Below are positions 1 through 64,000 of a stretch of 64,000 nucleotides of DNA, piece after piece. Source of the stretch: Chelativorans petroleitrophicus (lineage in GTDB: Bacteria; Pseudomonadota; Alphaproteobacteria; Rhizobiales; Rhizobiaceae); the NCBI RefSeq assembly GCF_025398195.1, contig NZ_JAODNV010000017.1, positions 1 to 64,000 on the forward strand. Reading direction: 5' to 3'. The notes below the pieces were generated by a model, which had not been told where the DNA came from, searched no databases, and saw nothing but the letters and a program-made list of their open reading frames with translations. A program made the position numbers and the translations under genes. Every line of letters starts with the position of its first letter. Within the stretch, counting starts at the first letter, position 1.

Positions 1-92
1 GCGCACTTCAGGGGAAAACTTGTTCGTCGTCTTGCTCATGATGCTCCATCCTACTCAGGAGTTGGAGCCTCCGGCAAACCCGGCGCGGTTCA
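1..92 (-). mobile_element. Truncated end of an IS3-family insertion sequence with the start of OrfA
   Basis: Read on the minus strand, an ATG at 37-39 opens MSKTTNKFSPEVR, which runs off the window edge. This is the usual N-terminus of the small OrfA (helix-turn-helix) protein of IS3-family elements. Upstream of it, positions 66-92 read TGAACCGCGCCGGGTTTGCC on the minus strand, resembling the terminal inverted repeat of this group. Only one end is visible, so the length and integrity of the element cannot be judged. The element lies about 130 bp before a tRNA gene and next to other transposase debris. Confidence 0.75.
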
Positions 93-224
93 TATTTACG
101 TTGCTGGTCCGGCCTTAATGCCGTCCAGTCTCCTTCAGATGATGAGGAGTAGGCACAAATTGATGACAAAGGCATGAAGAGCCTTGTGCTCCGAGACTTT
201 CCCGTTTAATCCCGAGCCGGCGTT

Positions 225-315
225 GGAGAGGTGGCCGAGTGGTCGAAGGCGCTCCCCTGCTAAGGGAGTAGGCCCCAAAAGGGTCTCATGGGTTCGAATC
301 CCATCCTCTCCGCCA
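225..315 (+). tRNA. tRNA-Ser (anticodon GCU, reads AGC/AGU)
   Basis: The acceptor stem GGAGAGG (225-231) pairs with CCTCTCC (305-311), followed by discriminator G and an encoded CCA (313-315). The anticodon stem CTCCC/GGGAG (252-256 and 264-268) frames the loop CTGCTAA with anticodon GCT at 259-261. A long variable arm (about 270-288) makes it a class II tRNA, and the T loop contains TTCGAAT. All parts fit serine tRNA of length 91. tRNA-Ser genes are common integration targets, and the accessory DNA that follows fits that. Confidence 0.97.
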
Positions 316-342
316 TCTGCGAACATATCTGCGAACTTGAGA

Positions 343-447
343 CTGAAGCGACCGCGTTTTGCGGACGAGCAGATCATCGGCATTCGCCGGCCCTTCGGCT
401 ACCGCCGCGTGCACCTGCTTTTGAGGCGGAGGGCGTGACGGTGCTCG
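343..447 (+). mobile_element. IS3-family remnant: OrfA head fused to an OrfB internal piece
   Basis: The frame starting with CTG at 343 reads LKRPRFADEQIIGI, which resembles the OrfA N-terminus MKR.RF..EQIIG. It then passes directly into RRPFGYRRVHLLLRR, which resembles the conserved RR.GYRR.H.LLRR stretch of the OrfB integrase part. In an intact element these are hundreds of bases apart, so an internal deletion joined them near position 382. A frame change near 430 (EGVTV in the next frame) follows. There is no start codon and it cannot encode a working transposase. This is recognised from motif memory; an IS search would confirm the group. Confidence 0.6.
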
Positions 448-481
448 CTCGCGATCCTATAGGCGGGGACAAAGCGGGGAG

Positions 482-651
482 CAGATCATCGACGATGCCG
501 AACCCGAAGTGTTCGCCTACATAATGTTCCCGAAGGAGCACCGGGCGAAGTAGCACACGGCGAAAACCTGATCGAGCGAGGGCACCGGCTAGACCGAGCA
601 GGGCACCGGCGTAGTTTGCATCTTCCATTAGGACGATGCCATCTGCCGGTT
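482..651 (+). mobile_element. IS256-family (Mutator-type) transposase remnant
   Basis: In the frame of the GAT codon at 494, the text EPEVFAYIMFPKEHRAK matches the C-terminal region of IS256-family transposases (usual form: AYM.FPKEHR.KLHSTNP.ERLN). The alignable stretch continues in the same frame to about 640 (TEQGTGVVCIFH.DDAICR, compare RTEVVGIFPNEDAI.RL). It crosses in-frame stops at 551-553, 569-571, 590-592 and 629-631. The piece is therefore an old, inactive fragment, lying between the IS3 remnant and the decayed SRAP gene. Confidence 0.6.
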
Positions 652-710
652 CTCGCTTCGGCCCCGCGATCTGCGAGATGAGGCTGGCTTCAATGAGCCT
701 TCCATCATGG

Positions 711-1262
711 CATATCCGAATCGATACGCTGCGATCGTCCGTGTCGCCGATCGAGCATAAACTTGTGCGCGCTCGCTGGGGCATGCCCTCCCCGCCCAAG
801 GCATTGAACGGCAAGGCCTATGACTACGGCGTCACAAACATCCGCAACACGGCCTCGCCGCATTGGCGGCGGTGGCTTGGGTCGGAAAGCAGGTGCCTGA
901 TTCCGGTCACGAGCTTTGCCGAGCCAAACCCGGCCGCGGAGGTTTAAGGACAGAGAACTCCGGACGCCTGGTTTGCTCTAAGTGACGAAAAGCCGCTCTT
1001 CTTCTTTGCCGGCATGCGTACGTGCTGGCACGGCAAGAGGATGGCACGCGAGGATCCGGCAGAGCACGAACTGTACGCCTTCCTTACGACCGAGCCGCAC
1101 GGCATCGTCTCGCCGATCCATCGGGTAATGCCTGTCTTGCTCACGACACCGGAAGAGATCGACATCTAGCTGGACGCGCCGTGAGACGAGGCGAAGGCCC
1201 TGCCGCGTCCCCTCCCTGATCATCTCCTGACGATTGTCAACGCGCCGTCGGACCCCGCATCA
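711..1262 (+). pseudogene. Decayed SRAP (SOS response-associated peptidase, YedK/HMCES family) gene
   Basis: SRAP proteins covalently trap abasic sites in single-stranded DNA through Cys2. Recognisable blocks here are ARWGMPSPPKAL, VTNIRNTASPHWRRWLG, RCLIPVTSF.EPN, AWFAL, PLFFFAGM, ELYAFLTTEP, IHRVMPVLLTTPEEID and RPLPD.LLTIV. The N-terminus with the catalytic Cys is missing. The first piece (YPNRYAAIVRV, 713-745) is in a different frame from the rest. The main frame has stops at 945-947, 1167-1169 (TAG) and 1182-1184 (TGA). The last two stand where the family usually has Trp in DVWLTAPWDEA, so each is one base from TGG. It is clearly non-functional. Confidence 0.8.
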
Positions 1263-1577
1263 GAACTTCCGGCGAATTCCGCGTCCACCGATCGACCAAG
1301 CCGTTCTGACGAGTGACGAAAGCTTTCGGGCGGAGGCGTGTAGGGCGTTCAGGGATAATACGGGCAGGGATTCATGCGCTGGGACTTTCGGAACAGCGCG
1401 CGGGATGGTGTGACGACGCCCGGTATTTTGCCCCGAGGACCGGCTGACGCGCTCCCCGTCGGTAACGGAACCCACTTAAAGGCGGCCGTGCGACAGGGAT
1501 GGTCGAGATAGCGTTTTCAATTCATTGTCAAGCTTGAGAGCCGGAAGCCTCGCATGCTCGGCGCAATCGACCAGACC
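1263..1577. other. Intergenic stretch with nothing recognised
   Basis: About 315 bases between the SRAP remnant and the promoter of the ABC ATPase gene. Short open frames exist on both strands, but none resembles a protein I know or has a convincing ribosome binding site. I see no hairpin followed by a T-run. It is probably eroded sequence. Confidence 0.5.
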
Positions 1578-1606
1578 TTGACATCGGATACATATCCGAA
1601 ATGAAT
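1578..1606 (+). promoter_or_regulatory. Putative promoter with a palindromic operator for the ABC ATPase gene
   Basis: TTGACA at 1578-1583 is a perfect -35 hexamer. With 17 bp spacing the -10 would be the weak ATGAAT at 1601-1606. The spacer holds the inverted repeat TCGGATA-CA-TATCCGA (1584-1599), where a bound repressor would block RNA polymerase. The half-site ATATCCG (1592-1598) also occurs in the 19-bp dyads upstream of the other genes of this locus, but here the two half-sites are back to back. This supports the start at 1628 over an in-frame ATG at 1601, which would lie within the -10. Confidence 0.5.
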
Positions 1607-1627
1607 GAAGCAACATGGAGGATATGG

Positions 1628-2698
1628 ATGGCGGAGATATCGCTCTCTCGGGTCTCGAAGAGCTACGGAAGCGTTGAGGTGATCCGGGATGTGAGCCTAG
1701 ACATCGAATCGGGCGAACTGGTTGTATTCCTCGGCCCGTCGGGCTCGGGCAAAACGACTCTTCTGCGGATGATCGCAGGGTTGGAGAGTATCGACAAAGG
1801 AATGCTCACCATCGGCGGCGTTCGCTGCGAAACCCTGCCCCCGGGAAAGCGTGGCGTGGCGATGGTCTTCCAGAACTATGCACTCTATCCGCACATGACC
1901 GTGGCCGAGAACATGGCTTTCGGCCTGCGCAACGTCGGCGTCCCGTCCGACGAGATTCGCGCCCGGATTGCCGAGGCCGCGCGCATACTGGAAATCGAAT
2001 CGCTGCTGGATCGCCGCCCATCACAGCTTTCCGGCGGCCAGCGCCAGCGAGTGGCGATCGGGCGCGCCATCGTCAAGCAACCCAAGGCCTTTCTGTTCGA
2101 CGAGCCGCTGTCAAACCTGGATGCGGCGCTTCGTTCCCGCACCCGCGTGGAGCTGGCGGAATTGCACCAGCGCCTCCGGTCAACGATGATCTACGTAACG
2201 CATGACCAGGTCGAGGCGATGACACTCGCCGACCGCATCGTCATCCTCAACGACTGCGGCATCGAGCAGGTCGGAACGCCGATGGAGGTCTATTCCAGGC
2301 CGACGTCGCGGTTTGTCGCCACGTTCGTCGGCTCGCCGGCGATGAACATCCTGCCTGTTTCAGTATCCGGAGCAAACGATGCCATGCATGCGCGCCTGCC
2401 GGACGGCTCGCTTGTGGCGCTGCGCGGAGCGCCTGTGGGCGATTGGAGCGAGCTTGGCGTGAGGCCGGAAGCGCTGACTGTCGTTGCCGAAGGCGGCGAC
2501 ACGAGCGGACGTGCTTCGGTAGTGGAACGGCTCGGCGAACGCACGCTTGTACATGTGCGGCTGGCCGATGGGACCCAGGTGATCGCGCAGGATGTTGGCC
2601 TCTCCACTGTCGAGCCTGGCAGCGAAGTCAGGCTGCGCTTCGACAGCTCGGCGCTGCACCTATTCGCTAAGGACGGGTCGGCGTGGCATGCACATTAG
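1628..2698 (+). CDS. Sugar ABC transporter ATP-binding protein (MalK/UgpC type)
   Basis: The energising subunit of a CUT1-class carbohydrate importer, on the cytoplasmic face. At 356 residues it has the usual MalK length. Walker A GPSGSGKT lies at about 36-43, the signature LSGGQ at 134-138, Walker B FLFDEP at 155-160 and the H-loop His near 192. The C-terminal third is the OB-fold (TOBE) regulatory domain of this subfamily. The ATG at 1628 is chosen because GGAGGA (1617-1622) lies 5 nt upstream and the conserved domain begins at once. The gene converges on the permease genes 27 bp away, which lie on the other strand; together they make one transporter. Confidence 0.92.
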   Translation: MAEISLSRVSKSYGSVEVIRDVSLDIESGELVVFLGPSGSGKTTLLRMIAGLESIDKGMLTIGGVRCETLPPGKRGVAMVFQNYALYPHMTVAENMAFGLRNVGVPSDEIRARIAEAARILEIESLLDRRPSQLSGGQRQRVAIGRAIVKQPKAFLFDEPLSNLDAALRSRTRVELAELHQRLRSTMIYVTHDQVEAMTLADRIVILNDCGIEQVGTPMEVYSRPTSRFVATFVGSPAMNILPVSVSGANDAMHARLPDGSLVALRGAPVGDWSELGVRPEALTVVAEGGDTSGRASVVERLGERTLVHVRLADGTQVIAQDVGLSTVEPGSEVRLRFDSSALHLFAKDGSAWHAH

Positions 2699-2725
2699 CT
2701 GCGTGCGCCCGCCCGGCGTTTGAGT

Positions 2726-3568
2726 TTATCCCTTGATGCCAGCCGACAGGGTGATCGCCTCTGTCACCCGCCGCTGGAACAGAAGATAAGCGAGTGCCAC
2801 AGGCAGGCCGGCGAGCACCGCGGCGGCGAGCTCGCGGGCGTAGTAGACGCCGAAGGCATCGTTCACCTGCGTGATGCCGACCGTTACCGTCATCATCTCG
2901 GTACGTGTGACCGACAGGAACGGCCACAAGAAGGCGTTCCAGGTCCAGATGAAACAGACAATCGACAATGCTGTCGTAACCCCCCAGTTCATCGGCAGGT
3001 AGACCTTGAACAGGATCGCGAACTCCGAGGCGTTATCCATAAGCGCGGCTTCGCGGAAGTCGCGCGGAACCTGATCGAAGAACTGCTTGTAGACGATGAT
3101 AATGACGGGATGGATGAACTGGGGCAGCATGGTGCCGATCCAGGTGTTGACCAAGCCGAGATTGGCAATGAGCTCGAAGTGATTGATGATGAGCGCTTGC
3201 GTCGGCACCATGAACGAGGCCAGGATAATCCACCACAACGTGGTCCGACCCGGGAAGCGTAGCTGTGACAGAGCATAGCCGCACAACATCGAGGTGAACA
3301 CGCAGACGACCGTCACGCCGACCGCCACGACGATCGAGTTGAGGTACCAAGTGCCGATCTGCGTCGCGGTCAATGCATGGATGTAGTGCTGGAACGTAAG
3401 TGTTTCTGGCCACAGTTCGATGTAGGGCCGAACGACCTCATCCTCAGGCTTGATGGACGAGACAACCGCCCAGTAGAGCGGAAACGCCCATATCACCGCA
3501 CAGATGATGGTGACGGCTGTTATGAGGCCGCTCCAGAGGTTCCAGCGCTGGACGCTCGATTCCCTCAT
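2726..3568 (-). CDS. Carbohydrate ABC transporter permease (MalG/AraQ type, CUT1)
   Basis: Inner-membrane permease of 280 residues with six predicted hydrophobic segments, beginning around residues 12-34. The EAA loop that docks on the ATPase reads EAALMDNASEFAILFKVYLP in the middle of the protein. Its start codon overlaps the stop of the upstream permease by 4 nt (ATGA, 3565-3568), so the two are translationally coupled. It is the last gene of the minus-strand transport operon. The substrate is inferred to be an arabinose-containing oligosaccharide from the GH51 enzyme next door. Confidence 0.9.
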   Translation of the reverse strand: MRESSVQRWNLWSGLITAVTIICAVIWAFPLYWAVVSSIKPEDEVVRPYIELWPETLTFQHYIHALTATQIGTWYLNSIVVAVGVTVVCVFTSMLCGYALSQLRFPGRTTLWWIILASFMVPTQALIINHFELIANLGLVNTWIGTMLPQFIHPVIIIVYKQFFDQVPRDFREAALMDNASEFAILFKVYLPMNWGVTTALSIVCFIWTWNAFLWPFLSVTRTEMMTVTVGITQVNDAFGVYYARELAAAVLAGLPVALAYLLFQRRVTEAITLSAGIKG

Positions 3569-4452
3569 TGCCGTCGCCTCCCGGCCAGGCGCAGGAGTTG
3601 GAACTGAAGGACCGACACGACGACGATGATTACGAAGAGTGTCACGGCGACGGCCGCCGCACGGCCTCCTTGGTTCTGCTGGAACGCCTTGTTGAAGATG
3701 TAATAGACCAGCACCATGTTTTCGTTCGGCCTACCGCCGATTGAAAACAGGTAGACCTGGTCGAAAATCTTGAGCTGTAGGATCAGCTGGATGGTCAGAA
3801 CGAGCGCGGTGACCGGCCTGAGGAGGGGCCAGGTGATGCGCGAGAACGTCGTCCAGCGCGAAGCGTTGTCGAGCGCGGCCGCTTCATAGATTTCGGCTGG
3901 AATGGCCCGCATGCCAGCAAGGAAAAGCAGGATGGAAAACCCTGCCGTCCACCAGATCGTCACCCATGCCACCGCTGGCATGAACCAGGTGCGTGACTTG
4001 GTGACCGGAATGCGCGGTATGCCCAGCCAGTCCAACACGTGCATGGCGATGCCGAACTGGAAGTTCAGCGTCCAGTCCCAGATCAGGTAGACGACCGAGA
4101 CGGGCAGGATATACGGCAGGAAGAACAGCGCAAGCACCAGCGCCTGCAGCCGCCCGGCCAAACGCGACACACCGAGCGCGATCATCAGGGCGATCAGGGT
4201 TCCCGGGACGACCGTGAGCGCGACGAAATAGAGCGTGTTCCAGACGGCACGGCTGAACAATGGATCCTTGCCGAGCCTAGTGTAGTTCTCGATACCAACC
4301 CAGTCACCAGCCCCTATCAGCGGAGCGCTGGTGAAGGATATGCGGAACATCTGGATGGTCGGATAGGCAAAGGCTAGAGCATAAATCGCCGCGAACGGGG
4401 CGATCAGCGCCAAAGCGACCAGTAAGTTCTTGCGCCGGTCCTGTAGCATCAC
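3565..4452 (-). CDS. Sugar ABC transporter permease (MalF/AraP type, CUT1)
   Basis: Inner-membrane permease of 295 residues and partner of the downstream permease. The N-terminus has a hydrophobic segment at about residues 9-31 and the protein has about six in all. The EAA motif reads EAAALDNASRWTTFSRITWP. A GAGGAGAGGTG ribosome binding site sits directly before the ATG at 4452. Between it and the binding-protein gene lies a strong hairpin at 4469-4492, as often seen where the binding protein must be made in excess over the permeases. Confidence 0.9.
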   Translation of the reverse strand: MMLQDRRKNLLVALALIAPFAAIYALAFAYPTIQMFRISFTSAPLIGAGDWVGIENYTRLGKDPLFSRAVWNTLYFVALTVVPGTLIALMIALGVSRLAGRLQALVLALFFLPYILPVSVVYLIWDWTLNFQFGIAMHVLDWLGIPRIPVTKSRTWFMPAVAWVTIWWTAGFSILLFLAGMRAIPAEIYEAAALDNASRWTTFSRITWPLLRPVTALVLTIQLILQLKIFDQVYLFSIGGRPNENMVLVYYIFNKAFQQNQGGRAAAVAVTLFVIIVVVSVLQFQLLRLAGRRRQ

Positions 4453-4468
4453 CTCTCCTCAAGAGAAG

Positions 4469-4492
4469 TGGAGCCGCCCGAGAGCGGCTCCA
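4469..4492 (-). repeat. Strong intergenic hairpin between binding-protein and permease genes
   Basis: TGGAGCCGC (4469-4477) pairs perfectly with GCGGCTCCA (4484-4492) around a 6-nt loop. It lies just after the binding-protein stop (4508) in the direction of transcription and is not followed by a T-run. I therefore read it as an mRNA-stabilising or partly terminating structure rather than a full terminator. In ABC import operons such hairpins raise the level of the first gene over the permeases. Confidence 0.6.
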
Positions 4493-4507
4493 TCGGCCTT
4501 GAGAAGG

Positions 4508-5782
4508 CTAGAGAGCGTTCAGTTCCTCCTGAATGGATTCGACGGCATCTGCCGGCTCCATTTCTCCATTCAGTGTCGGCACGAAATAGTTCGACATCAC
4601 GTCGAAGATCGGCCCAGCGATACCCGCAAGCGGCGTCTTGGGGTCGAAGATCATGTTCGCCGTCAGGCTTGAATAGGTGGCGTTGGGCTCCATCGCCTTG
4701 TATTCGGCAGATTCCGTCACTGGCGCGTAGGCGGGAATGTGCCCCGCGGTCGCCCAGAACAGCGAGTGCTTCACGATCCAGGAGATGGTCTCGAGCACTG
4801 CGTCCCGCTTCTCCGGTGACATCTCCTTGCCCTGGTTTTTCGGGATCGCAAAGGTGTGGCTGTCGGCATAGGTGCAAGGCTTGTCAAAAATCACAGGCAG
4901 CTCCACCGCACCCCAGTCGAAGAGCTTGCCCTGCTGGGCTAGGTCGGTCATCGTGGGGACCTCCCAGACCCCGTTGATCATCATCGCAGCTTCGCCGGAG
5001 GTGAACAGCGCGACGGTTGCCGGATAGTCCGTATAGGTCGACTGAAGGCCAGCCTTTGTCCAATCACTGAGCACTGCGAGCGCGTTGCGCAGCTTGTCGG
5101 CATTGTCTCCGACAAGGAACTCGTCGCCGGTCATCAACTCGCCGCCCTGCTGGCACATCAGTGAGTAGACGGTGCGGAACATGAAGTTGCCGTCTGCCGT
5201 CACGCTACCGAGGGGATACTGCACGCCGGCGTCCTTTAGGGCCTGCAGCGTGGCCGTAAAGGCTTCCTTGCTGTCCATGCCTTTCGGCTCACCGTTATCG
5301 CCGAGCACACCGGCCTTCTTGAGCAGGTCGCGGTTGTAGTAGAGCACGATCGGATGCGTATCGAGCGGCACCGCATACTGCTTGCCATCGCTGGTCACCG
5401 CATCCCATGTCGAAGCGGCGAAGTCGGCCTGGGACAGTCCCATCTTCTCCCAGTCATCCGGCGTAATCTCGTCAAGCACTCCCTGCGTGAGTGCCAGCGG
5501 GATGCGGCTGGCATGGTAGGTCATAACATCGGGCGCCTCGCCGACCGCGGCCGACGTCTGCACTTTGGCATAGAAGGGCGTTCCCCACTCGAGCGTGGTT
5601 GCGTCGATTTTTATCTCACCCGCATGCGCCTCGTTGAAGTCCGAAATGAGCTGCTTCATCCGTACGCCGTCGCCGCCAGACAGGAAATCCCACCAGACGA
5701 CGGTTTCTTCCGAATGTGCTGCACCAGCCCACAGGCCGCTCGTGGCGACCAAAGCGATTGTCATCAACCTTCGACAGTTCAT
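4508..5782 (-). CDS. Extracellular sugar-binding protein (family 1 solute-binding protein)
   Basis: Periplasmic high-affinity receptor of the CUT1 importer, 424 residues. The N-terminal MNCRRLMTIALVATSGLWAG region ending near AAHSEE is a Sec signal peptide. The mature part starts with the family pattern TVVWWDFLSGGDG, with DAVTSDGKQYAVPLDTHPIV in the first lobe. The start at 5782 is supported by GGGAGG about 8 nt upstream. A 19-bp dyad (5876-5894) lies 94 bp upstream of the start, where a repressor site would be expected. It is the first gene of a binding protein-permease-permease operon. The exact sugar cannot be read from the sequence. Confidence 0.9.
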   Translation of the reverse strand: MNCRRLMTIALVATSGLWAGAAHSEETVVWWDFLSGGDGVRMKQLISDFNEAHAGEIKIDATTLEWGTPFYAKVQTSAAVGEAPDVMTYHASRIPLALTQGVLDEITPDDWEKMGLSQADFAASTWDAVTSDGKQYAVPLDTHPIVLYYNRDLLKKAGVLGDNGEPKGMDSKEAFTATLQALKDAGVQYPLGSVTADGNFMFRTVYSLMCQQGGELMTGDEFLVGDNADKLRNALAVLSDWTKAGLQSTYTDYPATVALFTSGEAAMMINGVWEVPTMTDLAQQGKLFDWGAVELPVIFDKPCTYADSHTFAIPKNQGKEMSPEKRDAVLETISWIVKHSLFWATAGHIPAYAPVTESAEYKAMEPNATYSSLTANMIFDPKTPLAGIAGPIFDVMSNYFVPTLNGEMEPADAVESIQEELNAL

Positions 5783-5875
5783 GTCCGTTTCCTCCCGAAT
5801 TGCAGCAGCTTTGCTCCGCTATCGCGAAGTTCATGCTACAACAAAAGCACATCAGCGCAACTGAATTGGCGGTAT

Positions 5876-5894
5876 ATATCAGCGTAGCGGATAT
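5876..5894 (-). promoter_or_regulatory. 19-bp dyad, likely operator of the transporter operon
   Basis: ATATC-AGCGTAGCG-GATAT: two 5-bp arms with a 9-bp centre, and further matches at the inner G/C positions (ATATCNG-N5-CNGATAT). The same pattern and spacing occurs upstream of the ArsR-type regulator gene (8484-8502) and, less perfectly, upstream of the arabinofuranosidase gene (7447-7465). It lies in the 117-bp gap between the arabinofuranosidase stop and the binding-protein start. Confidence 0.55.
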
Positions 5895-5899
5895 TCATT

Positions 5900-7405
<1,506 letters not shown>

Positions 7406-7446
7406 GTTTCCTCCACGGGCGGCATCAACATCCGCCAGTCCGGTCT

Positions 7447-7465
7447 ATATCGGATTCCCGGATTG
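7447..7465 (-). promoter_or_regulatory. Imperfect copy of the 19-bp dyad upstream of the arabinofuranosidase gene
   Basis: ATATC-GGATTCCCG-GATTG keeps the left arm, the 9-bp spacing and the inner CGGAT of the right arm, but differs in the last two bases. It lies 42 bp before the start of the arabinofuranosidase gene, within the 116-bp gap behind the regulator gene. I read it as a weaker operator of the same regulator. Confidence 0.4.
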
Positions 7466-7521
7466 ATTTGGCGCGGCTAAAGGACCCCTGTCAAGGTGCA
7501 AAGACTTGGCTGAGACGAGAA

Positions 7522-8454
7522 TCAGCATTTGGCCTTGGTGAGCCGCAAGATGATGTCGCGGCTGTGATTGCCGAAACCATTGCCGAAAATGTTGACGCCT
7601 CCCGGGTGCCTGGCGTCGTCCTTCACCCCGATTCTGACACGGATGGAACGGTGCGCCTCCAGCCGCAGATCTGCCAATGCGCAGTTCGAAACCTTGCGGC
7701 CATCGCGAAACGTGCCTTCGGCAGTGACGCGCCATTGCTTGAGGTCGCCGTACTGGGATCCCTTGAGCTTCCACCAATCCGGCGTGAACTTTCCCTTTTT
7801 GTCGCCATAGTCCGCCGGTGCGGTCCAGGTGTCGATTTCGCATCCGTTGACGGCGATAGTGATGTCGGATGGCCAGTTCTTTGACGTGCCCGGCACTTCG
7901 GAGGACAATTCAAGCATAAGCTCCAGTGCGGCCACCTCGAACTTGGCCACGTTCGCGTTGTTCGGGAACTGGTACTCGACGAAACCGCGCGTGAACCAGA
8001 GCAAGCCGGCGCGCATCCTGTCCGGATCGAGAAAGGTGTCGGGCACGTCGAGCAGACCGATGACGCCATCCGTTGCGCAGAGCCCGCACGGCGCCGAAAC
8101 CTCGCAACGCGTGTACAGCCCGAGCGGCATGGCCACTTCAATCGCATCGTTGTCGTGCGCGGCTTCCGGCTCCTTGAATGCGATCAGCAGCTCCGTAAAG
8201 GTGGTGTGGCAGACCTTCTGGCTGCCTTTGCGCGCCTTCTGGGATTTCGTTTGTACAAGCCCGGCATCGACCAGCACCTGTATGTTGGCCGAAACTGTGG
8301 ATTGCGGAAGTCCGAGTTCCTCCGCTACCTGGTTGACGTTCCGCGGGCCGCTCTTGCTGAGTAGCTTGAGTATGCGCAAGCGCACTTCGCTTGCGAGGCT
8401 TTTCAGAAGATCGATCCGCTCCAGCGGATCGATCACGACAATCTGGTTTGACAT
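7522..8454 (-). CDS. ArsR-type transcriptional regulator with an unrecognised C-terminal domain
   Basis: 310 residues, about three times the length of a plain ArsR protein. Residues 10-90 form a winged helix: LKSLASEVRLRILKLLSKSG, then NVNQVAEELGLPQSTVSANI as the helix-turn-helix. The C-terminal 200 residues look beta-rich and include CEVSAPCGLC (Cys 117, 123, 126) and a Trp/Lys-rich stretch (DWWKLKGSQYG). I do not recognise this domain; since the neighbours handle arabinosides, it may bind a sugar. A 19-bp dyad lies 30 bp before its start, suggesting autoregulation. Activator or repressor status is unknown; dyads in promoter regions favour repression. Confidence 0.75.
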   Translation of the reverse strand: MSNQIVVIDPLERIDLLKSLASEVRLRILKLLSKSGPRNVNQVAEELGLPQSTVSANIQVLVDAGLVQTKSQKARKGSQKVCHTTFTELLIAFKEPEAAHDNDAIEVAMPLGLYTRCEVSAPCGLCATDGVIGLLDVPDTFLDPDRMRAGLLWFTRGFVEYQFPNNANVAKFEVAALELMLELSSEVPGTSKNWPSDITIAVNGCEIDTWTAPADYGDKKGKFTPDWWKLKGSQYGDLKQWRVTAEGTFRDGRKVSNCALADLRLEAHRSIRVRIGVKDDARHPGGVNIFGNGFGNHSRDIILRLTKAKC

Positions 8455-8483
8455 GAGGTTCCATGCATAAGGATTGGCATTTT

Positions 8484-8502
8484 ATATCAGAAGTCCAGAT
8501 AT
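8484..8502 (-). promoter_or_regulatory. 19-bp dyad upstream of the ArsR-type regulator gene
   Basis: ATATC-AGAAGTCCA-GATAT, with perfect 5-bp outer arms and the same 9-bp spacing as the site at 5876-5894. It lies 30 bp upstream of the regulator start at 8454, the expected place for autoregulation. Confidence 0.55.
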
Positions 8503-8514
8503 GAATAAAGGTCA

Positions 8515-8737
8515 AGTCAGGACCAGCCGGGCCTCAGCGACCAGTGGATCTATCTGATGCTGCACTGTCACATGGCGGAAGGCCGAACGACCACCACCGT
8601 CGAGCGTATTTTGAACTATGCAGTGGAGCATGAAGGCGTGTTCTTCACGCGCAAGTGTGATATCGCGCGGGTGGGCGCTGGACAATCCGCAGCCTTTCGA
8701 ACCGATGGCCAACGTGCGAAGAGGCCGAACCGTTTGA
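8515..8737 (+). pseudogene. C-terminal remnant of a polysaccharide deacetylase-family gene
   Basis: The reading frame gives SDQWIYLMLHCHMAEGR.TTTVERILNYAVEHEGVFFTRKCDIAR, which resembles the last part of the NodB/PuuE-type deacetylase fold, where a family His lies in HCH. After CDIAR an extra G (about 8668-8671) shifts the frame; the next frame continues as WALDNPQPFEPMANV to a stop at 8735-8737. The N-terminal two thirds are missing. Such deacetylases often neighbour molybdenum hydroxylases in purine or N-heterocycle catabolism, so this is probably the rest of a former partner of the next gene. Confidence 0.55.
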
Positions 8738-8756
8738 CCAGGAGGACACGCTTGCC

Positions 8757-11057
8757 GTGAGGTCGCAGAAATTTCCTGGACGTCGTGAAGATGACAGGCT
8801 GATCACCGGGCGGGGACGCTACACGGACGACTGGACGCTCCCAGATCAGGTGTTCGGTGTCTTTATCCGATCGGATGTCGCTCATGCGAGGCTGACATCG
8901 ATCGACGTTGAGGCCGCCGCAGAGGCCGAAGGCGTGCTTGCGATCCTGACTGCGGCCGACCTTGCCCATTTGAAGCGGCCGCCTGCGCGGATGCCGTACC
9001 AGGACGCTCAGGGCCCGATGCGCGCGCCGGACGTGCCGCCTCTCGCCCGAGAAAAGGTCCGCTATGTCGGGGAGCCCGTCGCGCTTGTCGTGGGGACGAC
9101 CGAAGCTGCTGCGCGGACGGCCGCCGACCTGATCGAAATTTCCTATGACCCGCTGCCTGTGGTGAACGGCGTGACCGACGCGCTCCGCGCCGACGCGCCG
9201 CAACTGCACGAGGCAGTGCCGGGAAATCTGTGCTTCGACTATCGCTATGGCGACGAGGCCGCGACGGACGCCCTGTTTGCAACTGCAGCGCATGTCGTTT
9301 CCATCGAACTCACCAGCGAGCGGGTGATCGGTAATCCCATGGAGCCGAAGGCCGCCCTGGTGAACTGGGTTGGCGATGAACTCCACCTGTGGTGCTCGCA
9401 CCAGGGTCCCGGCATCATCGCCGCGGAACTCGCCGAAGCGCTTGGCATACCCGAGCGCAAGATCATGGTTCACGCCGAGGATATCGGCGGGGCCTTCGGA
9501 GTTCGCGGCGCAGCAGCGCCTGAACACGTCGCCCTTGCGGAAGCGGCCCGGCGGCTGGGCCGCCCGGTCAAATGGACTGCGTCGAGATCAGAAACCTTCG
9601 TCAGCGATTTTCACGGCCGCGGCAATCTAATGCGGGCGGAACTGGGTCTCGACAGCGGCGGCCGCTTCCTTGCACTTCGGCATGACTGGCTCTGCGACCT
9701 GGGCGCCTATCCGTCGGCGTCCGGGCCCATCACGGTCGTCCAGAACGCATCGCTGATGGCTTGCGGCGCGTATCGGATCGAAGCGGTTTCAGGCCGCAAG
9801 CGGCTTGTCCTCACCAACAGGGTCCCGGTGACCGCCTATCGCGGGGCCGGACGTCCTGACATGGCCTATGTGATCGAGCGCCTCGTCGATAAGGCGGCGT
9901 GCCGGCTCGGCATGGACCGCATAGAACTGCGGCGAAGGAATTTCATCGGCCGCGACCAATTCCCCTACCCCATCACGACGGGTCCAATTCCAGCCAGCTA
10001 CGATAGCGGCGACTTCGAGGGTCTGCTTTCCGAAGCCAAGAGGCTTGCGGACTGGGACGGTTTCGAACAGCGGCGCGCCGAGGCGGCGCAGCGCGGGCGG
10101 CTGCGGGGCATCGGCTGCGCAGTGGTTATCGAGCCCGCCGGCGGAGGCGTTCCGGTCGAGGAAGCGTTGATCACCCTCGACGCCGATGGCATTGCAACGA
10201 TACACGGCGCGGCGGCATCCTCGGGACAGGGACATGAGACGGTCTATCCCGAGATCGTGGCAGGTCCAATGCAGATCCCGGCCGAGCGAATCGTCCATCG
10301 GGGCGGCCGCGGCGGCACGGTACTCAAAGGAGGCGCCGCTTTCGCCTCGCGAACGACGATGGCGCTTGGGCCGGTCGTCGATCGCGCCGCAAACCTGCTC
10401 GTGGAGAAGGGACGGGCATTGGCCGCGGAGCATTTTGGCGTCAATGCCGAACGGATCGACTATGTCGAGGGCGCCTACCACGTACGGGGGCAAAACCAGT
10501 TTCTCCCGCTAGCCGAGCTTGCCCGTACACATCCGGGGGCGCTCGACACGCGCGCCGAGCTGCCGGTACCCCGTGCGTTTCCGTCCGGCGCGCATGTCGC
10601 CGAGGTCGAGATCGATCCCGAAACGGGAGCTGTCGAACTCGTTCATTACGTCGCGGTCAACGACTGCGGCACGGTCCTCAACCAGACCCTCGTGGACGGC
10701 CAGATTCTCGGCGGCCTGATGCAGGGGTTGGGGCAGGCGTTCGGCGAGACATGCGTATACGGAGACGACGGTCAGTTGCTGACGGGCACCTTCATGGACT
10801 ACGCCATGCCGCGCGCCGATCTTCTTGGCCGGGTCAGCCTCGCAAACCGGGGCATCCCGTCTCCCACCAACCATCTTGGCGTCAAAGGCGTTGGGGAGGC
10901 CGGCACCGTCGGAAGCATTCCGACGGCAATGAACGCGGTGATCGACGCACTGCGCCTGAGCGGTGTCAGCCATCTCGACATGCCGGCCACGCCGTACCGG
11001 ATCTGGCAGGCCATCCAGGACGCGAAGGCTCCCCCTTCGGGACCATGCGACGGGTGA
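8757..11057 (+). CDS. Molybdopterin-binding large subunit, xanthine dehydrogenase/CoxL family (orphan)
   Basis: Large subunit (766 residues) of a molybdenum hydroxylase, which uses Mo-cofactor to hydroxylate carbon in aldehydes, purines or N-heterocycles. It has GGAFGVRGAAAPEHV in the cofactor domain, AYRGAGR at about 360-366 (form II pattern rather than the AYRCSFR of true CO dehydrogenase), and the catalytic Glu in KGVGEAGTVGS (about E714). Start is GTG at 8757 with AGGAGG 11 nt upstream. No FAD (CoxM) or 2Fe-2S (CoxS) gene adjoins. The usual QGDTD-type cofactor loop is replaced by HRGGRGGTVLKGG, so activity is not certain. The substrate is unknown. Confidence 0.85.
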   Translation: MRSQKFPGRREDDRLITGRGRYTDDWTLPDQVFGVFIRSDVAHARLTSIDVEAAAEAEGVLAILTAADLAHLKRPPARMPYQDAQGPMRAPDVPPLAREKVRYVGEPVALVVGTTEAAARTAADLIEISYDPLPVVNGVTDALRADAPQLHEAVPGNLCFDYRYGDEAATDALFATAAHVVSIELTSERVIGNPMEPKAALVNWVGDELHLWCSHQGPGIIAAELAEALGIPERKIMVHAEDIGGAFGVRGAAAPEHVALAEAARRLGRPVKWTASRSETFVSDFHGRGNLMRAELGLDSGGRFLALRHDWLCDLGAYPSASGPITVVQNASLMACGAYRIEAVSGRKRLVLTNRVPVTAYRGAGRPDMAYVIERLVDKAACRLGMDRIELRRRNFIGRDQFPYPITTGPIPASYDSGDFEGLLSEAKRLADWDGFEQRRAEAAQRGRLRGIGCAVVIEPAGGGVPVEEALITLDADGIATIHGAAASSGQGHETVYPEIVAGPMQIPAERIVHRGGRGGTVLKGGAAFASRTTMALGPVVDRAANLLVEKGRALAAEHFGVNAERIDYVEGAYHVRGQNQFLPLAELARTHPGALDTRAELPVPRAFPSGAHVAEVEIDPETGAVELVHYVAVNDCGTVLNQTLVDGQILGGLMQGLGQAFGETCVYGDDGQLLTGTFMDYAMPRADLLGRVSLANRGIPSPTNHLGVKGVGEAGTVGSIPTAMNAVIDALRLSGVSHLDMPATPYRIWQAIQDAKAPPSGPCDG

Positions 11058-11376
11058 GAATATCCGATGAGCAGCACTTTCGATGCCGCCAGGTTCTCAC
11101 CGGCTATCGGCCATGCCGACGTGTCTCCGACCCAAGCTCGGCATTGCCGATAGACCAGCGCGGATCGCGCGCGCTGCTTGCAGACCGCCGGCATCCGCGA
11201 GGTACTGAAGAAATCTCTTTTGTCGCGGCCGCTTGCCGAATGCCTGTCGCGGCAACTAGGATTGGGCGCTCCGGTTTCAACTGTAGCCAATCACAGCCTT
11301 TCTGAAATCAAGGGGTAGCGCGGACGGACCACCGTTCGGACGTCAGGGCCGAACGAGAACGGAGGAGGAGGAAAGC
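11058..11376. other. Intergenic region with an inverted repeat before the cytochrome gene
   Basis: No gene recognised in about 319 bases. An inverted repeat CGTTCGG (11333-11339) ... CCGAACG (11349-11355) with a 9-bp spacer lies 22 bp before the cytochrome start, just ahead of a purine-rich GGAGGAGGAGG ribosome binding site. It could be an operator or a 5' leader hairpin. A 28-codon open frame at 11067 resembles nothing I know. Confidence 0.45.
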
Positions 11377-11874
11377 ATGAAACGCGTTTTACTGGCAGCG
11401 ACATCTCTTGCCGCCATTGGCGTGTCTGTCCTGGCGGCGCAGGAGCCGGAAACCGATGAGGCGGCGCAGGAGGATTTCGAACGCGGCCGTTATCTCGTAA
11501 CGATCGGCGGCTGCAATGACTGTCATACGCCCGGCTATCTCGCGCAGGGCGGGAACGTGCCGGAGGATCGCTGGCTCGTCGGCGACAGTGTTGGCTTCAG
11601 CGGCCCCTGGGGCACCACCTATCCGGCCAATCTGCGCAGCCTGCTCGCCGATATGAGCGAAGACGAGTGGATCGCATATGCGCGGAAGCTCGAATCGCGA
11701 CCGCCCATGCCGTGGTTCAATCTCCGCGCCTTTACCGAAGACGATCTTCGCGCCATGTACCGCTATGTCCGCTCGCTGCCGGAGGATTCCAGCCCCGTTC
11801 CCGATTTCGTACCGCCCGGCGAGCAGCCCACAACGCCGCATATCGTGATGGTGCCGCAGGCGCCGCAGCAGTGA
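11377..11874 (+). CDS. Periplasmic mono-haem cytochrome c
   Basis: 165 residues with an N-terminal signal peptide (MKRVLLAATSLAAIGVSVLAAQ) and one haem-attachment site CNDCH (Cys46, Cys49, His50). The block RGRYLVTIGGCNDCHTPGY is typical of small class I cytochromes that work with dehydrogenases. PPMPW may hold the distal Met ligand. A strong ribosome binding site lies just upstream and a clear terminator follows. It may accept electrons from the molybdenum hydroxylase upstream, as in periplasmic aldehyde oxidases, but that enzyme shows no signal peptide here, so the pairing is inference. Maturation would need the Ccm proteins encoded at the end of this window. Confidence 0.85.
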   Translation: MKRVLLAATSLAAIGVSVLAAQEPETDEAAQEDFERGRYLVTIGGCNDCHTPGYLAQGGNVPEDRWLVGDSVGFSGPWGTTYPANLRSLLADMSEDEWIAYARKLESRPPMPWFNLRAFTEDDLRAMYRYVRSLPEDSSPVPDFVPPGEQPTTPHIVMVPQAPQQ

Positions 11875-11911
11875 CGGCTCAACCGTCTCGCCATGCGAAC
11901 GAATGACCGCG

Positions 11912-11941
11912 CCGGGCGCGGGGAAACCCGTGCCCGGTTTT
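11912..11941 (+). terminator. Rho-independent terminator after the cytochrome c gene
   Basis: CCGGGCGCGGG (11912-11922) pairs with CCCGTGCCCGG (11927-11937) with one G-U pair and a GAAA-type loop, followed by TTTT. It lies 38 bp after the stop codon of the cytochrome gene. This is the clearest intrinsic terminator in the window. Confidence 0.85.
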
Positions 11942-11969
11942 CACTTCCCGCTAACTGGAACCTTTCCGG

Positions 11970-12789
11970 CTAATCTTGCGGCTTTCTTGCCAGCGCCATC
12001 AGCGTCCAGCCGAGCCCAAGGCGCTCCTTCAGATGTTACACTCGATCGCCGACCAGGAAGCGGACCGGTCCATTGAGCGTCCGAGAATTCAGAATCCCCA
12101 TCAAGCCCTGTTTGCCTTGGGGGAGACCGAAAACAGCTCCAAAACCTCGAAACCCTGTTGCAACAACCGCAACAGTTCCCGTCTGTCCACCCAATGCCGC
12201 AACTGGCCGGGGTCGGGCGGCGGAATTCTGTTGAAGCGTTCGAGAACGTATCGATTCTGGGTCGCAAGCATCAGATAGCCACCCGATTTCAGGTGGCCGG
12301 CGATCTTTTTAACGAAGGTCCGCTGGTCCGCAACGTGGGACAGCACTTCAAGGGCCACGACGACGTCATAGCTGCCGTCCTCAAATGCGAGCTCCATAAA
12401 GTCTCCAGAAACGAAGCGTGCGGCCGGAACGCGCTCCCGTGCCCTCTCTCCAGCACCTCATCGGACAGGTCCGTACCAGTAACCGCGCCGTATCTTGTCA
12501 GTTGCGGGCAGAACCATGCCGAACCGCAGCCGACCTCGAGGATCGTGAGATCACGCCTGTTCAAGCGCTCCAGCCAGCCGGTCACGACCTCCGCCTGACG
12601 CAGGCTGACATTCGAAACCTCACGCTCCCGATAGGTGCTGTTCCATCGGTTCCAGAACTGTCTCTGCAAATCCCCCCAGGCGGCCTCTGGCTTCATGGGA
12701 TGCACACCACGCTCCGAAAAAGGGAACGCAGCATACCCTTTGGGGTCGGGTGTGTCATAGTTATACATCCAGACATGCCCCCGACCCAT
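11970..12789 (-). pseudogene. Decayed class I SAM-dependent methyltransferase gene
   Basis: The minus strand reads MYNYDTPDPKGYAAFPFSE, then ERLNRRDLTILEVGCGSAWF, the motif I of Rossmann-fold methyltransferases. At about 12437-12445 the frame shifts and continues as FVSGDFMELAFEDGSYDVVV and LEVLSHVADQRTFVKKIAGH. A second shift occurs near 12113 (KANR then GLMGILNSRTLNGP), and there is an in-frame TAA after FLVGDRV. The natural end is probably the TAG at 11970. At least two frameshifts and one stop make it a pseudogene. The substrate is not known. Confidence 0.75.
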
Positions 12790-12942
12790 TTGATGGACCC
12801 CTGGCTCCGGATAAGCGATCGTCCCTGTTTCAGCCGTAACCGGAATCGCCCTTCCTGAAATCGCCCCGTAACAGCCCCGCACGAGACTGCCAGGGTCAGG
12901 CCATGGCCTGACCTTTTGTTCACGAGTGCGAAGGGAAAAACA

Positions 12943-13380
12943 ATGCAACGAAGCCTTCTCGAATACGACCGCCAGGAAAGCGGTCCGGAGCGGGGTTAAG
13001 TCTACCCGCTGGCTATTCCGGCGCCGAGTTTCAGCGCCTTGAAAGGCAGGGGGTTTCTCCGCGACCTGGCTGAGGATCTGCTGTGGTCGGCAGGCATCGC
13101 AAAAGGCATGCGGGTGCTCGACCTGGGCGGCGGTGTGGGCGACGCCTCGCTGATTGCCGGTGAGCTGGTGGGTCCCACCGGCTTTGTGGTCGGTGTTGAC
13201 CGCTCGCCCGCCGCTCTAGCCATGGCGGAAAGGCGGGCCGTGCAGGCCGGCTGATGCTACCGGGCGCGCTTTGCCGCCGCCGAGCTCGACAGCTTCGAGC
13301 CTCAGGAAACCTTCGATGCGATCATCGGTCGCCTAATTCTCATGTATCTGCCCGATCCCGCGGCTCACGCAGGAAGCAGG
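12943..13380 (+). pseudogene. Second decayed methyltransferase gene
   Basis: An ATG at 12943 behind AAGGGA opens MQRSLLEYDRQESGPERG, ended by TAA at 12997. Similarity resumes in other frames: GYSGAEFQRLERQGV, then FLRDLAEDLLWSAGIAKGMR and VLDLGGGVGDASLIAGELVG (motif I), with a TGA at 13252-13254 and continuation FAAAELDSFEPQETFDAIIG and RLILMYLPDPAA. The latter motifs are usual for SAM-dependent methyltransferases of the YPLG..EFQRLE..G group. At least two frameshifts and two stops. It sits back to back with the other broken methyltransferase. Confidence 0.75.
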
Positions 13381-13387
13381 TTCCGTC

Positions 13388-13763
13388 TAATGGCTTGGTG
13401 TCGTCTACAGGACCATTCTCCGCCCCAAGGAAAGCGGCGGGACCATCGATTATCGGGGGTTTTTTCGCCACCCGGCTCAGGCCCGCCCCAGCACATCCAC
13501 CACAGGGAGGACGAGAACTTCGTGCTGCACTCCGGACGGTACGGATTCTGGCTCGATGGCGATATCGCGCCGAAAGGATCCGGTGAAACGGTCTTCGTGC
13601 CGCGCGGCAGGGAACACACATACCGTGTTGCCAGAACCGTGCCCTCGCGACACCTTACCGTTTTGACGCCCGGCGGCTTGGAGGCTTCTTCGAAGCCGTG
13701 GCGCTTAATGGGTACCGCATTCCCGAAGACATGCCGGCCGTCGAGGCATGGGCCATACGCTAG
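13388..13763 (+). pseudogene. Decayed cupin-domain gene
   Basis: Pieces in three frames: LVSSTGPFSAPRKAAGPSII, then SGPPQHIHHREDENFVLHSG, which holds the metal-binding HIHHREDE cupin motif, then VFVPRGREHTYRV (second cupin motif) and LTVLTPGGLE. The C-terminus is in a further frame (GGFFEAVALNGYRIPEDMPA) ending at TAG 13761-13763. At least two frameshifts. A cupin next to a methyltransferase is a common small-molecule arrangement, but both are dead here. Confidence 0.7.
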
Positions 13764-13863
13764 CACCTAACCTTCACCGGCCCGCCGATGAGCGCCGGGC
13801 AGCGTTCACTTGCCTGCCGAGAGGCTTTCGATAGATTGCCGGCCGTCAACAACGGTGGGAATC

Positions 13864-14244
13864 ATGCAAATCAACGAATACAGACCTCAGGCCCTTGCTG
13901 TTCTGCGCATCGTCTCCGCGCTTCTGTTTCTTGAACACGGGACCCAGAAGCTTTTTGGCTTCCCGGGCACCGGTCAGACTGTCGATTATGTTTCCCTCAT
14001 GGGGTTGGCAGGCGTTCTGGAATTCGTGGGCGGGATCATGCTGATCGTGGGCTTCAAGACCCGCATCGTCGCTTTCATTCTGAGCGGCATGATGGCGGTT
14101 GCCTACTGGATGGTTCACGCCCCGCAAAGCTTCTACCCCGTGCTGAACGGCGGCGACGCGGCCATATTGTTCTGCTTCGTGTTTCTCTATCTGGTCTTTG
14201 CCGGTCCCGGCAGCTGGAGCGTCGACGGCAAGGCGGCCAGGTAA
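13864..14244 (+). CDS. DoxX family membrane protein
   Basis: 126 residues with four hydrophobic segments. The N-terminal LRIVSALLFLEHGTQKLFGF is the DoxX family signature, followed by GLAGVLEFVGGIMLIVGF. Bacterial DoxX-like proteins are integral membrane proteins of mostly unknown role; some form redox-linked complexes. The ATG at 13864 follows GGTGGGAATC and removes an unlikely 18-residue upstream extension. It is the only intact gene between the pseudogene cluster and the riboswitch and appears to be transcribed alone. Confidence 0.85.
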   Translation: MQINEYRPQALAVLRIVSALLFLEHGTQKLFGFPGTGQTVDYVSLMGLAGVLEFVGGIMLIVGFKTRIVAFILSGMMAVAYWMVHAPQSFYPVLNGGDAAILFCFVFLYLVFAGPGSWSVDGKAAR

Positions 14245-14316
14245 ACGCCTCAGCCCTAGCTTCCCTGCTCTTCTATTGCACGGGCATCGCCTTCCGCGAA
14301 GCTGAATGCACGTGCT

Positions 14317-14350
14317 ATCGGCGGCAAGCCCTATGGGCAGTGCCGCCGAT
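14317..14350. repeat. GC-rich nested palindrome
   Basis: ATCGGCGGC (14317-14325) pairs with GCCGCCGAT (14342-14350). Inside it GCCC (14328-14331) pairs with GGGC (14335-14338) around TAT. No T-run follows on the plus strand. It lies 73 bp after the DoxX gene and may mark the end of that transcript or be a dispersed palindromic element. Comparison with other loci of the genome would tell. Confidence 0.5.
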
Positions 14351-14449
14351 GATTGCCGTGTCCCGAACGCATTCGGGCGATTGTCGCCTGAGGCATTTTC
14401 CATGTCGTTTTCATGTTCGCCCCGGACATCCGCCCATGCTCATCTTTAG

Positions 14450-14636
14450 GTGTTCAGGGTGCTCTCCGGCGAAAATGCCGGAGAGATAATTGGGAAGCCG
14501 GTGAGAAGCCGGCGCTGCCCCCGCAACGGTAACGAAGTTCAAGTTCCGGCTTGAGCCACTGGGCGCATTGCCCGGGAAGGTGCTGGAAACGGTCCGCCAG
14601 GACAGCTTCGAAGCCCGGAAACCAGCCTTGAACGAT
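14450..14636 (+). promoter_or_regulatory. Cobalamin (adenosylcobalamin) riboswitch upstream of gbcAB
   Basis: The conserved core is present in order: GGTGTTCAGGG opening helix P1, GGGAAGCCGGTGAGAAGCC, CTGCCCCCGCAACGGTAA, GCCACTG, and the B12 box AAGCCCGGAAACCAGCC at 14611-14627. P1 closes by GTTCAGGG (14452-14459) with CCTTGAAC (14626-14633), one G-U pair. A terminator-like hairpin lies downstream at 14678. The next gene is a Rieske oxygenase of glycine betaine demethylation, not a cobalamin synthesis or transport gene. The expected effect is lower expression when cobalamin is plentiful. Confidence 0.93.
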
Positions 14637-14677
14637 CTGGAACCGACTGATCGCGGTGGGCGATCAGGAGGCGGTGT

Positions 14678-14706
14678 GCCACGGGCGGCATGCCCTGGCT
14701 TTCCTT
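14678..14706 (+). terminator. Terminator-like hairpin in the riboswitch expression platform
   Basis: GCCACGGGC (14678-14686) pairs with GCCCTGGC (14692-14699), with one bulged C, and is followed by TTTCCTT. Just before it CTGATCG (14647-14653) pairs with CGATCAG (14661-14667), a possible competing helix. The arrangement fits transcriptional attenuation about 45 bp before the gbcA start, although the T-run is short and interrupted. Confidence 0.5.
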
Positions 14707-14750
14707 CCTCCATCACCACCAGTTCAGTCCTTTGCGCTGCGAGGACGGAC

Positions 14751-15995
14751 ATGGACGCACGTAACGAAATGCTGAGGCTGATCCAGAACAGGCGCCAGGG
14801 ATTCAGCCTGCCCCGGCCATTCTACAACGCCCCCGACTTTTACCGGCTCGACCTTGAACTCGTATGGTATCGCGAATGGCTTTTCGTTGGCCATGAATGC
14901 GAGATCGCCAAGCCCGGCAGCTATTTTACGGTGCAAGTGGGCGATTATCCGGTGGTGGTGGTGCGCGGACGGGACGGCATCATCCGGGCGCTGCACAACA
15001 GCTGCCGTCACCGGGGCAGCCGCGTCTGCACCGGACGGAAGGGCACGGCGGCGAGGCTGGTCTGCCCCTATCACCAATGGACCTATGACCTCGACGGTTC
15101 GCTCCTTTTCGCGCGCGAGATGGGTGAGGCGTTCTGCAAAGAGGACTTCAGCATGAAGCCGGTGGCCTGCGAGAGCGTTGCCGGCTACATCTTCATCTGC
15201 CTTGCCGAAGAGCCTGCCGACTTCACGCCCTTCCGCGAGACGATGGAGCCCTATTTCGCGCCGCACAACCTGGCGGAAACCAAGGTGGCCCATGAGGCGA
15301 CCATCATCGAAAAGGGCAACTGGAAGCTCGTCTGGGAGAACAACCGCGAGTGCTATCACTGCTCCGCGAACCACCCCGAGCTCTGCAAGACCTTTCCGGA
15401 AGCGCCCACGGTGACAGGCGTAAGCGGCGCTGAAAAAGACCCCGAGATCATGGAGCATTGGTCGCGCTGCGAGGCGGCGGGGCTGCCCTCGCGTTTCCGC
15501 ATCGACGAGGCAGGGCAGTATCGCGTCACACGCGCGCCGCTTCTGCGCGATGCGGTGAGCTACACCATGACGGGCAGGCCGGCGGTGAAGCGCAGGCTTT
15601 CGGATCGCGTATCCGAGCGCATCGGCACGCTGATGCTCTACCACTACCCGACAACATGGAACCACATTCTGGGCGACCACGCTGTGACCTTCCGCGTGCT
15701 GCCGCTGAGCGCGACCGAGACGGCGGTGACCACCAAGTGGCTGGTGCACAAGGATGCGGTGGAAGGCGTCGACTACGACCTCAAGGAGCTGATCCACGTC
15801 TGGACCGAGACCAACGACGAGGACCGCCGCATCGTCGAGGAGAACGCCCTGGGGGTGAAGTCTCCGGCCTATGAGCCCGGCCCCTATTCTCCCGTGCATG
15901 AAGGCGGCGTGATCCAGTTCGTCGAATGGTACGCCAGCTTCATCGGGCCAAGGCTCGCCGAGGGCGCCGACACGAAGCTACGCCGCGTCGCCTGA
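14751..15995 (+). CDS. gbcA: Glycine betaine demethylase, Rieske oxygenase subunit (GbcA)
   Basis: Rieske non-haem iron oxygenase (414 residues) that oxidatively removes a methyl group from glycine betaine, giving dimethylglycine and formaldehyde. The [2Fe-2S] ligands are Cys85/His87 in CRHRGSR and Cys105/His108 in CPYHQW. The mononuclear iron site lies in ENNRECYHCSANHPE (His203, His208). The ATG at 14751 is taken because GAGG precedes it and the Rieske protein starts here; an upstream open frame runs back through the riboswitch platform. gbcB follows after 17 bp. Stachydrine demethylase is a close alternative, but the ENNRECYHC..NHPEL block is the GbcA pattern I know. Confidence 0.85.
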   Translation: MDARNEMLRLIQNRRQGFSLPRPFYNAPDFYRLDLELVWYREWLFVGHECEIAKPGSYFTVQVGDYPVVVVRGRDGIIRALHNSCRHRGSRVCTGRKGTAARLVCPYHQWTYDLDGSLLFAREMGEAFCKEDFSMKPVACESVAGYIFICLAEEPADFTPFRETMEPYFAPHNLAETKVAHEATIIEKGNWKLVWENNRECYHCSANHPELCKTFPEAPTVTGVSGAEKDPEIMEHWSRCEAAGLPSRFRIDEAGQYRVTRAPLLRDAVSYTMTGRPAVKRRLSDRVSERIGTLMLYHYPTTWNHILGDHAVTFRVLPLSATETAVTTKWLVHKDAVEGVDYDLKELIHVWTETNDEDRRIVEENALGVKSPAYEPGPYSPVHEGGVIQFVEWYASFIGPRLAEGADTKLRRVA

Positions 15996-16012
15996 GGAGC
16001 CGGAGAGAAGGC

Positions 16013-17113
16013 ATGAACGCCGTGCACCCGCCCGGGCTTTACCGCCATCTCGACGAGATGACGCCGTGGGATGATCGCCTTCAGGTATTGGAAGTGATAA
16101 GCGTGACCGATGAGGCGCCGCAGGTGAAGACCTTCACCTTCCGCTCCGATGCGCAGGCCTGGTTCCGTTACAAGCCCGGTCAGTTCATCACGCTGGAACT
16201 GCCCAAGGCAGGCGGGCCCTTGCTGCGGACCTACACGCTCTCCTCCTCGCCATCGCGGCCGTTTTCGATCTCGGTGACGGTGAAGGCGCAGGCGGAAAGC
16301 ATCGGCTCGCGCTGGATGTTCGATTATCTAAAGCCGGGCGACCGCGTAAAGGCCGATGGCCCCTCCGGCGAATTCTCCCATCACAACCATCCGGCGGAGA
16401 AGTATCTGTTCATCTCCGCCGGTTCCGGCGTCACGCCGATGATGTCCATGCTGCGCTGGATGCACGACTGCGCGCCCGAAACGGACGTGGCCTTCATCAA
16501 CTGCGCGCGCAGTCCCGAGGACATCATCTTCCGCAAAGAGCTGCAGCTTATCGGCAGCCGAATGCCGGCCCTGTCGCTAGCCTTTCTGGTCGAGCAGCGA
16601 TCGAACCGCGAGACCTGGTCCGGCCTTCTGGGCCGCATCAATGCGACTCGTCTTCAGCTCCTTGCTCCGGATTTTCTGGAGCGTGAAATCTTCTGCTGCG
16701 GCCCGGCGCCGTTCATGCGCACGGTCCGGGCCATTCTGGAAGCCGCTGGCTTCGACATGGCGCACTACCATCAGGAGAGCTTTTGCGCTCCGGCGGTGGA
16801 GGAAGTTCCAGCCCCGTTTTCCACCACGGAGAGGACAGCGCCCGCAGCGGAAGCATTTCTCTTGCGCTTCAGTCTATCCGGAGTCGAGGCCTCATGCCCT
16901 CCCGGTGAGACCGTGCTTCAGGCCGCACGCGCCGCAGGCGTACGCATTCCCTCGGCCTGCGAGTTCGGCCTCTGCGGCACCTGCAAGGTGAAGAAGAGTT
17001 CCGGCGAGGTGGCGATGAGCCACAATGGCGGCATTCTGGATGAGGAGATCGCCGAAGGGTTCATCCTTGCCTGCTGCTCAAGGCCCCTCACCGCGATCGA
17101 GATCGAGGCATGA
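16013..17113 (+). CDS. gbcB: Glycine betaine demethylase reductase subunit (GbcB)
   Basis: 366-residue electron-transfer partner of GbcA. An N-terminal FAD domain (YKPGQFITLELP, RTYTLSSSPSRP) is followed by an NAD(P)H domain (FISAGSGVTPMMSMLRWMHD, FCCGPAPFM) and a C-terminal plant-type [2Fe-2S] ferredoxin with CEFGLCGTC (Cys316, 321, 324) and a fourth Cys in ACCSR (354/355). This order (FNR module then ferredoxin) is that of GbcB/CntB-type reductases. The ATG at 16013 follows a GGAG-rich stretch. It is in one operon with gbcA, and hence under the same cobalamin riboswitch. Confidence 0.88.
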   Translation: MNAVHPPGLYRHLDEMTPWDDRLQVLEVISVTDEAPQVKTFTFRSDAQAWFRYKPGQFITLELPKAGGPLLRTYTLSSSPSRPFSISVTVKAQAESIGSRWMFDYLKPGDRVKADGPSGEFSHHNHPAEKYLFISAGSGVTPMMSMLRWMHDCAPETDVAFINCARSPEDIIFRKELQLIGSRMPALSLAFLVEQRSNRETWSGLLGRINATRLQLLAPDFLEREIFCCGPAPFMRTVRAILEAAGFDMAHYHQESFCAPAVEEVPAPFSTTERTAPAAEAFLLRFSLSGVEASCPPGETVLQAARAAGVRIPSACEFGLCGTCKVKKSSGEVAMSHNGGILDEEIAEGFILACCSRPLTAIEIEA

Positions 17114-17117
17114 CCAT

Positions 17118-17147
17118 GCCCAGCCGGCGGCCTCCCGCTGGCTGGGC
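17118..17147. terminator. Bidirectional terminator hairpin between gbcB and the TRAP operon
   Basis: GCCCAGCC (17118-17125) pairs with GGCTGGGC (17140-17147). It lies 5 bp after the gbcB stop and 18 bp after the end of the converging dctM-type gene. No strong T-run follows, but the position between convergent genes fits a shared terminator. Confidence 0.55.
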
Positions 17148-17164
17148 GGGTGCAGTTTCGTGAC

Positions 17165-18445
17165 TTACCCGAATGCGAGGTTAGGCAGCCAGAGTACGAG
17201 CCCGGGCACAAACAGAAGCACGAGGATCAGTGCGATTATCGTTCCCAAAAAGGGGAGCGACTCGATCGTGTACTCCTCGATCTTCACATTCATCAGCGAG
17301 CACACGGCGTACATGGCCACGCCCACTGGAGGCGTCATGCCACCCATGGTGACGATGCTCATCATCAATATGCCGAAATGGACCGGGTCGATGCCGATCT
17401 GCGTGACGATGGGCACGAAAATCGGGGTCAGCAGCAGCACCAGCACGGTGCTTTCGACGAAGCAGCCGGCAATCAGCAGGAAAAACAGGATCAGGATCAC
17501 CGTCACATGCGGATTGGTGATGCCCTCCAGCATCCAGGACGAGATGCCCTGCGGCACCTGCAGATAGATGATGGCGAAGCCGACCATGCCCGACATCAGG
17601 ATGATGATCATGATCAAGCCGATGTCGGAAATGGCGTGAGCGAAGGCACGCTTCACCTTCTCGAAGGTCATCTCGCGATGGGCGAGGAAGCCGACGAGGA
17701 TGGCATAGACCACGGCAAAGGCGCCAACTTCGGATGGCGTGAAGATGCCGCCGCGGATGGTCAACACCAGCGCAACCGGAAAAAGCAGCGCCCATTTCGC
17801 GCCCCAGATAGCTGAAAGCAGGGCGCGGAAGGTCGGGCGCTCGGTGTCAGCGACCACATAGTTGCGGCGCTTGGCAATGATGTAGGTGGTGGTCATCAGG
17901 CCGGCCATCATCAGGAGGCCCGGAATGATGCCGGCAATGAAGAGCCGTCCGATCGAGACATTGCCGACATAGCCGTAGAGGATGAGGCCGATCGAGGGCG
18001 GGATGGTCGCTGTGATCAGTGAGCCGACGGCAATCGCCGCAGCCGAAAAGCCCTTGCCGTAACCCTTCTGGATCATCGTCGGACCGAGGATGCGCGCCTC
18101 CATGGCCGCATCGGCCACCGCCGAGCCGGACACGCCGCCCATGACAGTAGACAGCACGATGGCCACCTGTGCGAGCCCTCCCGCCATCCAGCCGACCGCA
18201 ACATAGGAGAAGCGGAACAGACGCTCGGTGATGCCGCTTTCGTTCATCAAATGGCCGGCGAAGACGAAGAAGGGAACGGCGAGAAGGGGAAAGCTCTGGC
18301 TCATCGTCGCGATCTTCTGCACCGCGATCGACATCGGCATGGTGTCGCTGGTGGCGAAGAACATGAACCCCGAAATGCCGATGGCGAACGCGACCGGCAA
18401 TCCAAGAAACATCAGAACGAAGAAAACAGCCGTGACGAGAACCAT
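17165..18445 (-). CDS. TRAP transporter large permease (DctM type)
   Basis: 426 residues with about 12 hydrophobic segments, the sodium-driven transport subunit of a tripartite ATP-independent periplasmic transporter. Typical blocks are FPLLAVPFFVFAGHLMNESG, GGVSGSAVADAAM and IPPSIGLILYG. The start lies 3 bp after the DctQ stop. The gene order binding protein - DctQ - DctM with a divergent GntR-FCD gene is usual for carboxylate or sugar-acid uptake. The substrate is not readable. A link to the convergent gbcAB is only positional. Confidence 0.92.
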   Translation of the reverse strand: MVLVTAVFFVLMFLGLPVAFAIGISGFMFFATSDTMPMSIAVQKIATMSQSFPLLAVPFFVFAGHLMNESGITERLFRFSYVAVGWMAGGLAQVAIVLSTVMGGVSGSAVADAAMEARILGPTMIQKGYGKGFSAAAIAVGSLITATIPPSIGLILYGYVGNVSIGRLFIAGIIPGLLMMAGLMTTTYIIAKRRNYVVADTERPTFRALLSAIWGAKWALLFPVALVLTIRGGIFTPSEVGAFAVVYAILVGFLAHREMTFEKVKRAFAHAISDIGLIMIIILMSGMVGFAIIYLQVPQGISSWMLEGITNPHVTVILILFFLLIAGCFVESTVLVLLLTPIFVPIVTQIGIDPVHFGILMMSIVTMGGMTPPVGVAMYAVCSLMNVKIEEYTIESLPFLGTIIALILVLLFVPGLVLWLPNLAFG

Positions 18446-18448
18446 GCG

Positions 18449-18964
18449 TCAAAGCTCCGCGCCGGAGATCTTGGCATCATCGCTGCGGCTGTAAATGAGT
18501 TTCGAGCCGTCATGCCGGCCCGGCCACGCCCGCACAATATTGTTGAGCAGCGCGATAGCGAGCATCACGCAGCCGGCTGGGACCGCGGACGTGACCCAGG
18601 CATAGGAGATGCCGCTGTCGCCAAACTGGCGGCGCATGTTGAGAGTCGTCAACTGATAGCCTTCGACGGCCAGGAGCCCGAGAAAGACGAACACGATGAT
18701 CGAAAGCACCAGTTCCAGCCTGAACCGGTGTTTCAGGGGCAGCCAGCGGATCAGAAGGTCGATCCCGAGATGGCCCTTTTCGCGCATCGCCCGCGTGGCG
18801 CCCAGGAAGCAGAGCCAGATGAAGAGCAGCTGCGCCGTATCGACCGACCAGATGAGCGGATGGCCGAAGGTGCGCGCGACCGCCGCCAGAAAGACAAGGG
18901 CCACGATGGCGGCCAGAAGCAGGGAAGCGACAAGGAATTCAAGCTGGGCGAGACGGCGGAGCAT
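18449..18964 (-). CDS. TRAP transporter small permease (DctQ type)
   Basis: 171 residues with four hydrophobic segments. WSVDTAQLLFIWLCFLGATR and GHLGIDLLIRW are family features (the W..E/D..R..FIW.. FLGA pattern and the conserved H..ID). It pairs with the large permease in the inner membrane. It is translated from the ATG at 18964, 65 bp downstream of the binding-protein gene in the same operon. Confidence 0.88.
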   Translation of the reverse strand: MLRRLAQLEFLVASLLLAAIVALVFLAAVARTFGHPLIWSVDTAQLLFIWLCFLGATRAMREKGHLGIDLLIRWLPLKHRFRLELVLSIIVFVFLGLLAVEGYQLTTLNMRRQFGDSGISYAWVTSAVPAGCVMLAIALLNNIVRAWPGRHDGSKLIYSRSDDAKISGAEL

Positions 18965-19029
18965 GAGTCACCCTGTGAATGGATCGCGCGGACACTGAGG
19001 CGTCCGCGCGCATTGGAGAAGAAGCGAAC

Positions 19030-20001
19030 TTATTCGCTGGCGATGGCCTGCAGCTCTTCGCGCAGATCGCCGTAGCCTAGCTTGTCATAGACGCCGGCCG
19101 TCGCCTCGCGGAAGGGCGTCACGTCGATCTCGGCCACTTCCATCCCGTTGGCCTTGAGCTGCTCTTCGATTTCGGCCAGCGCGTCGCGCGTGCCGTAGGA
19201 GGCGGTATCGCCTGCCTTCAGGGCTTCCTCGCGCAGGATGGTCTGCAGTTCAGCGGGCAGGCTGTCGAACCAGGCCGCGCTCGTCACCAGACCGGTGATC
19301 AGGTTGATGTGTCCGGTCTTGGTGAGATGCTTGGTCACCTCGTAGAGCTTCGAACCGTATCCCGCGGGGAGTTGGGCCTCGACCGAATCGATCACGCCCT
19401 GCTGAAGCGCCGAATAGACCTCGGCATAGGGCATCGGCGTCGGCGTTGCGCCCATCGCGGTGATCGTTTCGATCCAGACTGGCGCGCCCGGCGTGCGCAT
19501 GCGCGAGCCTTCAAGGTCCGCCGGTTCCGTGACCGGCTCATTGGTCCAGAGCTGCCGTTCGCCCTGCCACCAGTTGAAGGACAGAATCTGCAGACCGGCC
19601 GAATCGCGCAGCTTGCCGACCCATTCCTCGAAAAGCGGCGAGGTCACGACCTTACGGATTCCCTCGTAGCCGGACGCGAGATAGGGCGCACCCAGAACGC
19701 CGAATTCCTCCTGATACACCGCAAGACGCCCGCCATCGACAACGACGGCAACAGGTGCGCCTGCACGTCCCTGCTCCAGCACGTCCTCGTCCGGGCCGAG
19801 CTGCGAGTTCGGGAAGAGCTTGACTTCAATAGCGCCTTCGGAACGTTCCGCGACCGCGTCACGGAAGGCCTCCAGCCCCTTGTAGAGCGGATCGTCCGTG
19901 GTGAGTGCCGTGTTGATGCTGAGCGTGTAGTCCGCAGCCTGCGCCGGCTGCAAAGCAACAAAGGAGCAGGCGGCAAGCAAGAGCTTGAGAGCGAGCTTCA
20001 T
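19030..20001 (-). CDS. TRAP transporter substrate-binding protein (DctP family)
   Basis: 323-residue periplasmic receptor. The signal peptide MKLALKLLLAACSFVALQPAQA ends before ADYTLSIN. The middle holds the carboxylate-binding region typical of DctP: LWTNEPVTEPADLEGSRMRT followed by GAPVWIETITAMGATPTPMP and EVYSALQQGVIDSVEAQ. GGGAGGAAATC precedes the ATG at 20001. It is the first gene of the TRAP operon. The 79 bp upstream are shared with the divergent GntR gene, the likely operator region. Confidence 0.92.
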   Translation of the reverse strand: MKLALKLLLAACSFVALQPAQAADYTLSINTALTTDDPLYKGLEAFRDAVAERSEGAIEVKLFPNSQLGPDEDVLEQGRAGAPVAVVVDGGRLAVYQEEFGVLGAPYLASGYEGIRKVVTSPLFEEWVGKLRDSAGLQILSFNWWQGERQLWTNEPVTEPADLEGSRMRTPGAPVWIETITAMGATPTPMPYAEVYSALQQGVIDSVEAQLPAGYGSKLYEVTKHLTKTGHINLITGLVTSAAWFDSLPAELQTILREEALKAGDTASYGTRDALAEIEEQLKANGMEVAEIDVTPFREATAGVYDKLGYGDLREELQAIASE

Positions 20002-20060
20002 GATTTCCTCCCTAAGGAATGAGGTTAGTTAGCCGTTTAGCATCTTTCGCAGACTAGAAT

Positions 20061-20080
20061 GGTAGTATATAACTGTCAAC
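20061..20080. promoter_or_regulatory. AT-rich divergent promoter/operator candidate
   Basis: GGTAGTATATAACTGTCA in the 79-bp space between dctP and the GntR gene holds TATATA (20066-20071), a possible -10 only 9 bp before the GntR ATG at 20081, which has no visible ribosome binding site. That would give a leaderless or near-leaderless transcript. The flanks AGT...ACT form a short dyad that could be the GntR-FCD site, but the match is weak. Confidence 0.3.
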
Positions 20081-20791
20081 ATGACAATGAAATCCGGACT
20101 CACGCTTCTTCCCGATGAGAGCCGCAGCCTGCGTCAGGCAACGATCGGCAACCGGGTGTTCGAGGCGCTGCGCAAGGCCATCGTCCAGCTGCAGCTAAGG
20201 CCCGGAAACCCTTTGTCCGAAGCTGATATAGGGCGCCAGCTCGGCGTTTCCCGCCAGCCGGTGCGGGAGGCCTTCATCAAGCTGGCTGAAATCGGGCTCG
20301 TTGAAATCAGGCCGCAGCGGGGCACTTTCGTGCGGCTGATTTCGGTGCGTGAGGTGCAGAATGCGCGCTTTCTGCGCGAGGCGATCGAGGTGGCGATTGC
20401 TCGCAAGGCCGCATCCCAAACGACCCTGGAGCGGGTGCGCGGCCTGAGATCGATTGTCGAAGAGCAGCACATCGCCGCGCGCGAGGGGGATACTGTCTCC
20501 TTTCTGCGGCTCGACGAAGCGTTTCACCAGGCACTGGCACGAAGTGTTGATTGCGAAGACGCCTGGCGGGTGCTCGAAGGACTAAAGGCTCAGATGGACC
20601 GCGTACGCTATCTGTCGCTGCCCGATGCCACTCCGCTGGAGATCATCATCGCGCAACATCAGAAGATCGTGGATGGGGTCGAAGGCGGCTCGTCAGAACA
20701 GGCCGAAACTGCGATGCGCCATCATCTCTCGGAGATTTTGATCTCCCTTCCCAAACTGGCGAAAGAGCGATCGGAATTCTTCACCGATTGA
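20081..20791 (+). CDS. GntR family transcriptional regulator, FCD subfamily
   Basis: 236 residues. The winged helix is at about 20-85 (IGNRVFEALRKAIVQLQLRP, SEADIGRQLGVSRQPVREAF, RPQRGTFVRLI). The C-terminal all-helical FCD effector domain has the metal/ligand residues expected around D (FLRLDEAFHQALA) and H (IIAQHQKIVDGV, AMRHHLSEI). It is divergent from the TRAP operon with 79 bp between, so it most likely controls that transporter in response to its substrate. The ATG at 20081 lacks a clear ribosome binding site; a second in-frame ATG is at 20087. Confidence 0.9.
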   Translation: MTMKSGLTLLPDESRSLRQATIGNRVFEALRKAIVQLQLRPGNPLSEADIGRQLGVSRQPVREAFIKLAEIGLVEIRPQRGTFVRLISVREVQNARFLREAIEVAIARKAASQTTLERVRGLRSIVEEQHIAAREGDTVSFLRLDEAFHQALARSVDCEDAWRVLEGLKAQMDRVRYLSLPDATPLEIIIAQHQKIVDGVEGGSSEQAETAMRHHLSEILISLPKLAKERSEFFTD

Positions 20792-20909
20792 CGCCGCCGG
20801 CAGCAGTCAACGCAATCTCCCCAACGAAAATAATGGTGGAATTGTGCCGGAACCCGGAACAAATCATGTCTCCGGGCGTTGGGCACCGACGATCCCGTTC
20901 GGGGGAATA

Positions 20910-23519
20910 ATGAACGATATCAGACCGGGCCGCGAAATCGAGGCGTTGGAAAAGACGTTCGGTGCGGGGAAATTACTGGATTCTTTGCCAATCGGTGTGT
21001 GCTGCTGCGGCTGTGACGGTCGCATTCGCCAGATAAACCGTCGCGCGCGAGAGCTTTGGGGCCGCAGTCCGGAGACGGACGAGCGCTTCGATGGCGCATA
21101 CCGTCTTTTCCTTCCCGATGGCACACCAGTGGCACGTGAAGAGGCGCCCATGGCGCAGGTGCTTCGCACCGCCAGACCGGTTCGCAACCGCCCTTTCAAT
21201 ATAGAGCGGCCGGACGGGCGGCGCATTAAGATCGTGGCCGATGTCGAGCCGCTGTTCGATGAAGACGGTGCACTCGTCGGTGCGGTGAACTGCTTCCGGG
21301 AGGCCGATGAAGCCGCAGCGGCGGGCGACAATACTCAGCTAAGCAGCGACGTTGACGACTCTTTCGAGAACGGGGCCGTTGCCCTTCACATAGTGGACAG
21401 AAACGGCATCATCCTCCGGGCCAACAGGGCCGAGCTCGATCTCCTGGGCTATGAGGAAGCCGAGTATGTCGGCCATCACATCTCCGAGTTCCATGCCGAC
21501 AAAGCTGCCCTTGAGCATATATTGGGCCAGCTTGCCCGCGGCCAGAAGGTCGACCAACATCCTGCCCGGCTAATCGCGAAGGATGGTTCCATTCGGCACG
21601 TGCTCGTCACCTCGAATGCCTGCTTCCGCGACGGCGCGTTCGTGCGTACCCGATGCTTCACCATTGACGTGACGGCGTCCAGGCATGCCGAGGAGCAGGC
21701 GCAGGAGCGCGAGCGCCGCCTTCAGGAAGTTCTGCTGGAAGTACCCGTTGCCGTTTACATGACGGATGCGGACGGCGTGCTTACCTTCTGCAACCGCGCC
21801 GCCATCGAAATGGCGGGCCGTGAGCCGCGGATCGGCCACGACAAATGGTGCGTTTTCGGCCGTCTCTTTTCGGTCGAAGGAGCTCCTCTGCCCCTCGAAC
21901 AATCCACCGCAGCCACTGCGCTGCGGGAAAAGAGGTTTGTCGACAGCGTGGAATTCATCGGCGAGCGCCCCGACGGCAGCCGCGTGCGCGCCATCGCCTA
22001 TCCGATGCCCCTCTTCAAGGAGAACGGCCGCCTCGTCGGCCTGGTCAACATGATGGTAGACATCAGCGAACGCCATCGGGCGGAAGTGGAATCCGCCTAT
22101 CTGGCGGCTATCGTCTCATCGTCCTCCGATGCCATCGTCAGCAAGACGCTCGACGGCATCATCCAGTCCTGGAATGCGGGCGCCACGCGCATTTTCGGAT
22201 ATCTGCCCGAAGAGATCATCGGGCAGCCTGTCACCACCATCATTCCGCCGGAACTGCAGGACCAGGAAGAGGAAATCCTGTCACGCTTGCGGCGCGGAGA
22301 GCGGATTAATCATTTCGAGACGGAGCGCCTCACGAAAGACGGGCGGCGCATCGATATCTCGCTCACGATCTCGCCCATCCACGACCGTAGCGGCCGGATC
22401 ATCGGCGCCTCGAAGATTGCGCGCGACATTACCGATCGCAAACGCGCGGAGCGGCTTCAGCGCCTACTCATCAGCGAGCTCAACCACCGGGTCAAGAACA
22501 CGCTTGCCACCGTCCAGTCGATCGCGAACCAGACGGTGCGCTACGCCAGAAATCCGCAAGAGGCTGCCGCCAGCTTCAGCGGCCGAATCCAGGCGCTCGC
22601 GCACACGCACGATCTGCTGACGCGCAACTCATGGCAGGGTGCTGATGTGCTGAGGCTCGCGCGCGATCAACTTCTCTTCGACGGCGCCGAAGACAGCCGC
22701 ATCTCGTTTTCCGGCCCGGCGCTTACCCTAGACCCGCATCCCACGCTGCATCTGGCGCTGATCCTGCACGAATTGGGCACCAATGCGCGAAAATACGGAT
22801 CGCTCTCGGTTCCGGAAGGCCGGCTGGACGTGAACTGGACGCTGCGCAGCGGCAATGAGGGAAGCCGCCTTCTGCTGAGCTGGCGTGAAAGCGGCGGCCC
22901 GCCCGTCAAAGCGCCGACACAGCGAGGCTTCGGCACGACGCTCATCAAGAGAAGCCTTGCCTCCCATGGAGGAGAGGTGTCCATCGACTATCGGGCGGAA
23001 GGCCTTGTCTGCCACATCATGCTTCCGGTTCCCGAGCGCACGCACTCGGACGAGAGCGGTTTCGCAAACGCGATCCCCGTCACGACGTCCAGGCCAGCCG
23101 CCGAGCGGGCGAGTTCGGAGTCTGCCGGCCTCAGAGACCTGCGGGTTCTGGTAGTGGAGGACGAGGCGCTCATCGCCATGGATATCGTGGCGACGCTTAC
23201 GGAGGCGGGTTGCAAAGTGGTCGGCCCCGCTGCCACCGTGGAAACGGCCGAGAAGCTCATCGCGACGGAGGAAATCGATGCGGCGCTGCTGGACGCCAAT
23301 CTTGACGGGCGGTCAGTGGAAACGATCGCCGTGAAGCTGACACGCAATCGAATTCCTTTCGCCTTCCTCACCGGATATGAGCGCGAGGCGCTGCCTGAGG
23401 CCTTCCGCGAGGCGCCGCTTATCAGCAAGCCTTTCACGCGCAGCGCTGCCATAGACATGCTTTCCCTCCTGACCGCCTCTGATAGCACAGTGGTCCGCAT
23501 GCCGAGCAGAGGCGGATAA
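20910..23519 (+). CDS. Hybrid sensor histidine kinase: four PAS domains, HWE kinase, receiver
   Basis: 869 residues with no membrane segment, so a cytoplasmic sensor. Four PAS-like units follow each other at roughly 22-130, 150-270, 275-400 and 405-515; the first contains CCCGC, an unusual cysteine run. The kinase is of the HWE/HisKA_2 class: H526 in SELNHRVKNTLATVQSIANQ, LALILHELGTNARKYGSL, and the WRE motif in LLSWRESGGPP. The C-terminal receiver has VEDEALIA and Asp795 in LLDANLDG. The ATG at 20910 follows GGGGGAAT. No separate response regulator lies nearby. HWE hybrids often serve light, redox or general stress signalling in Alphaproteobacteria; the input here is unknown. Confidence 0.9.
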   Translation: MNDIRPGREIEALEKTFGAGKLLDSLPIGVCCCGCDGRIRQINRRARELWGRSPETDERFDGAYRLFLPDGTPVAREEAPMAQVLRTARPVRNRPFNIERPDGRRIKIVADVEPLFDEDGALVGAVNCFREADEAAAAGDNTQLSSDVDDSFENGAVALHIVDRNGIILRANRAELDLLGYEEAEYVGHHISEFHADKAALEHILGQLARGQKVDQHPARLIAKDGSIRHVLVTSNACFRDGAFVRTRCFTIDVTASRHAEEQAQERERRLQEVLLEVPVAVYMTDADGVLTFCNRAAIEMAGREPRIGHDKWCVFGRLFSVEGAPLPLEQSTAATALREKRFVDSVEFIGERPDGSRVRAIAYPMPLFKENGRLVGLVNMMVDISERHRAEVESAYLAAIVSSSSDAIVSKTLDGIIQSWNAGATRIFGYLPEEIIGQPVTTIIPPELQDQEEEILSRLRRGERINHFETERLTKDGRRIDISLTISPIHDRSGRIIGASKIARDITDRKRAERLQRLLISELNHRVKNTLATVQSIANQTVRYARNPQEAAASFSGRIQALAHTHDLLTRNSWQGADVLRLARDQLLFDGAEDSRISFSGPALTLDPHPTLHLALILHELGTNARKYGSLSVPEGRLDVNWTLRSGNEGSRLLLSWRESGGPPVKAPTQRGFGTTLIKRSLASHGGEVSIDYRAEGLVCHIMLPVPERTHSDESGFANAIPVTTSRPAAERASSESAGLRDLRVLVVEDEALIAMDIVATLTEAGCKVVGPAATVETAEKLIATEEIDAALLDANLDGRSVETIAVKLTRNRIPFAFLTGYEREALPEAFREAPLISKPFTRSAAIDMLSLLTASDSTVVRMPSRGG

Positions 23520-23542
23520 CCCCTGACGGCTGGCCGCCGCGT

Positions 23543-25021
23543 TCATATCCCGGAAATCTGCCGTCCTAGGCGAACGGTCTCCCGGATGAGGAGTTCGAGG
23601 TCGTCTCGACGCGTCCGATGATTGTTGATGGCGACCCTGAGACAATGTTCCCCATGCACGGTCGTGTCGGAAAGGGCTGCGGTCCCCTGCTCCTGCAAAC
23701 GCAACATGATTTCCGTGTTGAGCGCCTTCAGCGCCTCGGCTGAAACAGCGCCGGGGCGGAAACGGAAGCACACGATATTGATGCTGGTCGGTGCAACGAG
23801 TTCGAGAAACGGCTCTTCCACGATCAACTGGGTGAGAAAGGCGGCTTGCGCGATGTTCTGGTCGATCAGCCGCCCGAACGCCTCCACCCCATGCTCCTTG
23901 AGCGCCATCCAGACCTTGAGCGCCCGGAAACTACGCGTAGTCTGCAGCCCGTATTCATAGAGCCATCGTCCGGATGCCAGCCCGCGCGGGGTCGACTCCA
24001 GATATTCAGGCGTAACCGCAAAGCTTTCCCGGTGAGCGGTGGCATTGCGGATCAGGATGCAACCGACGTCGAATGGCGCATGTAGCCATTTGTGGGGATC
24101 GAGCGCAACAGAATCGGCGTGTTCGAGGCCGCAGACGCGATAGGCATTCCTCGGCGCGATGGCAAGGAGCGCGCCGATGCAGCCGTCGACGTGAAGCCAA
24201 AGATCTTCCTCCGCAGCAAGTCGTGCAAGCGCCTCGAGATCGTCAATAGCACCGGTGTTCACCGTTCCCGCGTTTGCGATGATGCAGACTGGACGAAAAC
24301 TCTCGGCACGGTCCTCAGCGATCGCCCGGCGCAGCGCGGTAAGATCGATCCGCAGGTCCTCACCCGTCGCGATCCGCCGCAGGGCGCGATTGCCCAGCCC
24401 CAGCACCTCCAGCGCCCTGCGATGGCAGCTATGGATCTGGTCCGAACCGTAATATCGCAGAGGCTTGGAAATGGCGGCGACACCCTCTTCCCGCACATCC
24501 ACACCCGCCTTGAAATTGCGCGCGACCGTCAGCCCGATGAGATTGGCCATCGAACCGCCGCTGAGCAGAGTGCCGCTGGCGGAAGCCGGGAAGCCGACCA
24601 TCTCCTTGCACCAGTTTACCACCTGCTCATCCATAAGGGCGGCGGCATGGCTGCCGCCCCCGAGATTCGAACCCTGAACCGCAGCCAGGAAATCCGCCAG
24701 CGCTCCGGTGAAGTTGCCCGATCCCATGTACCAGGACCAGAAGCGCGGATGAACGTTGCCCATCGGATAGGGCATCAGCTTCTCCGTCACCTGCCGGTAG
24801 ACCTCCGCCGTGGGAGCAGGTTTCCGCGGGAGCGGAGCCTGAAAGAAGGTTCGCACCTCTTCGGGCATTTCGCGCCACACGGGCCGTCTGCGGATGTCGC
24901 GCATATAATCGATGGAGTCATCGACGATGCGGTGCGAGAGCGCCCGCATTTCGTCCCAATCGCCGGGATCGAGGGTTTCCTCCATCTCGGCGGCAACGTC
25001 CGCAAACGGCCTCATGGGCAC
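23543..25021 (-). CDS. Group II PLP-dependent amino acid decarboxylase
   Basis: 492 residues, aromatic-L-amino-acid/glutamate decarboxylase fold. The PLP lysine is in LDPHKWLHAPFDVG (about K311). Other family blocks are HPRFWSWYMGSGNF, LLSGGSMANLIGLTVARN and VHVDG-like LWLHVDGCIGALL. It converts an amino acid into its amine and CO2; the substrate could be aromatic, diaminobutyrate or another amino acid, and the sequence does not decide. The start is 12 bp after the stop of the cysteine-synthase-like gene, so the two form an operon and may act in sequence. Confidence 0.88.
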   Translation of the reverse strand: MPMRPFADVAAEMEETLDPGDWDEMRALSHRIVDDSIDYMRDIRRRPVWREMPEEVRTFFQAPLPRKPAPTAEVYRQVTEKLMPYPMGNVHPRFWSWYMGSGNFTGALADFLAAVQGSNLGGGSHAAALMDEQVVNWCKEMVGFPASASGTLLSGGSMANLIGLTVARNFKAGVDVREEGVAAISKPLRYYGSDQIHSCHRRALEVLGLGNRALRRIATGEDLRIDLTALRRAIAEDRAESFRPVCIIANAGTVNTGAIDDLEALARLAAEEDLWLHVDGCIGALLAIAPRNAYRVCGLEHADSVALDPHKWLHAPFDVGCILIRNATAHRESFAVTPEYLESTPRGLASGRWLYEYGLQTTRSFRALKVWMALKEHGVEAFGRLIDQNIAQAAFLTQLIVEEPFLELVAPTSINIVCFRFRPGAVSAEALKALNTEIMLRLQEQGTAALSDTTVHGEHCLRVAINNHRTRRDDLELLIRETVRLGRQISGI

Positions 25022-25033
25022 CTCCCTGCTGCC

Positions 25034-26119
25034 CTAGGCGGCGAACTGAAAGCCCGGCGTTGAGCGCGAGAGGGCCAGTTCTTCCTCGTCCATATCCGCC
25101 TCGATCGACTCGAAGAGCGGCGTTGTCATGTAACGCTCCCCGGTATCGGGCAGCATGCACAGAATGACAGAGCCTGAGGGGGCGCGCTCGGCCACCTGCC
25201 GCGCGGCCGCGAATGTGGCGCCGCCGGAAATCCCGGTGAAGATGCCCTCGTTCTGGGCTAGCGCCTTCGTCCATTTGATGGCCTCGAGGCCGGCGATCGG
25301 CACCACCTCATCGTAATAGCGGGAATCGATCGCCTCCTGCAGCACATGGGGAATGAAATCCGGCGTCCATCCCTGGATTGGATGCGGCTCGAAGGCGGGA
25401 TGGCTCCTGGCCGGTGCGCCGTCGGGCGTCCGTTCCTGACCATGGCCGCTTCCTATGAGCTGTGCGTTCGCCGGCTCGCTGAGCACGATTCTGGTTTCTG
25501 GCCGCTCCCTGCGCAGCACGCGGCCCACACCCGCCACCGTGCCGCCCGTCCCGTAGCCGGTCACGAACCAGTCGAGCCTCGATCCGGCGAAATCGTTGAT
25601 GATCTCGCGCCCAGTCGTCGCCTCATGAATGTCCGCATTGGCCTTGGTCTCGAACTGCCGTGCCAGGAACCAGCCATTGGCCTCGGCGAGTTCGACGGCC
25701 TTCCTGTACATGCCGTAGCCTTTTTCCGCGCGCGGGGTGAGCACCACCTTGGCGCCCAGCATACGCATGAGCTTGCGCCGCTCGATCGAGAAGCTGTCTG
25801 CCATGGTAACGACCAGCGGATAGCCCTTCTGGGCACAGACCATGGCTAGGCCGATGCCGGTATTGCCGCTGGTCGCCTCAACGACGGTCTGCCCCGGCTT
25901 CAGAGCGCCGGTGCGTTCCGCCTCTTCGATGACATTGAGCGCCAGCCGGTCCTTCACGGACGAGACCGGATTGAAGAACTCGGCCTTCACGTAAATGGTC
26001 GCGTGGTCCACACCGAGATTGTTGATGCGGATTACGGGCGTATCGCCCACCGTATCCAGAATACTGTCGAATAGGCGGCCACGTCCTTCCGTAGTGCGTA
26101 TCGTATCTCGGGTTTTCAT
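25034..26119 (-). CDS. cysK: Cysteine synthase A-like PLP enzyme (beta-replacement)
   Basis: 361 residues. PLP Lys56 in NPVSSVKDR, the TSGNTG loop at 83-88, the phosphate loop GTGGTVAGV and GISGGA place it in the O-acetylserine sulfhydrylase family. Compared with about 310 residues for CysK, it has an insertion around GQERTPDGAPARSHP and a longer C-terminus. It could make cysteine from O-acetylserine and sulfide or form another beta-substituted alanine. The ATG at 26119 has AAAGGAGCG upstream. It is the first gene of an operon with a PLP decarboxylase and divergent from a BTAD/TPR regulator, which is not the usual setting of the housekeeping gene. Confidence 0.8.
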   Translation of the reverse strand: MKTRDTIRTTEGRGRLFDSILDTVGDTPVIRINNLGVDHATIYVKAEFFNPVSSVKDRLALNVIEEAERTGALKPGQTVVEATSGNTGIGLAMVCAQKGYPLVVTMADSFSIERRKLMRMLGAKVVLTPRAEKGYGMYRKAVELAEANGWFLARQFETKANADIHEATTGREIINDFAGSRLDWFVTGYGTGGTVAGVGRVLRRERPETRIVLSEPANAQLIGSGHGQERTPDGAPARSHPAFEPHPIQGWTPDFIPHVLQEAIDSRYYDEVVPIAGLEAIKWTKALAQNEGIFTGISGGATFAAARQVAERAPSGSVILCMLPDTGERYMTTPLFESIEADMDEEELALSRSTPGFQFAA

Positions 26120-26270
26120 GTGAACGCTCCTTTGCGGATCGAGAATGCCCTGCGGGCTGATGATGCGGGGTGCTGCCCCATCGCATTCCATGATAAGGTG
26201 TTGCTCACCGCCTGCCGTTGGAGGAGACGTGGAAACGCGCGTGGAATCGGCTCCGCTGGGCGCCGGCAAC

Positions 26271-28256
26271 ATGCACATCCGAATGCTCGGCCCGCTGACG
26301 ATCTGGCGGAACGGTGTAATTGCGCACCTTCCCGCCTCGCGGAAGGTGCAGGCTCTCTTTTCCTATCTGGCGATGACGCCACGTGCGGTGGGCCGCAGCC
26401 GACTTTGCGAACTTTTTTGGGACGTGCCCAACGATCCGCGGGGCGAGCTGCGCTGGTGCCTCAGCAAGCTGCGGAACGTTCTTGACGAGCCGGAACGGCA
26501 TCGGGTGGTCACATCCGGCGACATGGTGGCGCTCGACCTGGCGGACAGCGTTGTGGACGCCATCGAGGTCGAGCGAGCAGCCGGCGAAGGCATGGGAAAG
26601 CTCGTGCCGGAACATCTGCGCTGGCTTCTGGGCCTTTTCGCCGGCGACTTCATGGAAGGGCTGGAGATCGACCGCAGCCCCGAGTTCAACAGCTGGCTTA
26701 CCGCGCAAAGGCGCCGCTTCAGCGCCTTCCACACGGCGGTGATCGAGCATCTGGCGGGCATCCTTCCGGCCGGCAGCGATGAACTCTTTCCGCTTCTGGA
26801 CAAGTGGATCGAGCTAGCTCCTTACGACGGGCGAGCCCACATCGCGCTGCTGCAGGCGCTCTCCCTGCGGGGCAGGATCGCGGAATGCGAGGCTCATCTC
26901 GCTGCCTCCGCCCGGCTGTTCGAGGCCGAAGAACTGGACTTCAGCCCTATCCGGGAAGCATGGCGCACGCTCCGCCACAGCAGCGTGGAGTCGGTGCATG
27001 CTATCGCCACCGTTCCGGCTGCTCCATCTTCACTGATAATTGCGCCTCCGGCCGGAGGCGCCCTCGCCTCCCCCCGCGCCTCGCTCGCGGTTATGCCGTT
27101 TGGCGACCGGACGAAGGAAGGCGGCGTACGCGATCACCTCGCCGACGGTCTTACGCATGACATCATCACCCGCCTCGCCAAGCTCAGAAGCCTGTTCGTT
27201 ATCGCGCGAGGCTCCGTCTTCGCTCTGGCGGAGCGGAATGTCGGGCCGGAGGAGGCCGCGCGGATGCTCAATGTCGATTATGTCGCCAGCGGCACCGTGG
27301 GAAGACAGGCGGGACGCCTCTCCGTTACGGTCGAACTGGCGGAAGCGCGAACGGCCAGGATCGTCTGGGCCGAGACATTTGACTGCAAAGCGGACGATGC
27401 TTTCCTCGTGCTTGACGAGATCGGAAACAGGATCGTCTCTTCCATCGCCAGCGAGATCGAGACGGCGGAGCGCAACCGCGCCATCCTGAAGCCGCCCAAT
27501 TCGCTCAATGCCTGGGAGGCATACCATCGCGGCCTGTGGCACATGTACCGCTTCACCAAGGCCGACAATGAGCAGGCGGCGCACTTCTTCTCCATGGCAG
27601 CGCGGCTAGACCCTACCTTCGCCCGCGCGCATGCCGGACTGTCCTTCACCCACTGGCAGAACGCATTCCAGCATTGGGCGGACCGCCAGCGCGAGACGGA
27701 CCTCGCTTTTGAGGCGGCCAGCCGCAGCCTCATCGTGGACGAGCATGACCCGGCCGCCCACTGGGCGATGGGTCGGGCTCTCTGGCTTCGCGGCCGTCAG
27801 GACGCGTCGCTTGCCGAGCTGGAGCGGGCGATCGATCTCAGCCCGAACTTCGCGCTTGGCCACTACGCGCTTTCTTTCGTCCAATCCCAGTCGGGGGATC
27901 CGTGCGCCGCCATCGGCTCCTCGGACCATTCGCGCAGCCTGAGCCCGTTCGATCCGCTGCTGTTCGCCATGATGGGTGCGCGCGCAATGGCCCATGTGCG
28001 CCTGGGCGAATTCGAAGAGGCGGCCGAATGGGCGCTGAAAGCGGCTGCGCGACCTAACGCTCATATGGTCATCCAGGCGATTGCTGCCCACTGTCTGGCA
28101 CTGGCCGGCCGCGTTGAAGAAGCAAAACTTTTCGCGCGCATCATCCGCGAAACCCTGCCGGATTACAATGTGGACGAATTCCTGGCCACGTTCCGTTTCT
28201 CGCCCGATGCGGAAGCCCTTTTCAGAAAGGGCGCCGAGCGGGTCGGCCTCAGCTGA
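26271..28256 (+). CDS. SARP-like regulator: winged helix, BTAD, TolB/FlgO-like segment and TPRs
   Basis: About 661 residues. The N-terminus (MHIRMLGPLTIWRNG...RSRLCELFWDVP) is an OmpR-type winged helix as in SARP regulators, followed by the BTAD helical repeat region (to about 225). A segment with SLAVMPFGDRTKEGGVRDHL and ADGLTHDIITRLAKL resembles the FlgO/TolB-N part of adenylate-cyclase-like regulators. The rest is TPR-rich (AARLDPTFARAHAGLSFTHW, AIDLSPNFALGHYALSF). Divergent from the cysK-like/decarboxylase operon, which it probably controls. The start is uncertain: GTG codons at 26229 (GGAGGAG close upstream) and 26241 are in frame. Confidence 0.8.
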   Translation: MHIRMLGPLTIWRNGVIAHLPASRKVQALFSYLAMTPRAVGRSRLCELFWDVPNDPRGELRWCLSKLRNVLDEPERHRVVTSGDMVALDLADSVVDAIEVERAAGEGMGKLVPEHLRWLLGLFAGDFMEGLEIDRSPEFNSWLTAQRRRFSAFHTAVIEHLAGILPAGSDELFPLLDKWIELAPYDGRAHIALLQALSLRGRIAECEAHLAASARLFEAEELDFSPIREAWRTLRHSSVESVHAIATVPAAPSSLIIAPPAGGALASPRASLAVMPFGDRTKEGGVRDHLADGLTHDIITRLAKLRSLFVIARGSVFALAERNVGPEEAARMLNVDYVASGTVGRQAGRLSVTVELAEARTARIVWAETFDCKADDAFLVLDEIGNRIVSSIASEIETAERNRAILKPPNSLNAWEAYHRGLWHMYRFTKADNEQAAHFFSMAARLDPTFARAHAGLSFTHWQNAFQHWADRQRETDLAFEAASRSLIVDEHDPAAHWAMGRALWLRGRQDASLAELERAIDLSPNFALGHYALSFVQSQSGDPCAAIGSSDHSRSLSPFDPLLFAMMGARAMAHVRLGEFEEAAEWALKAAARPNAHMVIQAIAAHCLALAGRVEEAKLFARIIRETLPDYNVDEFLATFRFSPDAEALFRKGAERVGLS

Positions 28257-28279
28257 GTGCTGGCATCCGCGTTCCTGCT

Positions 28280-28738
28280 TCAGGCGCCCTTCGCGCTTCT
28301 TCGAGAACGGGTCGCACCCTGCGCGGACACGTTCAGCGCCACGGCGGCGCGGACGAGCGCCTTGAACGCTTCGCTGTCGATCTGATCGCCTTCGCTAAAG
28401 TCGATCGCGCGCCGCGCATTTCCCTCAAGGCTGGCATTGAAAAGACCTGCAGGGTCTTCGAGCGCCGCACCCCGGGCGAAGGTGAGCTTCACCTTGTCCT
28501 TGTACGTCTCGCCGGTGCAGACGATCCCGTCATGTTCCCACACCGGGACGCCCAGCGGGTTTGACGGTTTCCTCCACTTCACCGTCTCGACCACATGCGG
28601 ATCGGCCTCGCGGATGAGGGCGCGGAGCCTGGCGAGCAACTCGCCGCGCCAGTCTCCTAGCGATCTGATCCGCTCATCGATGAGGTGGGACGGGTTCTCC
28701 ATGTCGTCCTGATCGAGCCGGCCCTGCTTACCCGCCAT
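28280..28738 (-). CDS. DUF1801 domain protein
   Basis: 152 residues. ETVKWRKPSNPLGVPVWEHD, GETYKDKVKLTFARGA and DFSEGDQIDSEAFKALVRAA fit the DUF1801 (YdhG-like) fold, a small alpha/beta domain of unknown biochemical role. No signal peptide or membrane segment. It follows a second DUF1801 gene on the same strand after 12 bp, so the two are probably co-transcribed. Confidence 0.8.
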   Translation of the reverse strand: MAGKQGRLDQDDMENPSHLIDERIRSLGDWRGELLARLRALIREADPHVVETVKWRKPSNPLGVPVWEHDGIVCTGETYKDKVKLTFARGAALEDPAGLFNASLEGNARRAIDFSEGDQIDSEAFKALVRAAVALNVSAQGATRSRRSAKGA

Positions 28739-28750
28739 CTCTTTCTTCTC

Positions 28751-29224
28751 TCACATCTTCTCGCCCGGCAGTTTGCTCGCCTGCTTCACCCAATCGGCAA
28801 ACTGAGCCTCATCGAACCCGCCTTCATAGATATCGAGATAGCGCACATCCGGATGTTTCGATTTACTGGGCGGAACGGGGTCGAGAGAGGCGCCGCGGAA
28901 GAAGGCGACCTTCACGTATTTCGCGAAGCAATGGAAACTGAGAAACCACGAGCTCTCCTCGACGCCATAGAAGGGCGAGTTCCATTTGACCGCTTTGTTG
29001 ACGCCGGGGACGGTGCGCTCGATGATTTCGTCGAGGCGCCGCCCGAGCGCGCTTTTCCAGCCCGGCATTGCGGCGATATAAGCCTGAACCGGCTCATTGC
29101 CATAGCCCTTGGGAATTTGCGGGTTGCCGCCGGAGAGCAGCACCACTTCGTCGGTCTGCGTCTTCTCCGCCTTCCGCCTGGTCGCGGACCCGCCGGGCGT
29201 CTGCTTGCCTGGCTCCTTTGCCAT
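28751..29224 (-). CDS. DUF1801 domain protein (second copy)
   Basis: 157 residues. A charged N-terminal tail (MAKEPGKQTPGGSATRRKAE) is followed by the DUF1801 domain: PVQAYIAAMPGWKSALGRRL, VNKAVKWNSPFYGVEESSWF and FAKYVKVAFFRGASL. Its role is unknown. It starts 3 bp downstream of the stop of a broken AHSA1-type gene and runs into the other DUF1801 gene. Clusters of DUF1801, AHSA1 and glyoxalase-like genes are common in Rhizobiales, usually behind a small ArsR regulator, which is absent here. Confidence 0.82.
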   Translation of the reverse strand: MAKEPGKQTPGGSATRRKAEKTQTDEVVLLSGGNPQIPKGYGNEPVQAYIAAMPGWKSALGRRLDEIIERTVPGVNKAVKWNSPFYGVEESSWFLSFHCFAKYVKVAFFRGASLDPVPPSKSKHPDVRYLDIYEGGFDEAQFADWVKQASKLPGEKM

Positions 29225-29227
29225 CCC

Positions 29228-29616
29228 CTACTCCTGCTCGATGATGCGCCGACCGCGCCATCTTACGGCATGGGGCAGCACGAGCATATAGAGCCCCTTG
29301 GCTCCGCGATAGTAGGGCTGCTGATCCGGCCGGAAGTCCAACTGCTCCATACGTAACCGCGTTGGTGACGATGCTGGTGAAATCCTTGGTATCCCACGTA
29401 TAGGAAGAGTGTCCTGTGCGGCTCGACCGTGCGAACCCGGCATGCGACGGCACCCCAGTCCGCACTCAGATTGAAGCGGTGATCCGCAACCGGTTGAAAT
29501 CGTTTTTCATCAGCCACCCCTTGTGGCTGCGTGAGCGCGCGCCAGATCTTTTCCGGAGGATGGGAGAACTCGCGCTCGACCACCACCGAGAACGTTTCCG
29601 GCGCAGAATCCGTCAT
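29228..29616 (-). pseudogene. Broken AHSA1/SRPBCC-domain gene
   Basis: The start MTDSAPETFSVVVEREFSHP and PEKIWRALTQP is that of an AHSA1-like (activator of Hsp90 ATPase homologue) SRPBCC protein. Similarity continues with FNLSADWGAVACRVRTVEPH in the same frame, then in a second frame (SYTWDTKDFTSIVT) and a third frame (TRLRMEQLDFRPDQQPYYRG) up to the TAG at 29228. Part of the core around QPQGVADEKRFQP is also degenerate. Two frameshifts disable it. It belongs to the DUF1801 gene group downstream. Confidence 0.75.
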
Positions 29617-29695
29617 TGCCGGGTCAAGGCTCACCTGCCCGTTGCGCGAAATCCCCACGGCGAGCATAAGGGCTTGAGGAGCCTGGAACTTCATC

Positions 29696-30811
29696 ATGAC
29701 TGATCGACCTTCTCTCACGCCGCTTGTCGCCTCCCTGCCCGCAACAGTCCCCTTTGTGGGGCCGGAGGCGCAGGAGCGTGCGCGCGGCCGCCCGTTCCGC
29801 GCCCGGCTCGGCGCCAATGAGAATGGGTTCGGCCCCTCTCCTGCCGTGGTGGAGGCGATGCGGGCAAGCACGCCGGAGATGTGGAAATACTGCGATCCGG
29901 AGAACCACGAGCTGCGCCAGGCCCTTGCCGAACTGCACGGCGTGGCGCCGGAAAACATCGTCATCGGAGAAGGGATCGACGGACTGCTCGGATTGACCGT
30001 GAGGCAATACGCGCAGACAGGTGACCCGGTCGTCACCTCGCTTGGTGCCTATCCAACCTTCAACTTCCATGTATCAGGCTTCGGCGCACGCCTTGTCACG
30101 GTTCCCTACGAGGATGACAGGGAAAGCCTCGATGGCCTGCTCGACGCGGCACGGCGCGAGAAGGCCTGCATCGTCTATCTTTCCAACCCCGACAACCCGA
30201 TGGGCACGTGGTGGGAGGCCGAAGACATCCTGCACTTCATCGAGGCCTTGCCGCCCACGACGCTTCTCATCCTGGACGAAGCCTATGGCGAGACGGCCCC
30301 CGCGTCTGCCCTGCCGCCCATCGACGTTTCCCGGCCGAATGTCTTGCGCATGCGTACATTTTCCAAGGCTTATGGCCTTGCGGGGCTGCGCTGCGGATAC
30401 GCCATCGGCGAGGCGGAAACGATCCGCGCCTTCGAGAAGGTGCGCAACCATTTCGGCGTGAACCGGATGGCGCAAGCCGCCGGCCTGGCCGCGTTGAAGG
30501 ATCGGGCGCATCTTGAGCGGGTGGTGAAGGCGGTGGGGTTCTGCCGGCAACGCCTTTCTGCGATTGCCGAGGCGCATGGGCTGAAGGCGCTACCGTCCGC
30601 CACCAACTTCGTCACCATCGACTGCGGGCGCGACGGGGCCTTTGCACTGCGCGTGCTTCAGGAGCTTGCCGAGCGCGATGTGTTCGTGCGCAAGCCAATG
30701 GCGCCGGGACTCGACCGCTGTATTCGCGTCAGCGTGGGGCTGGAGGCGGAAATCGCCATCTTCGAGGCAGAGCTGGGACCGGCGCTCGCGGCGGCACGGA
30801 GTGCTTCATAG
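29696..30811 (+). CDS. HisC-like PLP aminotransferase (fold type I)
   Basis: 371 residues. LGANENGFGPSPAVVEAM is the N-terminal arm typical of histidinol-phosphate aminotransferases. YLSNPDNPMGTWW holds the Asn contacting PLP, LILDEAYGE the Asp/Tyr pair, and RTFSKAYGLAGLRCGYAIG the PLP lysine. The C-terminal Arg for the substrate carboxylate is in CIRVSVG. It is not next to other his genes, so its substrate may be histidinol phosphate or an aromatic amino acid. Its start overlaps, on the opposite strand, the 5' region of the broken AHSA1 gene. Confidence 0.85.
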   Translation: MTDRPSLTPLVASLPATVPFVGPEAQERARGRPFRARLGANENGFGPSPAVVEAMRASTPEMWKYCDPENHELRQALAELHGVAPENIVIGEGIDGLLGLTVRQYAQTGDPVVTSLGAYPTFNFHVSGFGARLVTVPYEDDRESLDGLLDAARREKACIVYLSNPDNPMGTWWEAEDILHFIEALPPTTLLILDEAYGETAPASALPPIDVSRPNVLRMRTFSKAYGLAGLRCGYAIGEAETIRAFEKVRNHFGVNRMAQAAGLAALKDRAHLERVVKAVGFCRQRLSAIAEAHGLKALPSATNFVTIDCGRDGAFALRVLQELAERDVFVRKPMAPGLDRCIRVSVGLEAEIAIFEAELGPALAAARSAS

Positions 30812-30830
30812 AGGCACCCGCCTCCTTGCA

Positions 30831-31229
30831 TTACGCCGTTGCCACCGGCACCGGCGATGAAATGTCGAGAAGCGTTCCCACCGGATCGCGAAGAAGCATG
30901 CGCCGCTGGCCATAGAACATATCCGTGGGCGGCTCCAGGACATCCGCGCCCATGGCCTCGGCTCTTTCAAAGGCAATCAAGACATCATCCACCACGAAAG
31001 TGAGGTATCCGCCGCCGAAGCTGCGTCTTGCAATTTCGGGCGTGACTTCGCTCGACCGGGAGATGATGCCGAGCTCGAACCGCGGCCCGTCGGAAGGAAC
31101 CATCACGATGTACCAGTCGCTCTCATAAATGATGTCCAGCTCGAAAAGCGTGCCATAGAAGTCCCGCATCGCGGCGAGGTCATCCGCTGCGATGTTGTAC
31201 ATGGTGCGGTGGATCTTCGACGCGGGCAT
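30831..31229 (-). CDS. VOC superfamily (glyoxalase/bleomycin-resistance-like) protein
   Basis: 132 residues, two beta-alpha-beta-beta-beta modules: MYNIAADDLAAMRDFYGTLF in the first, GGGYLTFVVDDVLIAFERA and LRDPVGTLLDISSPV in the second. The family includes glyoxalase I, fosfomycin-resistance enzymes and ring-cleavage dioxygenases. The first-strand metal His appears to be missing, so a catalytic role is uncertain. The ATG at 31229 is chosen because the fold starts there; the open frame extends upstream. Convergent with the aminotransferase gene, 19 bp apart. Confidence 0.78.
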   Translation of the reverse strand: MPASKIHRTMYNIAADDLAAMRDFYGTLFELDIIYESDWYIVMVPSDGPRFELGIISRSSEVTPEIARRSFGGGYLTFVVDDVLIAFERAEAMGADVLEPPTDMFYGQRRMLLRDPVGTLLDISSPVPVATA

Positions 31230-31281
31230 GCGTTCCTCGCTTGTCGGCCCGGCCCGGCAGGAGACCGGACTTGCAACCGGG

Positions 31282-31521
31282 CTATCCCAGATCCTCTTCC
31301 CCACCGTGACCGTAATGCTGGTGCAGGATTTCCACCAGCTCGGCCACCTTGCCCGTCGGCAGGGGGCGAAAGTCGTTGACCAGGGCCTCATCGTTAACGA
31401 CCCAGGCGTGAGCCTCGGCAAGCTCCGTCTCGTTTGCTCCGGTTGCCGCCAGCTCGGCCAAAAGCTGCTTGTCCACCGGCCCAAGAATCCTTTCGACACC
31501 ATCCCGGGTCAGCGTGGTCAT
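31282..31521 (-). CDS. Small conserved protein, function unknown
   Basis: 79 residues (MTTLTRDGVERILGPVDKQL at the N-terminus), acidic, mostly helical in appearance, with no signal peptide or membrane segment. ELAEAHAWVVNDEALVNDFR followed by PLPTGKVAELVEILHQ looks like an ordered small domain. I do not recognise a family. It precedes the VOC gene on the same strand by 52 bp and may share its transcript. The ATG at 31521 has a weak GGAG-type site (AAGGAGTTTGCC). Confidence 0.65.
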   Translation of the reverse strand: MTTLTRDGVERILGPVDKQLLAELAATGANETELAEAHAWVVNDEALVNDFRPLPTGKVAELVEILHQHYGHGGEEDLG

Positions 31522-31648
31522 GGCAAACTCCTTCACCAGCGTTGTATGCTCGTAGAAACGATCCCTCGCGCTCAACGGTTCCGCGGGAACCCGTTCAGCC
31601 GGGGCGCATGGGCTATATGTGTATTCTCGCGTGCATCTGGGAGGCGTC

Positions 31649-32812
31649 ATGTACACGCACACGATGAGCTTCGGCCTCGGGGAAGAAATCGAAGCGCTGC
31701 GCGATACGGTCTCCCGCTTCGCCCGGGAGAAGATCGCGCCGATTGCGGCCGAAATCGACCGCAACAACGATTTCCCGAGCCATCTCTGGAAGGAAATGGG
31801 AGAACTCGGCATTCTGGGCATCACCGTGGAGCCTGAATGGGGCGGCGTGGGCCTCGGCTATCTCGCGCATGTGGTGGCCATGGAGGAAATCTCCCGCGCC
31901 TCGGCCTCGGTGGGCCTTTCCTACGGTGCGCATTCCAATCTCTGCGTGAACCAGATCCGCCGCTGGGGCACGCCGGAGCAGAAGCGGAAGTACCTCTCTC
32001 CACTCTGCGCCGGCGAGGCGGTGGGCGCGCTCGCCATGTCCGAGACCGGCGCGGGCTCAGACGTGGTGTCCATGCGCCTCAGGGCGGATAAGAAGAACGA
32101 CCGCTATGTGCTGAATGGCTCCAAGATGTGGATCACCAACGGGCCGGACGCGGACACGCTGGTGGTCTATGCCAAGACGGACGAGGAGGCAGGCAGCAGG
32201 GGCATCACGGCCTTCATCATTGAGCGCGGAATGCCGGGTTTCTCGGTTGCGCAGAAGCTTGACAAGCTAGGCATGCGCGGCTCCAGCACGGGGGAACTCG
32301 TCTTTGAGGATGTGGAGGTGCCCTTCGAGAATGTGCTGGGCGAGGAAGGCCGGGGCGTGGAAGTTCTCATGTCCGGCCTCGACTACGAGCGCGTGGTGCT
32401 GGCCGGCGGGCCGCTCGGTATCATGGCGGCCTGCCTAGATGTGGCAGTCCCCTATGCACGCGAACGCAGGCAGTTCGGTCAGCCAATCGGCAGCTTCCAG
32501 CTCATTCAGGGTAAGCTTGCCGACATGTACACCACGCTGAATGCCTGCCGGGCCTATGTCTATGCGGTGGCAACCGCCTGCGACAGGGGCGAAACGACGC
32601 GCAAGGACGCGGCGGGCTGCATCCTCTACGCCGCCGAACGGGCCACGCGGATGGCGCTCGATGCGATACAGATTCTCGGCGGCAACGGCTATATCAACGA
32701 CTATCCCGCCGGCCGGCTGCTGCGGGACGCCAAGCTCTACGAGATCGGCGCCGGGACGAGCGAAATCCGCCGCTGGCTGATCGGGCGGGAGATCATGGCA
32801 GAGCCCGATTGA
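31649..32812 (+). CDS. ivd: Isovaleryl-CoA dehydrogenase
   Basis: FAD-dependent acyl-CoA dehydrogenase (387 residues) that converts isovaleryl-CoA to 3-methylcrotonyl-CoA in leucine degradation, passing electrons to ETF. The catalytic Glu is in [14 protein letters not shown] (about E247), the position specific to isovaleryl-CoA dehydrogenase; most acyl-CoA dehydrogenases have it near the C-terminus. [10 protein letters not shown] and the C-terminal [20 protein letters not shown] are typical. GGGAGG lies 4-9 nt before the ATG at 31649. It is followed by the methylcrotonyl-CoA carboxylase beta gene, the next step of the pathway. ETF-QO is encoded at 40810-42492. Confidence 0.94.
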
Positions 32813-32877
32813 TCTGTCATTTTCCCTTCGATCTGCCGTAGAGTGAGCGCGGAATCGAAGTGATCCGCCGAGGAGCC

Positions 32878-34485
32878 ATGCCGGTCATCCGATCGCAGCT
32901 TTCCACCTCTTCCGAAACCTTCCGCGCCAATGAGGCCCGGATGACGGCCCTGCTGGCCGACCTGGCCGAGAAGGCGGCGCTGATCGAGCGTGGAGGACCT
33001 GAAGATGCGCGCAGGCGACACGTTACGCGCGGCAAGATGCTGCCGCGCGAGCGCATCGCCACGCTGCTCGACACTGGTGCGCCGTTCCTTGAGATCGGCC
33101 AGTTTGCCGCCTGGGGCATGTATGAGGGCGATGTGCCTTCCGCCGGCCTCATTGCAGGCGTCGGGCGTGTGGAGGGCCGCGAGGTCATGGTCGTCGCCAA
33201 TGACGCGACTGTGAAGGGCGGCACCTACTATCCCCTCACGGTCAAGAAGCATCTGCGCGCCCAGGAGATCGCTTTCCAGAACAACCTGCCCTGCATCTAT
33301 CTGGTGGATTCGGGCGGCGCAAACCTGCCCCACCAGGATGAAGTTTTCCCCGACCGCGATCACTTCGGCCGCATCTTCTACAACCAGGCCAACATGTCGG
33401 CGGCGGGCATTCCGCAGATCGCCTGCGTGATGGGCTCCTGCACGGCGGGCGGCGCCTATGTGCCGGCCATGAGCGACGAAACGGTCATGGTGCGCGGCAA
33501 CGCCACCATCTTTCTTGGCGGCCCGCCTCTGGTGAAGGCGGCAACAGGCGAGGAGGTTTCCGCCGAGGCGCTGGGAGGAGCGGAGGTGCACACGCGCCAA
33601 TCAGGCGTCGCAGACCATTATGCGATGGATGAGGAGCACGCCCTCGCCATCGTGCGCCGCATCGTAAGAAATTTGAATCGCACCAAGCGGATAGATCTGC
33701 AACTTCAGAAACCGATTCCGCCTCTTTACGATCCACATGAAATCTACGGCCTCATCCCACCCGATCTGCGACAGCCGCTGGAGGTGCGCGAGGTGATCGC
33801 GCGCATCGTGGATGGCTCAGAGCTGGACGAGTTCAAGCAGAACTACGGGACAACCCTCATCGCCGGTTTTGCGCATCTTCACGGAATGCCGGTGGGGATC
33901 CTGGCCAACAACGGCGTGCTCTTTTCCGAATCCGCGCTTAAGGGCGCGCATTTCGTCGAGCTTTGCTGCCAGCGGGGCATCCCGCTCATCTTTCTGCAGA
34001 ACATCACCGGCTTCATGGTGGGCGCGAAATACGAGGCCAGCGGCATCGCCAAGGACGGCGCCAAGCTGGTCACGGCCGTTGCCACCGCACAGGTGCCGAA
34101 GATCACCGCCATCATCGGCGGCTCCTTCGGCGCAGGCAATTACGGCATGTGCGGCCGCGCCTTCTCGCCCCGCTTCCTGTGGATGTGGCCCAATGCACGC
34201 ATCTCCGTCATGGGCGGCGAGCAGGCGGCGACGGTGCTTTCAATCATCCGGCGCGAGAGCATCGAGCGCCGGGGCGAAACGTGGAGCGAAGAGGAGGAGG
34301 CCGAGTTCAAGAAGCCGATCCTCGAAAAATACGAGCGCGAGGGCCACCCGCTCTATTCCTCCGCGCGGCTCTGGGACGACGGCATCATCGACCCGGCGAA
34401 GACCCGCGAGGTGCTGGCACTTTCCCTCTCTGTGGCCCTGAACGCGCCCGTCGGGGAAACGAAGTTCGGGATTTTCCGGATGTGA
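32878..34485 (+). CDS. mccB: Methylcrotonyl-CoA carboxylase beta (carboxyltransferase) subunit
   Basis: 535 residues, carboxyltransferase subunit of the biotin-dependent carboxylase that turns 3-methylcrotonyl-CoA into 3-methylglutaconyl-CoA. Conserved blocks: [56 protein letters not shown] and [15 protein letters not shown]-like [25 protein letters not shown] before the ATG at 32878 supports the start. The partner alpha subunit lies 1.75 kb downstream on the same strand, separated by a DUF2200 gene and two genes on the other strand, so the usual tight mccB-mccA pairing is broken. Confidence 0.94.
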
Positions 34486-34553
34486 GGAGAGCATTGCGGC
34501 GGTGGGAGGCAACGCTGCAGGGCGGAAGCGATTGACCCGGGAGGGAGAAGCCA

Positions 34554-34907
34554 ATGGCTGGCCATCGGATTTACAAGGTGAGTTTCGCGAGCATCTATCC
34601 GCATTACGTGGCGAAGGCGGAGAGGAAGGGGCGGACCAAGGAGGACGTCGACCAGATCATCTTCTGGCTGACCGGGTATGACCGCGACGGTCTCGAAGGC
34701 ATCCTGAAGGACGGGACGGACCTTGAGACCTTCTTCACCAACGCCCCTGCCCCCAACCCCTCGCGCACCCTGATCAAGGGCATAATCTGCGGCGTGCGCG
34801 TGGAGGAAATCGAGGAGCCGACCATGCGCGAAATCCGCTACCTCGACAAGCTGATCGACGAGCTGGCGCGCGGCAGAACGATGGACAAGATTCTGCGTAA
34901 GGCATGA
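34554..34907 (+). CDS. DUF2200 family protein
   Basis: 117 residues. [38 protein letters not shown] and [30 protein letters not shown]-like C-terminus match DUF2200, a small cytoplasmic family of unknown function. It is 68 bp downstream of mccB on the same strand and may be read through from it. A GGGAGG ribosome binding site stands before the ATG. Nothing links DUF2200 to leucine breakdown in what I know, so its presence inside the liu locus is probably an insertion. Confidence 0.85.
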
Positions 34908-34955
34908 GGAGGCACAGGTAACGGGCGCAGGCCGCCGACGCTAAGCCTGCGGCAC

Positions 34956-35555
34956 TCAGTCCCCGTTCACGAGCGCCAGGATGAGTCGGTGCACGTTTCC
35001 GCCCTTGCCCATCTCCACGCGGTCGAACTCGCGGCTTCTGCGGCGCTGCTCCTCGGAGAGCTCGCCCAGCCTTTTCGTCAGCACCTGACGGATTTTCGTG
35101 CAGTCCGGATCATCCTTCACCGTAAGGCCCACGGAGAAGGCCTCGATCTTGCGGACCATGTCCAGGATGATTTCGCCATGGACCCGTTCGTGCTTCTCCA
35201 CGCCTTCGAGAAAGGCCTGCCAGCGTTCGCGCGTCTCGGGCGGCATGTCGCCCGCGGCCTTCGGCAGCCTATAGGTGATGGTGAGAAACGGCCGGGCCGA
35301 GGCGAGCACGCAGCCGCCGTCACGCTTCTGATAGTCGCGGGACCATTTGAGGTCGAAATCCGTAAAGGCGATGACCCGGCCGATGCCGATCTTCGGCCCG
35401 TTTTCCCCGATCGAGCGGTAAAGCTCGATGCCCGTCTTGCCGGAGACGGGATAGGTGACGACCTTCTCCACAGGCTTCCATTCCGCCTGCGCCGGAAAGG
35501 GCAGCGGCAGTGTGCAGGCGGCAGCCATCAGCGCGACAAGCGGACCTTTTCTCAA
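34956..35555 (-). CDS. DUF922 secreted protease-like protein
   Basis: 199 residues with a signal peptide (MRKGPLVALMAAACTLPLPF ending at PAQA). The mature part has the DUF922 features TYPVSGKTGIELYRSIGENG, FDLKWSRDY and EKHERVHGEI. HERVH is an HExxH zinc-binding motif (His122, Glu123, His126), which supports a periplasmic zinc-dependent protease. Its target is unknown. It lies on the minus strand inside the leucine-degradation locus, convergent with the DUF2200 gene, so it has its own promoter. Confidence 0.82.
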   Translation of the reverse strand: MRKGPLVALMAAACTLPLPFPAQAEWKPVEKVVTYPVSGKTGIELYRSIGENGPKIGIGRVIAFTDFDLKWSRDYQKRDGGCVLASARPFLTITYRLPKAAGDMPPETRERWQAFLEGVEKHERVHGEIILDMVRKIEAFSVGLTVKDDPDCTKIRQVLTKRLGELSEEQRRRSREFDRVEMGKGGNVHRLILALVNGD

Positions 35556-35628
35556 CGCTCCCTCTCGGATTGGACCATACGCTGAAGTGCCAGCGAGATG
35601 GGAAGCCCGTCAAGCCTTCACGCTTCCA

Positions 35629-36066
35629 TCATTCCTCGGCTGCCGGCGAGATAGCCCGCAAGGGATCACCCCCATCGATGAAGAGCCGGCCATGCGGCGC
35701 GAGAGCCGTGGCGATGCAGCGCATCGCCCGCTTCCCGGCCTCCGGATGGCGTCCGTCAAGAGCGCCCACCCGGATCGCGACGGCAATGTGGTAGGGCGCC
35801 TCTCTTGGCTCGAGCGCGAAGCTTTCCGCCTCAGCCTGGCGCAGGCTGAGGAGCCCCGCCTCGATTTCCGCGGCGCACAGGTGGCGCGCCATGGCAATTG
35901 CTTTGTCCGACCGGTCAATCCCGAGCACATGTCCATCGCCGATACGCCTGGCCATTTCCCGTGCGAGGGCGCCCGTTCCGCAGCCGATTTCCAGTACGCG
36001 CATGCCCGGTCTCAGCGGCAACGCGTCCGCGATAGCCATAAGCCGTGCTGAAAGAACCTGGACCAA
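35629..36066 (-). CDS. Class I SAM-dependent methyltransferase
   Basis: 145 residues. MRVLEIGCGTGALAREMARR is motif I, HVLGIDRSDKAIAMARHL motif II, and the rest covers a Rossmann methyltransferase core without an obvious substrate-recognition extension. The substrate is unknown. The start is TTG at 36066 with AGGAGGGG about 10 nt upstream; an ATG further up is out of frame. It precedes the DUF922 gene on the same strand with a 73-bp gap. Confidence 0.78.
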   Translation of the reverse strand: MVQVLSARLMAIADALPLRPGMRVLEIGCGTGALAREMARRIGDGHVLGIDRSDKAIAMARHLCAAEIEAGLLSLRQAEAESFALEPREAPYHIAVAIRVGALDGRHPEAGKRAMRCIATALAPHGRLFIDGGDPLRAISPAAEE

Positions 36067-36205
36067 AGTGCTTCGTCCCCTCCTCTCTCCATGAATTTAC
36101 CGGCGCCTTTGGGACAACGGAACAGGGTGCGCGGTTCCCTGCCGATCGACCGGCGCGGCTGACTTCCGGCTTATGGCCCCATGACGCTTGCGGCCCCCCG
36201 CGCTA

Positions 36206-36226
36206 TAGGTGAGGCAAATCACCCTA
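36206..36226. promoter_or_regulatory. Inverted repeat just before mccA
   Basis: TAGGTGA (36206-36212) faces TCACCCTA (36219-36226) across 6 bp, one base bulged. It ends 14 bp before the mccA ATG, overlapping the ribosome binding region. It may be an operator or a translation-affecting hairpin. mccA needs its own promoter, since the gene before it is on the other strand. Confidence 0.35.
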
Positions 36227-36239
36227 CCGAGGGAGCCGG

Positions 36240-38246
36240 ATGTTCACAAAGATCCTGATCGCCAATCGGGGAGAGATTGCCGTGCGCGTGATGCGCACGG
36301 CAAGGCGCATGGGCATTGCCACCGTGGCCGTCTATTCCGATGCGGATGCCCATGCCATGCACGTGGCACTGGCCGATGAGGCGGCGCATATCGGCCCCGC
36401 ACCTGCCGCTGAAAGCTATCTTGATGGCGAACGCATCATTGCGGCAGCAAAGGCGACCGGCGCCGAAGCGATCCATCCCGGATACGGTTTCCTGTCGGAA
36501 AATCCGGATTTTGCGGAAGCCGTGGAAAAGGCCGGGCTTGTCTTCATCGGCCCGTCGCCTCGCTCCATCCGCGCTCTGGGGCTGAAGGACAGCGCCAAGC
36601 AAATCATGGAGAAGGCCGGCGTGCCCGTCGTGCCTGGCTATCACGGCGACGCGCAGGCGCTGGTGGTGCTCGCCACCAAGGCGCGCGAGATCGGCTATCC
36701 CGTTCTGATCAAGGCGCGGGCGGGCGGCGGCGGCAGAGGTATGCGCAGGGTGGACCATCCCGATGAGTTCGCCGATGCGCTCGCCGCGGCCCGGCGAGAG
36801 GCCCGTACCGCCTTTGGCGATGACCGGGTGATCGTCGAAAAGCTGATCGAGAAGCCGCGTCATATCGAAGTGCAGGTGTTCGGAGACCGGCACGGCAATG
36901 TGGTCCACCTCTTCGAGCGCGACTGCTCGGCCCAGCGCCGCCACCAGAAGGTGATCGAGGAGGCCCCTGCCCCCGGCATGACGGCCGCCATGCGCATGGC
37001 CATGACCCAGGCCGCCGTGAAGGCGGCGCAGGCGATCGGCTATCACGGTGCCGGCACGGTGGAGTTCATCGTGGACGCGGCGAAAGGCCTGAAGCCCGAT
37101 CGTTTCTGGTTCATGGAGATGAACACGAGGCTTCAGGTAGAGCATCCCGTCACGGAAATGGTGACCGGCATCGACCTCGTGGAATGGCAGATCCGTGTCG
37201 CCGCCGGAGAGGCGCTTCCCCTGAGCCAGAATGAGATCGGCCTTTCCGGCCATGCGGTGGAAGCGCGAATTTATGCCGAAGATCCCGCGTGCGATTTTCT
37301 GCCTGCGACGGGCACGCTGCACCATTTGCGCTTTCCGCAGCCGATCCCGGGCGTAACTCTCCGCGTTGAGACAGGCGTGCGGCAGGGGGACATCATCTCC
37401 GCCCACTACGATCCGATGATTGCCAAACTTGTCGTTCACGCGCGGGACCGCAAGGCGGCACTGTCCGCCCTTGCCTCGGTCCTTGAGGAAACCGAAATCG
37501 CGGGCGTTGCCGTGAACACGGCCTTTCTTGCCCGGCTTGTCCAGAACTCGGATTTCGTGGCAGGCAAGCTCAACACGCGGCTCATCCCACGCCATCAGCA
37601 GGCGCTGACATCCTTCCCCGAGCCCGAAACTCGCACGATGGCAACGGCCGCTCTTGCGGCCTCCGGAGCCAAATTCGCGCCCGATGCGCCGGATCCCTTC
37701 GACGCCATATCAGCCTACGCGCATTTTCACCCCATCACCCATCGTCGCGCCATCCGCCATGGGGACCGGACGCGCTACTATGCCATCACCGGCTTGGGCG
37801 ACGGCCGCTTTGCCGTTCGCTCCGAAGAAGAGAATGCCGAGACCCTGGTGCTGCCGGCAGAATACGGGGAGCGGATCGTCCCTTGGCCCGGGCATCTGAC
37901 GATCTTCGACGGGCCCGACAACCACACCTTCCAGCTTCATGATCCCCTGGAGCAGGCCGGACTTGCCGCAAGCGGCAGTGAGAGCCTGCGCGCGCCCATG
38001 CCCGGCCTCGTGAAGCTTGTGCGCGTCGCCCCCGGCGACAAGGTGAAGAAGGGCCAGCCGCTCCTGGTGCTCGAAGCCATGAAGATGGAGCACACCGTCT
38101 GCGCTCCGCATGACGGCGTCATCGCCGAAACCGTTGCCGAAGGTGCACGGGTCAATGACGGCACGGTGCTGGTGCGGTTCGCAGAGAGCAATACTCCAAA
38201 TGCTGGAAGACCGGCTCGAAGGAACATCGAGCCTTCGCGCCTTTGA
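36240..38246 (+). CDS. mccA: Methylcrotonyl-CoA carboxylase alpha (biotin carboxylase/BCCP) subunit
   Basis: 668 residues. The biotin carboxylase part begins FTKILIANRGEIAVRVMRTA and has the ATP-grasp loop KARAGGGGRGMR and EMNTRLQVEHPVTEMVTG. The C-terminal biotinyl domain carries EAMKMEHT with the biotin lysine at about 615. It carboxylates biotin with ATP and bicarbonate for the MccB transferase reaction. The ATG at 36240 follows GAGGGAGCC. The usual downstream hydroxymethylglutaryl-CoA lyase and methylglutaconyl-CoA hydratase genes are not in the window. Confidence 0.94.
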   Translation: MFTKILIANRGEIAVRVMRTARRMGIATVAVYSDADAHAMHVALADEAAHIGPAPAAESYLDGERIIAAAKATGAEAIHPGYGFLSENPDFAEAVEKAGLVFIGPSPRSIRALGLKDSAKQIMEKAGVPVVPGYHGDAQALVVLATKAREIGYPVLIKARAGGGGRGMRRVDHPDEFADALAAARREARTAFGDDRVIVEKLIEKPRHIEVQVFGDRHGNVVHLFERDCSAQRRHQKVIEEAPAPGMTAAMRMAMTQAAVKAAQAIGYHGAGTVEFIVDAAKGLKPDRFWFMEMNTRLQVEHPVTEMVTGIDLVEWQIRVAAGEALPLSQNEIGLSGHAVEARIYAEDPACDFLPATGTLHHLRFPQPIPGVTLRVETGVRQGDIISAHYDPMIAKLVVHARDRKAALSALASVLEETEIAGVAVNTAFLARLVQNSDFVAGKLNTRLIPRHQQALTSFPEPETRTMATAALAASGAKFAPDAPDPFDAISAYAHFHPITHRRAIRHGDRTRYYAITGLGDGRFAVRSEEENAETLVLPAEYGERIVPWPGHLTIFDGPDNHTFQLHDPLEQAGLAASGSESLRAPMPGLVKLVRVAPGDKVKKGQPLLVLEAMKMEHTVCAPHDGVIAETVAEGARVNDGTVLVRFAESNTPNAGRPARRNIEPSRL

Positions 38247-38267
38247 CGCACCGCCCTAAAAATGGCA

Positions 38268-38298
38268 GCGCCGCGGCGGTTTTCACCGCTCGCGGCGC
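38268..38298. terminator. Bidirectional hairpin terminator between mccA and the Sel1 gene
   Basis: GCGCCGCGGCGG (38268-38279) pairs with CCGC-T-CGCGGCGC (38286-38298) around TTTTCA. On the minus strand it is followed by TGCCATTTTTA, giving a T-run for the convergent Sel1-type gene. On the plus strand it lies 21 bp after the mccA stop. Confidence 0.6.
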
Positions 38299-38346
38299 GC
38301 TCCGGGCGCCAGTGATCGGCGCCGCCGCCCTCCTGCTACTCGAATA

Positions 38347-38613
38347 TCAGTGCATGGTCATCCATTCGCGCGCCTCGCGCAATGCGCGGGCAAGATCGGC
38401 CTTCGACATGGCGGCTGCAAGCTCCGCGCGCAGTTCGGCCGCACGCTCCGAGCCCTTGATGGCGGCGATATTCAGCCATTTGTGGGCGGCCACCAGATCC
38501 ACCTCGCAGTCGCGCCCCGTCGCGTACATCATGCCCAGTTGGAACAGCATATCGGCCTGGGTGCTGCCGCCGACGGCTCCGGAACCGATCTCGTGAACAT
38601 CCAAACGTGCCAT
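38347..38613 (-). CDS. Sel1-like repeat protein (small)
   Basis: 88 residues. QADMLFQLGMMYATGRDCEV followed by DLVAAHKWLNIAAIKGSERA is one Sel1-like (TPR-related) repeat; the tail is charged and helical. No signal peptide. Such one-repeat proteins are common in Rhizobiales, often located near cell-cycle or envelope genes, with no assigned role. The ATG at 38613 follows GGGGATTTGGAA; an in-frame TTG lies six bases upstream. Confidence 0.72.
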   Translation of the reverse strand: MARLDVHEIGSGAVGGSTQADMLFQLGMMYATGRDCEVDLVAAHKWLNIAAIKGSERAAELRAELAAAMSKADLARALREAREWMTMH

Positions 38614-39034
38614 TTCCAAATCCCCGTTTTCGTCCTGAGAGCGCCCGCCTTCTTGTTTTCCTGCGGTGTCGCTGATGGTCCCGAGAATGGCGCACGAGCA
38701 TTGAAACCGGCGTTAAACGGTGTGCTTAACGCGCGGAAAATAAAGCTAAAACAATCGGTAAACGGGCGGATTCCGTTAAGGATGAAAATGCTTGGCCCAT
38801 CCGCCTTTTGCCCTTCTGACGCGGGTGAAAATCTTAACGGGCGCATTTACCCTTTATTCACCATAAAAACGGGCGAGGATTGCGCCCAGCGCTGAGGCGC
38901 ACCGTCTTCCGGGAAGGCCCCTCGCCAACTTGAACGCCACATGAACGCAGGTCTCAGGGCCGGTTCAGCGCCGCCGCGGCATTCTCGCGCCATCGAAGTC
39001 GAGACGATGCCCAGGGCGGGCGAGGCAGGACAAG
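38614..39034. other. Intergenic region, comparatively AT-rich in part
   Basis: About 420 bases without a recognised gene. Between 38700 and 38870 it is rich in TTAA/TTAAC words (38712, 38726, 38776, 38834 areas), which recall CtrA half-sites, but none shows the TTAA-N7-TTAA spacing. It should hold the Sel1 gene promoter on the minus strand. Confidence 0.4.
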
Positions 39035-39232
39035 ATGGCGATTTCCGTTTCCAGACTCGCAAATGTGATGCGGCTTCTGCCACGGGTTGCCATTCTGGCC
39101 ATGGCGATGTGGCTGCCGCTGATGGCCATGGACGGGGTACGCGCCGGAAGCGATAACATCATCGTCGACAACCAGCGCATGTCGAGCGGAGCGGGCCTCG
39201 TCCTGATGGTGAGTCTGCAGCGGGCACGGTGA
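39035..39232 (+). CDS. Possible small secreted protein
   Basis: 65 residues. The first 36 (VMRLLPRVAILAMAMWLPLM then AMDGVRAG) look like a Sec signal peptide, leaving a mature peptide of about 28 residues. A GGCAGGACAAG sequence precedes the ATG. It is not related to anything I know, and the opposite strand is also open here, so it may be chance. It ends 41 bp before the AMP nucleosidase gene. Confidence 0.3.
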   Translation: MAISVSRLANVMRLLPRVAILAMAMWLPLMAMDGVRAGSDNIIVDNQRMSSGAGLVLMVSLQRAR

Positions 39233-39262
39233 CGGCGTCTCGAAAACGCCCGATGGAATCTC

Positions 39263-39268
39263 TATAAT
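39263..39268 (+). promoter_or_regulatory. Perfect TATAAT hexamer five bases before the amn start
   Basis: CTCTATAATGGGATATGG: a consensus -10 box ends at 39268 and the ATG is at 39274. If used, transcription would begin at or just after the start codon, giving a leaderless mRNA. No good -35 is visible 17 bp upstream. The alternative is that GGGAT serves as a poor ribosome binding site for a transcript started further upstream. Confidence 0.3.
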
Positions 39269-39273
39269 GGGAT

Positions 39274-40770
39274 ATGGACAAGCGAATCTACCCTCAACCC
39301 ATCGGAACCATTTCGAGCCCGGAGCCGGTCGCGCGACAATCCTTCAGCGATCCGAAGGAAGCCGTCAACGCGCTCCAGGCCATCTACGAGCGCAACACGG
39401 CCTTTCTGCGCGAAGCCTTCGGGCACGTGATCCGGACAGGCGAAAGCGATCGGCGCTATCGCGCCTTCTACCCCGAAGTAAGCCTTTCCACCTCCTCCTT
39501 CGCGCAGATCGACACACGGCTTGCCTATGGGCATGTCCCGGCACCCGGCACCTATGGGACCACGATCACCCGGCCGGATCTTTTCAGGGACTATCTGACG
39601 GAACAGCTTGGTCTCCTCATGCGCAATCACGGCGTGGAGGTGACGGTTGCCGAATCTGAGATGCCCATTCCGCTGCATTTCGCCTTCCAGAAGGACGCCT
39701 ACGTGGAAGGTGCGGCCGGGAACAATCTGAAAAGGCCCTTGCGCGATCTCTTCGACGTGCCGGACCTCAACACCATGGACGATGACATCGTCAACGGGAC
39801 CTATGAGCCGCTGCCCGGTGAGCCACTGCCGCTTGCGCCTTTCACCGCGCCGCGCATCGACTATTCGCTGCATCGGCTGTCGCATTACACCGCGACGGAT
39901 CCGGAACATTTCCAGAACTTCGTGCTTTTCACCAACTATCAGTTCTACATCGACGAGTTCTGCGCCTTCGCGCGCGAGGCCATGGCGTCCGGCGGCGGAG
40001 GCTACGAGGCCTTCGTGGAGCCCGGCAACATCATCACGCGGCCTGGAGAAAAGCCCCCGGAAACGGCCCTGCAGCGCATGCCGCAAATGCCGGCCTATCA
40101 CCTGAAGAAGAGCGGCCACGGCGGTATCACCATGGTAAATATCGGCATCGGCCCGTCAAACGCCAAAACGATAACGGACCACATCGCCGTGCTCCGGCCG
40201 CATGTCTGGCTGATGCTGGGTCATTGCGCCGGCCTGCGCCACACCCAGGCTCTCGGTGACTATGTGCTGGCGCATGCCTATGTGCGCGAGGACCATGTAC
40301 TGGATGAAGACCTGCCCGTGTGGGTGCCACTGCCCGCGCTTGCCGAGGTGCAGGTGGCCCTCCAGGAGGCGGTGGCTGAGGTCACCGGACTTTCCGGCTA
40401 TGAACTGAAGCGCATCATGCGCACGGGCACGGTCGCCACCATCGACAACCGGAACTGGGAGCTGCGCGAGCAGCGCGGGCCGGTGCAGCGGCTTTCGCAG
40501 TCACGCGCCATCGCGCTCGACATGGAGTCGGCTACGATCGCGGCCAACGGCTTCCGCTTCCGCGTCCCTTACGGCACGCTGCTCTGCGTCTCGGACAAGC
40601 CCCTGCACGGCGAACTGAAGCTGCCGGGCATGGCCACGGACTTCTACAAGCGGCAGGTCGCGCAGCATCTCAAGATCGGCATCCGCGCCGTGGAGAAGCT
40701 TGCCGCCATGCCGCCGGAGCGGCTGCACTCGCGCAAGCTGCGCAGCTTCTCCGAGACGGCGTTCCAGTAA
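39274..40770 (+). CDS. amn: AMP nucleosidase
   Basis: 498 residues, cytoplasmic, hydrolyses AMP to adenine and ribose 5-phosphate in purine balance. The N-terminal Amn-specific domain (EAVNALQAIYERNTAFLREA) is followed by the nucleoside-phosphorylase fold: MVNIGIGPSNAKTITDHIAV, LMLGHCAGLRHTQALGDYVL, and the C-terminal ALDMESATIAANGFRFRVPY block with the catalytic Asp/Glu. The length equals that of other Amn proteins. Transcribed alone; convergent with the ETF-QO gene. Confidence 0.95.
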   Translation: MDKRIYPQPIGTISSPEPVARQSFSDPKEAVNALQAIYERNTAFLREAFGHVIRTGESDRRYRAFYPEVSLSTSSFAQIDTRLAYGHVPAPGTYGTTITRPDLFRDYLTEQLGLLMRNHGVEVTVAESEMPIPLHFAFQKDAYVEGAAGNNLKRPLRDLFDVPDLNTMDDDIVNGTYEPLPGEPLPLAPFTAPRIDYSLHRLSHYTATDPEHFQNFVLFTNYQFYIDEFCAFAREAMASGGGGYEAFVEPGNIITRPGEKPPETALQRMPQMPAYHLKKSGHGGITMVNIGIGPSNAKTITDHIAVLRPHVWLMLGHCAGLRHTQALGDYVLAHAYVREDHVLDEDLPVWVPLPALAEVQVALQEAVAEVTGLSGYELKRIMRTGTVATIDNRNWELREQRGPVQRLSQSRAIALDMESATIAANGFRFRVPYGTLLCVSDKPLHGELKLPGMATDFYKRQVAQHLKIGIRAVEKLAAMPPERLHSRKLRSFSETAFQ

Positions 40771-40789
40771 CGAAAGGCTTGGGCCGGTG

Positions 40790-40809
40790 GGCGTCGAACC
40801 TTCGGCGCC
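40790..40809. terminator. Short hairpin between convergent amn and ETF-QO genes
   Basis: GGCGTCGAA (40790-40798) pairs with TTCGGCGCC (40801-40809) with one G-U pair and a minimal loop. It fills the 39-bp gap between the two stop codons, so it could end both transcripts, though neither side has a T-run. Confidence 0.45.
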
Positions 40810-42492
40810 TCACATGTTCTGGTAGAGAGGTCCCTCGCCGCCCTGCGGCGGGACCCAGTTAATGTTCTGGTTTGGGTCCTTGATGTCGCAGGTTTTGCAG
40901 TGGACACAGTTCTGCGCGTTAATGACGAAGCGCGCCTTGGCGGGGTCGCGCGCGGCGGTGCCCGCCAGCGCATTGCCCTGCTCGTCCACCCACTCATAGA
41001 CCGCCGCCGGGCAATAGCGCGACGAAGGCCCTCCGAAGACACCGTATTCCGATACTTTCTGCAGCTCCATGTTCTTGACCTGGAGATGCACCGGCTGGTT
41101 CTCCTCGTGGTTGGTGTTGGACAGAAACACCGAGGAGAGCCGATCGAAAGTGAGAACGCCATCGGGCTTCGGATATTCGATCGGCCGGTGCCTGTCGGCC
41201 GGCTCCAGCGCCTCGTGATCCGGCTTGCCGTGGCCGAGCGTGCCGAAGGGCGAGGTGCCGAAAATCGTATTCAGCCACATATCCAGCCCGCCAAGGCCGA
41301 CGCCAAGCAGCGTGCCGAAGCGCGTCCACAACGGCTTGACGTTGCGCACCTTCTTCAGATCCTTGCCGATGTCGGAGGCGCGCCAGGCATCCTCGAAGGC
41401 GGCAAGCTCGTCATGCGCACGCCCGGCGGCGATCGCCTCGGCCACGTGCTCGGCCGCCAGAATGCCGGACAGGACGGCGTTGTGAGAGCCTTTGATGCGT
41501 GGCACGTTCACCAGACCCGCCGCACAACCCATCAGCAAGCCGCCCGGGAACGCCATCTTCGGCACCGACTGCCAACCGCCTTCGGTGATCGCGCGTGCGC
41601 CGTAGGAAATACGCGTGCCGCCCTCGAAGGTTTCGCGAATGGCCGGATGCGTCTTGAAGCGCTGGAACTCTTCGAACGGCGAGAGATACGGATTGCGATA
41701 GTTGAGGTGGACGACAAAGCCGACAGCCACGAGGTTTTCGTCGAAATGGTAGAGAAACGAGCCGCCGCCGGTCTTCCAGTCGAGAGGCCAGCCGAAACTG
41801 TGCTGCACGAGCCCGGGCTTGTGTTTCTCCGGCCGTACCTCCCACAGCTCCTTGATGCCGATGCCGAATTTCTGCGGCTCGCGGCCTTCGGCGAGGTTGT
41901 AGCGAGCAATGAGCTGCTTGGCGAGCGAGCCGCGCGCACCCTCCCCGACCAGCACATATTTGCCGAGCAGTTCCATGCCGGGCTGATAGTTCGGGCCGTG
42001 CGTTCCGTCGCGCTCCACGCCCATGTCGCCGGTTGCCACCCCAATGACGGCGTTCTCATCATTGTAAAGGACTTCGGTGGCTGCGAAGCCGGGATAGATC
42101 TCGACGCCCAGAGCCTCGGCCTTGCCGGCAAGCCAGCGGCAGACATTTCCGAGAGAGACGATGTAGTTGCCATGGTTGTTCATGAGCGGCGGCATGATGA
42201 AATTCGGCAGCCGCATCGAACCCGCCGGCCCCAAGACGAGGAAGCGGTCGTCGGTAACGGGCGTCCGGAACGGGTGATCGTCCTCCTCGCGCCAGCCGGG
42301 GAGAAGCCGGTCAATTCCGATGGGATCAACCACGGCGCCGGAAAGGATGTGCGCGCCCACCTCTCCGCCCTTTTCCAGGACGACGACCGAGAGATCGGGA
42401 TTGAGCTGCTTCAGCCTGATCGACGCCGCCAGCCCCGCCGGGCCAGCGCCGACGATCACCACATCGAACTCCATGCTTTCGCGCTCGCTCAT
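40810..42492 (-). CDS. Electron-transfer flavoprotein-ubiquinone oxidoreductase (ETF-QO)
   Basis: 560-residue membrane-associated flavoprotein that feeds electrons from ETF, and so from acyl-CoA dehydrogenases and dimethylglycine/sarcosine-type dehydrogenases, into the quinone pool. The N-terminal FAD motif is VVIVGAGPAGLAASIRL, with HILSGAVVDPIGIDRLLPGW after it. The C-terminal ferredoxin-like part has CVHCKTCDIKDPNQNINW for the [4Fe-4S] cluster and ends QGGEGPLYQNM. The ATG at 42492 is chosen because GGAGG precedes it and MSERESMEFDVVIVGAGP matches the family start. It logically serves the isovaleryl-CoA dehydrogenase of this window. Confidence 0.95.
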   Translation of the reverse strand: MSERESMEFDVVIVGAGPAGLAASIRLKQLNPDLSVVVLEKGGEVGAHILSGAVVDPIGIDRLLPGWREEDDHPFRTPVTDDRFLVLGPAGSMRLPNFIMPPLMNNHGNYIVSLGNVCRWLAGKAEALGVEIYPGFAATEVLYNDENAVIGVATGDMGVERDGTHGPNYQPGMELLGKYVLVGEGARGSLAKQLIARYNLAEGREPQKFGIGIKELWEVRPEKHKPGLVQHSFGWPLDWKTGGGSFLYHFDENLVAVGFVVHLNYRNPYLSPFEEFQRFKTHPAIRETFEGGTRISYGARAITEGGWQSVPKMAFPGGLLMGCAAGLVNVPRIKGSHNAVLSGILAAEHVAEAIAAGRAHDELAAFEDAWRASDIGKDLKKVRNVKPLWTRFGTLLGVGLGGLDMWLNTIFGTSPFGTLGHGKPDHEALEPADRHRPIEYPKPDGVLTFDRLSSVFLSNTNHEENQPVHLQVKNMELQKVSEYGVFGGPSSRYCPAAVYEWVDEQGNALAGTAARDPAKARFVINAQNCVHCKTCDIKDPNQNINWVPPQGGEGPLYQNM

Positions 42493-42686
42493 CCAATCCT
42501 CCACCTTGCCCTTGAGGGCGGCCGTCTTCATCGTCCCGGCTATAATGCATAGTCGCGCGCGGTGAAACCGCCCGGATGCGACAGAACATTTCCTAGGAGC
42601 CGCCAGGTGTTCCGACTACCGCCGCACTTCCATCGGGCATCCCGCTGGCCTACAATCATGGCGCCGGGTTGGGAGGACCCAGGCCC

Positions 42687-43274
42687 ATGCCGCGGACCAT
42701 GCGATTTGCCGCCCTCATCTGCACTGCTCTCCTCACGGGCGCGGGACCGGCCGATGACGGCACCTGGCATACGGGCGGCTACAGTTTCTCGGATGAACTC
42801 GGCGGCTTCCGCATCCTGGGCGTCCGCGGTGCCGGAACCAGGGATGATCCGGTTATCGTGACGCAGGAGCTCTACTCAGCAAGCGAGATGGTGCTCACCA
42901 TCCGCGTGCCGGGGCCGCGGGCCTCACGCACCGATACGGGACGCGCAGGCCTCGCCCTTTACCTCCAGCTTGAAACAGTCAATGCCAGCGACTTCGCCTG
43001 GGTGGAGTTCGGCTTCGAACTGCAGCAGGTGCTGGGCGAACCCAGCACCTATGGCGACGGTCTCTCCTTCGATCAGGCGGTAGCGGAGGCGGAAACGCTT
43101 TCCTCCAGTGCCTTCAAAGCTTTCTCGCGCGATTTCGAACCGTACGACCGGGTCCTGTTCCGGCATGGAAAGGCCGATCCCCGCGAGACCGTGATCTTCT
43201 CCATGCTGATCACCGACCTCACGCCGGTTTACCAGTTCCATCTGGTTCAGGACCCGCGCATCCCGTTCTCGTGA
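42687..43274 (+). CDS. Conserved secreted protein, function unknown
   Basis: 195 residues with a signal peptide (MPRTMRFAALICTALLTGAG, cleavage near GPA-DDG). The mature part is beta-rich (FRILGVRGAGTRDDPVIVTQ, MVLTIRVPG, LALYLQLETVNASDFAWVEF) and has no transmembrane segment. I know similar hypothetical proteins in Rhizobiales but no function. GGGAGG lies 11 nt before the ATG at 42687; another in-frame ATG is at 42699. Divergent from ETF-QO; the uracil-DNA glycosylase gene follows after 91 bp. Confidence 0.7.
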   Translation: MPRTMRFAALICTALLTGAGPADDGTWHTGGYSFSDELGGFRILGVRGAGTRDDPVIVTQELYSASEMVLTIRVPGPRASRTDTGRAGLALYLQLETVNASDFAWVEFGFELQQVLGEPSTYGDGLSFDQAVAEAETLSSSAFKAFSRDFEPYDRVLFRHGKADPRETVIFSMLITDLTPVYQFHLVQDPRIPFS

Positions 43275-43365
43275 ACGGTGCCCAGAGCATCAGGAAGAAC
43301 GCTTGGCGGAATGCAACGCCACCTTCCCCCTTGCATTGCCTCCCGCGGCGGACGACATTGGCGCC

Positions 43366-44196
43366 ATGTCCGTCAACACGCCAAAGAACCGCACGCTCCT
43401 GAGCGACATTCTCGCCTTTTATCAGGCCGCCGGCGTCGATGAAGCGCTCACCGAAGAGCCGCAAAATCGTCTTCAGCAGCAGCCGGAGGCGGCTCAACGC
43501 ACCGCAGATGCGTCGGCGGAAAAAGAGCCTGTGAAGGCTTCACCGGCAACTTCCGTAGCCGCGCCTGCAGCGCCACGGGCCGCGATTCCTGACGAATCCC
43601 AGGCAATCCGCGCCCGGGAGCTCGCCCGACAGGCGCAAAACCTTGAGGAGCTCAAGGCGCTTCTAGCTGATTTCGACGGTTGCAATCTCAAATATACGGC
43701 GAAAAACTTGGTCTTTGCCGACGGCAATCCGGAGGCGGACCTCATGCTGGTGGGCGAGGCACCGGGACGGGACGAAGACTTGCAGGGCCTGCCATTTGTC
43801 GGGCGCTCGGGCCAGTTGCTCGACCGCATGCTGGCAGCGATCGGCCGTGACCGGACCACCGCCTATATCTCCAACGTCATCCCCTGGCGACCGCCCGGCA
43901 ACCGCGATCCCTCGCCGCTGGAAACCGAGATCTGCCGGCCGTTCATTGAGCGGCACATCGAGCTGAAGAGGCCGAAGGTGCTAGTCACGCTCGGCAATCC
44001 GTCCACCAAGCTGCTGCTCAACACACAGACCGGCATCATGCGCATGCGCGGCACTTGGGCCATCCACAGAACCGCGAGCGGCCTGGAGATTCCCACCATG
44101 CCCACCCTGCATCCGGCCTATCTGCTGCGTAATCCGGCGCATAAGAAGCTTGCGTGGCGGGATTTTTTGGAGGTGAAGAAGAAGTTGAGCGAGTAG
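43366..44196 (+). CDS. Uracil-DNA glycosylase, family-4-like, lacking cluster cysteines
   Basis: 276 residues. A variable, Ala/Glu-rich N-terminal 100 residues precede the UDG fold: [20 protein letters not shown] (motif A), [22 protein letters not shown] and [12 protein letters not shown] (motif B, His249). It removes uracil from DNA as the first step of base excision repair. Family 4 enzymes bind [4Fe-4S] with four Cys; here only Cys106 and Cys190 remain, while the second position is Lys109 (CNLK) and the third is Trp174 (IPWRPP). The start at 43366 is preferred over 43303, which gives an odd extension. Confidence 0.88.
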
Positions 44197-44292
44197 CGAG
44201 TAATTTCTGCTTTTGTACTTTCAATAACTAATTCCATTCACTATTCACCATTCACACCCCTATTCTCTACTCCCCATTCGCTATTCGCTACT
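44187..44292. repeat. Degenerate 7-bp tandem repeats with flanking inverted copies
   Basis: From 44236 the plus strand reads ATTCACT, ATTCACC, ATTCACA, five bases, ATTCTCT, ACTCCCC, ATTCGCT, ATTCGCT, that is ATTCNCY in 7-bp steps up to 44289. At the other end GAGTAGC (44191-44197) and GAGTAAT (44198-44204) are the complementary heptamer; AGTAGCGA (44192-44199) can pair with TCGCTACT (44285-44292). The array fills the gap between the stops of the UDG and DMT genes and reaches into both stop codons. Confidence 0.7.
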
Positions 44293-45238
44293 GTTGCACA
44301 AACCTTCTCGCCGCAGCCCGTTTCAGACCAAGCTGCCGCTCGCGCCATATGATGAAGATGCCGGCGGCGGCCACGAGCAGGCCGCCCACGAGCGTATAGA
44401 GCGTCGGCACGTCGCCAAAGGCGAAATATCCCACGATAATGGCCAGAACCATCGAGGTGTATTCGAACGGGGCGATGGTCGAAAGCTCGGCGTGACGGTA
44501 GCACTGCGTCATCAGAATCTGCCCGATCCCGCCGCAGATGCCGGCACTCACAAGGGCGACAATCTGCCAGTGCGTCAATGGCGCCCAACCGAAGGGTATG
44601 GTGAACAGCGAAACCACCGTCGCCGTGACCGAGAACCACAGGACGATGGTGGGCGTCTTCTCCGTCATGACAAGGCGGCGCACGAGCAAGGTCGCGACCG
44701 CCGAGGTTGCCGTGCCCAACAGAATGGCGAGCACTCCCGCCACCTCGTCGCGGCCGAGGGATGCGCCGCTCGTCAGAAGCGTCAGATTGGGCCAGGCGAT
44801 GACAATGACGCCAACGAAACCGACGATGACGGCGCTCCAGCGGTAGATGCGTACCACCTCGCCAATGAAGATCGCGGAAAACACCACCACCAGAAGCGGC
44901 TGGGCGTAGTTGAGCGTGATGGCCTCAGGCAGAGGCAGGCGCGTCAGCCCAAAGAAGCTGAATCCCATCGAGGCCACGCCTACGAGGCCGCGCAGGATGT
45001 GACTGACCGGGTGTCGGGTATGGAAGGCGGTGGTAAGCTCCCTTTGCCACGCGAGCATGATGAAGATCGGGAAGATCGCGAAGAAGGACCGGAAAAAGAC
45101 GATCTGCCCCGGCGGGAGCGTGCCGGCCGCCTTGATCAGCGACGACATCACGACGAAGACCGTGACCGAAATCACCTTGAGCGCGATGCCGTAGAGCGGT
45201 CTTTGCTGTGTTCCGATTTCACCCGCGGCGACGCTCAT
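44288..45238 (-). CDS. DMT superfamily (EamA) transporter
   Basis: 316 residues with ten hydrophobic segments in two EamA repeats (SLIKAAGTLPPGQIVFFRSF in the first, MTQCYRHAELSTIAPFEYTS in the second, followed by MVLAIIVGYFAFGDVPTLYT). The family exports metabolites or amino acids across the inner membrane; the substrate cannot be told. The ATG at 45238 begins the protein; the open frame upstream overlaps the end of the neighbouring CoxL-type gene. Its stop codon lies in the heptamer repeat array. Confidence 0.88.
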   Translation of the reverse strand: MSVAAGEIGTQQRPLYGIALKVISVTVFVVMSSLIKAAGTLPPGQIVFFRSFFAIFPIFIMLAWQRELTTAFHTRHPVSHILRGLVGVASMGFSFFGLTRLPLPEAITLNYAQPLLVVVFSAIFIGEVVRIYRWSAVIVGFVGVIVIAWPNLTLLTSGASLGRDEVAGVLAILLGTATSAVATLLVRRLVMTEKTPTIVLWFSVTATVVSLFTIPFGWAPLTHWQIVALVSAGICGGIGQILMTQCYRHAELSTIAPFEYTSMVLAIIVGYFAFGDVPTLYTLVGGLLVAAAGIFIIWRERQLGLKRAAARRFVQQ

Positions 45239-45260
45239 GGCCGCGGCCCTTCTGGCAGGC

Positions 45261-47570
45261 TCACGACGCGCTTCTCGCTTGTGCGATCGCCTGCCAGATA
45301 CGCTGCGGCGTGGCCGGCATCTCGATATGGGAGATGCCGTATGCGCGATAGAGCGCGTCCACGACGGCATTGAGCACGGCAGGTGTGGAACCCACGGTTC
45401 CGGCCTCGCCTGCGCCCTTCATGCCGAGTGCATTCGTCGTGGATGGGACGTTCCGCGTTTCGAAATGGAAGAACGGCAGAAGATCCGCCCGGGGCATCTG
45501 GTAGTCCATAAAGGTGGCGGTGACGAGCTGCCCATCCTCCGAATAGACTGCCTCCTCGGCCAGCGCCTGGCCGATTCCCTGGGCCACACCGCCATGAATC
45601 TGGCCGGCAAGAAGGATCGGGTTCACCGTCGCGCCGAAGTCGTCCACCACCGTATAGGCCACGATATCGGTCTTGCCGGTCTCCGGATCGATCTCCACTT
45701 CGCAGATGTGGGTTCCGTTCGGATAGGTTGGCTCTTCCTGGGTGAAGTTTCCGAAGCCTTTCAAATCGTCCGGATTTTTAGCTGCCTTGGCAATCTCGGC
45801 GAAGTCCATCGAACGGTCCGTGCCGACAATGCGCGCCGTGCCGTTGACAAGTTCGATGTCAGCGGGGGCGGCCTCTAGCTCCTCGGCAGCGATTTTCCTG
45901 ATCTTCTCGGCCAGATCCTCCCCCGCGCGCGCAGCCGAAACGCCGCCGATGGGCACCGAGCGCGAGCCGCCGGTCCCGCCGCCCGATTCCAGCACGTCGG
46001 TATCGCCCTGATGCAGACGGATCTTCGTGATGTCCAGATTGAGCTTTTCAGCGATGAGCTGGGCATAGGCCGTGGCATGACCCTGGCCGTTGGTCTGGGT
46101 GCCGATGGCGAGCGTGACCGTGCCGTCGGCATTCAGCGTCAGATGCGCAGGCTCCGAACCCGGAAACGCACAGGCCTCGATATAGGTCGACATGCCGATG
46201 CCGCGCATGCGGCCCCGCTTCTTCGACTCTTCGAGACGCTCCTCGAAGGAGGCCCAGCCCGCGCGCTCCATGGCAAGCGTCATGTGGCCGTCGAATTCGC
46301 AAAGGTCGTAGAGCCTGCCCGTCGGCGTGCGGTAGGGGAACTGCTCCGGCTTGATGAAATTCCGGCGGCGGATTTCCTCGCGCGGCATCTTCAGCTGGCG
46401 GGCGCATTCCTCCACCAGCTTTTCGATCAGGAAGGCGGCTTCCGGCCGCCCTGCCCCGCGATAGGCATCGACGGGACAGGTATTGGTGTAGACGCCCTTC
46501 ACCGTCACGTCGATGGCCTGGATATCGTAGACGCCGGTGGTCATGGACGCGCCGCCGGTGGGAATGTAGGGGCCGAACTGGTGCACATAGGCGCCCAGAT
46601 TGCTCAGGATTTCGACACGCATTCCGAGAAACCGTCCGGACGCATCAAGCGCCATTTCGGCGGTCACGAAATTGTCGCGCCCCTGGCTGTCAGTAAGGAA
46701 ATGCTCGTTGCGATCGCAGGTCCACTTCACCGGCCGACCGAGCCGCTTGGCCGCTTCCAGGACCAGGGCGTGTTCCCGATAGACGAAGTTCTTCGTGCCA
46801 AAGCCGCCACCCACATCCGGCGTGATGACACGCAGCTGCTTCTTCGGGATCCCGAATATGTTCGACAGGACACCCTGCATGTGGTGGACGCCTTGCGAGC
46901 CAGTCGTCAGCACGAACCGGTCTTCGCCCGCACGCCATTCGCCGATGATGGATCGCGGCTCCATGTAGTTGGCGACGAGGCGATTGTTGATGAAGGATAC
47001 CTTCACCACCCGGTCTGCCTTGGCGAAGGCGGCATCCGTCTTCTCCTTGTCGCCCACATGGTAGCGGAACGCTTCGTTGCTGCCGAGTTCAGGCCAGACC
47101 AGAGGCGCCCCTTCCTTCAGGGCGGCGGCAGTGCCGATGGCCGGTTTTTCGTCCTCGTAGTCGATTTCGATCAGTTCCGCGGCATCCTGAGCCAGAGCGC
47201 GTGTGTCGGCCACGATGAAAGCCACGGCATCGCCGACATATTGCACCCGGTCACGGCACAGAATCGGAATATCGCGCGAGGGAGGCGTGGTGCCGTCAGG
47301 CTGTTTCGGCATTCCGGACGTGACAAGATCGCGCAGATGCTTTGTGTCTTCGCCGGTCAGCACGAGATGGACGCCGGGCGCGCTGCGCGCGGCATCGAGC
47401 GAACCGATCCTGAAGCGGCCCTTTGCGATAGGCGACCGCACCACATAGCCGTGCAGCGCGCCCGCAGGTGCAATGTCATCCGTATAGCGCCCCTTCCCGG
47501 TGATGAAGGTGTCGTCTTCGGTGCGCAGCACGGATGCGCCCATGCCGAATTTCGGTGTGAGGACCGTCAT
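45261..47570 (-). CDS. Second orphan CoxL-type molybdopterin-binding hydroxylase subunit
   Basis: 769 residues. It has LHQGDTDVLESGGGTGGSRS (canonical cofactor loop), VDAYRGAGRPEAA (form II active-site loop), DVGGGFGTKNFVYREHAL and the catalytic Glu in GMKGAGEAGTVGST. All cofactor motifs are intact, unlike in the copy at 8757-11057, and the two proteins look only distantly related. No CoxM or CoxS gene adjoins; partners may be encoded elsewhere. The ATG at 47570 follows GGAAG; an in-frame GTG is 6 bases upstream. The DMT gene follows after 22 bp and may be co-transcribed. The substrate is unknown; form II enzymes act on aldehydes or N-heterocycles. Confidence 0.9.
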   Translation of the reverse strand: MTVLTPKFGMGASVLRTEDDTFITGKGRYTDDIAPAGALHGYVVRSPIAKGRFRIGSLDAARSAPGVHLVLTGEDTKHLRDLVTSGMPKQPDGTTPPSRDIPILCRDRVQYVGDAVAFIVADTRALAQDAAELIEIDYEDEKPAIGTAAALKEGAPLVWPELGSNEAFRYHVGDKEKTDAAFAKADRVVKVSFINNRLVANYMEPRSIIGEWRAGEDRFVLTTGSQGVHHMQGVLSNIFGIPKKQLRVITPDVGGGFGTKNFVYREHALVLEAAKRLGRPVKWTCDRNEHFLTDSQGRDNFVTAEMALDASGRFLGMRVEILSNLGAYVHQFGPYIPTGGASMTTGVYDIQAIDVTVKGVYTNTCPVDAYRGAGRPEAAFLIEKLVEECARQLKMPREEIRRRNFIKPEQFPYRTPTGRLYDLCEFDGHMTLAMERAGWASFEERLEESKKRGRMRGIGMSTYIEACAFPGSEPAHLTLNADGTVTLAIGTQTNGQGHATAYAQLIAEKLNLDITKIRLHQGDTDVLESGGGTGGSRSVPIGGVSAARAGEDLAEKIRKIAAEELEAAPADIELVNGTARIVGTDRSMDFAEIAKAAKNPDDLKGFGNFTQEEPTYPNGTHICEVEIDPETGKTDIVAYTVVDDFGATVNPILLAGQIHGGVAQGIGQALAEEAVYSEDGQLVTATFMDYQMPRADLLPFFHFETRNVPSTTNALGMKGAGEAGTVGSTPAVLNAVVDALYRAYGISHIEMPATPQRIWQAIAQARSAS

Positions 47571-47713
47571 GCCCACTTCCTTGCGAATGCCGTGGAAACG
47601 TTTGAGAACTGCATCGGCCTGACAGTTTTGTCGACGGGCTGCATCGTGTAAAGAGCCAGGTTCGAAATAGTTGGGCCAACCGGCGCGCTGCGCGGCCCGT
47701 GAGGAGATGTTTC

Positions 47714-50359
47714 ATGCGCACCGACACCGGCCAGGTCTTCCGTCTCGAGGATTATCGCCCCAGCGACTACCTCATTCCAGAACTGGATCTCACCTTCCGG
47801 CTCGATCCCGAACGGACGATCGTGACCGCCAGGCTTTCGATCGCGCGCCGGGAAGGCGTGGCGGCGGACCTGCCGCTCGTGCTCGACGGCGACGGGCTGA
47901 CGCTCGGACAACTCTTGATCGACGGTAGGCCCGCGGAGGACGGGGCCTATGAAGCCACGCCGGACAGGCTGACCATCGTCAAGCCTCCCAAGGCACAGCA
48001 TTTCGAGCTCACCATTGTCACCCGGCTCGCGCCAGCCAACAACAAGGCGCTGATGGGCCTCTACGTCTCGAACGGCGTTTTCTGCACGCAATGCGAGGCA
48101 GAGGGCTTCCGCCGCATCACCTATTTCCTCGATCGGCCCGACGTCCTTGCGGTCTATCGCGTGCGCATCGAAGCCAGGAAGAAGGAAGCGCCGCTGCTTC
48201 TGTCCAACGGCAACCCGGTCGAGCATGGCGATCTCGACGATGGCTGGCACTACGCGGTCTGGCACGATCCCTTCCCCAAGCCGTCCTATCTTTTCGCGTT
48301 GGTGGCCGGTGACCTCGGCGTCGTGCGCGACCGTTTCGTTACGGCCTCCGGGCGCGACGTGGCGCTTGCGATCTATGTCGAGCACGGCAAGGAGGCGCTG
48401 GCCGCCTATGCCATGGACGCGCTCAAGCGCTCCATGCGGTGGGACGAAGAACGCTTCGGCCGGGAATACGACCTCGACGTCTTCAACATCGTCGCTGTGT
48501 CCGATTTCAACATGGGCGCGATGGAGAACAAGGGCCTGAACGTCTTTAACGACAAATATGTTCTTGCCGATCCCGAGACGGCCACGGATGTCGATTTCGC
48601 CAACATCGAGGCCATTATCGCCCACGAATATTTCCATAATTGGACAGGCAACAGAATCACTTGCCGCGACTGGTTCCAGCTCTGCTTGAAGGAAGGGCTG
48701 ACGGTCTACCGGGACCACGAATTCTCGGCTGACCAGCGTTCGCGCGCGGTCAAGCGGATCGCCGAGGTGCGGACCTTGCGCGCGCACCAGTTCCCAGAGG
48801 ATCAGGGTCCGCTGGCCCATCCGGTGCGGCCGCGCCGCTATCGCGAGATCAACAACTTCTACACCGCGACGGTGTACGAGAAGGGCTCGGAGGTGGTGCG
48901 CATGATCCGCACGATCCTTGGAGCGGAAGCCTTCCGCGCCGGCATGGATCTCTATTTCGAGCGTCATGACGGCCAGGCTGTGACGATCGAGGATTTCCTC
49001 GCCTGCTTCGAGGCGGTCTCAGGGCGGGATCTGTCGCAGTTCTCGCTGTGGTACCATCAGGCGGGCACCCCGAACGTCACCGCCACGACGCGCTACGATC
49101 CGTCGGCCAGGGAGTACACCGTCGAGCTCGAACAATCCGTTCCGCCCACGCCGTCGGAGGCGCGCAAGCGGCTGATGCACATCCCGCTGGCCTTCGGACT
49201 GGTCGGCCCCGACGGGCAGGACATGGCCTATGAAAGCGTGGAGGGTGCGGCTGTCGAGGATAGCGTGATCCATCTGCGCAAGCGCCGCCAGGTCATCCGC
49301 TTCAAAGGCGTGGAGGTAAGGCCTATTCTGTCGCTCAATCGCGGATTTTCGGCGCCCATTACGCTGTCGCAGGAGACGAGTGCGAGCGATAGACTGTTCT
49401 TGGCGCGCCATGACAGCGACCTGTTCTCGCGCTGGCAGGCGCTCGATACGCTCCTCACCAAGGCACTGATCGATGCTTCGGCGCGCATCCGCGGCAGCAA
49501 GGAGCCGGAATTCGAGGCGGCACTTCTGGATTGCGCGGCGGAGATAGCCGCCGACGAAAGGCTGGAGCCCGCCTACCGGGCGCTGGCGCTCACCCTTCCC
49601 GCGGAAGCCGACATTGCCCGCGAGATCGGCTCGAACATCGACCCTGATGCCATCGGTGCCGCGCGCGCATCCCTGCGCAAAGCCATCGCCATCAGGGCGC
49701 ATGAGAATTTTGCCGCTCTTCACAGAAACCTGGAAGACAAGGGTCCCTTCAGCCCCGATGCGGAAAGCGCCGGCCGGCGGGCCCTGCGCAATGTGCTGCT
49801 CGACTATCTGGCCGCTGGCAGCGGCGAACCCGCACTGGCGCTGCACCAGTTCGAGAACTCCACCAACATGACAGAGCGCATGGCCGCGCTTACGGTGCTC
49901 GCCCATCAGTTTCCGACGTCCGAGGCGACGCAGAAGGCGCTTGCCGCCTTCGAGGAACGTTATCGCGACAATGCGCTGGTGCTCGACAAGTGGTTCATCG
50001 TGCAGGCCACGATACCCGGGCCGGATACCGTGGACCTCGTGCGCCGGCTGATGGAGCATGAAGCCTTCTCGCTCATGAATCCGAACCGTGTCCGTTCGCT
50101 CATCGGCTCCTTCGCCTCCGCCAACCAGACCGGCTTCAACCGGGTAGATGGCGAAGGGTATCGCTTTCTGGCCGAAACGGTGCTTCGCGTGGAGGCGCAT
50201 AACCCGCAAGTGGCCGCGCGGCTCGCCGTCGCCTTCCGCTCCTGGCGCTCGCTTGAGAAAGGCAGGCAGGAGCATGCGCGCGCGGCCCTCGCCCACATGG
50301 CGCAGCAGCCGGAACTCTCGCGCGACCTGCGCGACATCGTCGAGCGGACGCTTGCCTGA
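47714..50359 (+). CDS. pepN: Aminopeptidase N (M1 family)
   Basis: 881 residues, E. coli PepN type, a cytoplasmic zinc aminopeptidase of broad specificity. The substrate motif is GAMEN (MGAMENKGLNVF) and the zinc site HEYFHNWTGNRIT with His304, Glu305, His308 and Glu327 (in CLKEGLTVYRD). A C-terminal helical-repeat domain covers about 540-881. GAGGAG lies a few bases before the ATG at 47714. Divergent from the CoxL-type gene by 143 bp; it is followed by the PleC-like kinase gene on the same strand. Confidence 0.95.
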   Translation: MRTDTGQVFRLEDYRPSDYLIPELDLTFRLDPERTIVTARLSIARREGVAADLPLVLDGDGLTLGQLLIDGRPAEDGAYEATPDRLTIVKPPKAQHFELTIVTRLAPANNKALMGLYVSNGVFCTQCEAEGFRRITYFLDRPDVLAVYRVRIEARKKEAPLLLSNGNPVEHGDLDDGWHYAVWHDPFPKPSYLFALVAGDLGVVRDRFVTASGRDVALAIYVEHGKEALAAYAMDALKRSMRWDEERFGREYDLDVFNIVAVSDFNMGAMENKGLNVFNDKYVLADPETATDVDFANIEAIIAHEYFHNWTGNRITCRDWFQLCLKEGLTVYRDHEFSADQRSRAVKRIAEVRTLRAHQFPEDQGPLAHPVRPRRYREINNFYTATVYEKGSEVVRMIRTILGAEAFRAGMDLYFERHDGQAVTIEDFLACFEAVSGRDLSQFSLWYHQAGTPNVTATTRYDPSAREYTVELEQSVPPTPSEARKRLMHIPLAFGLVGPDGQDMAYESVEGAAVEDSVIHLRKRRQVIRFKGVEVRPILSLNRGFSAPITLSQETSASDRLFLARHDSDLFSRWQALDTLLTKALIDASARIRGSKEPEFEAALLDCAAEIAADERLEPAYRALALTLPAEADIAREIGSNIDPDAIGAARASLRKAIAIRAHENFAALHRNLEDKGPFSPDAESAGRRALRNVLLDYLAAGSGEPALALHQFENSTNMTERMAALTVLAHQFPTSEATQKALAAFEERYRDNALVLDKWFIVQATIPGPDTVDLVRRLMEHEAFSLMNPNRVRSLIGSFASANQTGFNRVDGEGYRFLAETVLRVEAHNPQVAARLAVAFRSWRSLEKGRQEHARAALAHMAQQPELSRDLRDIVERTLA

Positions 50360-50472
50360 ACGGCGGCCCGAGGCCGCGGATTGCCGGCCGCAGGCCGTTC
50401 ACGGAAAGCACGCAGCCGACAGCGCCTGTGGAGCCAAGCACCTTCAATTTTGCTCAACCCACTAGACAACCC

Positions 50473-50502
50473 GAATCACCTCTGATTCCTTATGGGTGAT
50501 TC
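50473..50502. promoter_or_regulatory. Three GANTC (CcrM) sites in a dyad upstream of the PleC-like kinase
   Basis: GAATC at 50473, GATTC at 50484 and GATTC at 50498 lie within 30 bp. The outer two are part of an inverted repeat GAATCACC (50473-50480) / GGTGATTC (50495-50502). GANTC is the site of the cell-cycle DNA methylase CcrM, and clustered sites in promoters mark methylation-controlled cell-cycle genes in Alphaproteobacteria. The cluster is 61 bp before the kinase start, a plausible promoter position. Confidence 0.5.
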
Positions 50503-50562
50503 GCAGGGTGGCGTGCGCGGATCGGTCAAGCGGTAAATCGGGGGAAATGAGGGGCCCATTGG

Positions 50563-52884
50563 ATGCTCAGGGCGGACGCGTGGATATCGCCTGCGAGCTT
50601 GTGGTTCAGGCGCGGCAGATTGAAAGCGGAAAACCGGCTTGCGGGTAACGCCAAGATCATCGCTGCGCCTGCCTATAAGCGTCTGCTCGTCATCGAGCCC
50701 TATCTCAGACGCTCGATCCCGGTGCTCATCGTCCTCTTTCTGCTGGTCGTGGCCGCCGCCCGCATGTTCGCCATGGCCGACTGGCGGGACGACATCGAGC
50801 GCGACACCAAGGCACATCTGGGCCTCGCCGCGATCAATTTCGCCCGGTCGCTGCAGCTTTCCATTCCCGACGGCCTGCCACAGTCCTACGAGTTGCGGGG
50901 TCTGATAGACGAGGCCGGACGGCAGGCAAGCGCCAGTGGAGAGTGGATCTTCGCGGTGACCGATCCCGGCTCCGTCGTCATTGCCGCCTCCCCCGGGGCT
51001 ACGAATATGGAGGGGCGGCCTCTGGATGCGTTCGTCTCCGGCGGCCAGCCGCTTCTCATGTTCGGTGAGCGCGCCGGGGTGCTCGATGTAGAGCTTAACG
51101 GCGAGGACTGGCTGGCGGCCGGCAGCATCCTTCCCGACGGGCGCGGCACGGTGATCGCCCTGGCGCCGCGCGAAGCGATGTTCGCGGAATGGCGCCGCTC
51201 CGTCTCGCTCAACGTCACGCTGTTTGCGCTGACGGCGGGCGTGCTGATGGTGATCCTCTACGCCTATTTCAGCCAGGCTGCCCGCGCACAGGCGGCCGAC
51301 CGCATCTATATGGAAGCCCACCAGCGGATCGACCTGGCGCTGGCCCGCGGCAAGTGCGGCCTGTGGGACTGGGACATGGCACGCGGCAAGATGTTCTGGT
51401 CGCGCTCCATGTATGAGATGCTCGGCTACCAGCCTTCCGACCTGGTACTGTCCTTCGGCGAGGTGGCGAGACTGATCCATCCCGAGGACGGGGATTTGTT
51501 CGAGCTGGCGAACCGCATCGTCTCGCGCGAAATCGACCAGATCGACCAGGTTTTCCGCATGCGCCATGCGGACGGTCGCTGGATATGGACGCGCGCACGG
51601 GCGCAGGTGGTGGACCCGGATGCGTCCGAAATCCACCTGATTGGCATCGCCGTGGACGTGACCGAGCAGCGCACCCTCGTGCAGCAGTCGGAGGTTGCCG
51701 ATCAACGGCTGCGCACCGCGATCGAGAACATCACCGAATCCTTCGTCCTTTGGGACGCTTCGGAACGGCTGGTGATGTGCAACAGCAAGTACATCCAGGA
51801 TACCGGCCTCGACCGCAGCGAGATCGTGCCCGGCGTGCACCGGCGGGACATCGAGGCGCGCATGAAAACCGTGCGCTACGAACGCAGGATCACCAGATCC
51901 ACCGACCCCCGCGACGGTATCACCTATGAGCGCCAACTCACCGACGGACGCTGGCAGCAGGTAACGGAGCTCAAGACCCGCGACGGCGGCACCGTCGCCG
52001 TCGGCACGGATATCACCCTGCTCAAGCAGCACCAGGAGAAGCTGGTCGAGAGCGAGCGGCGGCTGATGGCGACCATTCACGATCTCTCTGTTGCCCGCCG
52101 CGCCGAGCAGGAGCGCGGCCGGGAACTGATCGAGCTCAACCGCAAATACATGCGAGAAACCGAACGCGCCGAGGCTGCCAACCGGGCGAAATCGGAATTT
52201 CTCGCCAACATGTCGCACGAGTTGCGCACGCCGCTCAACGCCATCATCGGTTTTTCCGAGCTGATGAAGCAGAAGCTGTTCGGACCGCTCGGCTGCGAGC
52301 GTTATGAGGAATATGTCAGCGATATCTACGCCAGCGGCACCTATCTGCTGCGGGTCATCAACGACATCCTGGATATGTCCAAAATCGAAGCGGGGCAGTT
52401 CACCATCACCCGCGCGGAGATGGATCTCACCCCGCTTATTCAGGAGACGGTGCGCGTGGTGGCGCTGCAGGCCGCAAAGAAGGACATCGAGATGCGGACG
52501 GAGGTGCCTGGCTCTCTCAAATTCTCTGCGGATTCGCGGGCGATCAAGCAGATCCTCATCAATCTGCTCTTCAACGCCGTGAAGTTCACCGGCCAGGGCG
52601 GAAAGGTGACACTCAGAGCGCGCAAGGCAGGCGGCTCGGTCATCTTTTCGATCATCGACACCGGCTGCGGCATCCCGCGCTCGGCGCTGAAGAAGCTCGG
52701 CAGGCCTTTCGAGCAGGTCGAAAACCAGTTCTCCAAAACCCACAACGGTTCCGGGCTGGGGCTTGCCATCTCGCGCTCGCTCGCCGAGCTGCATGGCGGA
52801 TCCCTGCGAATCCGCTCGAAGGAGGGCGCGGGCACGGTGGTCTCGGTGCGTCTACCGACGCGAGCAATGGCGGAGGCCGCCTAA
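50563..52884 (+). CDS. pleC: PleC-like PAS sensor histidine kinase
   Basis: 773 residues. Two membrane segments (about 50-68 and 210-232) enclose a periplasmic sensor part. Two PAS domains follow (about 255-370, with WDWDMARGKMFWSRSMYEML; about 380-490, with SFVLWDASERLVMCNSKYIQ). A coiled coil leads to HisKA with His552 in SHELRTPLNAIIGFSELMKQ and the FGPLG..RYEEYVSDIYASG segment typical of PleC/DivJ/PdhS kinases. The ATPase domain ends with GSGLGLAISRSLAELHGG. PleC acts on the DivK/PleD pathway of asymmetric division. The assignment rests on the HisKA subtype, the WDA..R..MCNSKY PAS and the syntenic place before glnE. Confidence 0.78.
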   Translation: MLRADAWISPASLWFRRGRLKAENRLAGNAKIIAAPAYKRLLVIEPYLRRSIPVLIVLFLLVVAAARMFAMADWRDDIERDTKAHLGLAAINFARSLQLSIPDGLPQSYELRGLIDEAGRQASASGEWIFAVTDPGSVVIAASPGATNMEGRPLDAFVSGGQPLLMFGERAGVLDVELNGEDWLAAGSILPDGRGTVIALAPREAMFAEWRRSVSLNVTLFALTAGVLMVILYAYFSQAARAQAADRIYMEAHQRIDLALARGKCGLWDWDMARGKMFWSRSMYEMLGYQPSDLVLSFGEVARLIHPEDGDLFELANRIVSREIDQIDQVFRMRHADGRWIWTRARAQVVDPDASEIHLIGIAVDVTEQRTLVQQSEVADQRLRTAIENITESFVLWDASERLVMCNSKYIQDTGLDRSEIVPGVHRRDIEARMKTVRYERRITRSTDPRDGITYERQLTDGRWQQVTELKTRDGGTVAVGTDITLLKQHQEKLVESERRLMATIHDLSVARRAEQERGRELIELNRKYMRETERAEAANRAKSEFLANMSHELRTPLNAIIGFSELMKQKLFGPLGCERYEEYVSDIYASGTYLLRVINDILDMSKIEAGQFTITRAEMDLTPLIQETVRVVALQAAKKDIEMRTEVPGSLKFSADSRAIKQILINLLFNAVKFTGQGGKVTLRARKAGGSVIFSIIDTGCGIPRSALKKLGRPFEQVENQFSKTHNGSGLGLAISRSLAELHGGSLRIRSKEGAGTVVSVRLPTRAMAEAA

Positions 52885-52934
52885 GCCGCTTCCGGGTTTC
52901 CGTCTTAACGAACCTTCTCCTGTCCTGGAGGTTT

Positions 52935-52967
52935 GCCGGTTATAGACCTGTCAGAATATAAGCCGGC
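52935..52967. terminator. Dyad between convergent pleC-like and glnE genes
   Basis: GCCGGTTATA (52935-52944) faces TATAAGCCGGC (52957-52967), a 10-bp stem with one bulged G and a 12-nt loop. It sits in the 181-bp space between the two stop codons. No T-run, but its location suits transcript ends from both sides. Confidence 0.4.
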
Positions 52968-53065
52968 CATGATGAAATAATGCCCAAGCAGGTCTCGACG
53001 ACCGGAAGCTCGCCTCCAGCCATCAGGCAATTCTGCTGGCCCTCAGGCAGGAGTGAGAAGACCGG

Positions 53066-56023
53066 CTACCGCTTCAAAAGCCGCTCTAAATGGGCGCGCA
53101 CCTTCTTCGAGGTGTCCCGTATGTGCGCCTCAAGCACCCGCAAATCCGGCAGGTCCACGCTGCGCAGTAGGACGTCCGCTAACCCAGGCGGCACGTCGTC
53201 GGGGTCGAGCAGCCCAGTCAGGCAAAGCCGGAGGATCTGAGTGAGCATCATGTAAAGCCGGTGAGCTTCGGCAAGCTCATCGCGGGTCTGAGCATCGGCA
53301 AAGGAATCTGAAAGCGCTGCGAGCACTTCACCCGTCGCCGTGGGCCGGGGCTCCGCGGATACAAAACCGCATAGCGCTGCCACCTGCGCTATGAATTCCA
53401 GGTCGATGATGCCGCCAGGGATGAGCTTCAGGTCCCAGATGTCCTTAGCAGGCTTCTCCTCCTCCAGAAGCTTGCGCATTTGCCTGGCATCCCGCGCTAT
53501 TTTCCTCGGGTCGCGCGGGATCGATACGATCGTCTGGACCTCTTCCGCAGCCTCCTTGCAGAGCGAAGGATCGCCCGCCACCGGCCGTGCCCGCGTCAGC
53601 GCCATGTGTTCCCATGTCCAAGCGTCATTGCGCTGATACTTGCGGAACGCATCGATATGCGTGGCGACAGGCCCCTTGTTGCCGGATGGACGCAGCCTCA
53701 GATCGAGCTCATAGAGCACGCCTTCGGCGGTCGGCGCCGAAACGGCGGCGATCAGCCGCTGCGTAAGCCGTGCGTAGTAATGCGAGGGAGCGAGCGGCTT
53801 GACGCCGTCCGACTCCTCAGCCTCCGGCGCATGGTCATAGAGAAGGATGAGGTCCACATCGGAGCCTGCGGTCAGCTCACGGCTGCCGAGCTTGCCCATG
53901 CCCAGGATCGCGGCGCGCCCGCCGGCGATGCGTCCATGCACGCGGGCAAATTCCTCCTGGACGGCATCAAAGGCGGCGCCGATTGTCAGGTCGGCCAGGT
54001 CGGAAAAAGCCTTTCCGGCCCTTTCGGCATCGATGGTGCCGGTGAGCAGCCTGATGCCGATCAGGAATTTCTGCTCCGCCGCGAAGATGCGAAGCCTGTC
54101 CAACATCTCCTCGAAGGCGCGCGCGCCGCTTAAAAAGGTGGCCAGCCGTTCCGCGAGATAGGCACGGTTGGGCAGCTCCGAAAGCAGCGCGGGATCAAGC
54201 AGCCCATCGAAGACATGCGGCCTTCTGGTAATGATTGCCGCAAGGCGCGGAGCAGCCCCCATGATCGTAGCGAGAAGCTGGAGCAGGCGCGGGTTCGACT
54301 GAAGCAGCGAGAAAAGCTGGATGCCCGCCGGCAGGCCTGCCAGGAACGCGTCGAAGCGCAAAAGCGCCTCGTCGGCCCGCTTCGTTCCCCCGAACGCCTC
54401 GAGAAGCGCAGGCGTCAGTTCGGTTAGCCGCTCGCGCGCTTCCGCCGAACGGGTGACTCGGTAGCGCCCGAAATGCCAACCCCGGATAACGCGCGCAATG
54501 TCGCTCGGGCGTTCAAACCCAAGCTCGGACAGCGTTGCGAGCGTACCCGGGTCGTCGCCATCCCCGGTGAAGACCAGATTGCCCCGGCCCCGCGAAAGCT
54601 GTGGTGCCGTCTCGAACAGTGCCGCATAATGGTGCTCCACCGTCTGCAGGGCATGCCGGAAATCCGCAGCAAAGGACGCGCCGTCCTCGTAGCCGAGCAG
54701 CAGGGCGATCCGGGCAAGCTCGTCTTCGTCGTCGGGCAGGAGATGCGTCTGCTCGTCCGCCACCATCTGCACCGCGTTTTCGACCCGGCGCAGGAACCAG
54801 TACCGGGCGGCCATCTCTTCGCCCGCTTCCCGCGTGATCCAGCCGCGCTCGGCGAGCTCTGACAGCATGCCCACCGTCTCGCGGCCGCGCAGTTGGGGGA
54901 AGCGGCCACCGGCGATAAGCTGCTGGGTCTGGACGAAGAATTCGATCTCCCGAATGCCGCCGCGGCCGAGCTTCACATTATGGCCCAGAACCGCGATCTC
55001 GCCATGCCCCTTGTGGGCGTGGATCTGGCGCTTGATGGAATGAACGTCGGCAATCGCCGCGTAATCGAGATATTTGCGCCAGACATAGGGCTGGAGTTCC
55101 GCAAGGAAGCGGTCGCCGGCATCGACATCGCCTGCGATAGTTCGCGCCTTGATCATCGCGGCGCGTTCCCAGTTTTGGCCGCGGCTTTCGTAGTAGTTGA
55201 GGGCTGCCTCGACAGGAAGCGCGAGCGGCGTGGAGCCGGGATCCGGCCTCAGCCTCAGATCGGTCCTGAAGACATATCCGTCTTCGGTCCGGTCCTGCAG
55301 CAGGCGCACGAGGCGCCGGGTGAGCCGCACGAACAGGTCGGTGGCCTCGAGCGGATCGGGGACAGCAGGCGCCTCGGGCTCGATCAGCGCAATCAGGTCG
55401 ATATCCGAGGAGTAGTTGAGTTCGCGCGCGCCGAGCTTACCCATGGCAAGCAGAATCCAGCCGCAGCCCTGGGCGGGATTGGCCGGATCGGGAAGCTGCA
55501 ACTTCCCCTGCCGGTGAGCATCCAGAAGCAGGAAATCGACCGCCGCCTTGACGCAGCTTTCCCCCAGAAGACTCAGGCGCTGCACCGTTTTTTCCACGTC
55601 CGCCTCGCCGGAAAGATCGCCGAGGGCGATGAGGAAATGCGCTTCGCGCTTCAGCCGGCGCAGCGCCTTCATGACACTAGTCTCGCTGGCGTCAGGCTCG
55701 AAGGCAACTGCACAAATCGCCTCCTGCAGGGAAAGGAGCCGCACTCCCAGCGGTTCTTCGAACAGCCTTTCGAGGCTTTCGGGCATATTGCGCGCACAGT
55801 CGCGCAAATAGGGCGAAAGGTCGAAGACCCCGCCCAGAAAATCGGCAAGGGCGCTTTTACCAGCGAGCAGAGCAGCAAGACGGGTGCAGTTGCGCTCTGC
55901 GGCCAGACTGGCCAGATTGTTAAGCTCCTCCCTTGCGCGAGCGGAGTCGAGCGGCCGGAGTACGCGCACCGGCGATCCGAACCAGGCAGTGCCGTCCTTT
56001 ATCTTCAGATTCGCATCAGACAC
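53066..56023 (-). CDS. glnE: Glutamine synthetase adenylyltransferase/adenylyl-removing enzyme
   Basis: 985 residues, the full bifunctional length. The N-terminal adenylyl-removase nucleotidyltransferase carries ELNYSSDIDLIAL, and the C-terminal adenylyltransferase carries GSRELTAGSDVDLILLYDH, the two G-S-D-x-D sites. Each is followed by an all-helical GlnD-PII-like domain. The protein adds AMP to, or removes it from, glutamine synthetase in response to PII, setting nitrogen assimilation. It is followed by a sensor kinase gene upstream in the same direction (14-bp gap), so regulator, sensor kinase and glnE may form one transcript. Confidence 0.95.
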   Translation of the reverse strand: MSDANLKIKDGTAWFGSPVRVLRPLDSARAREELNNLASLAAERNCTRLAALLAGKSALADFLGGVFDLSPYLRDCARNMPESLERLFEEPLGVRLLSLQEAICAVAFEPDASETSVMKALRRLKREAHFLIALGDLSGEADVEKTVQRLSLLGESCVKAAVDFLLLDAHRQGKLQLPDPANPAQGCGWILLAMGKLGARELNYSSDIDLIALIEPEAPAVPDPLEATDLFVRLTRRLVRLLQDRTEDGYVFRTDLRLRPDPGSTPLALPVEAALNYYESRGQNWERAAMIKARTIAGDVDAGDRFLAELQPYVWRKYLDYAAIADVHSIKRQIHAHKGHGEIAVLGHNVKLGRGGIREIEFFVQTQQLIAGGRFPQLRGRETVGMLSELAERGWITREAGEEMAARYWFLRRVENAVQMVADEQTHLLPDDEDELARIALLLGYEDGASFAADFRHALQTVEHHYAALFETAPQLSRGRGNLVFTGDGDDPGTLATLSELGFERPSDIARVIRGWHFGRYRVTRSAEARERLTELTPALLEAFGGTKRADEALLRFDAFLAGLPAGIQLFSLLQSNPRLLQLLATIMGAAPRLAAIITRRPHVFDGLLDPALLSELPNRAYLAERLATFLSGARAFEEMLDRLRIFAAEQKFLIGIRLLTGTIDAERAGKAFSDLADLTIGAAFDAVQEEFARVHGRIAGGRAAILGMGKLGSRELTAGSDVDLILLYDHAPEAEESDGVKPLAPSHYYARLTQRLIAAVSAPTAEGVLYELDLRLRPSGNKGPVATHIDAFRKYQRNDAWTWEHMALTRARPVAGDPSLCKEAAEEVQTIVSIPRDPRKIARDARQMRKLLEEEKPAKDIWDLKLIPGGIIDLEFIAQVAALCGFVSAEPRPTATGEVLAALSDSFADAQTRDELAEAHRLYMMLTQILRLCLTGLLDPDDVPPGLADVLLRSVDLPDLRVLEAHIRDTSKKVRAHLERLLKR

Positions 56024-56037
56024 GTGCGCGACCTCCC

Positions 56038-57438
56038 TCAGACATTCTTGCCTGTCGGGAAGATCATCGCAACCGAAAGCCCCTGCCCGTTTCCGGAAAG
56101 CTCAAGCCGCCCGCCATGGAAGGTCATGACCGCCTTGGCGAGGCTGAGGCCGAGGCCCGAACCCGGCTGGCTGCGGCTTGCCTCCAGCCGCACGAAGCGT
56201 TCCGTTGCCCGCTCCCGGTCCTCCGCCGGAATGCCCGGGCCATTGTCGGTCACAACAAGCCGCACGGCCTTCGCCTCCCGTACCAGCGACACCGTAACGG
56301 CGGGAGACTCCGTGGCACCGGCGGAATATTTGATGGCATTGTCGATGATGTTCGACAGCGCCTGGCCGATCAGCTCACGGTTTCCCTGAACGGTTGCCGC
56401 CTCTTTGATCTTCGCCGTGAGCGCAACGCCTTCCTCCTCCGCCAGCGGCTCGTAAAGCTCCACCACGTCAGCGACGATTGCCGCGAGATCGACCTGTGAG
56501 ATGCTCTCGGCGGAAGAGCCTGCCTCCAGCCGCGAGATCATGAGGATGGCATTGAAGGTGCGGATGAGCTGATCCGATTCGACAATGGTCCTCTCCAGCG
56601 CCTCTCGTGTAGCGGCTGGGTCCGCATTAGCGTTGAGGGCGGCCTCGGCGCGATTGCGCAGCCGCGTCAGCGGCGTCTTCAGATCGTGCGCAATATTGGC
56701 GGAGACCTGCTTCAACCCGTCGTTCAGAGCGGCGATGCGATCAAGCATGGCGTTGAGGTTCTCAGAGAGCCGGTCGAACTCGTCGCCGGCGCCGGTCACG
56801 GGAAGCCTGCGGGACAGGTCCCCGCCCATGATGCTTCTGCTAGCCTCCGAAACGCTGTCGATGCGCTTGAGCGCGCGCCGGCCCACGAAATACCAGATGA
56901 CGAGGGCGCCCAGCCCCATCATGCCGAGAGCGGCCACCAGCGCGCGGCGCATGACGCGGCGGAACTGCTCGGGCTCTCCAAGATCACGCCCCACGAGCAG
57001 GATCATCCGGTTGGGCAGGCGGATCACATGCGCGACAGCGGTGTGTTCCCGGTCGCTTGCTTCCGCCCCCCCGAAGCGCCGGTAGAGAAAGGGGCGATCG
57101 GTCCATCCCGACTGGTCGAGAACGCCCGGCTGGAGGCTTTCCACATTGCCGGAGAGGATCAGGCCATTGGGATCGGTGATGAGATAGAGATTGGCGCCTG
57201 GCTGCCGGGCACGGACATTCATGACGCGCACCAGCGCCGGCAGGCCGCCGCGCTGATAGGCCCGCGCAAGCCCGTTCACCTCCTCCGTGATCGCTTCGCG
57301 CGTCTGCGTCTCCAGCATGCGCGTTGAAAGCGAAGTGACATAGATCACCAGCGCCACGGCACAGGCAGCAAAAAGGAGCAGATAGAGCGCGGAGAGCCGC
57401 GCCGCGGTGGTCTTCATGATGGCCGAAAGGGCCGCCAT
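56038..57438 (-). CDS. Membrane sensor histidine kinase with HAMP domain
   Basis: 466 residues. Membrane segments at about 16-36 and 165-185 bound a periplasmic sensor of 130 residues (NVRARQPGANLYLITDPNGL). HAMP is at about 185-240, with HisKA His251 in NIAHDLKTPLTRLRNRAE and an ATPase domain with DNAIKYS, DNGPGIPAEDR and GSGLGLSLAKAVMTFHGG. It is an EnvZ/OmpR-class kinase and pairs with the regulator 3 bp upstream. The pair stands between degP and glnE, suggesting an envelope-stress signal, though this is inferred from position alone. Confidence 0.9.
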   Translation of the reverse strand: MAALSAIMKTTAARLSALYLLLFAACAVALVIYVTSLSTRMLETQTREAITEEVNGLARAYQRGGLPALVRVMNVRARQPGANLYLITDPNGLILSGNVESLQPGVLDQSGWTDRPFLYRRFGGAEASDREHTAVAHVIRLPNRMILLVGRDLGEPEQFRRVMRRALVAALGMMGLGALVIWYFVGRRALKRIDSVSEASRSIMGGDLSRRLPVTGAGDEFDRLSENLNAMLDRIAALNDGLKQVSANIAHDLKTPLTRLRNRAEAALNANADPAATREALERTIVESDQLIRTFNAILMISRLEAGSSAESISQVDLAAIVADVVELYEPLAEEEGVALTAKIKEAATVQGNRELIGQALSNIIDNAIKYSAGATESPAVTVSLVREAKAVRLVVTDNGPGIPAEDRERATERFVRLEASRSQPGSGLGLSLAKAVMTFHGGRLELSGNGQGLSVAMIFPTGKNV

Positions 57439-57441
57439 GGA

Positions 57442-58116
57442 TCAGTCCGCGCGGATCATATAGCCCGCGCCGCGCACCGTGTGCAGCACCGGCTTGTCGA
57501 AGCCCTTCTCGATCTTGCCGCGCAGACGGGAAATATGCACGTCTATCACGTTGGTCTGGGGATCGAAGTGATAGTCCCAGACATTTTCCAGAAGCATGGT
57601 GCGGGTGACCACCTGCCCCGCATGCCGCATGAGGTATTCCAGCAGACGGAATTCGCGCGGCTGCAGCACGATGTCCTGCCCACCGCGCCGGACGGTGTGG
57701 GACAGCCGGTCAAGCTCAAGGTCGCCGACCCGGTAGACCGTCTCCACCTCCCGGCTGCCGGCACGCCGCTTCAGCACTTCCACGCGCGCAAGAAGCTCGG
57801 AAAAGGCATAGGGCTTGGTAAGATAGTCGTCGCCGCCCGCGCGCAGACCTGTCACCCGGTCATCCACTTCTCCGAGCGCGGAGAGGATGAGCGCCGGGAC
57901 GGTGTTTCCCTTGGCGCGCAGGCCCGCGATGACGGATAGACCGTCGCGGCGGGGCAGCATGCGGTCGATGACGAAGACATCATAACTGCCGCCGTCGGCC
58001 ATCGCGAAGCCGGTCTCGCCGTCCATAGCCACATCGGCGGTGTGGCCTGCTTCGGAAAAGGCCTTTTTCAGAAAGCTCGCCGCCTCGCGGTCGTCTTCGA
58101 TGATCAGAATCTTCAT
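57442..58116 (-). CDS. OmpR/PhoB-family response regulator
   Basis: 224 residues. The receiver has the acidic pair in ILIIEDDREAA, the phosphorylated Asp51 in VFVIDRMLPRRDGL and Lys in LTKPYAFSELLARVE. The C-terminal winged helix (VLQPREFRLLEYLMRHAGQV, DVHISRLRGKIEKG, VRGAGYMIR) is of OmpR type. The ATG at 58116 is preferred over an in-frame upstream start at 58137. The kinase gene follows after 3 bp. degP lies upstream on the same strand with a 99-bp gap and is a candidate target. Confidence 0.93.
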   Translation of the reverse strand: MKILIIEDDREAASFLKKAFSEAGHTADVAMDGETGFAMADGGSYDVFVIDRMLPRRDGLSVIAGLRAKGNTVPALILSALGEVDDRVTGLRAGGDDYLTKPYAFSELLARVEVLKRRAGSREVETVYRVGDLELDRLSHTVRRGGQDIVLQPREFRLLEYLMRHAGQVVTRTMLLENVWDYHFDPQTNVIDVHISRLRGKIEKGFDKPVLHTVRGAGYMIRAD

Positions 58117-58215
58117 GCCCGCCACATTTACATGCAATGACCGGCACGGCTAAAGGGTCGCGATCGTGCCTGAGAAAGCGCGACGGCGGGCGTTCCCGCC
58201 GCCGCTTAGGGCCTA

Positions 58216-59712
58216 TCAGCCGATGGGCAACGCTACAAAGCGATTGGCGCCGTCACGCTCGATCTGCACCAGCACAGCACCTCTGCCGGCGCCCGAGGCC
58301 GCTTCGACGGCGGCCTTCAGGTCCCGGGTCGAATTCACCGGCTGCGAATTGACGGAACGAATGATGTCGCCCGGCATGATGCCGTTGTCTTCCGCCACGC
58401 TACCCGGCTCGACATCGGTGACGACGAGACCATCTCCGTCCTCAGCCGGCGTCACGGTCAGGCCGAAGTTCGCCTCGCTGCCGGAGGGCCCTCCCGGATT
58501 GGCCGCCGCAAGCTGGTCCTGATCCGGCATCTGGCCGAGTTCAACGATCAGCGTCTCGGTTTTCCCGTTGCGCCACACGACAATCTCAACCGACTGGCCG
58601 GGCTTCTTCTCGGCGATCGTACGCGCCAGGTCACGCGGCGATTCGATGTTCTTGTCATCGACCGCAATGATAACGTCGCCCGGCTTGATACCGGCTTCGG
58701 CCGCCGGCTCGCCCTCATTGGCATCTACGATGAGCGCACCCTTCTGCTCTTCCAGTCCCAGTGACTCGGCGATGGTCGCCGTCACCTGCTGAATCTGCAC
58801 GCCGAGCCAGCCACGCTCCACCGTGCCGTCATCGATCAGATCCTTGACCACGCTGCTGGCCAGATTGGCCGGAATGGCGAACGCGATGCCGACATTGCCG
58901 CCGGATGGCGAGAAGATGGCCGTGTTGACGCCCACCACCTCACCGGCAAGGTTGAAGGCCGGGCCGCCGGAATTGCCCCTGTTTACGGCCGCGTCGATCT
59001 GGATGAAGTCGTCATAAGGGCCTGCGCCGATCTCGCGTCCGCGCGCGGAGACGATGCCGGCCGTCACGGTGCCGCCCAGGCCGAACGGATTACCCACGGC
59101 AACGACCCAGTCACCGACCCGGACGTTGTTGTCGTCGGCAAAGCTGACGTAGGTGAAGGTGCGGTCGGCATCGACCTTCAGCACTGCAAGGTCGGTACGC
59201 GGGTCCGCACCCACGAGTTCGGCCTTCAGTTCCGTGCCGTCTTCGAGGACGATCGTGTATTCGGAACCGCCTTCGATCACATGGTTGTTGGTGACCACAT
59301 AGCCGTCATCGGAAATGAAGAAGCCGGAGCCCTGCGCCATCGGCCGGATGCGTCGGCGCGGCTGCGCGCTGCGCGGCCTTTCCTCGCGGAACTGATCGAA
59401 AAAGCGCCTCAGCGGATGATTCTCCGGCAAATGCTCAAAGCCCGGCATGTCGAAGAAAGGCGCTACCACCTCACCGGTCGCCGGCGCTTCACCGCGCACA
59501 CGCACGCTGACGACGGCCGGAAGAACCGCATCCACCACATCGGCAAAGCTGGGGGCATCGACCGGCTTTGAAAGCCGTACGGGATCGGCCAGCACGGGCA
59601 GCGTGCCGGTCCCGATGGCACCAAGCCCAACCGCCCCGGCGACCGCCAGAGAAGCGATGGCCGCGGCCAGCCGCGTGCGCGTTCTGGATGTCACCTTGTT
59701 TGTTGAATTCAT
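58216..59712 (-). CDS. degP: Periplasmic serine protease DegP/HtrA (Do family)
   Basis: 498 residues. A signal region (TRTRLAAAIASLAVAGAVGL to VLA-DP) leads to a trypsin-like domain with His144 (VTNNHVIEGG), Asp174 (DPRTDLAVLK) and Ser248 (NRGNSGGPAF). Two PDZ domains follow (VERGWLGVQIQQV..., LTVTPAEDGDGLVVTDVEPG). It degrades or refolds damaged envelope proteins. The 217 bp upstream separate it from ccmH; its promoter is probably there, since the region has an AGGAG site but no other gene. A sensor/regulator pair downstream on the same strand may respond to the same stress. Confidence 0.94.
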   Translation of the reverse strand: MNSTNKVTSRTRTRLAAAIASLAVAGAVGLGAIGTGTLPVLADPVRLSKPVDAPSFADVVDAVLPAVVSVRVRGEAPATGEVVAPFFDMPGFEHLPENHPLRRFFDQFREERPRSAQPRRRIRPMAQGSGFFISDDGYVVTNNHVIEGGSEYTIVLEDGTELKAELVGADPRTDLAVLKVDADRTFTYVSFADDNNVRVGDWVVAVGNPFGLGGTVTAGIVSARGREIGAGPYDDFIQIDAAVNRGNSGGPAFNLAGEVVGVNTAIFSPSGGNVGIAFAIPANLASSVVKDLIDDGTVERGWLGVQIQQVTATIAESLGLEEQKGALIVDANEGEPAAEAGIKPGDVIIAVDDKNIESPRDLARTIAEKKPGQSVEIVVWRNGKTETLIVELGQMPDQDQLAAANPGGPSGSEANFGLTVTPAEDGDGLVVTDVEPGSVAEDNGIMPGDIIRSVNSQPVNSTRDLKAAVEAASGAGRGAVLVQIERDGANRFVALPIG

Positions 59713-59929
59713 CCGGATCAGCTCCTTTTGCTGTCGATCTTCGATTATGCTCTCATAGGCACAAAATGTGACCTGTTGGGCTTTCAGATAGGCTGCCGCA
59801 CCTTACGACGCCATTTCCGCCGGATGAAACTTTCGTAATGTTGATCGATGGTGGTCGCGGAAAATCACTGGCGCAGCGCGACCATACCGCACAATTTACC
59901 GACAGGAAGCTCGAGGCACGCCAAGCGCG

Positions 59930-60388
59930 CTACTTTTTCAGAATGTCCTTGAGCGCCGCCTCTTCCTCGACCGACAGAGGTGCGGCATGCCGGGCGGAAC
60001 GCCGGCGCAGCGAGAGGATAACCAAAAGGCCGCCCCCTGCCAGAACGACGACCGGCGTCGCCCACAACAACGCGTTGCGCACGCTGAAGCGCGGCTTCAG
60101 GAGTACGAATTCGCCATAACGCGATACGATATAGTTCCGAACGTCCTCGTCGCTGTCGCCCGCCTTGATCCGCTCGCGCACCAGGAGGCGCAGGTCCCGG
60201 GCAAGCTCAGCCTCCGAATCGTCAATCGACTGGTTCTGGCAGACCATGCAGCGCAATTCGGCGGAAAGCTCGCGCGCGCGAGCCTCCAGCGCGGGATCGG
60301 AAAGAACCTCATCCGGCTCCACGGCCGCAGCCGGACCTGCGAATGCCAGCGCGAGAAGAAAGACGCAGCTGAGCACGCGTTTCCTCAT
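59930..60388 (-). CDS. ccmH: Cytochrome c-type biogenesis protein CcmH (CycL)
   Basis: 152 residues. A signal peptide ([20 protein letters not shown]) precedes the conserved [20 protein letters not shown], with redox Cys47 and Cys50 that keep the apocytochrome haem-site cysteines reduced. A C-terminal membrane anchor lies at about 108-128 ([20 protein letters not shown]). The start overlaps the ccmF stop by one base (TGATG). Last gene of the ccmI-ccmE-ccmF-ccmH operon. Rhizobial name cycL. Confidence 0.95.
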
Positions 60389-62373
60389 CACGCCTTCTCC
60401 GCAGCAGGAACCGGCGCGGACCTGCGCCGGGCAGGCGCGCCCACACGCAGGCGGCGGTCCAGAAGCGACACCGCGCCGCCCGTCATCATGACGAGCGCGC
60501 CAAGCCAGATGAGAATGACGAGGGGCTTCCACCAGATGCGGACGACCAGGCCTCCGTCGGCGGTAGAATCGCCTATGGAGACGTAAAGCTGGCTAAGGCC
60601 GAATGTGCGGATGCCCGCTTCGGTCGTGGGCATTCCGCGCGCCGTATAAAGGCGCTTGGCGGAAATGATCTCGCCGCGGGCCACACCACCCGCATAGATC
60701 GTGAAGACCGCCTGCTCCTCGGTGTAGTTGGGACCGGTGACAGGCCGCACCGCCTCGAAGTGAAGGGAATAATCACCGATCCCGGTCACTTCCGAAGGCC
60801 GCATCGTCAGGATTTGCTCCTTTTCCAGCGCCGTGACCCCCACGATGCCGAGCACCGTCAACCCCAGCCCGGCGTGGGCGAGTGCGGTGCCGAACACCGA
60901 CAGGGGCAAACCGATCAGCCGTCTGAGAGCAACGGAGGACGCAGCCTTGCCGATGCCGCTCTTCAGCGCCAGGTCGGTCAGCGCCCCCAAAATTAGCCAG
61001 AAGCCGAGCACCATGCCAAGGGCGGCGAAGGCCGAAGCCCGGTCCGTGATGAAATATGCGGCTAGCCCGCCCGCCGCGGCGATCAGGAACGCGGCCTGAA
61101 GCCGCTGTGCGGCGCCAAGCAGATCTCCGCGCTTCCACGAGAGCATCGGCCCGAACGGTACCGCCGTCAGAAGCGGCAGGAAAAGGGGAACGAAGGTGAG
61201 ATTGAAGAAGGGCGCGCCAACGGAAATCTTGTCTCCCGTCAGCGCCTCGATGAGAAGCGGATAGAGCGTACCCACAAGCACGGTCGCCGCCGCAGTCGTC
61301 AGCAACAGGTTGTTGAGGACCAGCGCGCCTTCACGTGAGATGGGATGGAAAAGCCCGCCGGGAGCGAGCGCCGCGCCGCGGAAGGCAAAAAGGGTGAGTG
61401 CGCCGCCGATGAAGAAAACCAATATGGCGAGAATGAACACGCCGCGCGTGGGATCGCTGGCAAAGGCGTGCACCGAAGTCAGCACGCCGGAGCGGACAAG
61501 GAACGTACCAAGCAGCGAGAGCGAGAAGGTGAGAATGGCAAGCAGCACGGTCCAGATTTTCAGGGCCGAGCGCTTTTCCATGACAATGGCGGAATGCAGC
61601 AGCGCCGTGCCTGCAAGCCAGGGCATGAACGAGGCGTTTTCCACCGGGTCCCAGAACCAGAAGCCGCCCCAGCCAAGCTCGTAATAGGCCCAATAGGACC
61701 CCATGGCGATTCCGCCCGTGAGAAAAGCCCAGGCGGCAAGCGTCCAGGGCCTTACCCATCGCGCCCATGCCGCGTCCACTCGCCCGTCGATCAGCGCGGC
61801 GATGGCGAAGGCAAAGGAGATGGAGAAGCCGACATAGCCCAGATAGAGCAGCGGCGGATGCACGGCGAGGCCGATATCCTGAAGAATGGGATTAAGGTCG
61901 CGCCCCTCGATGGGCGCCGGCTCCAGCCGCGTGAAAGGATTTGAGGTCAGCAGGATAAAGAGCAGGAAAGCGGAAGCGATGAGGCCCTGCACGGCCAGCA
62001 CATTGGCCTTCAGCGTGGGCGGCAGATTGCGCCCGAAGACGGCCGCCAGCCCGCCGAAGAAGGACAGGATCATCACCCACAGGAGCATGGAGCCCTCATG
62101 GTTGCCCCATGTGCCTGTGATCTTGAACAAGAGCGGTTTGGCCGAGTGCGAATTTTCCCACACGTTGAGCACGGAGAAATCCGACTGCACATAGGCGGCC
62201 ACAAGCGCGGCAAAGGCACCGACCACAAGCGCAAGGCCGGTGACAGCGGCAGGCTCGCCTACACGCATCAGCGTTTGGCTGCCAAGCCGCGCTCCCGCGA
62301 AGGGAACGACTGCCTGGACAATCGCCAGCGCTAGCGCCAGCACCAGGGCAAAGTGACCGAGCTCGACGCTCAT
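60388..62373 (-). CDS. ccmF: Haem lyase subunit CcmF (CycK)
   Basis: 661 residues, about 15 membrane segments. The WWD haem-handling motif reads [18 protein letters not shown], and [17 protein letters not shown] is another family hallmark. Conserved His residues lie in loops such as [17 protein letters not shown]. It transfers haem from CcmE to apocytochromes together with CcmH and CcmI. It lies 16 bp after ccmE and overlaps ccmH, so it is translationally coupled. Needed for the cytochrome c encoded at 11377. Confidence 0.96.
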
Positions 62374-62389
62374 CCGCAGGCCGCTTCCG

Positions 62390-62821
62390 TCATTCCTGCC
62401 ACACCCCTTCCTCCATCAGGCGGTCGGCTACCTCACGAGGCATGTAGGTCTCGTCGTGCTTGGCCAAAACCGTATCGGCCACGAAAACGCCGTCAGGTCC
62501 GAAAGCACCTTCCGTCACCACGCCCTGACCTTCGCGGAACAGGTCCGGCAGAATGCCGTCATAGACGACCTCGACCGTATTCTCGCTGTCAGTGACGGCG
62601 AAACGCACGCGGGTTCCGTCGCCGCGCACGACGGAGCCCGCTTCGACAAGTCCGCCCAAGCGTATTCGCTCGCCTGCCTGCGCCGGTTGGGAAAGAAGAT
62701 CGGCGGGCATGTAGAAATACGAGGTCCGCTGGCCAAGCGCATAGAAGGTAAGGGCCGCCGCGAGGGCGAGAAAGCCCATGCCCGTCCCGATGATCGTCAG
62801 TCGCTTCTGCTTGCGCGTCAC
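62390..62821 (-). CDS. ccmE: Haem chaperone CcmE (CycJ)
   Basis: 143 residues with one N-terminal membrane anchor ([20 protein letters not shown]) and a periplasmic OB-fold. The haem is bound covalently through His122 in [13 protein letters not shown], with the conserved Tyr126 next to it. It carries haem from CcmABCD to CcmF. The ATG at 62821 lies 7 bp after the ccmI stop; the two genes are in one operon. Rhizobial name cycJ. Confidence 0.95.
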
Positions 62822-62828
62822 GTCGCAC

Positions 62829-63986
62829 CTATTCCTTGGTTCCTAGCCCCAGGCTCGCAGCGAATTCCTCCAGCTTGCCGGCTTCCGCGCTCTGCGGGCC
62901 GAGTGCTTCCCGCGCCCGCGCCAGTGCCGCCTCGGCCTCGTCCCGCCGTCCGAGAACAACGAAAGAGCGCAACAGCATCCGCCATCCCTCCGGATCGTCG
63001 GGATCCTGCTGAAGTTTCGCATCGAGGCTTGCTACCATGCCTTCGATCATTTCCTGGCGCGCTTCGGACGTCATATCGTCTGCCGCTTCGTCTTCGGCTG
63101 CCTTCTCTTCTTCCGATGGGCCGGATGCCGATGCACGGCGCTCGCTGGCTGCTAGGCTTGCCAGTGCCTGACCGGCGGCGACCCGCCAGGGAGAACCTTC
63201 TTCCATGCTGGCAGCCAGTTCCTGCCAGATCGTACGCGCCTCCTCCGGATTGCCTTCCTGGGCACGTGCCATGGCAATGAAAAAGCGTGCGCGCGGATTC
63301 TCTACGTCGAGCTTCAAGGCCCGGTCGAAAGCGGCTTCCGCATCTTCCGTCACGATGCCGCCGCCGGTACCCACCAGCGCCTCTCCCAGCGCGGCCTCGC
63401 GTTCGGCCGTGGGACCGGCGAGGTCGATCACTTTGCGATACGCCTTCGCGGCCTCGTCGTAACGTCCGAGCCGCGCATAGATCGGCGCCAATACTTCCCA
63501 GCCGCGCACATCGCCGGGATTGGCAGCTAGATGCGCCTCCGCCCGTGCCACAAGCTCCTCGATCGAGGCCTGCGAAGGGTCCTTCGTCAGTCTGGCCGCG
63601 AGCGGCTGCGCGGGCATATTCGGCGAACCCAAAACGCCGTAGAGGCCCCAGCTTATGGCCGGCACGGCCAGGATGGCAACCACGGCAATGACGCGCGCAA
63701 GCTTCCCCTGACCAGGCACGCGCGGCGGGCGATCCTCCTCGTTCGCGCCTTTCAGCCGGAGAATGCGGCGTCCGATCTCCGCGCGCGCCTCCTCCGCATC
63801 GGATTCGGAAATCAGCCCGCGCTGCACCTCCCGCTCCAGCTCGGCAAGCTGGTCGCGATAGACAGCGAGATCGTGCTCCGCCTCGCTGACGGTGCGCTCC
63901 CCTCCGCGCAGGAAAGGAAGCATCACCGCAAGTGCTGCGGCAAGCGTCAATATCGCGGCGAGGGTCCAGAACAGCATGCTGTTCAA
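62829..63986 (-). CDS. ccmI: Cytochrome c-type biogenesis protein CcmI (CycH)
   Basis: 385 residues. Two membrane segments ([20 protein letters not shown] and [20 protein letters not shown]) enclose a cytoplasmic loop with the [20 protein letters not shown] heptads. The periplasmic part is made of TPR-like repeats ([40 protein letters not shown]). It presents apocytochromes to the haem lyase. An ATG at 63977 and a TTG at 63986 are both possible: GAGGA lies 7 nt before the TTG and 16 nt before the ATG, so I prefer the TTG. First gene of the operon. Confidence 0.9.
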
Positions 63987-64000
63987 ATAGCGGTCCTCAC

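Follow-up and report, generated by a model that had tools for sequence, protein, structure and literature searches.

A complete cobalamin riboswitch stands directly before a gbcA-like and gbcB-like gene pair in the window (the whole 64,000-nucleotide stretch of Chelativorans petroleitrophicus DNA that was analysed), and this arrangement is conserved across relatives. It is highly probable that this is an OFF-type riboswitch restraining GbcAB, a B12-independent oxidative substitute for a corrinoid betaine demethylase. With coenzyme B12 plentiful, the riboswitch would hold down the oxygen-using N-demethylase of betaine-like quaternary amines, and the methyl groups of betaine would be removed by the MttB-family protein MtgB, the corrinoid protein MtgC and MtgD/E, a route with folate or methionine as the methyl acceptor. 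A fall in B12 would stall the corrinoid system and make the riboswitch release GbcAB, which would then demethylate a similar substrate oxidatively, giving formaldehyde. The formaldehyde would be cleared by a formaldehyde dehydrogenase, which in some relatives has its own riboswitch or is encoded directly downstream of gbcAB.

The riboswitch and its target genes

The leader at positions 14440-14644 of the forward strand is a complete cobalamin riboswitch. The Rfam search that the initial annotation had proposed returned a match to RF00174 of 116.5 bits (E 1.6e-28), well above the gathering score of 31.5, and the match spans model positions 1-189 of 189, which confirms the complete core and closing P1 helix that had been described; the closing helix contains a few non-standard pairs. 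From the end of the aptamer to the ATG of the gbcA-like open reading frame at 14751 there are 106 bases, and neither the open reading frames nor the sequence of this interval holds a further gene, in agreement with the earlier placement of gbcAB within 120 bp with nothing between. The core motif GCTGCCCCCGCAACGGT with loop L5 (CCCCC) lies at 14514-14530 on the forward strand. In an alignment of six elements, gbcA-type riboswitches carry the core variant ACGG with CCCGG, whereas ACUG with CCAGG is found in the nrdA, metE and TonB-receptor switches of this genome; the gbcA switch therefore shows a G-C at the site where the other cobalamin switches of the genome have U-A. From the sequence, we infer that the gbcA leader binds cobalamin and lowers expression.

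The two forward-strand genes that follow encode a gbcA-like Rieske oxygenase of 414 aa (14751-15995) and a gbcB-like reductase of 366 aa (16013-17113). Their best curated names are the glycine betaine monooxygenase subunits GbcA and GbcB. Matches above cut-off to Rieske PF00355 (67.8 bits) and Ring_hydroxyl_A PF00848 (115.1 bits) assign the former to the Rieske non-haem iron oxygenase alpha subunits, and the latter has FAD/NAD/2Fe-2S reductase domains. Both proteins score below the curated equivalog cut-offs, with 510.1 bits against 670 for the GbcA model NF058607 and 381.6 bits against 500 for the GbcB model NF058606. The cut-off of 670 was likewise reached by none of ten relatives tested, whose scores together with that of the window's protein range from 428 to 535 bits. 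We therefore use gbcAB as a good working name rather than as an established identity; the pair probably strips methyl groups from betaine. The oxygenase, the FAD/2Fe-2S reductase and the two-gene order are shared with the GbcAB of Pseudomonas and Chromohalobacter, although both subunits of the window fall under the curated cut-offs, and we know of no riboswitch before gbcAB in those organisms.

A putative translational expression platform

Downstream of the aptamer, a P13-type hairpin (CUGAUCGC-GGUGG-GCGAUCAG, 14647-14667, forward strand) was recognised as a motif in the leaders of relatives, where it is found with up to three mismatches in 54 of 61 dereplicated leaders. In cobalamin riboswitches, structural work describes L5 as pairing with the loop of a downstream hairpin (kissing loop); we assume that these helix names (P13, L5) and this contact, taken from the riboswitch literature, apply to the gbcA leader. 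Consistent with such an L5-P13 kissing loop, the GGUGG loop of the hairpin is complementary to the CCCCC of L5 save for one U-C mismatch. Further downstream on the same strand, a CCACC-AGUU-CAGUC element (14716-14729) is complementary to GACUG(A)...GGUGG at 14645-14659, and the two may form an alternative ON helix, which is present in the ligand-free minimum free energy fold. A GUCCU (14727-14731) complementary to AGGAC is a candidate anti-Shine-Dalgarno sequence of the OFF state, and the Shine-Dalgarno sequence GAGGAC itself (14741-14746) is shared by many of the relatives' leaders.

Predicted folding offers a model of how these elements could work. In the ligand-free fold, the P13 hairpin is broken and the start site is mostly open; with the hairpin held, the Shine-Dalgarno sequence and AUG are paired. 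Ligand binding to the aptamer would thus bring about the L5-P13 loop contact and leave the Shine-Dalgarno sequence and AUG paired, and in the free aptamer the 5' arm of P13 would pair with the downstream element, making the start site more open. The downstream part of the leader folds at -52.8 kcal/mol with the Shine-Dalgarno sequence paired and at -52.5 kcal/mol with it mostly open, a gap of 0.3. In 47 of 54 leaders the Shine-Dalgarno sequence is less open in the P13 state, by a small difference (means 0.25 versus 0.32), and the duplex z scores of the alternative-helix test against shuffles are weak (means -1.4 and -0.6). One group of leaders keeps the element of this helix nearly invariant, and other leaders lack a recognisable copy. 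From the modelling, we regard a translational platform that sequesters the Shine-Dalgarno sequence as likely, though statistically weak. The terminator-like hairpin of the initial annotation (14678-14699, forward strand) did not hold up: it has no U-tract, and by eye it is not conserved among the leaders of 33 relatives. A terminator scan of 14245-14760 gave 0 intrinsic terminators (shuffles expect 0.6), and a conserved U-tract is absent from the relatives' leaders compared, on which grounds an intrinsic-terminator platform was rejected.

Conservation of the riboswitch-gbcA link

Conservation of the link, which the initial annotation had put forward for checking, is clear in two sets of genomes. 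Among 80 named loci, the best of at least 586 (68-84% identity), the exact core motif lies upstream of gbcA in 71, at a distance of 228-348 nt (median 246); Rfam, applied to eight of the nine motif-negative loci, found no element at any of them. Within the window's family, 100 of the 140 genomes with a close gbcA carry the riboswitch. Rfam confirmed elements in further genera of this family as well as in Phaeobacter, in Ruegeria TM1040 and on pSymB of Sinorhizobium (S.) meliloti (100.3 bits; locus L116); those of Phaeobacter gallaeciensis and Ruegeria TM1040 are on plasmids, before related oxygenase/reductase pairs. Outside the window's family, the switch occurs in 7 of 11 gbcA genomes (five families). 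No cobalamin riboswitch was found at two Stc2-type loci on S. meliloti pSymA (L221, L224), at the Paracoccus versutus copy (71% identity) or at the Caballeronia copy.

B12 use in the window's own genome

The genome to which the window belongs (3.96 Mb, 99.97% complete) contains four cobalamin riboswitches, including that of gbcAB. The other three precede a ribonucleotide reductase alpha subunit, metE and a B12-type TonB receptor, gene families that were called on open reading frames truncated by the limits of the stretch examined. The best match to cobJ reached 54.8 bits against a cut-off of 246, and a canonical metH is lacking too. Lacking cobJ, the only cob gene sought, and canonical metH, the organism very probably imports B12. 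Contig 2 of this genome encodes two MttB-family methyltransferases, an MtgC-like corrinoid protein carrying both B12-binding domains, a DUF1638 protein, a homologue of betaine-homocysteine methyltransferase (Bhmt, MtgE-like) and a pterin-binding MetH-like module that is MtgD-like. This MtgB, C, D, E-like set corresponds to the components of MtgBCD(E), the betaine demethylase and split methionine synthase that depends on cobalamin and is described in PMC12478193, according to which MtgCDE doubles as a methionine synthase.

Co-occurrence with the corrinoid methyltransferase system

If GbcAB is a substitute for a B12-dependent enzyme, genomes without that enzyme would be expected to lack the switch. 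The family sample comprised 296 genomes that are at least 95% complete, and a close gbcA (E <= 1e-175) was found in 140 of them. The switch was called by the core motif in 93 of them, and all 47 motif-negative genomes were checked with Rfam, which added seven elements, five (genus g372) against the substitute reading and two for it; MttB was called by PF06253. Both traits are present in 95 genomes and neither in 38, five have the riboswitch without MttB and two have MttB without the riboswitch. MttB is therefore encoded by 95 of 100 riboswitch-bearing genomes against 2 of 40 without (Fisher 2.5e-26, ignoring kinship). By genus, 33 are uniformly positive for both, 9 are uniformly negative for both, 3 are mixed with the traits switching together and 2 are discordant. 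A gene tree built from 96 of the 140 proteins shows nine changes of each trait; across seven independent tree pairs on supported branches, a mean of 5.6 differ in the same direction, 0.0 in the opposite direction and 1.4 show no difference (median p 0.03). Only some 7-9 independent changes on this gene tree underlie the correlation.

MtgC follows the same pattern, being present in 38 of 80 sampled genomes (the 36 that have both traits, without exception, plus the 2 that have MttB alone) and in 0 of the other 42. Outside the family, all 7 gbcA genomes that carry the switch encode MttB, against 1 of the 4 that lack it; among 45 named genomes, a sample that partly overlaps, the figures are 37 of 37 with the switch and 3 of 8 lacking it. 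As a control, a cobalamin riboswitch was present somewhere in all 80 sampled genomes, and canonical metH in 37 of 39 genomes without the gbcA switch and 32 of 41 with it. Because the switch-less genomes keep metH and cobalamin riboswitches, the correlation is not a mere loss of B12 use. The near one-to-one co-occurrence with MttB and MtgC strongly supports the earlier suggestion of GbcAB as a B12-independent stand-in for a betaine methyltransferase that needs a corrinoid. As for other B12-independent isozymes, a B12-dependent partner is co-encoded, and the two would perform the same kind of task.

There are exceptions among the close orthologues. MttB occurs without the switch in genus g379 (two genomes), in Rhizobium sp. 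FY34 (L112) and in one class-level genome (G196). Conversely, the five genomes of genus g372 have the switch without MttB or MtgC; their elements score 56-62 bits, with the L5 loop, the GCCACUG motif and the end motif altered, and the P13 motif is missing from both g372 leaders compared. The metH of this genus carries an internal stop in four genomes and is split in the remaining one, and the switch looks to be decaying along with the loss of B12-dependent methyl transfer. One further genome (G527) has a weak element of 68.8 bits. Distant Rieske relatives in G001 and G005 (56-57% identity) and in G003 and G040 (46-47% identity) have no switch, yet MttB is present, so the rule holds for close orthologues and not for every paralogue. 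MttB was also found in 113 of 156 family genomes without a close gbcA; since MttB-family paralogues have several substrates, its presence is not proof of a betaine enzyme.

Riboswitch-controlled neighbours and formaldehyde dehydrogenase

In a survey of 86 gbcAB loci (11 kb each), most showed none of the neighbours that follow. Riboswitch-controlled nrdA was found at L037, L040, L097, L100 and L219, nrdA also at L042 and L094, and an nrdB-like sequence at L037, L040, L094, L097 and L100. Riboswitch-controlled metE (L040, L097) or MesXD (L103, L219) adjoins gbcAB at four loci, riboswitch-controlled btuB-like receptors lie near it at L041 and L091, and metH-like matches at L048, L061, L064 and L091; metH is also near the gbcAB of G563 and G653. 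At L138 and L139, a second cobalamin riboswitch is placed head to head with that of gbcA and is followed by a ribonucleotide reductase alpha subunit gene.

The gbcA-type motif also occurs at 14 sites that are not upstream of a close gbcA, of which 12 were examined. Four of the 12 precede a glutathione-independent formaldehyde dehydrogenase (TIGR02819, above cut-off; L286, L287, L290, L291), with a homocysteine S-methyltransferase gene lying between riboswitch and dehydrogenase at L291. Behind three others (L289, L295, L296), a second Rieske oxygenase gene follows after 610-700 bases, no gene could be tied to four (L285, L288, L292, L294), and the extra site at L293 faces gbcA-gbcB-fdhA from the opposite strand without a clear target. 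With Shinella sp. PSBB067 (L117), the riboswitch-preceded formaldehyde dehydrogenases amount to five genomes. The gene for this enzyme also lies downstream of riboswitch-gbcAB on the same strand at L041, L061, L110 and L293, with a second Rieske gene intervening at L061. Because formaldehyde arises on the oxidative and not on the corrinoid route, the riboswitch-linked dehydrogenase is independent support for the substitute reading, which riboswitch-controlled nrdA(B), metE and MesXD likewise back. It is fairly probable that alphaproteobacteria possess a B12-sparing catabolic regulon, in which cobalamin riboswitches would toggle methylated-amine breakdown between corrinoid methyl transfer and an oxygen-dependent, formaldehyde-making route, co-ordinating GbcAB, the second Rieske oxygenase, formaldehyde dehydrogenase, homocysteine methyltransferase, MesXD/MetE and NrdAB. 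If so, B12 status would decide whether the methyl groups of betaine enter folate or are oxidised.

Alternative explanations

The same neighbours could be read as pointing to methionine supply, with B12 shortage turning on GbcAB mainly for one-carbon units or methyls for B12-independent methionine synthesis. The placement of gbcAB beside riboswitch-controlled metE or MesXD and near metH or metH-like genes suits this idea, as does a riboswitch ahead of a homocysteine S-methyltransferase and formaldehyde dehydrogenase in G529. We nevertheless regard it as unlikely: the switch follows MttB/MtgC and not canonical metH, which is at least as frequent in genomes without it, and the oxidation by GbcAB, as is established for this enzyme, destroys the methyl donor. 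The methionine-supply and substitute readings overlap in so far as MtgCDE is also a methionine synthase (PMC12478193). The initial annotation had further proposed that, at low B12, betaine breakdown gives glycine for 5-aminolevulinate and new corrin, and had cited the betaine feeding of industrial B12 producers. Raised B12 yields on such feeding are indeed in print (PMC8123684); however, in B12-rich producers the switch should be off. The cobJ gene is missing from 6 of 41 sampled riboswitch-gbcA genomes, the window's included, and 28 of the 39 sampled genomes that lack the switch possess it. On the cobJ result, this glycine-for-corrin explanation was rejected as very improbable.

It is scarcely credible that the aptamer is a mere relic or belongs to a different gene, its position before gbcAB being incidental. 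Genus g372 does carry a decayed-looking copy, but elsewhere position and core are kept, both in the 71 named loci and in five outside families, no gene intervenes and the leader folds with a z score of -3.24. A different substrate in the same circuit deserves more weight, although we hold it only as a tentative option: the enzyme may act on proline betaine (stachydrine), a carnitine-like compound or another quaternary amine, paired with a matching MttB paralogue in place of MtgB. In its favour are the sub-threshold GbcA score and the nearest solved structures, which are 3n0q (from TM1040), 3vca and 4qup, the last two being entries of the stachydrine demethylase Stc2. Several proteins under riboswitch control, those of Phaeobacter, Ruegeria, G487 and G448, also resemble Stc2 (64-68% identity) more closely than they resemble the window's protein (55-56%). 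The window's protein, on the other hand, shares just 55% identity with Stc2. Its 71% relative in Paracoccus versutus lies beside a formaldehyde dehydrogenase, a BCCT transporter and a GlxA-type regulator, and the Phaeobacter copy is about 3 kb from a gene for a glycine betaine binding protein; both settings count against a different substrate.

Relation to known systems

Guarding the B12-independent forms of biosynthetic enzymes is a known role of cobalamin riboswitches. The gbcAB switch shares both its RNA class (RF00174) and its B12-sparing logic with those before metE and nrdAB; its target, however, belongs to catabolism, being a Rieske N-demethylase that is joined in some relatives by formaldehyde dehydrogenase. 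The known use of the class, to guard a substitute that works without B12, is thus extended to a new kind of target. The related stachydrine demethylase Stc2/Stc4 has oxygenase and reductase genes adjacent, as here, but the two S. meliloti pSymA loci differ in their lack of the switch. Rodionov et al. are said to have described in 2003 (J Biol Chem) a B12-regulated 'ardX-frdX' pair, a ring dioxygenase and a ferredoxin-like protein, in alphaproteobacteria; if so, the bare link between riboswitch and oxygenase was seen earlier, without a function. An isozyme class within cobalamin regulons is named in PMC3766115, the main text of which contains neither 'dioxygenase' nor 'betaine'. A partial literature search found nothing tying a cobalamin riboswitch to gbcA, or to Rieske together with glycine betaine. 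The MtgBCD(E) system, non-oxidative and passing methyl groups to folate (PMC12478193), is the presumed B12-dependent counterpart of GbcAB; in that paper the word 'riboswitch' appears solely in a reference title, on a glycine riboswitch.

Under the substitute reading, the rule known from biosynthetic enzymes appears to govern the catabolism of an abundant osmolyte and the exit route of its methyl groups as well, and the formaldehyde by-product would arise only when B12 is short. It would also give a genomic reason for the keeping of two betaine-type demethylases by many rhizobia. In S. meliloti, the pSymB copy is a riboswitch-controlled candidate route beside the Mtg-type route proposed for this species in PMC12478193. 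Finally, PDB entry 3n0q, whose deposited name is putative dioxygenase, shows no difference from the riboswitch-controlled protein of Ruegeria TM1040 across the 391 residues compared, so that the structure of a relative is already at hand.

Genes behind cobalamin riboswitches in related genomes

A 20-kb stretch in one relative (L219:1581-19366; genome G528, contig C38) carries four cobalamin riboswitches and constitutes an island of B12-sparing genes. Three of the riboswitches precede nrdA, gbcAB and MesX-MesD, and the fourth precedes a region that encodes an ABC binding protein of the nickel type. The gbcAB genes of this island are followed by a second Rieske oxygenase, 32% identical to the GbcA of the window. 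Similar second Rieske oxygenases lie 610-700 bases downstream of gbcA-type cobalamin riboswitches in three loci (L289, L295 and L296), and a TPP riboswitch occurs downstream of the gene in one of them (L295:2263-2364). Additionally, a cobalamin riboswitch precedes a glutathione-independent formaldehyde dehydrogenase in L286, L287, L290, L291 and the Shinella sp. PSBB067 locus (L117); a PF02574 homocysteine S-methyltransferase stands between the two in L291.

Aptamer variation and decay

The gbcA-type aptamers carry ACGG and CCCGG (window 14514-14530 and 14618-14624), whereas the other cobalamin aptamers of the genome carry ACUG and CCAGG. This is an apparent compensatory change from U-A to G-C that marks a lineage. 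Sites with the gbcA-type motif in L285, L288, L292 and L294 were confirmed as riboswitches by Rfam (40-110 bits), and L293:4834 was detected by motif only; no clear target ORF was found at these five sites. In five genomes of genus g372, from the same family as the window, the cobalamin riboswitch before gbcA appears decayed (L188, L197-L200). These genomes lack MttB and MtgC; in four of them metH is broken by an in-frame stop codon, and the fifth has a split metH.

Neighboring genes and structural match

A btuB-like receptor under riboswitch control (L218:2727-5066) adjoins mtgC and is divergent from an MttB gene. Across 391 residues, the riboswitch-controlled protein of Ruegeria TM1040 (L118:5303-6529) is identical to 3n0q, a PDB entry described at deposition as a putative dioxygenase. 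In the window, gbcB is adjoined by minus-strand TRAP transporter genes (DctM, DctQ and DctP) and a GntR-type regulator (17165-20791).
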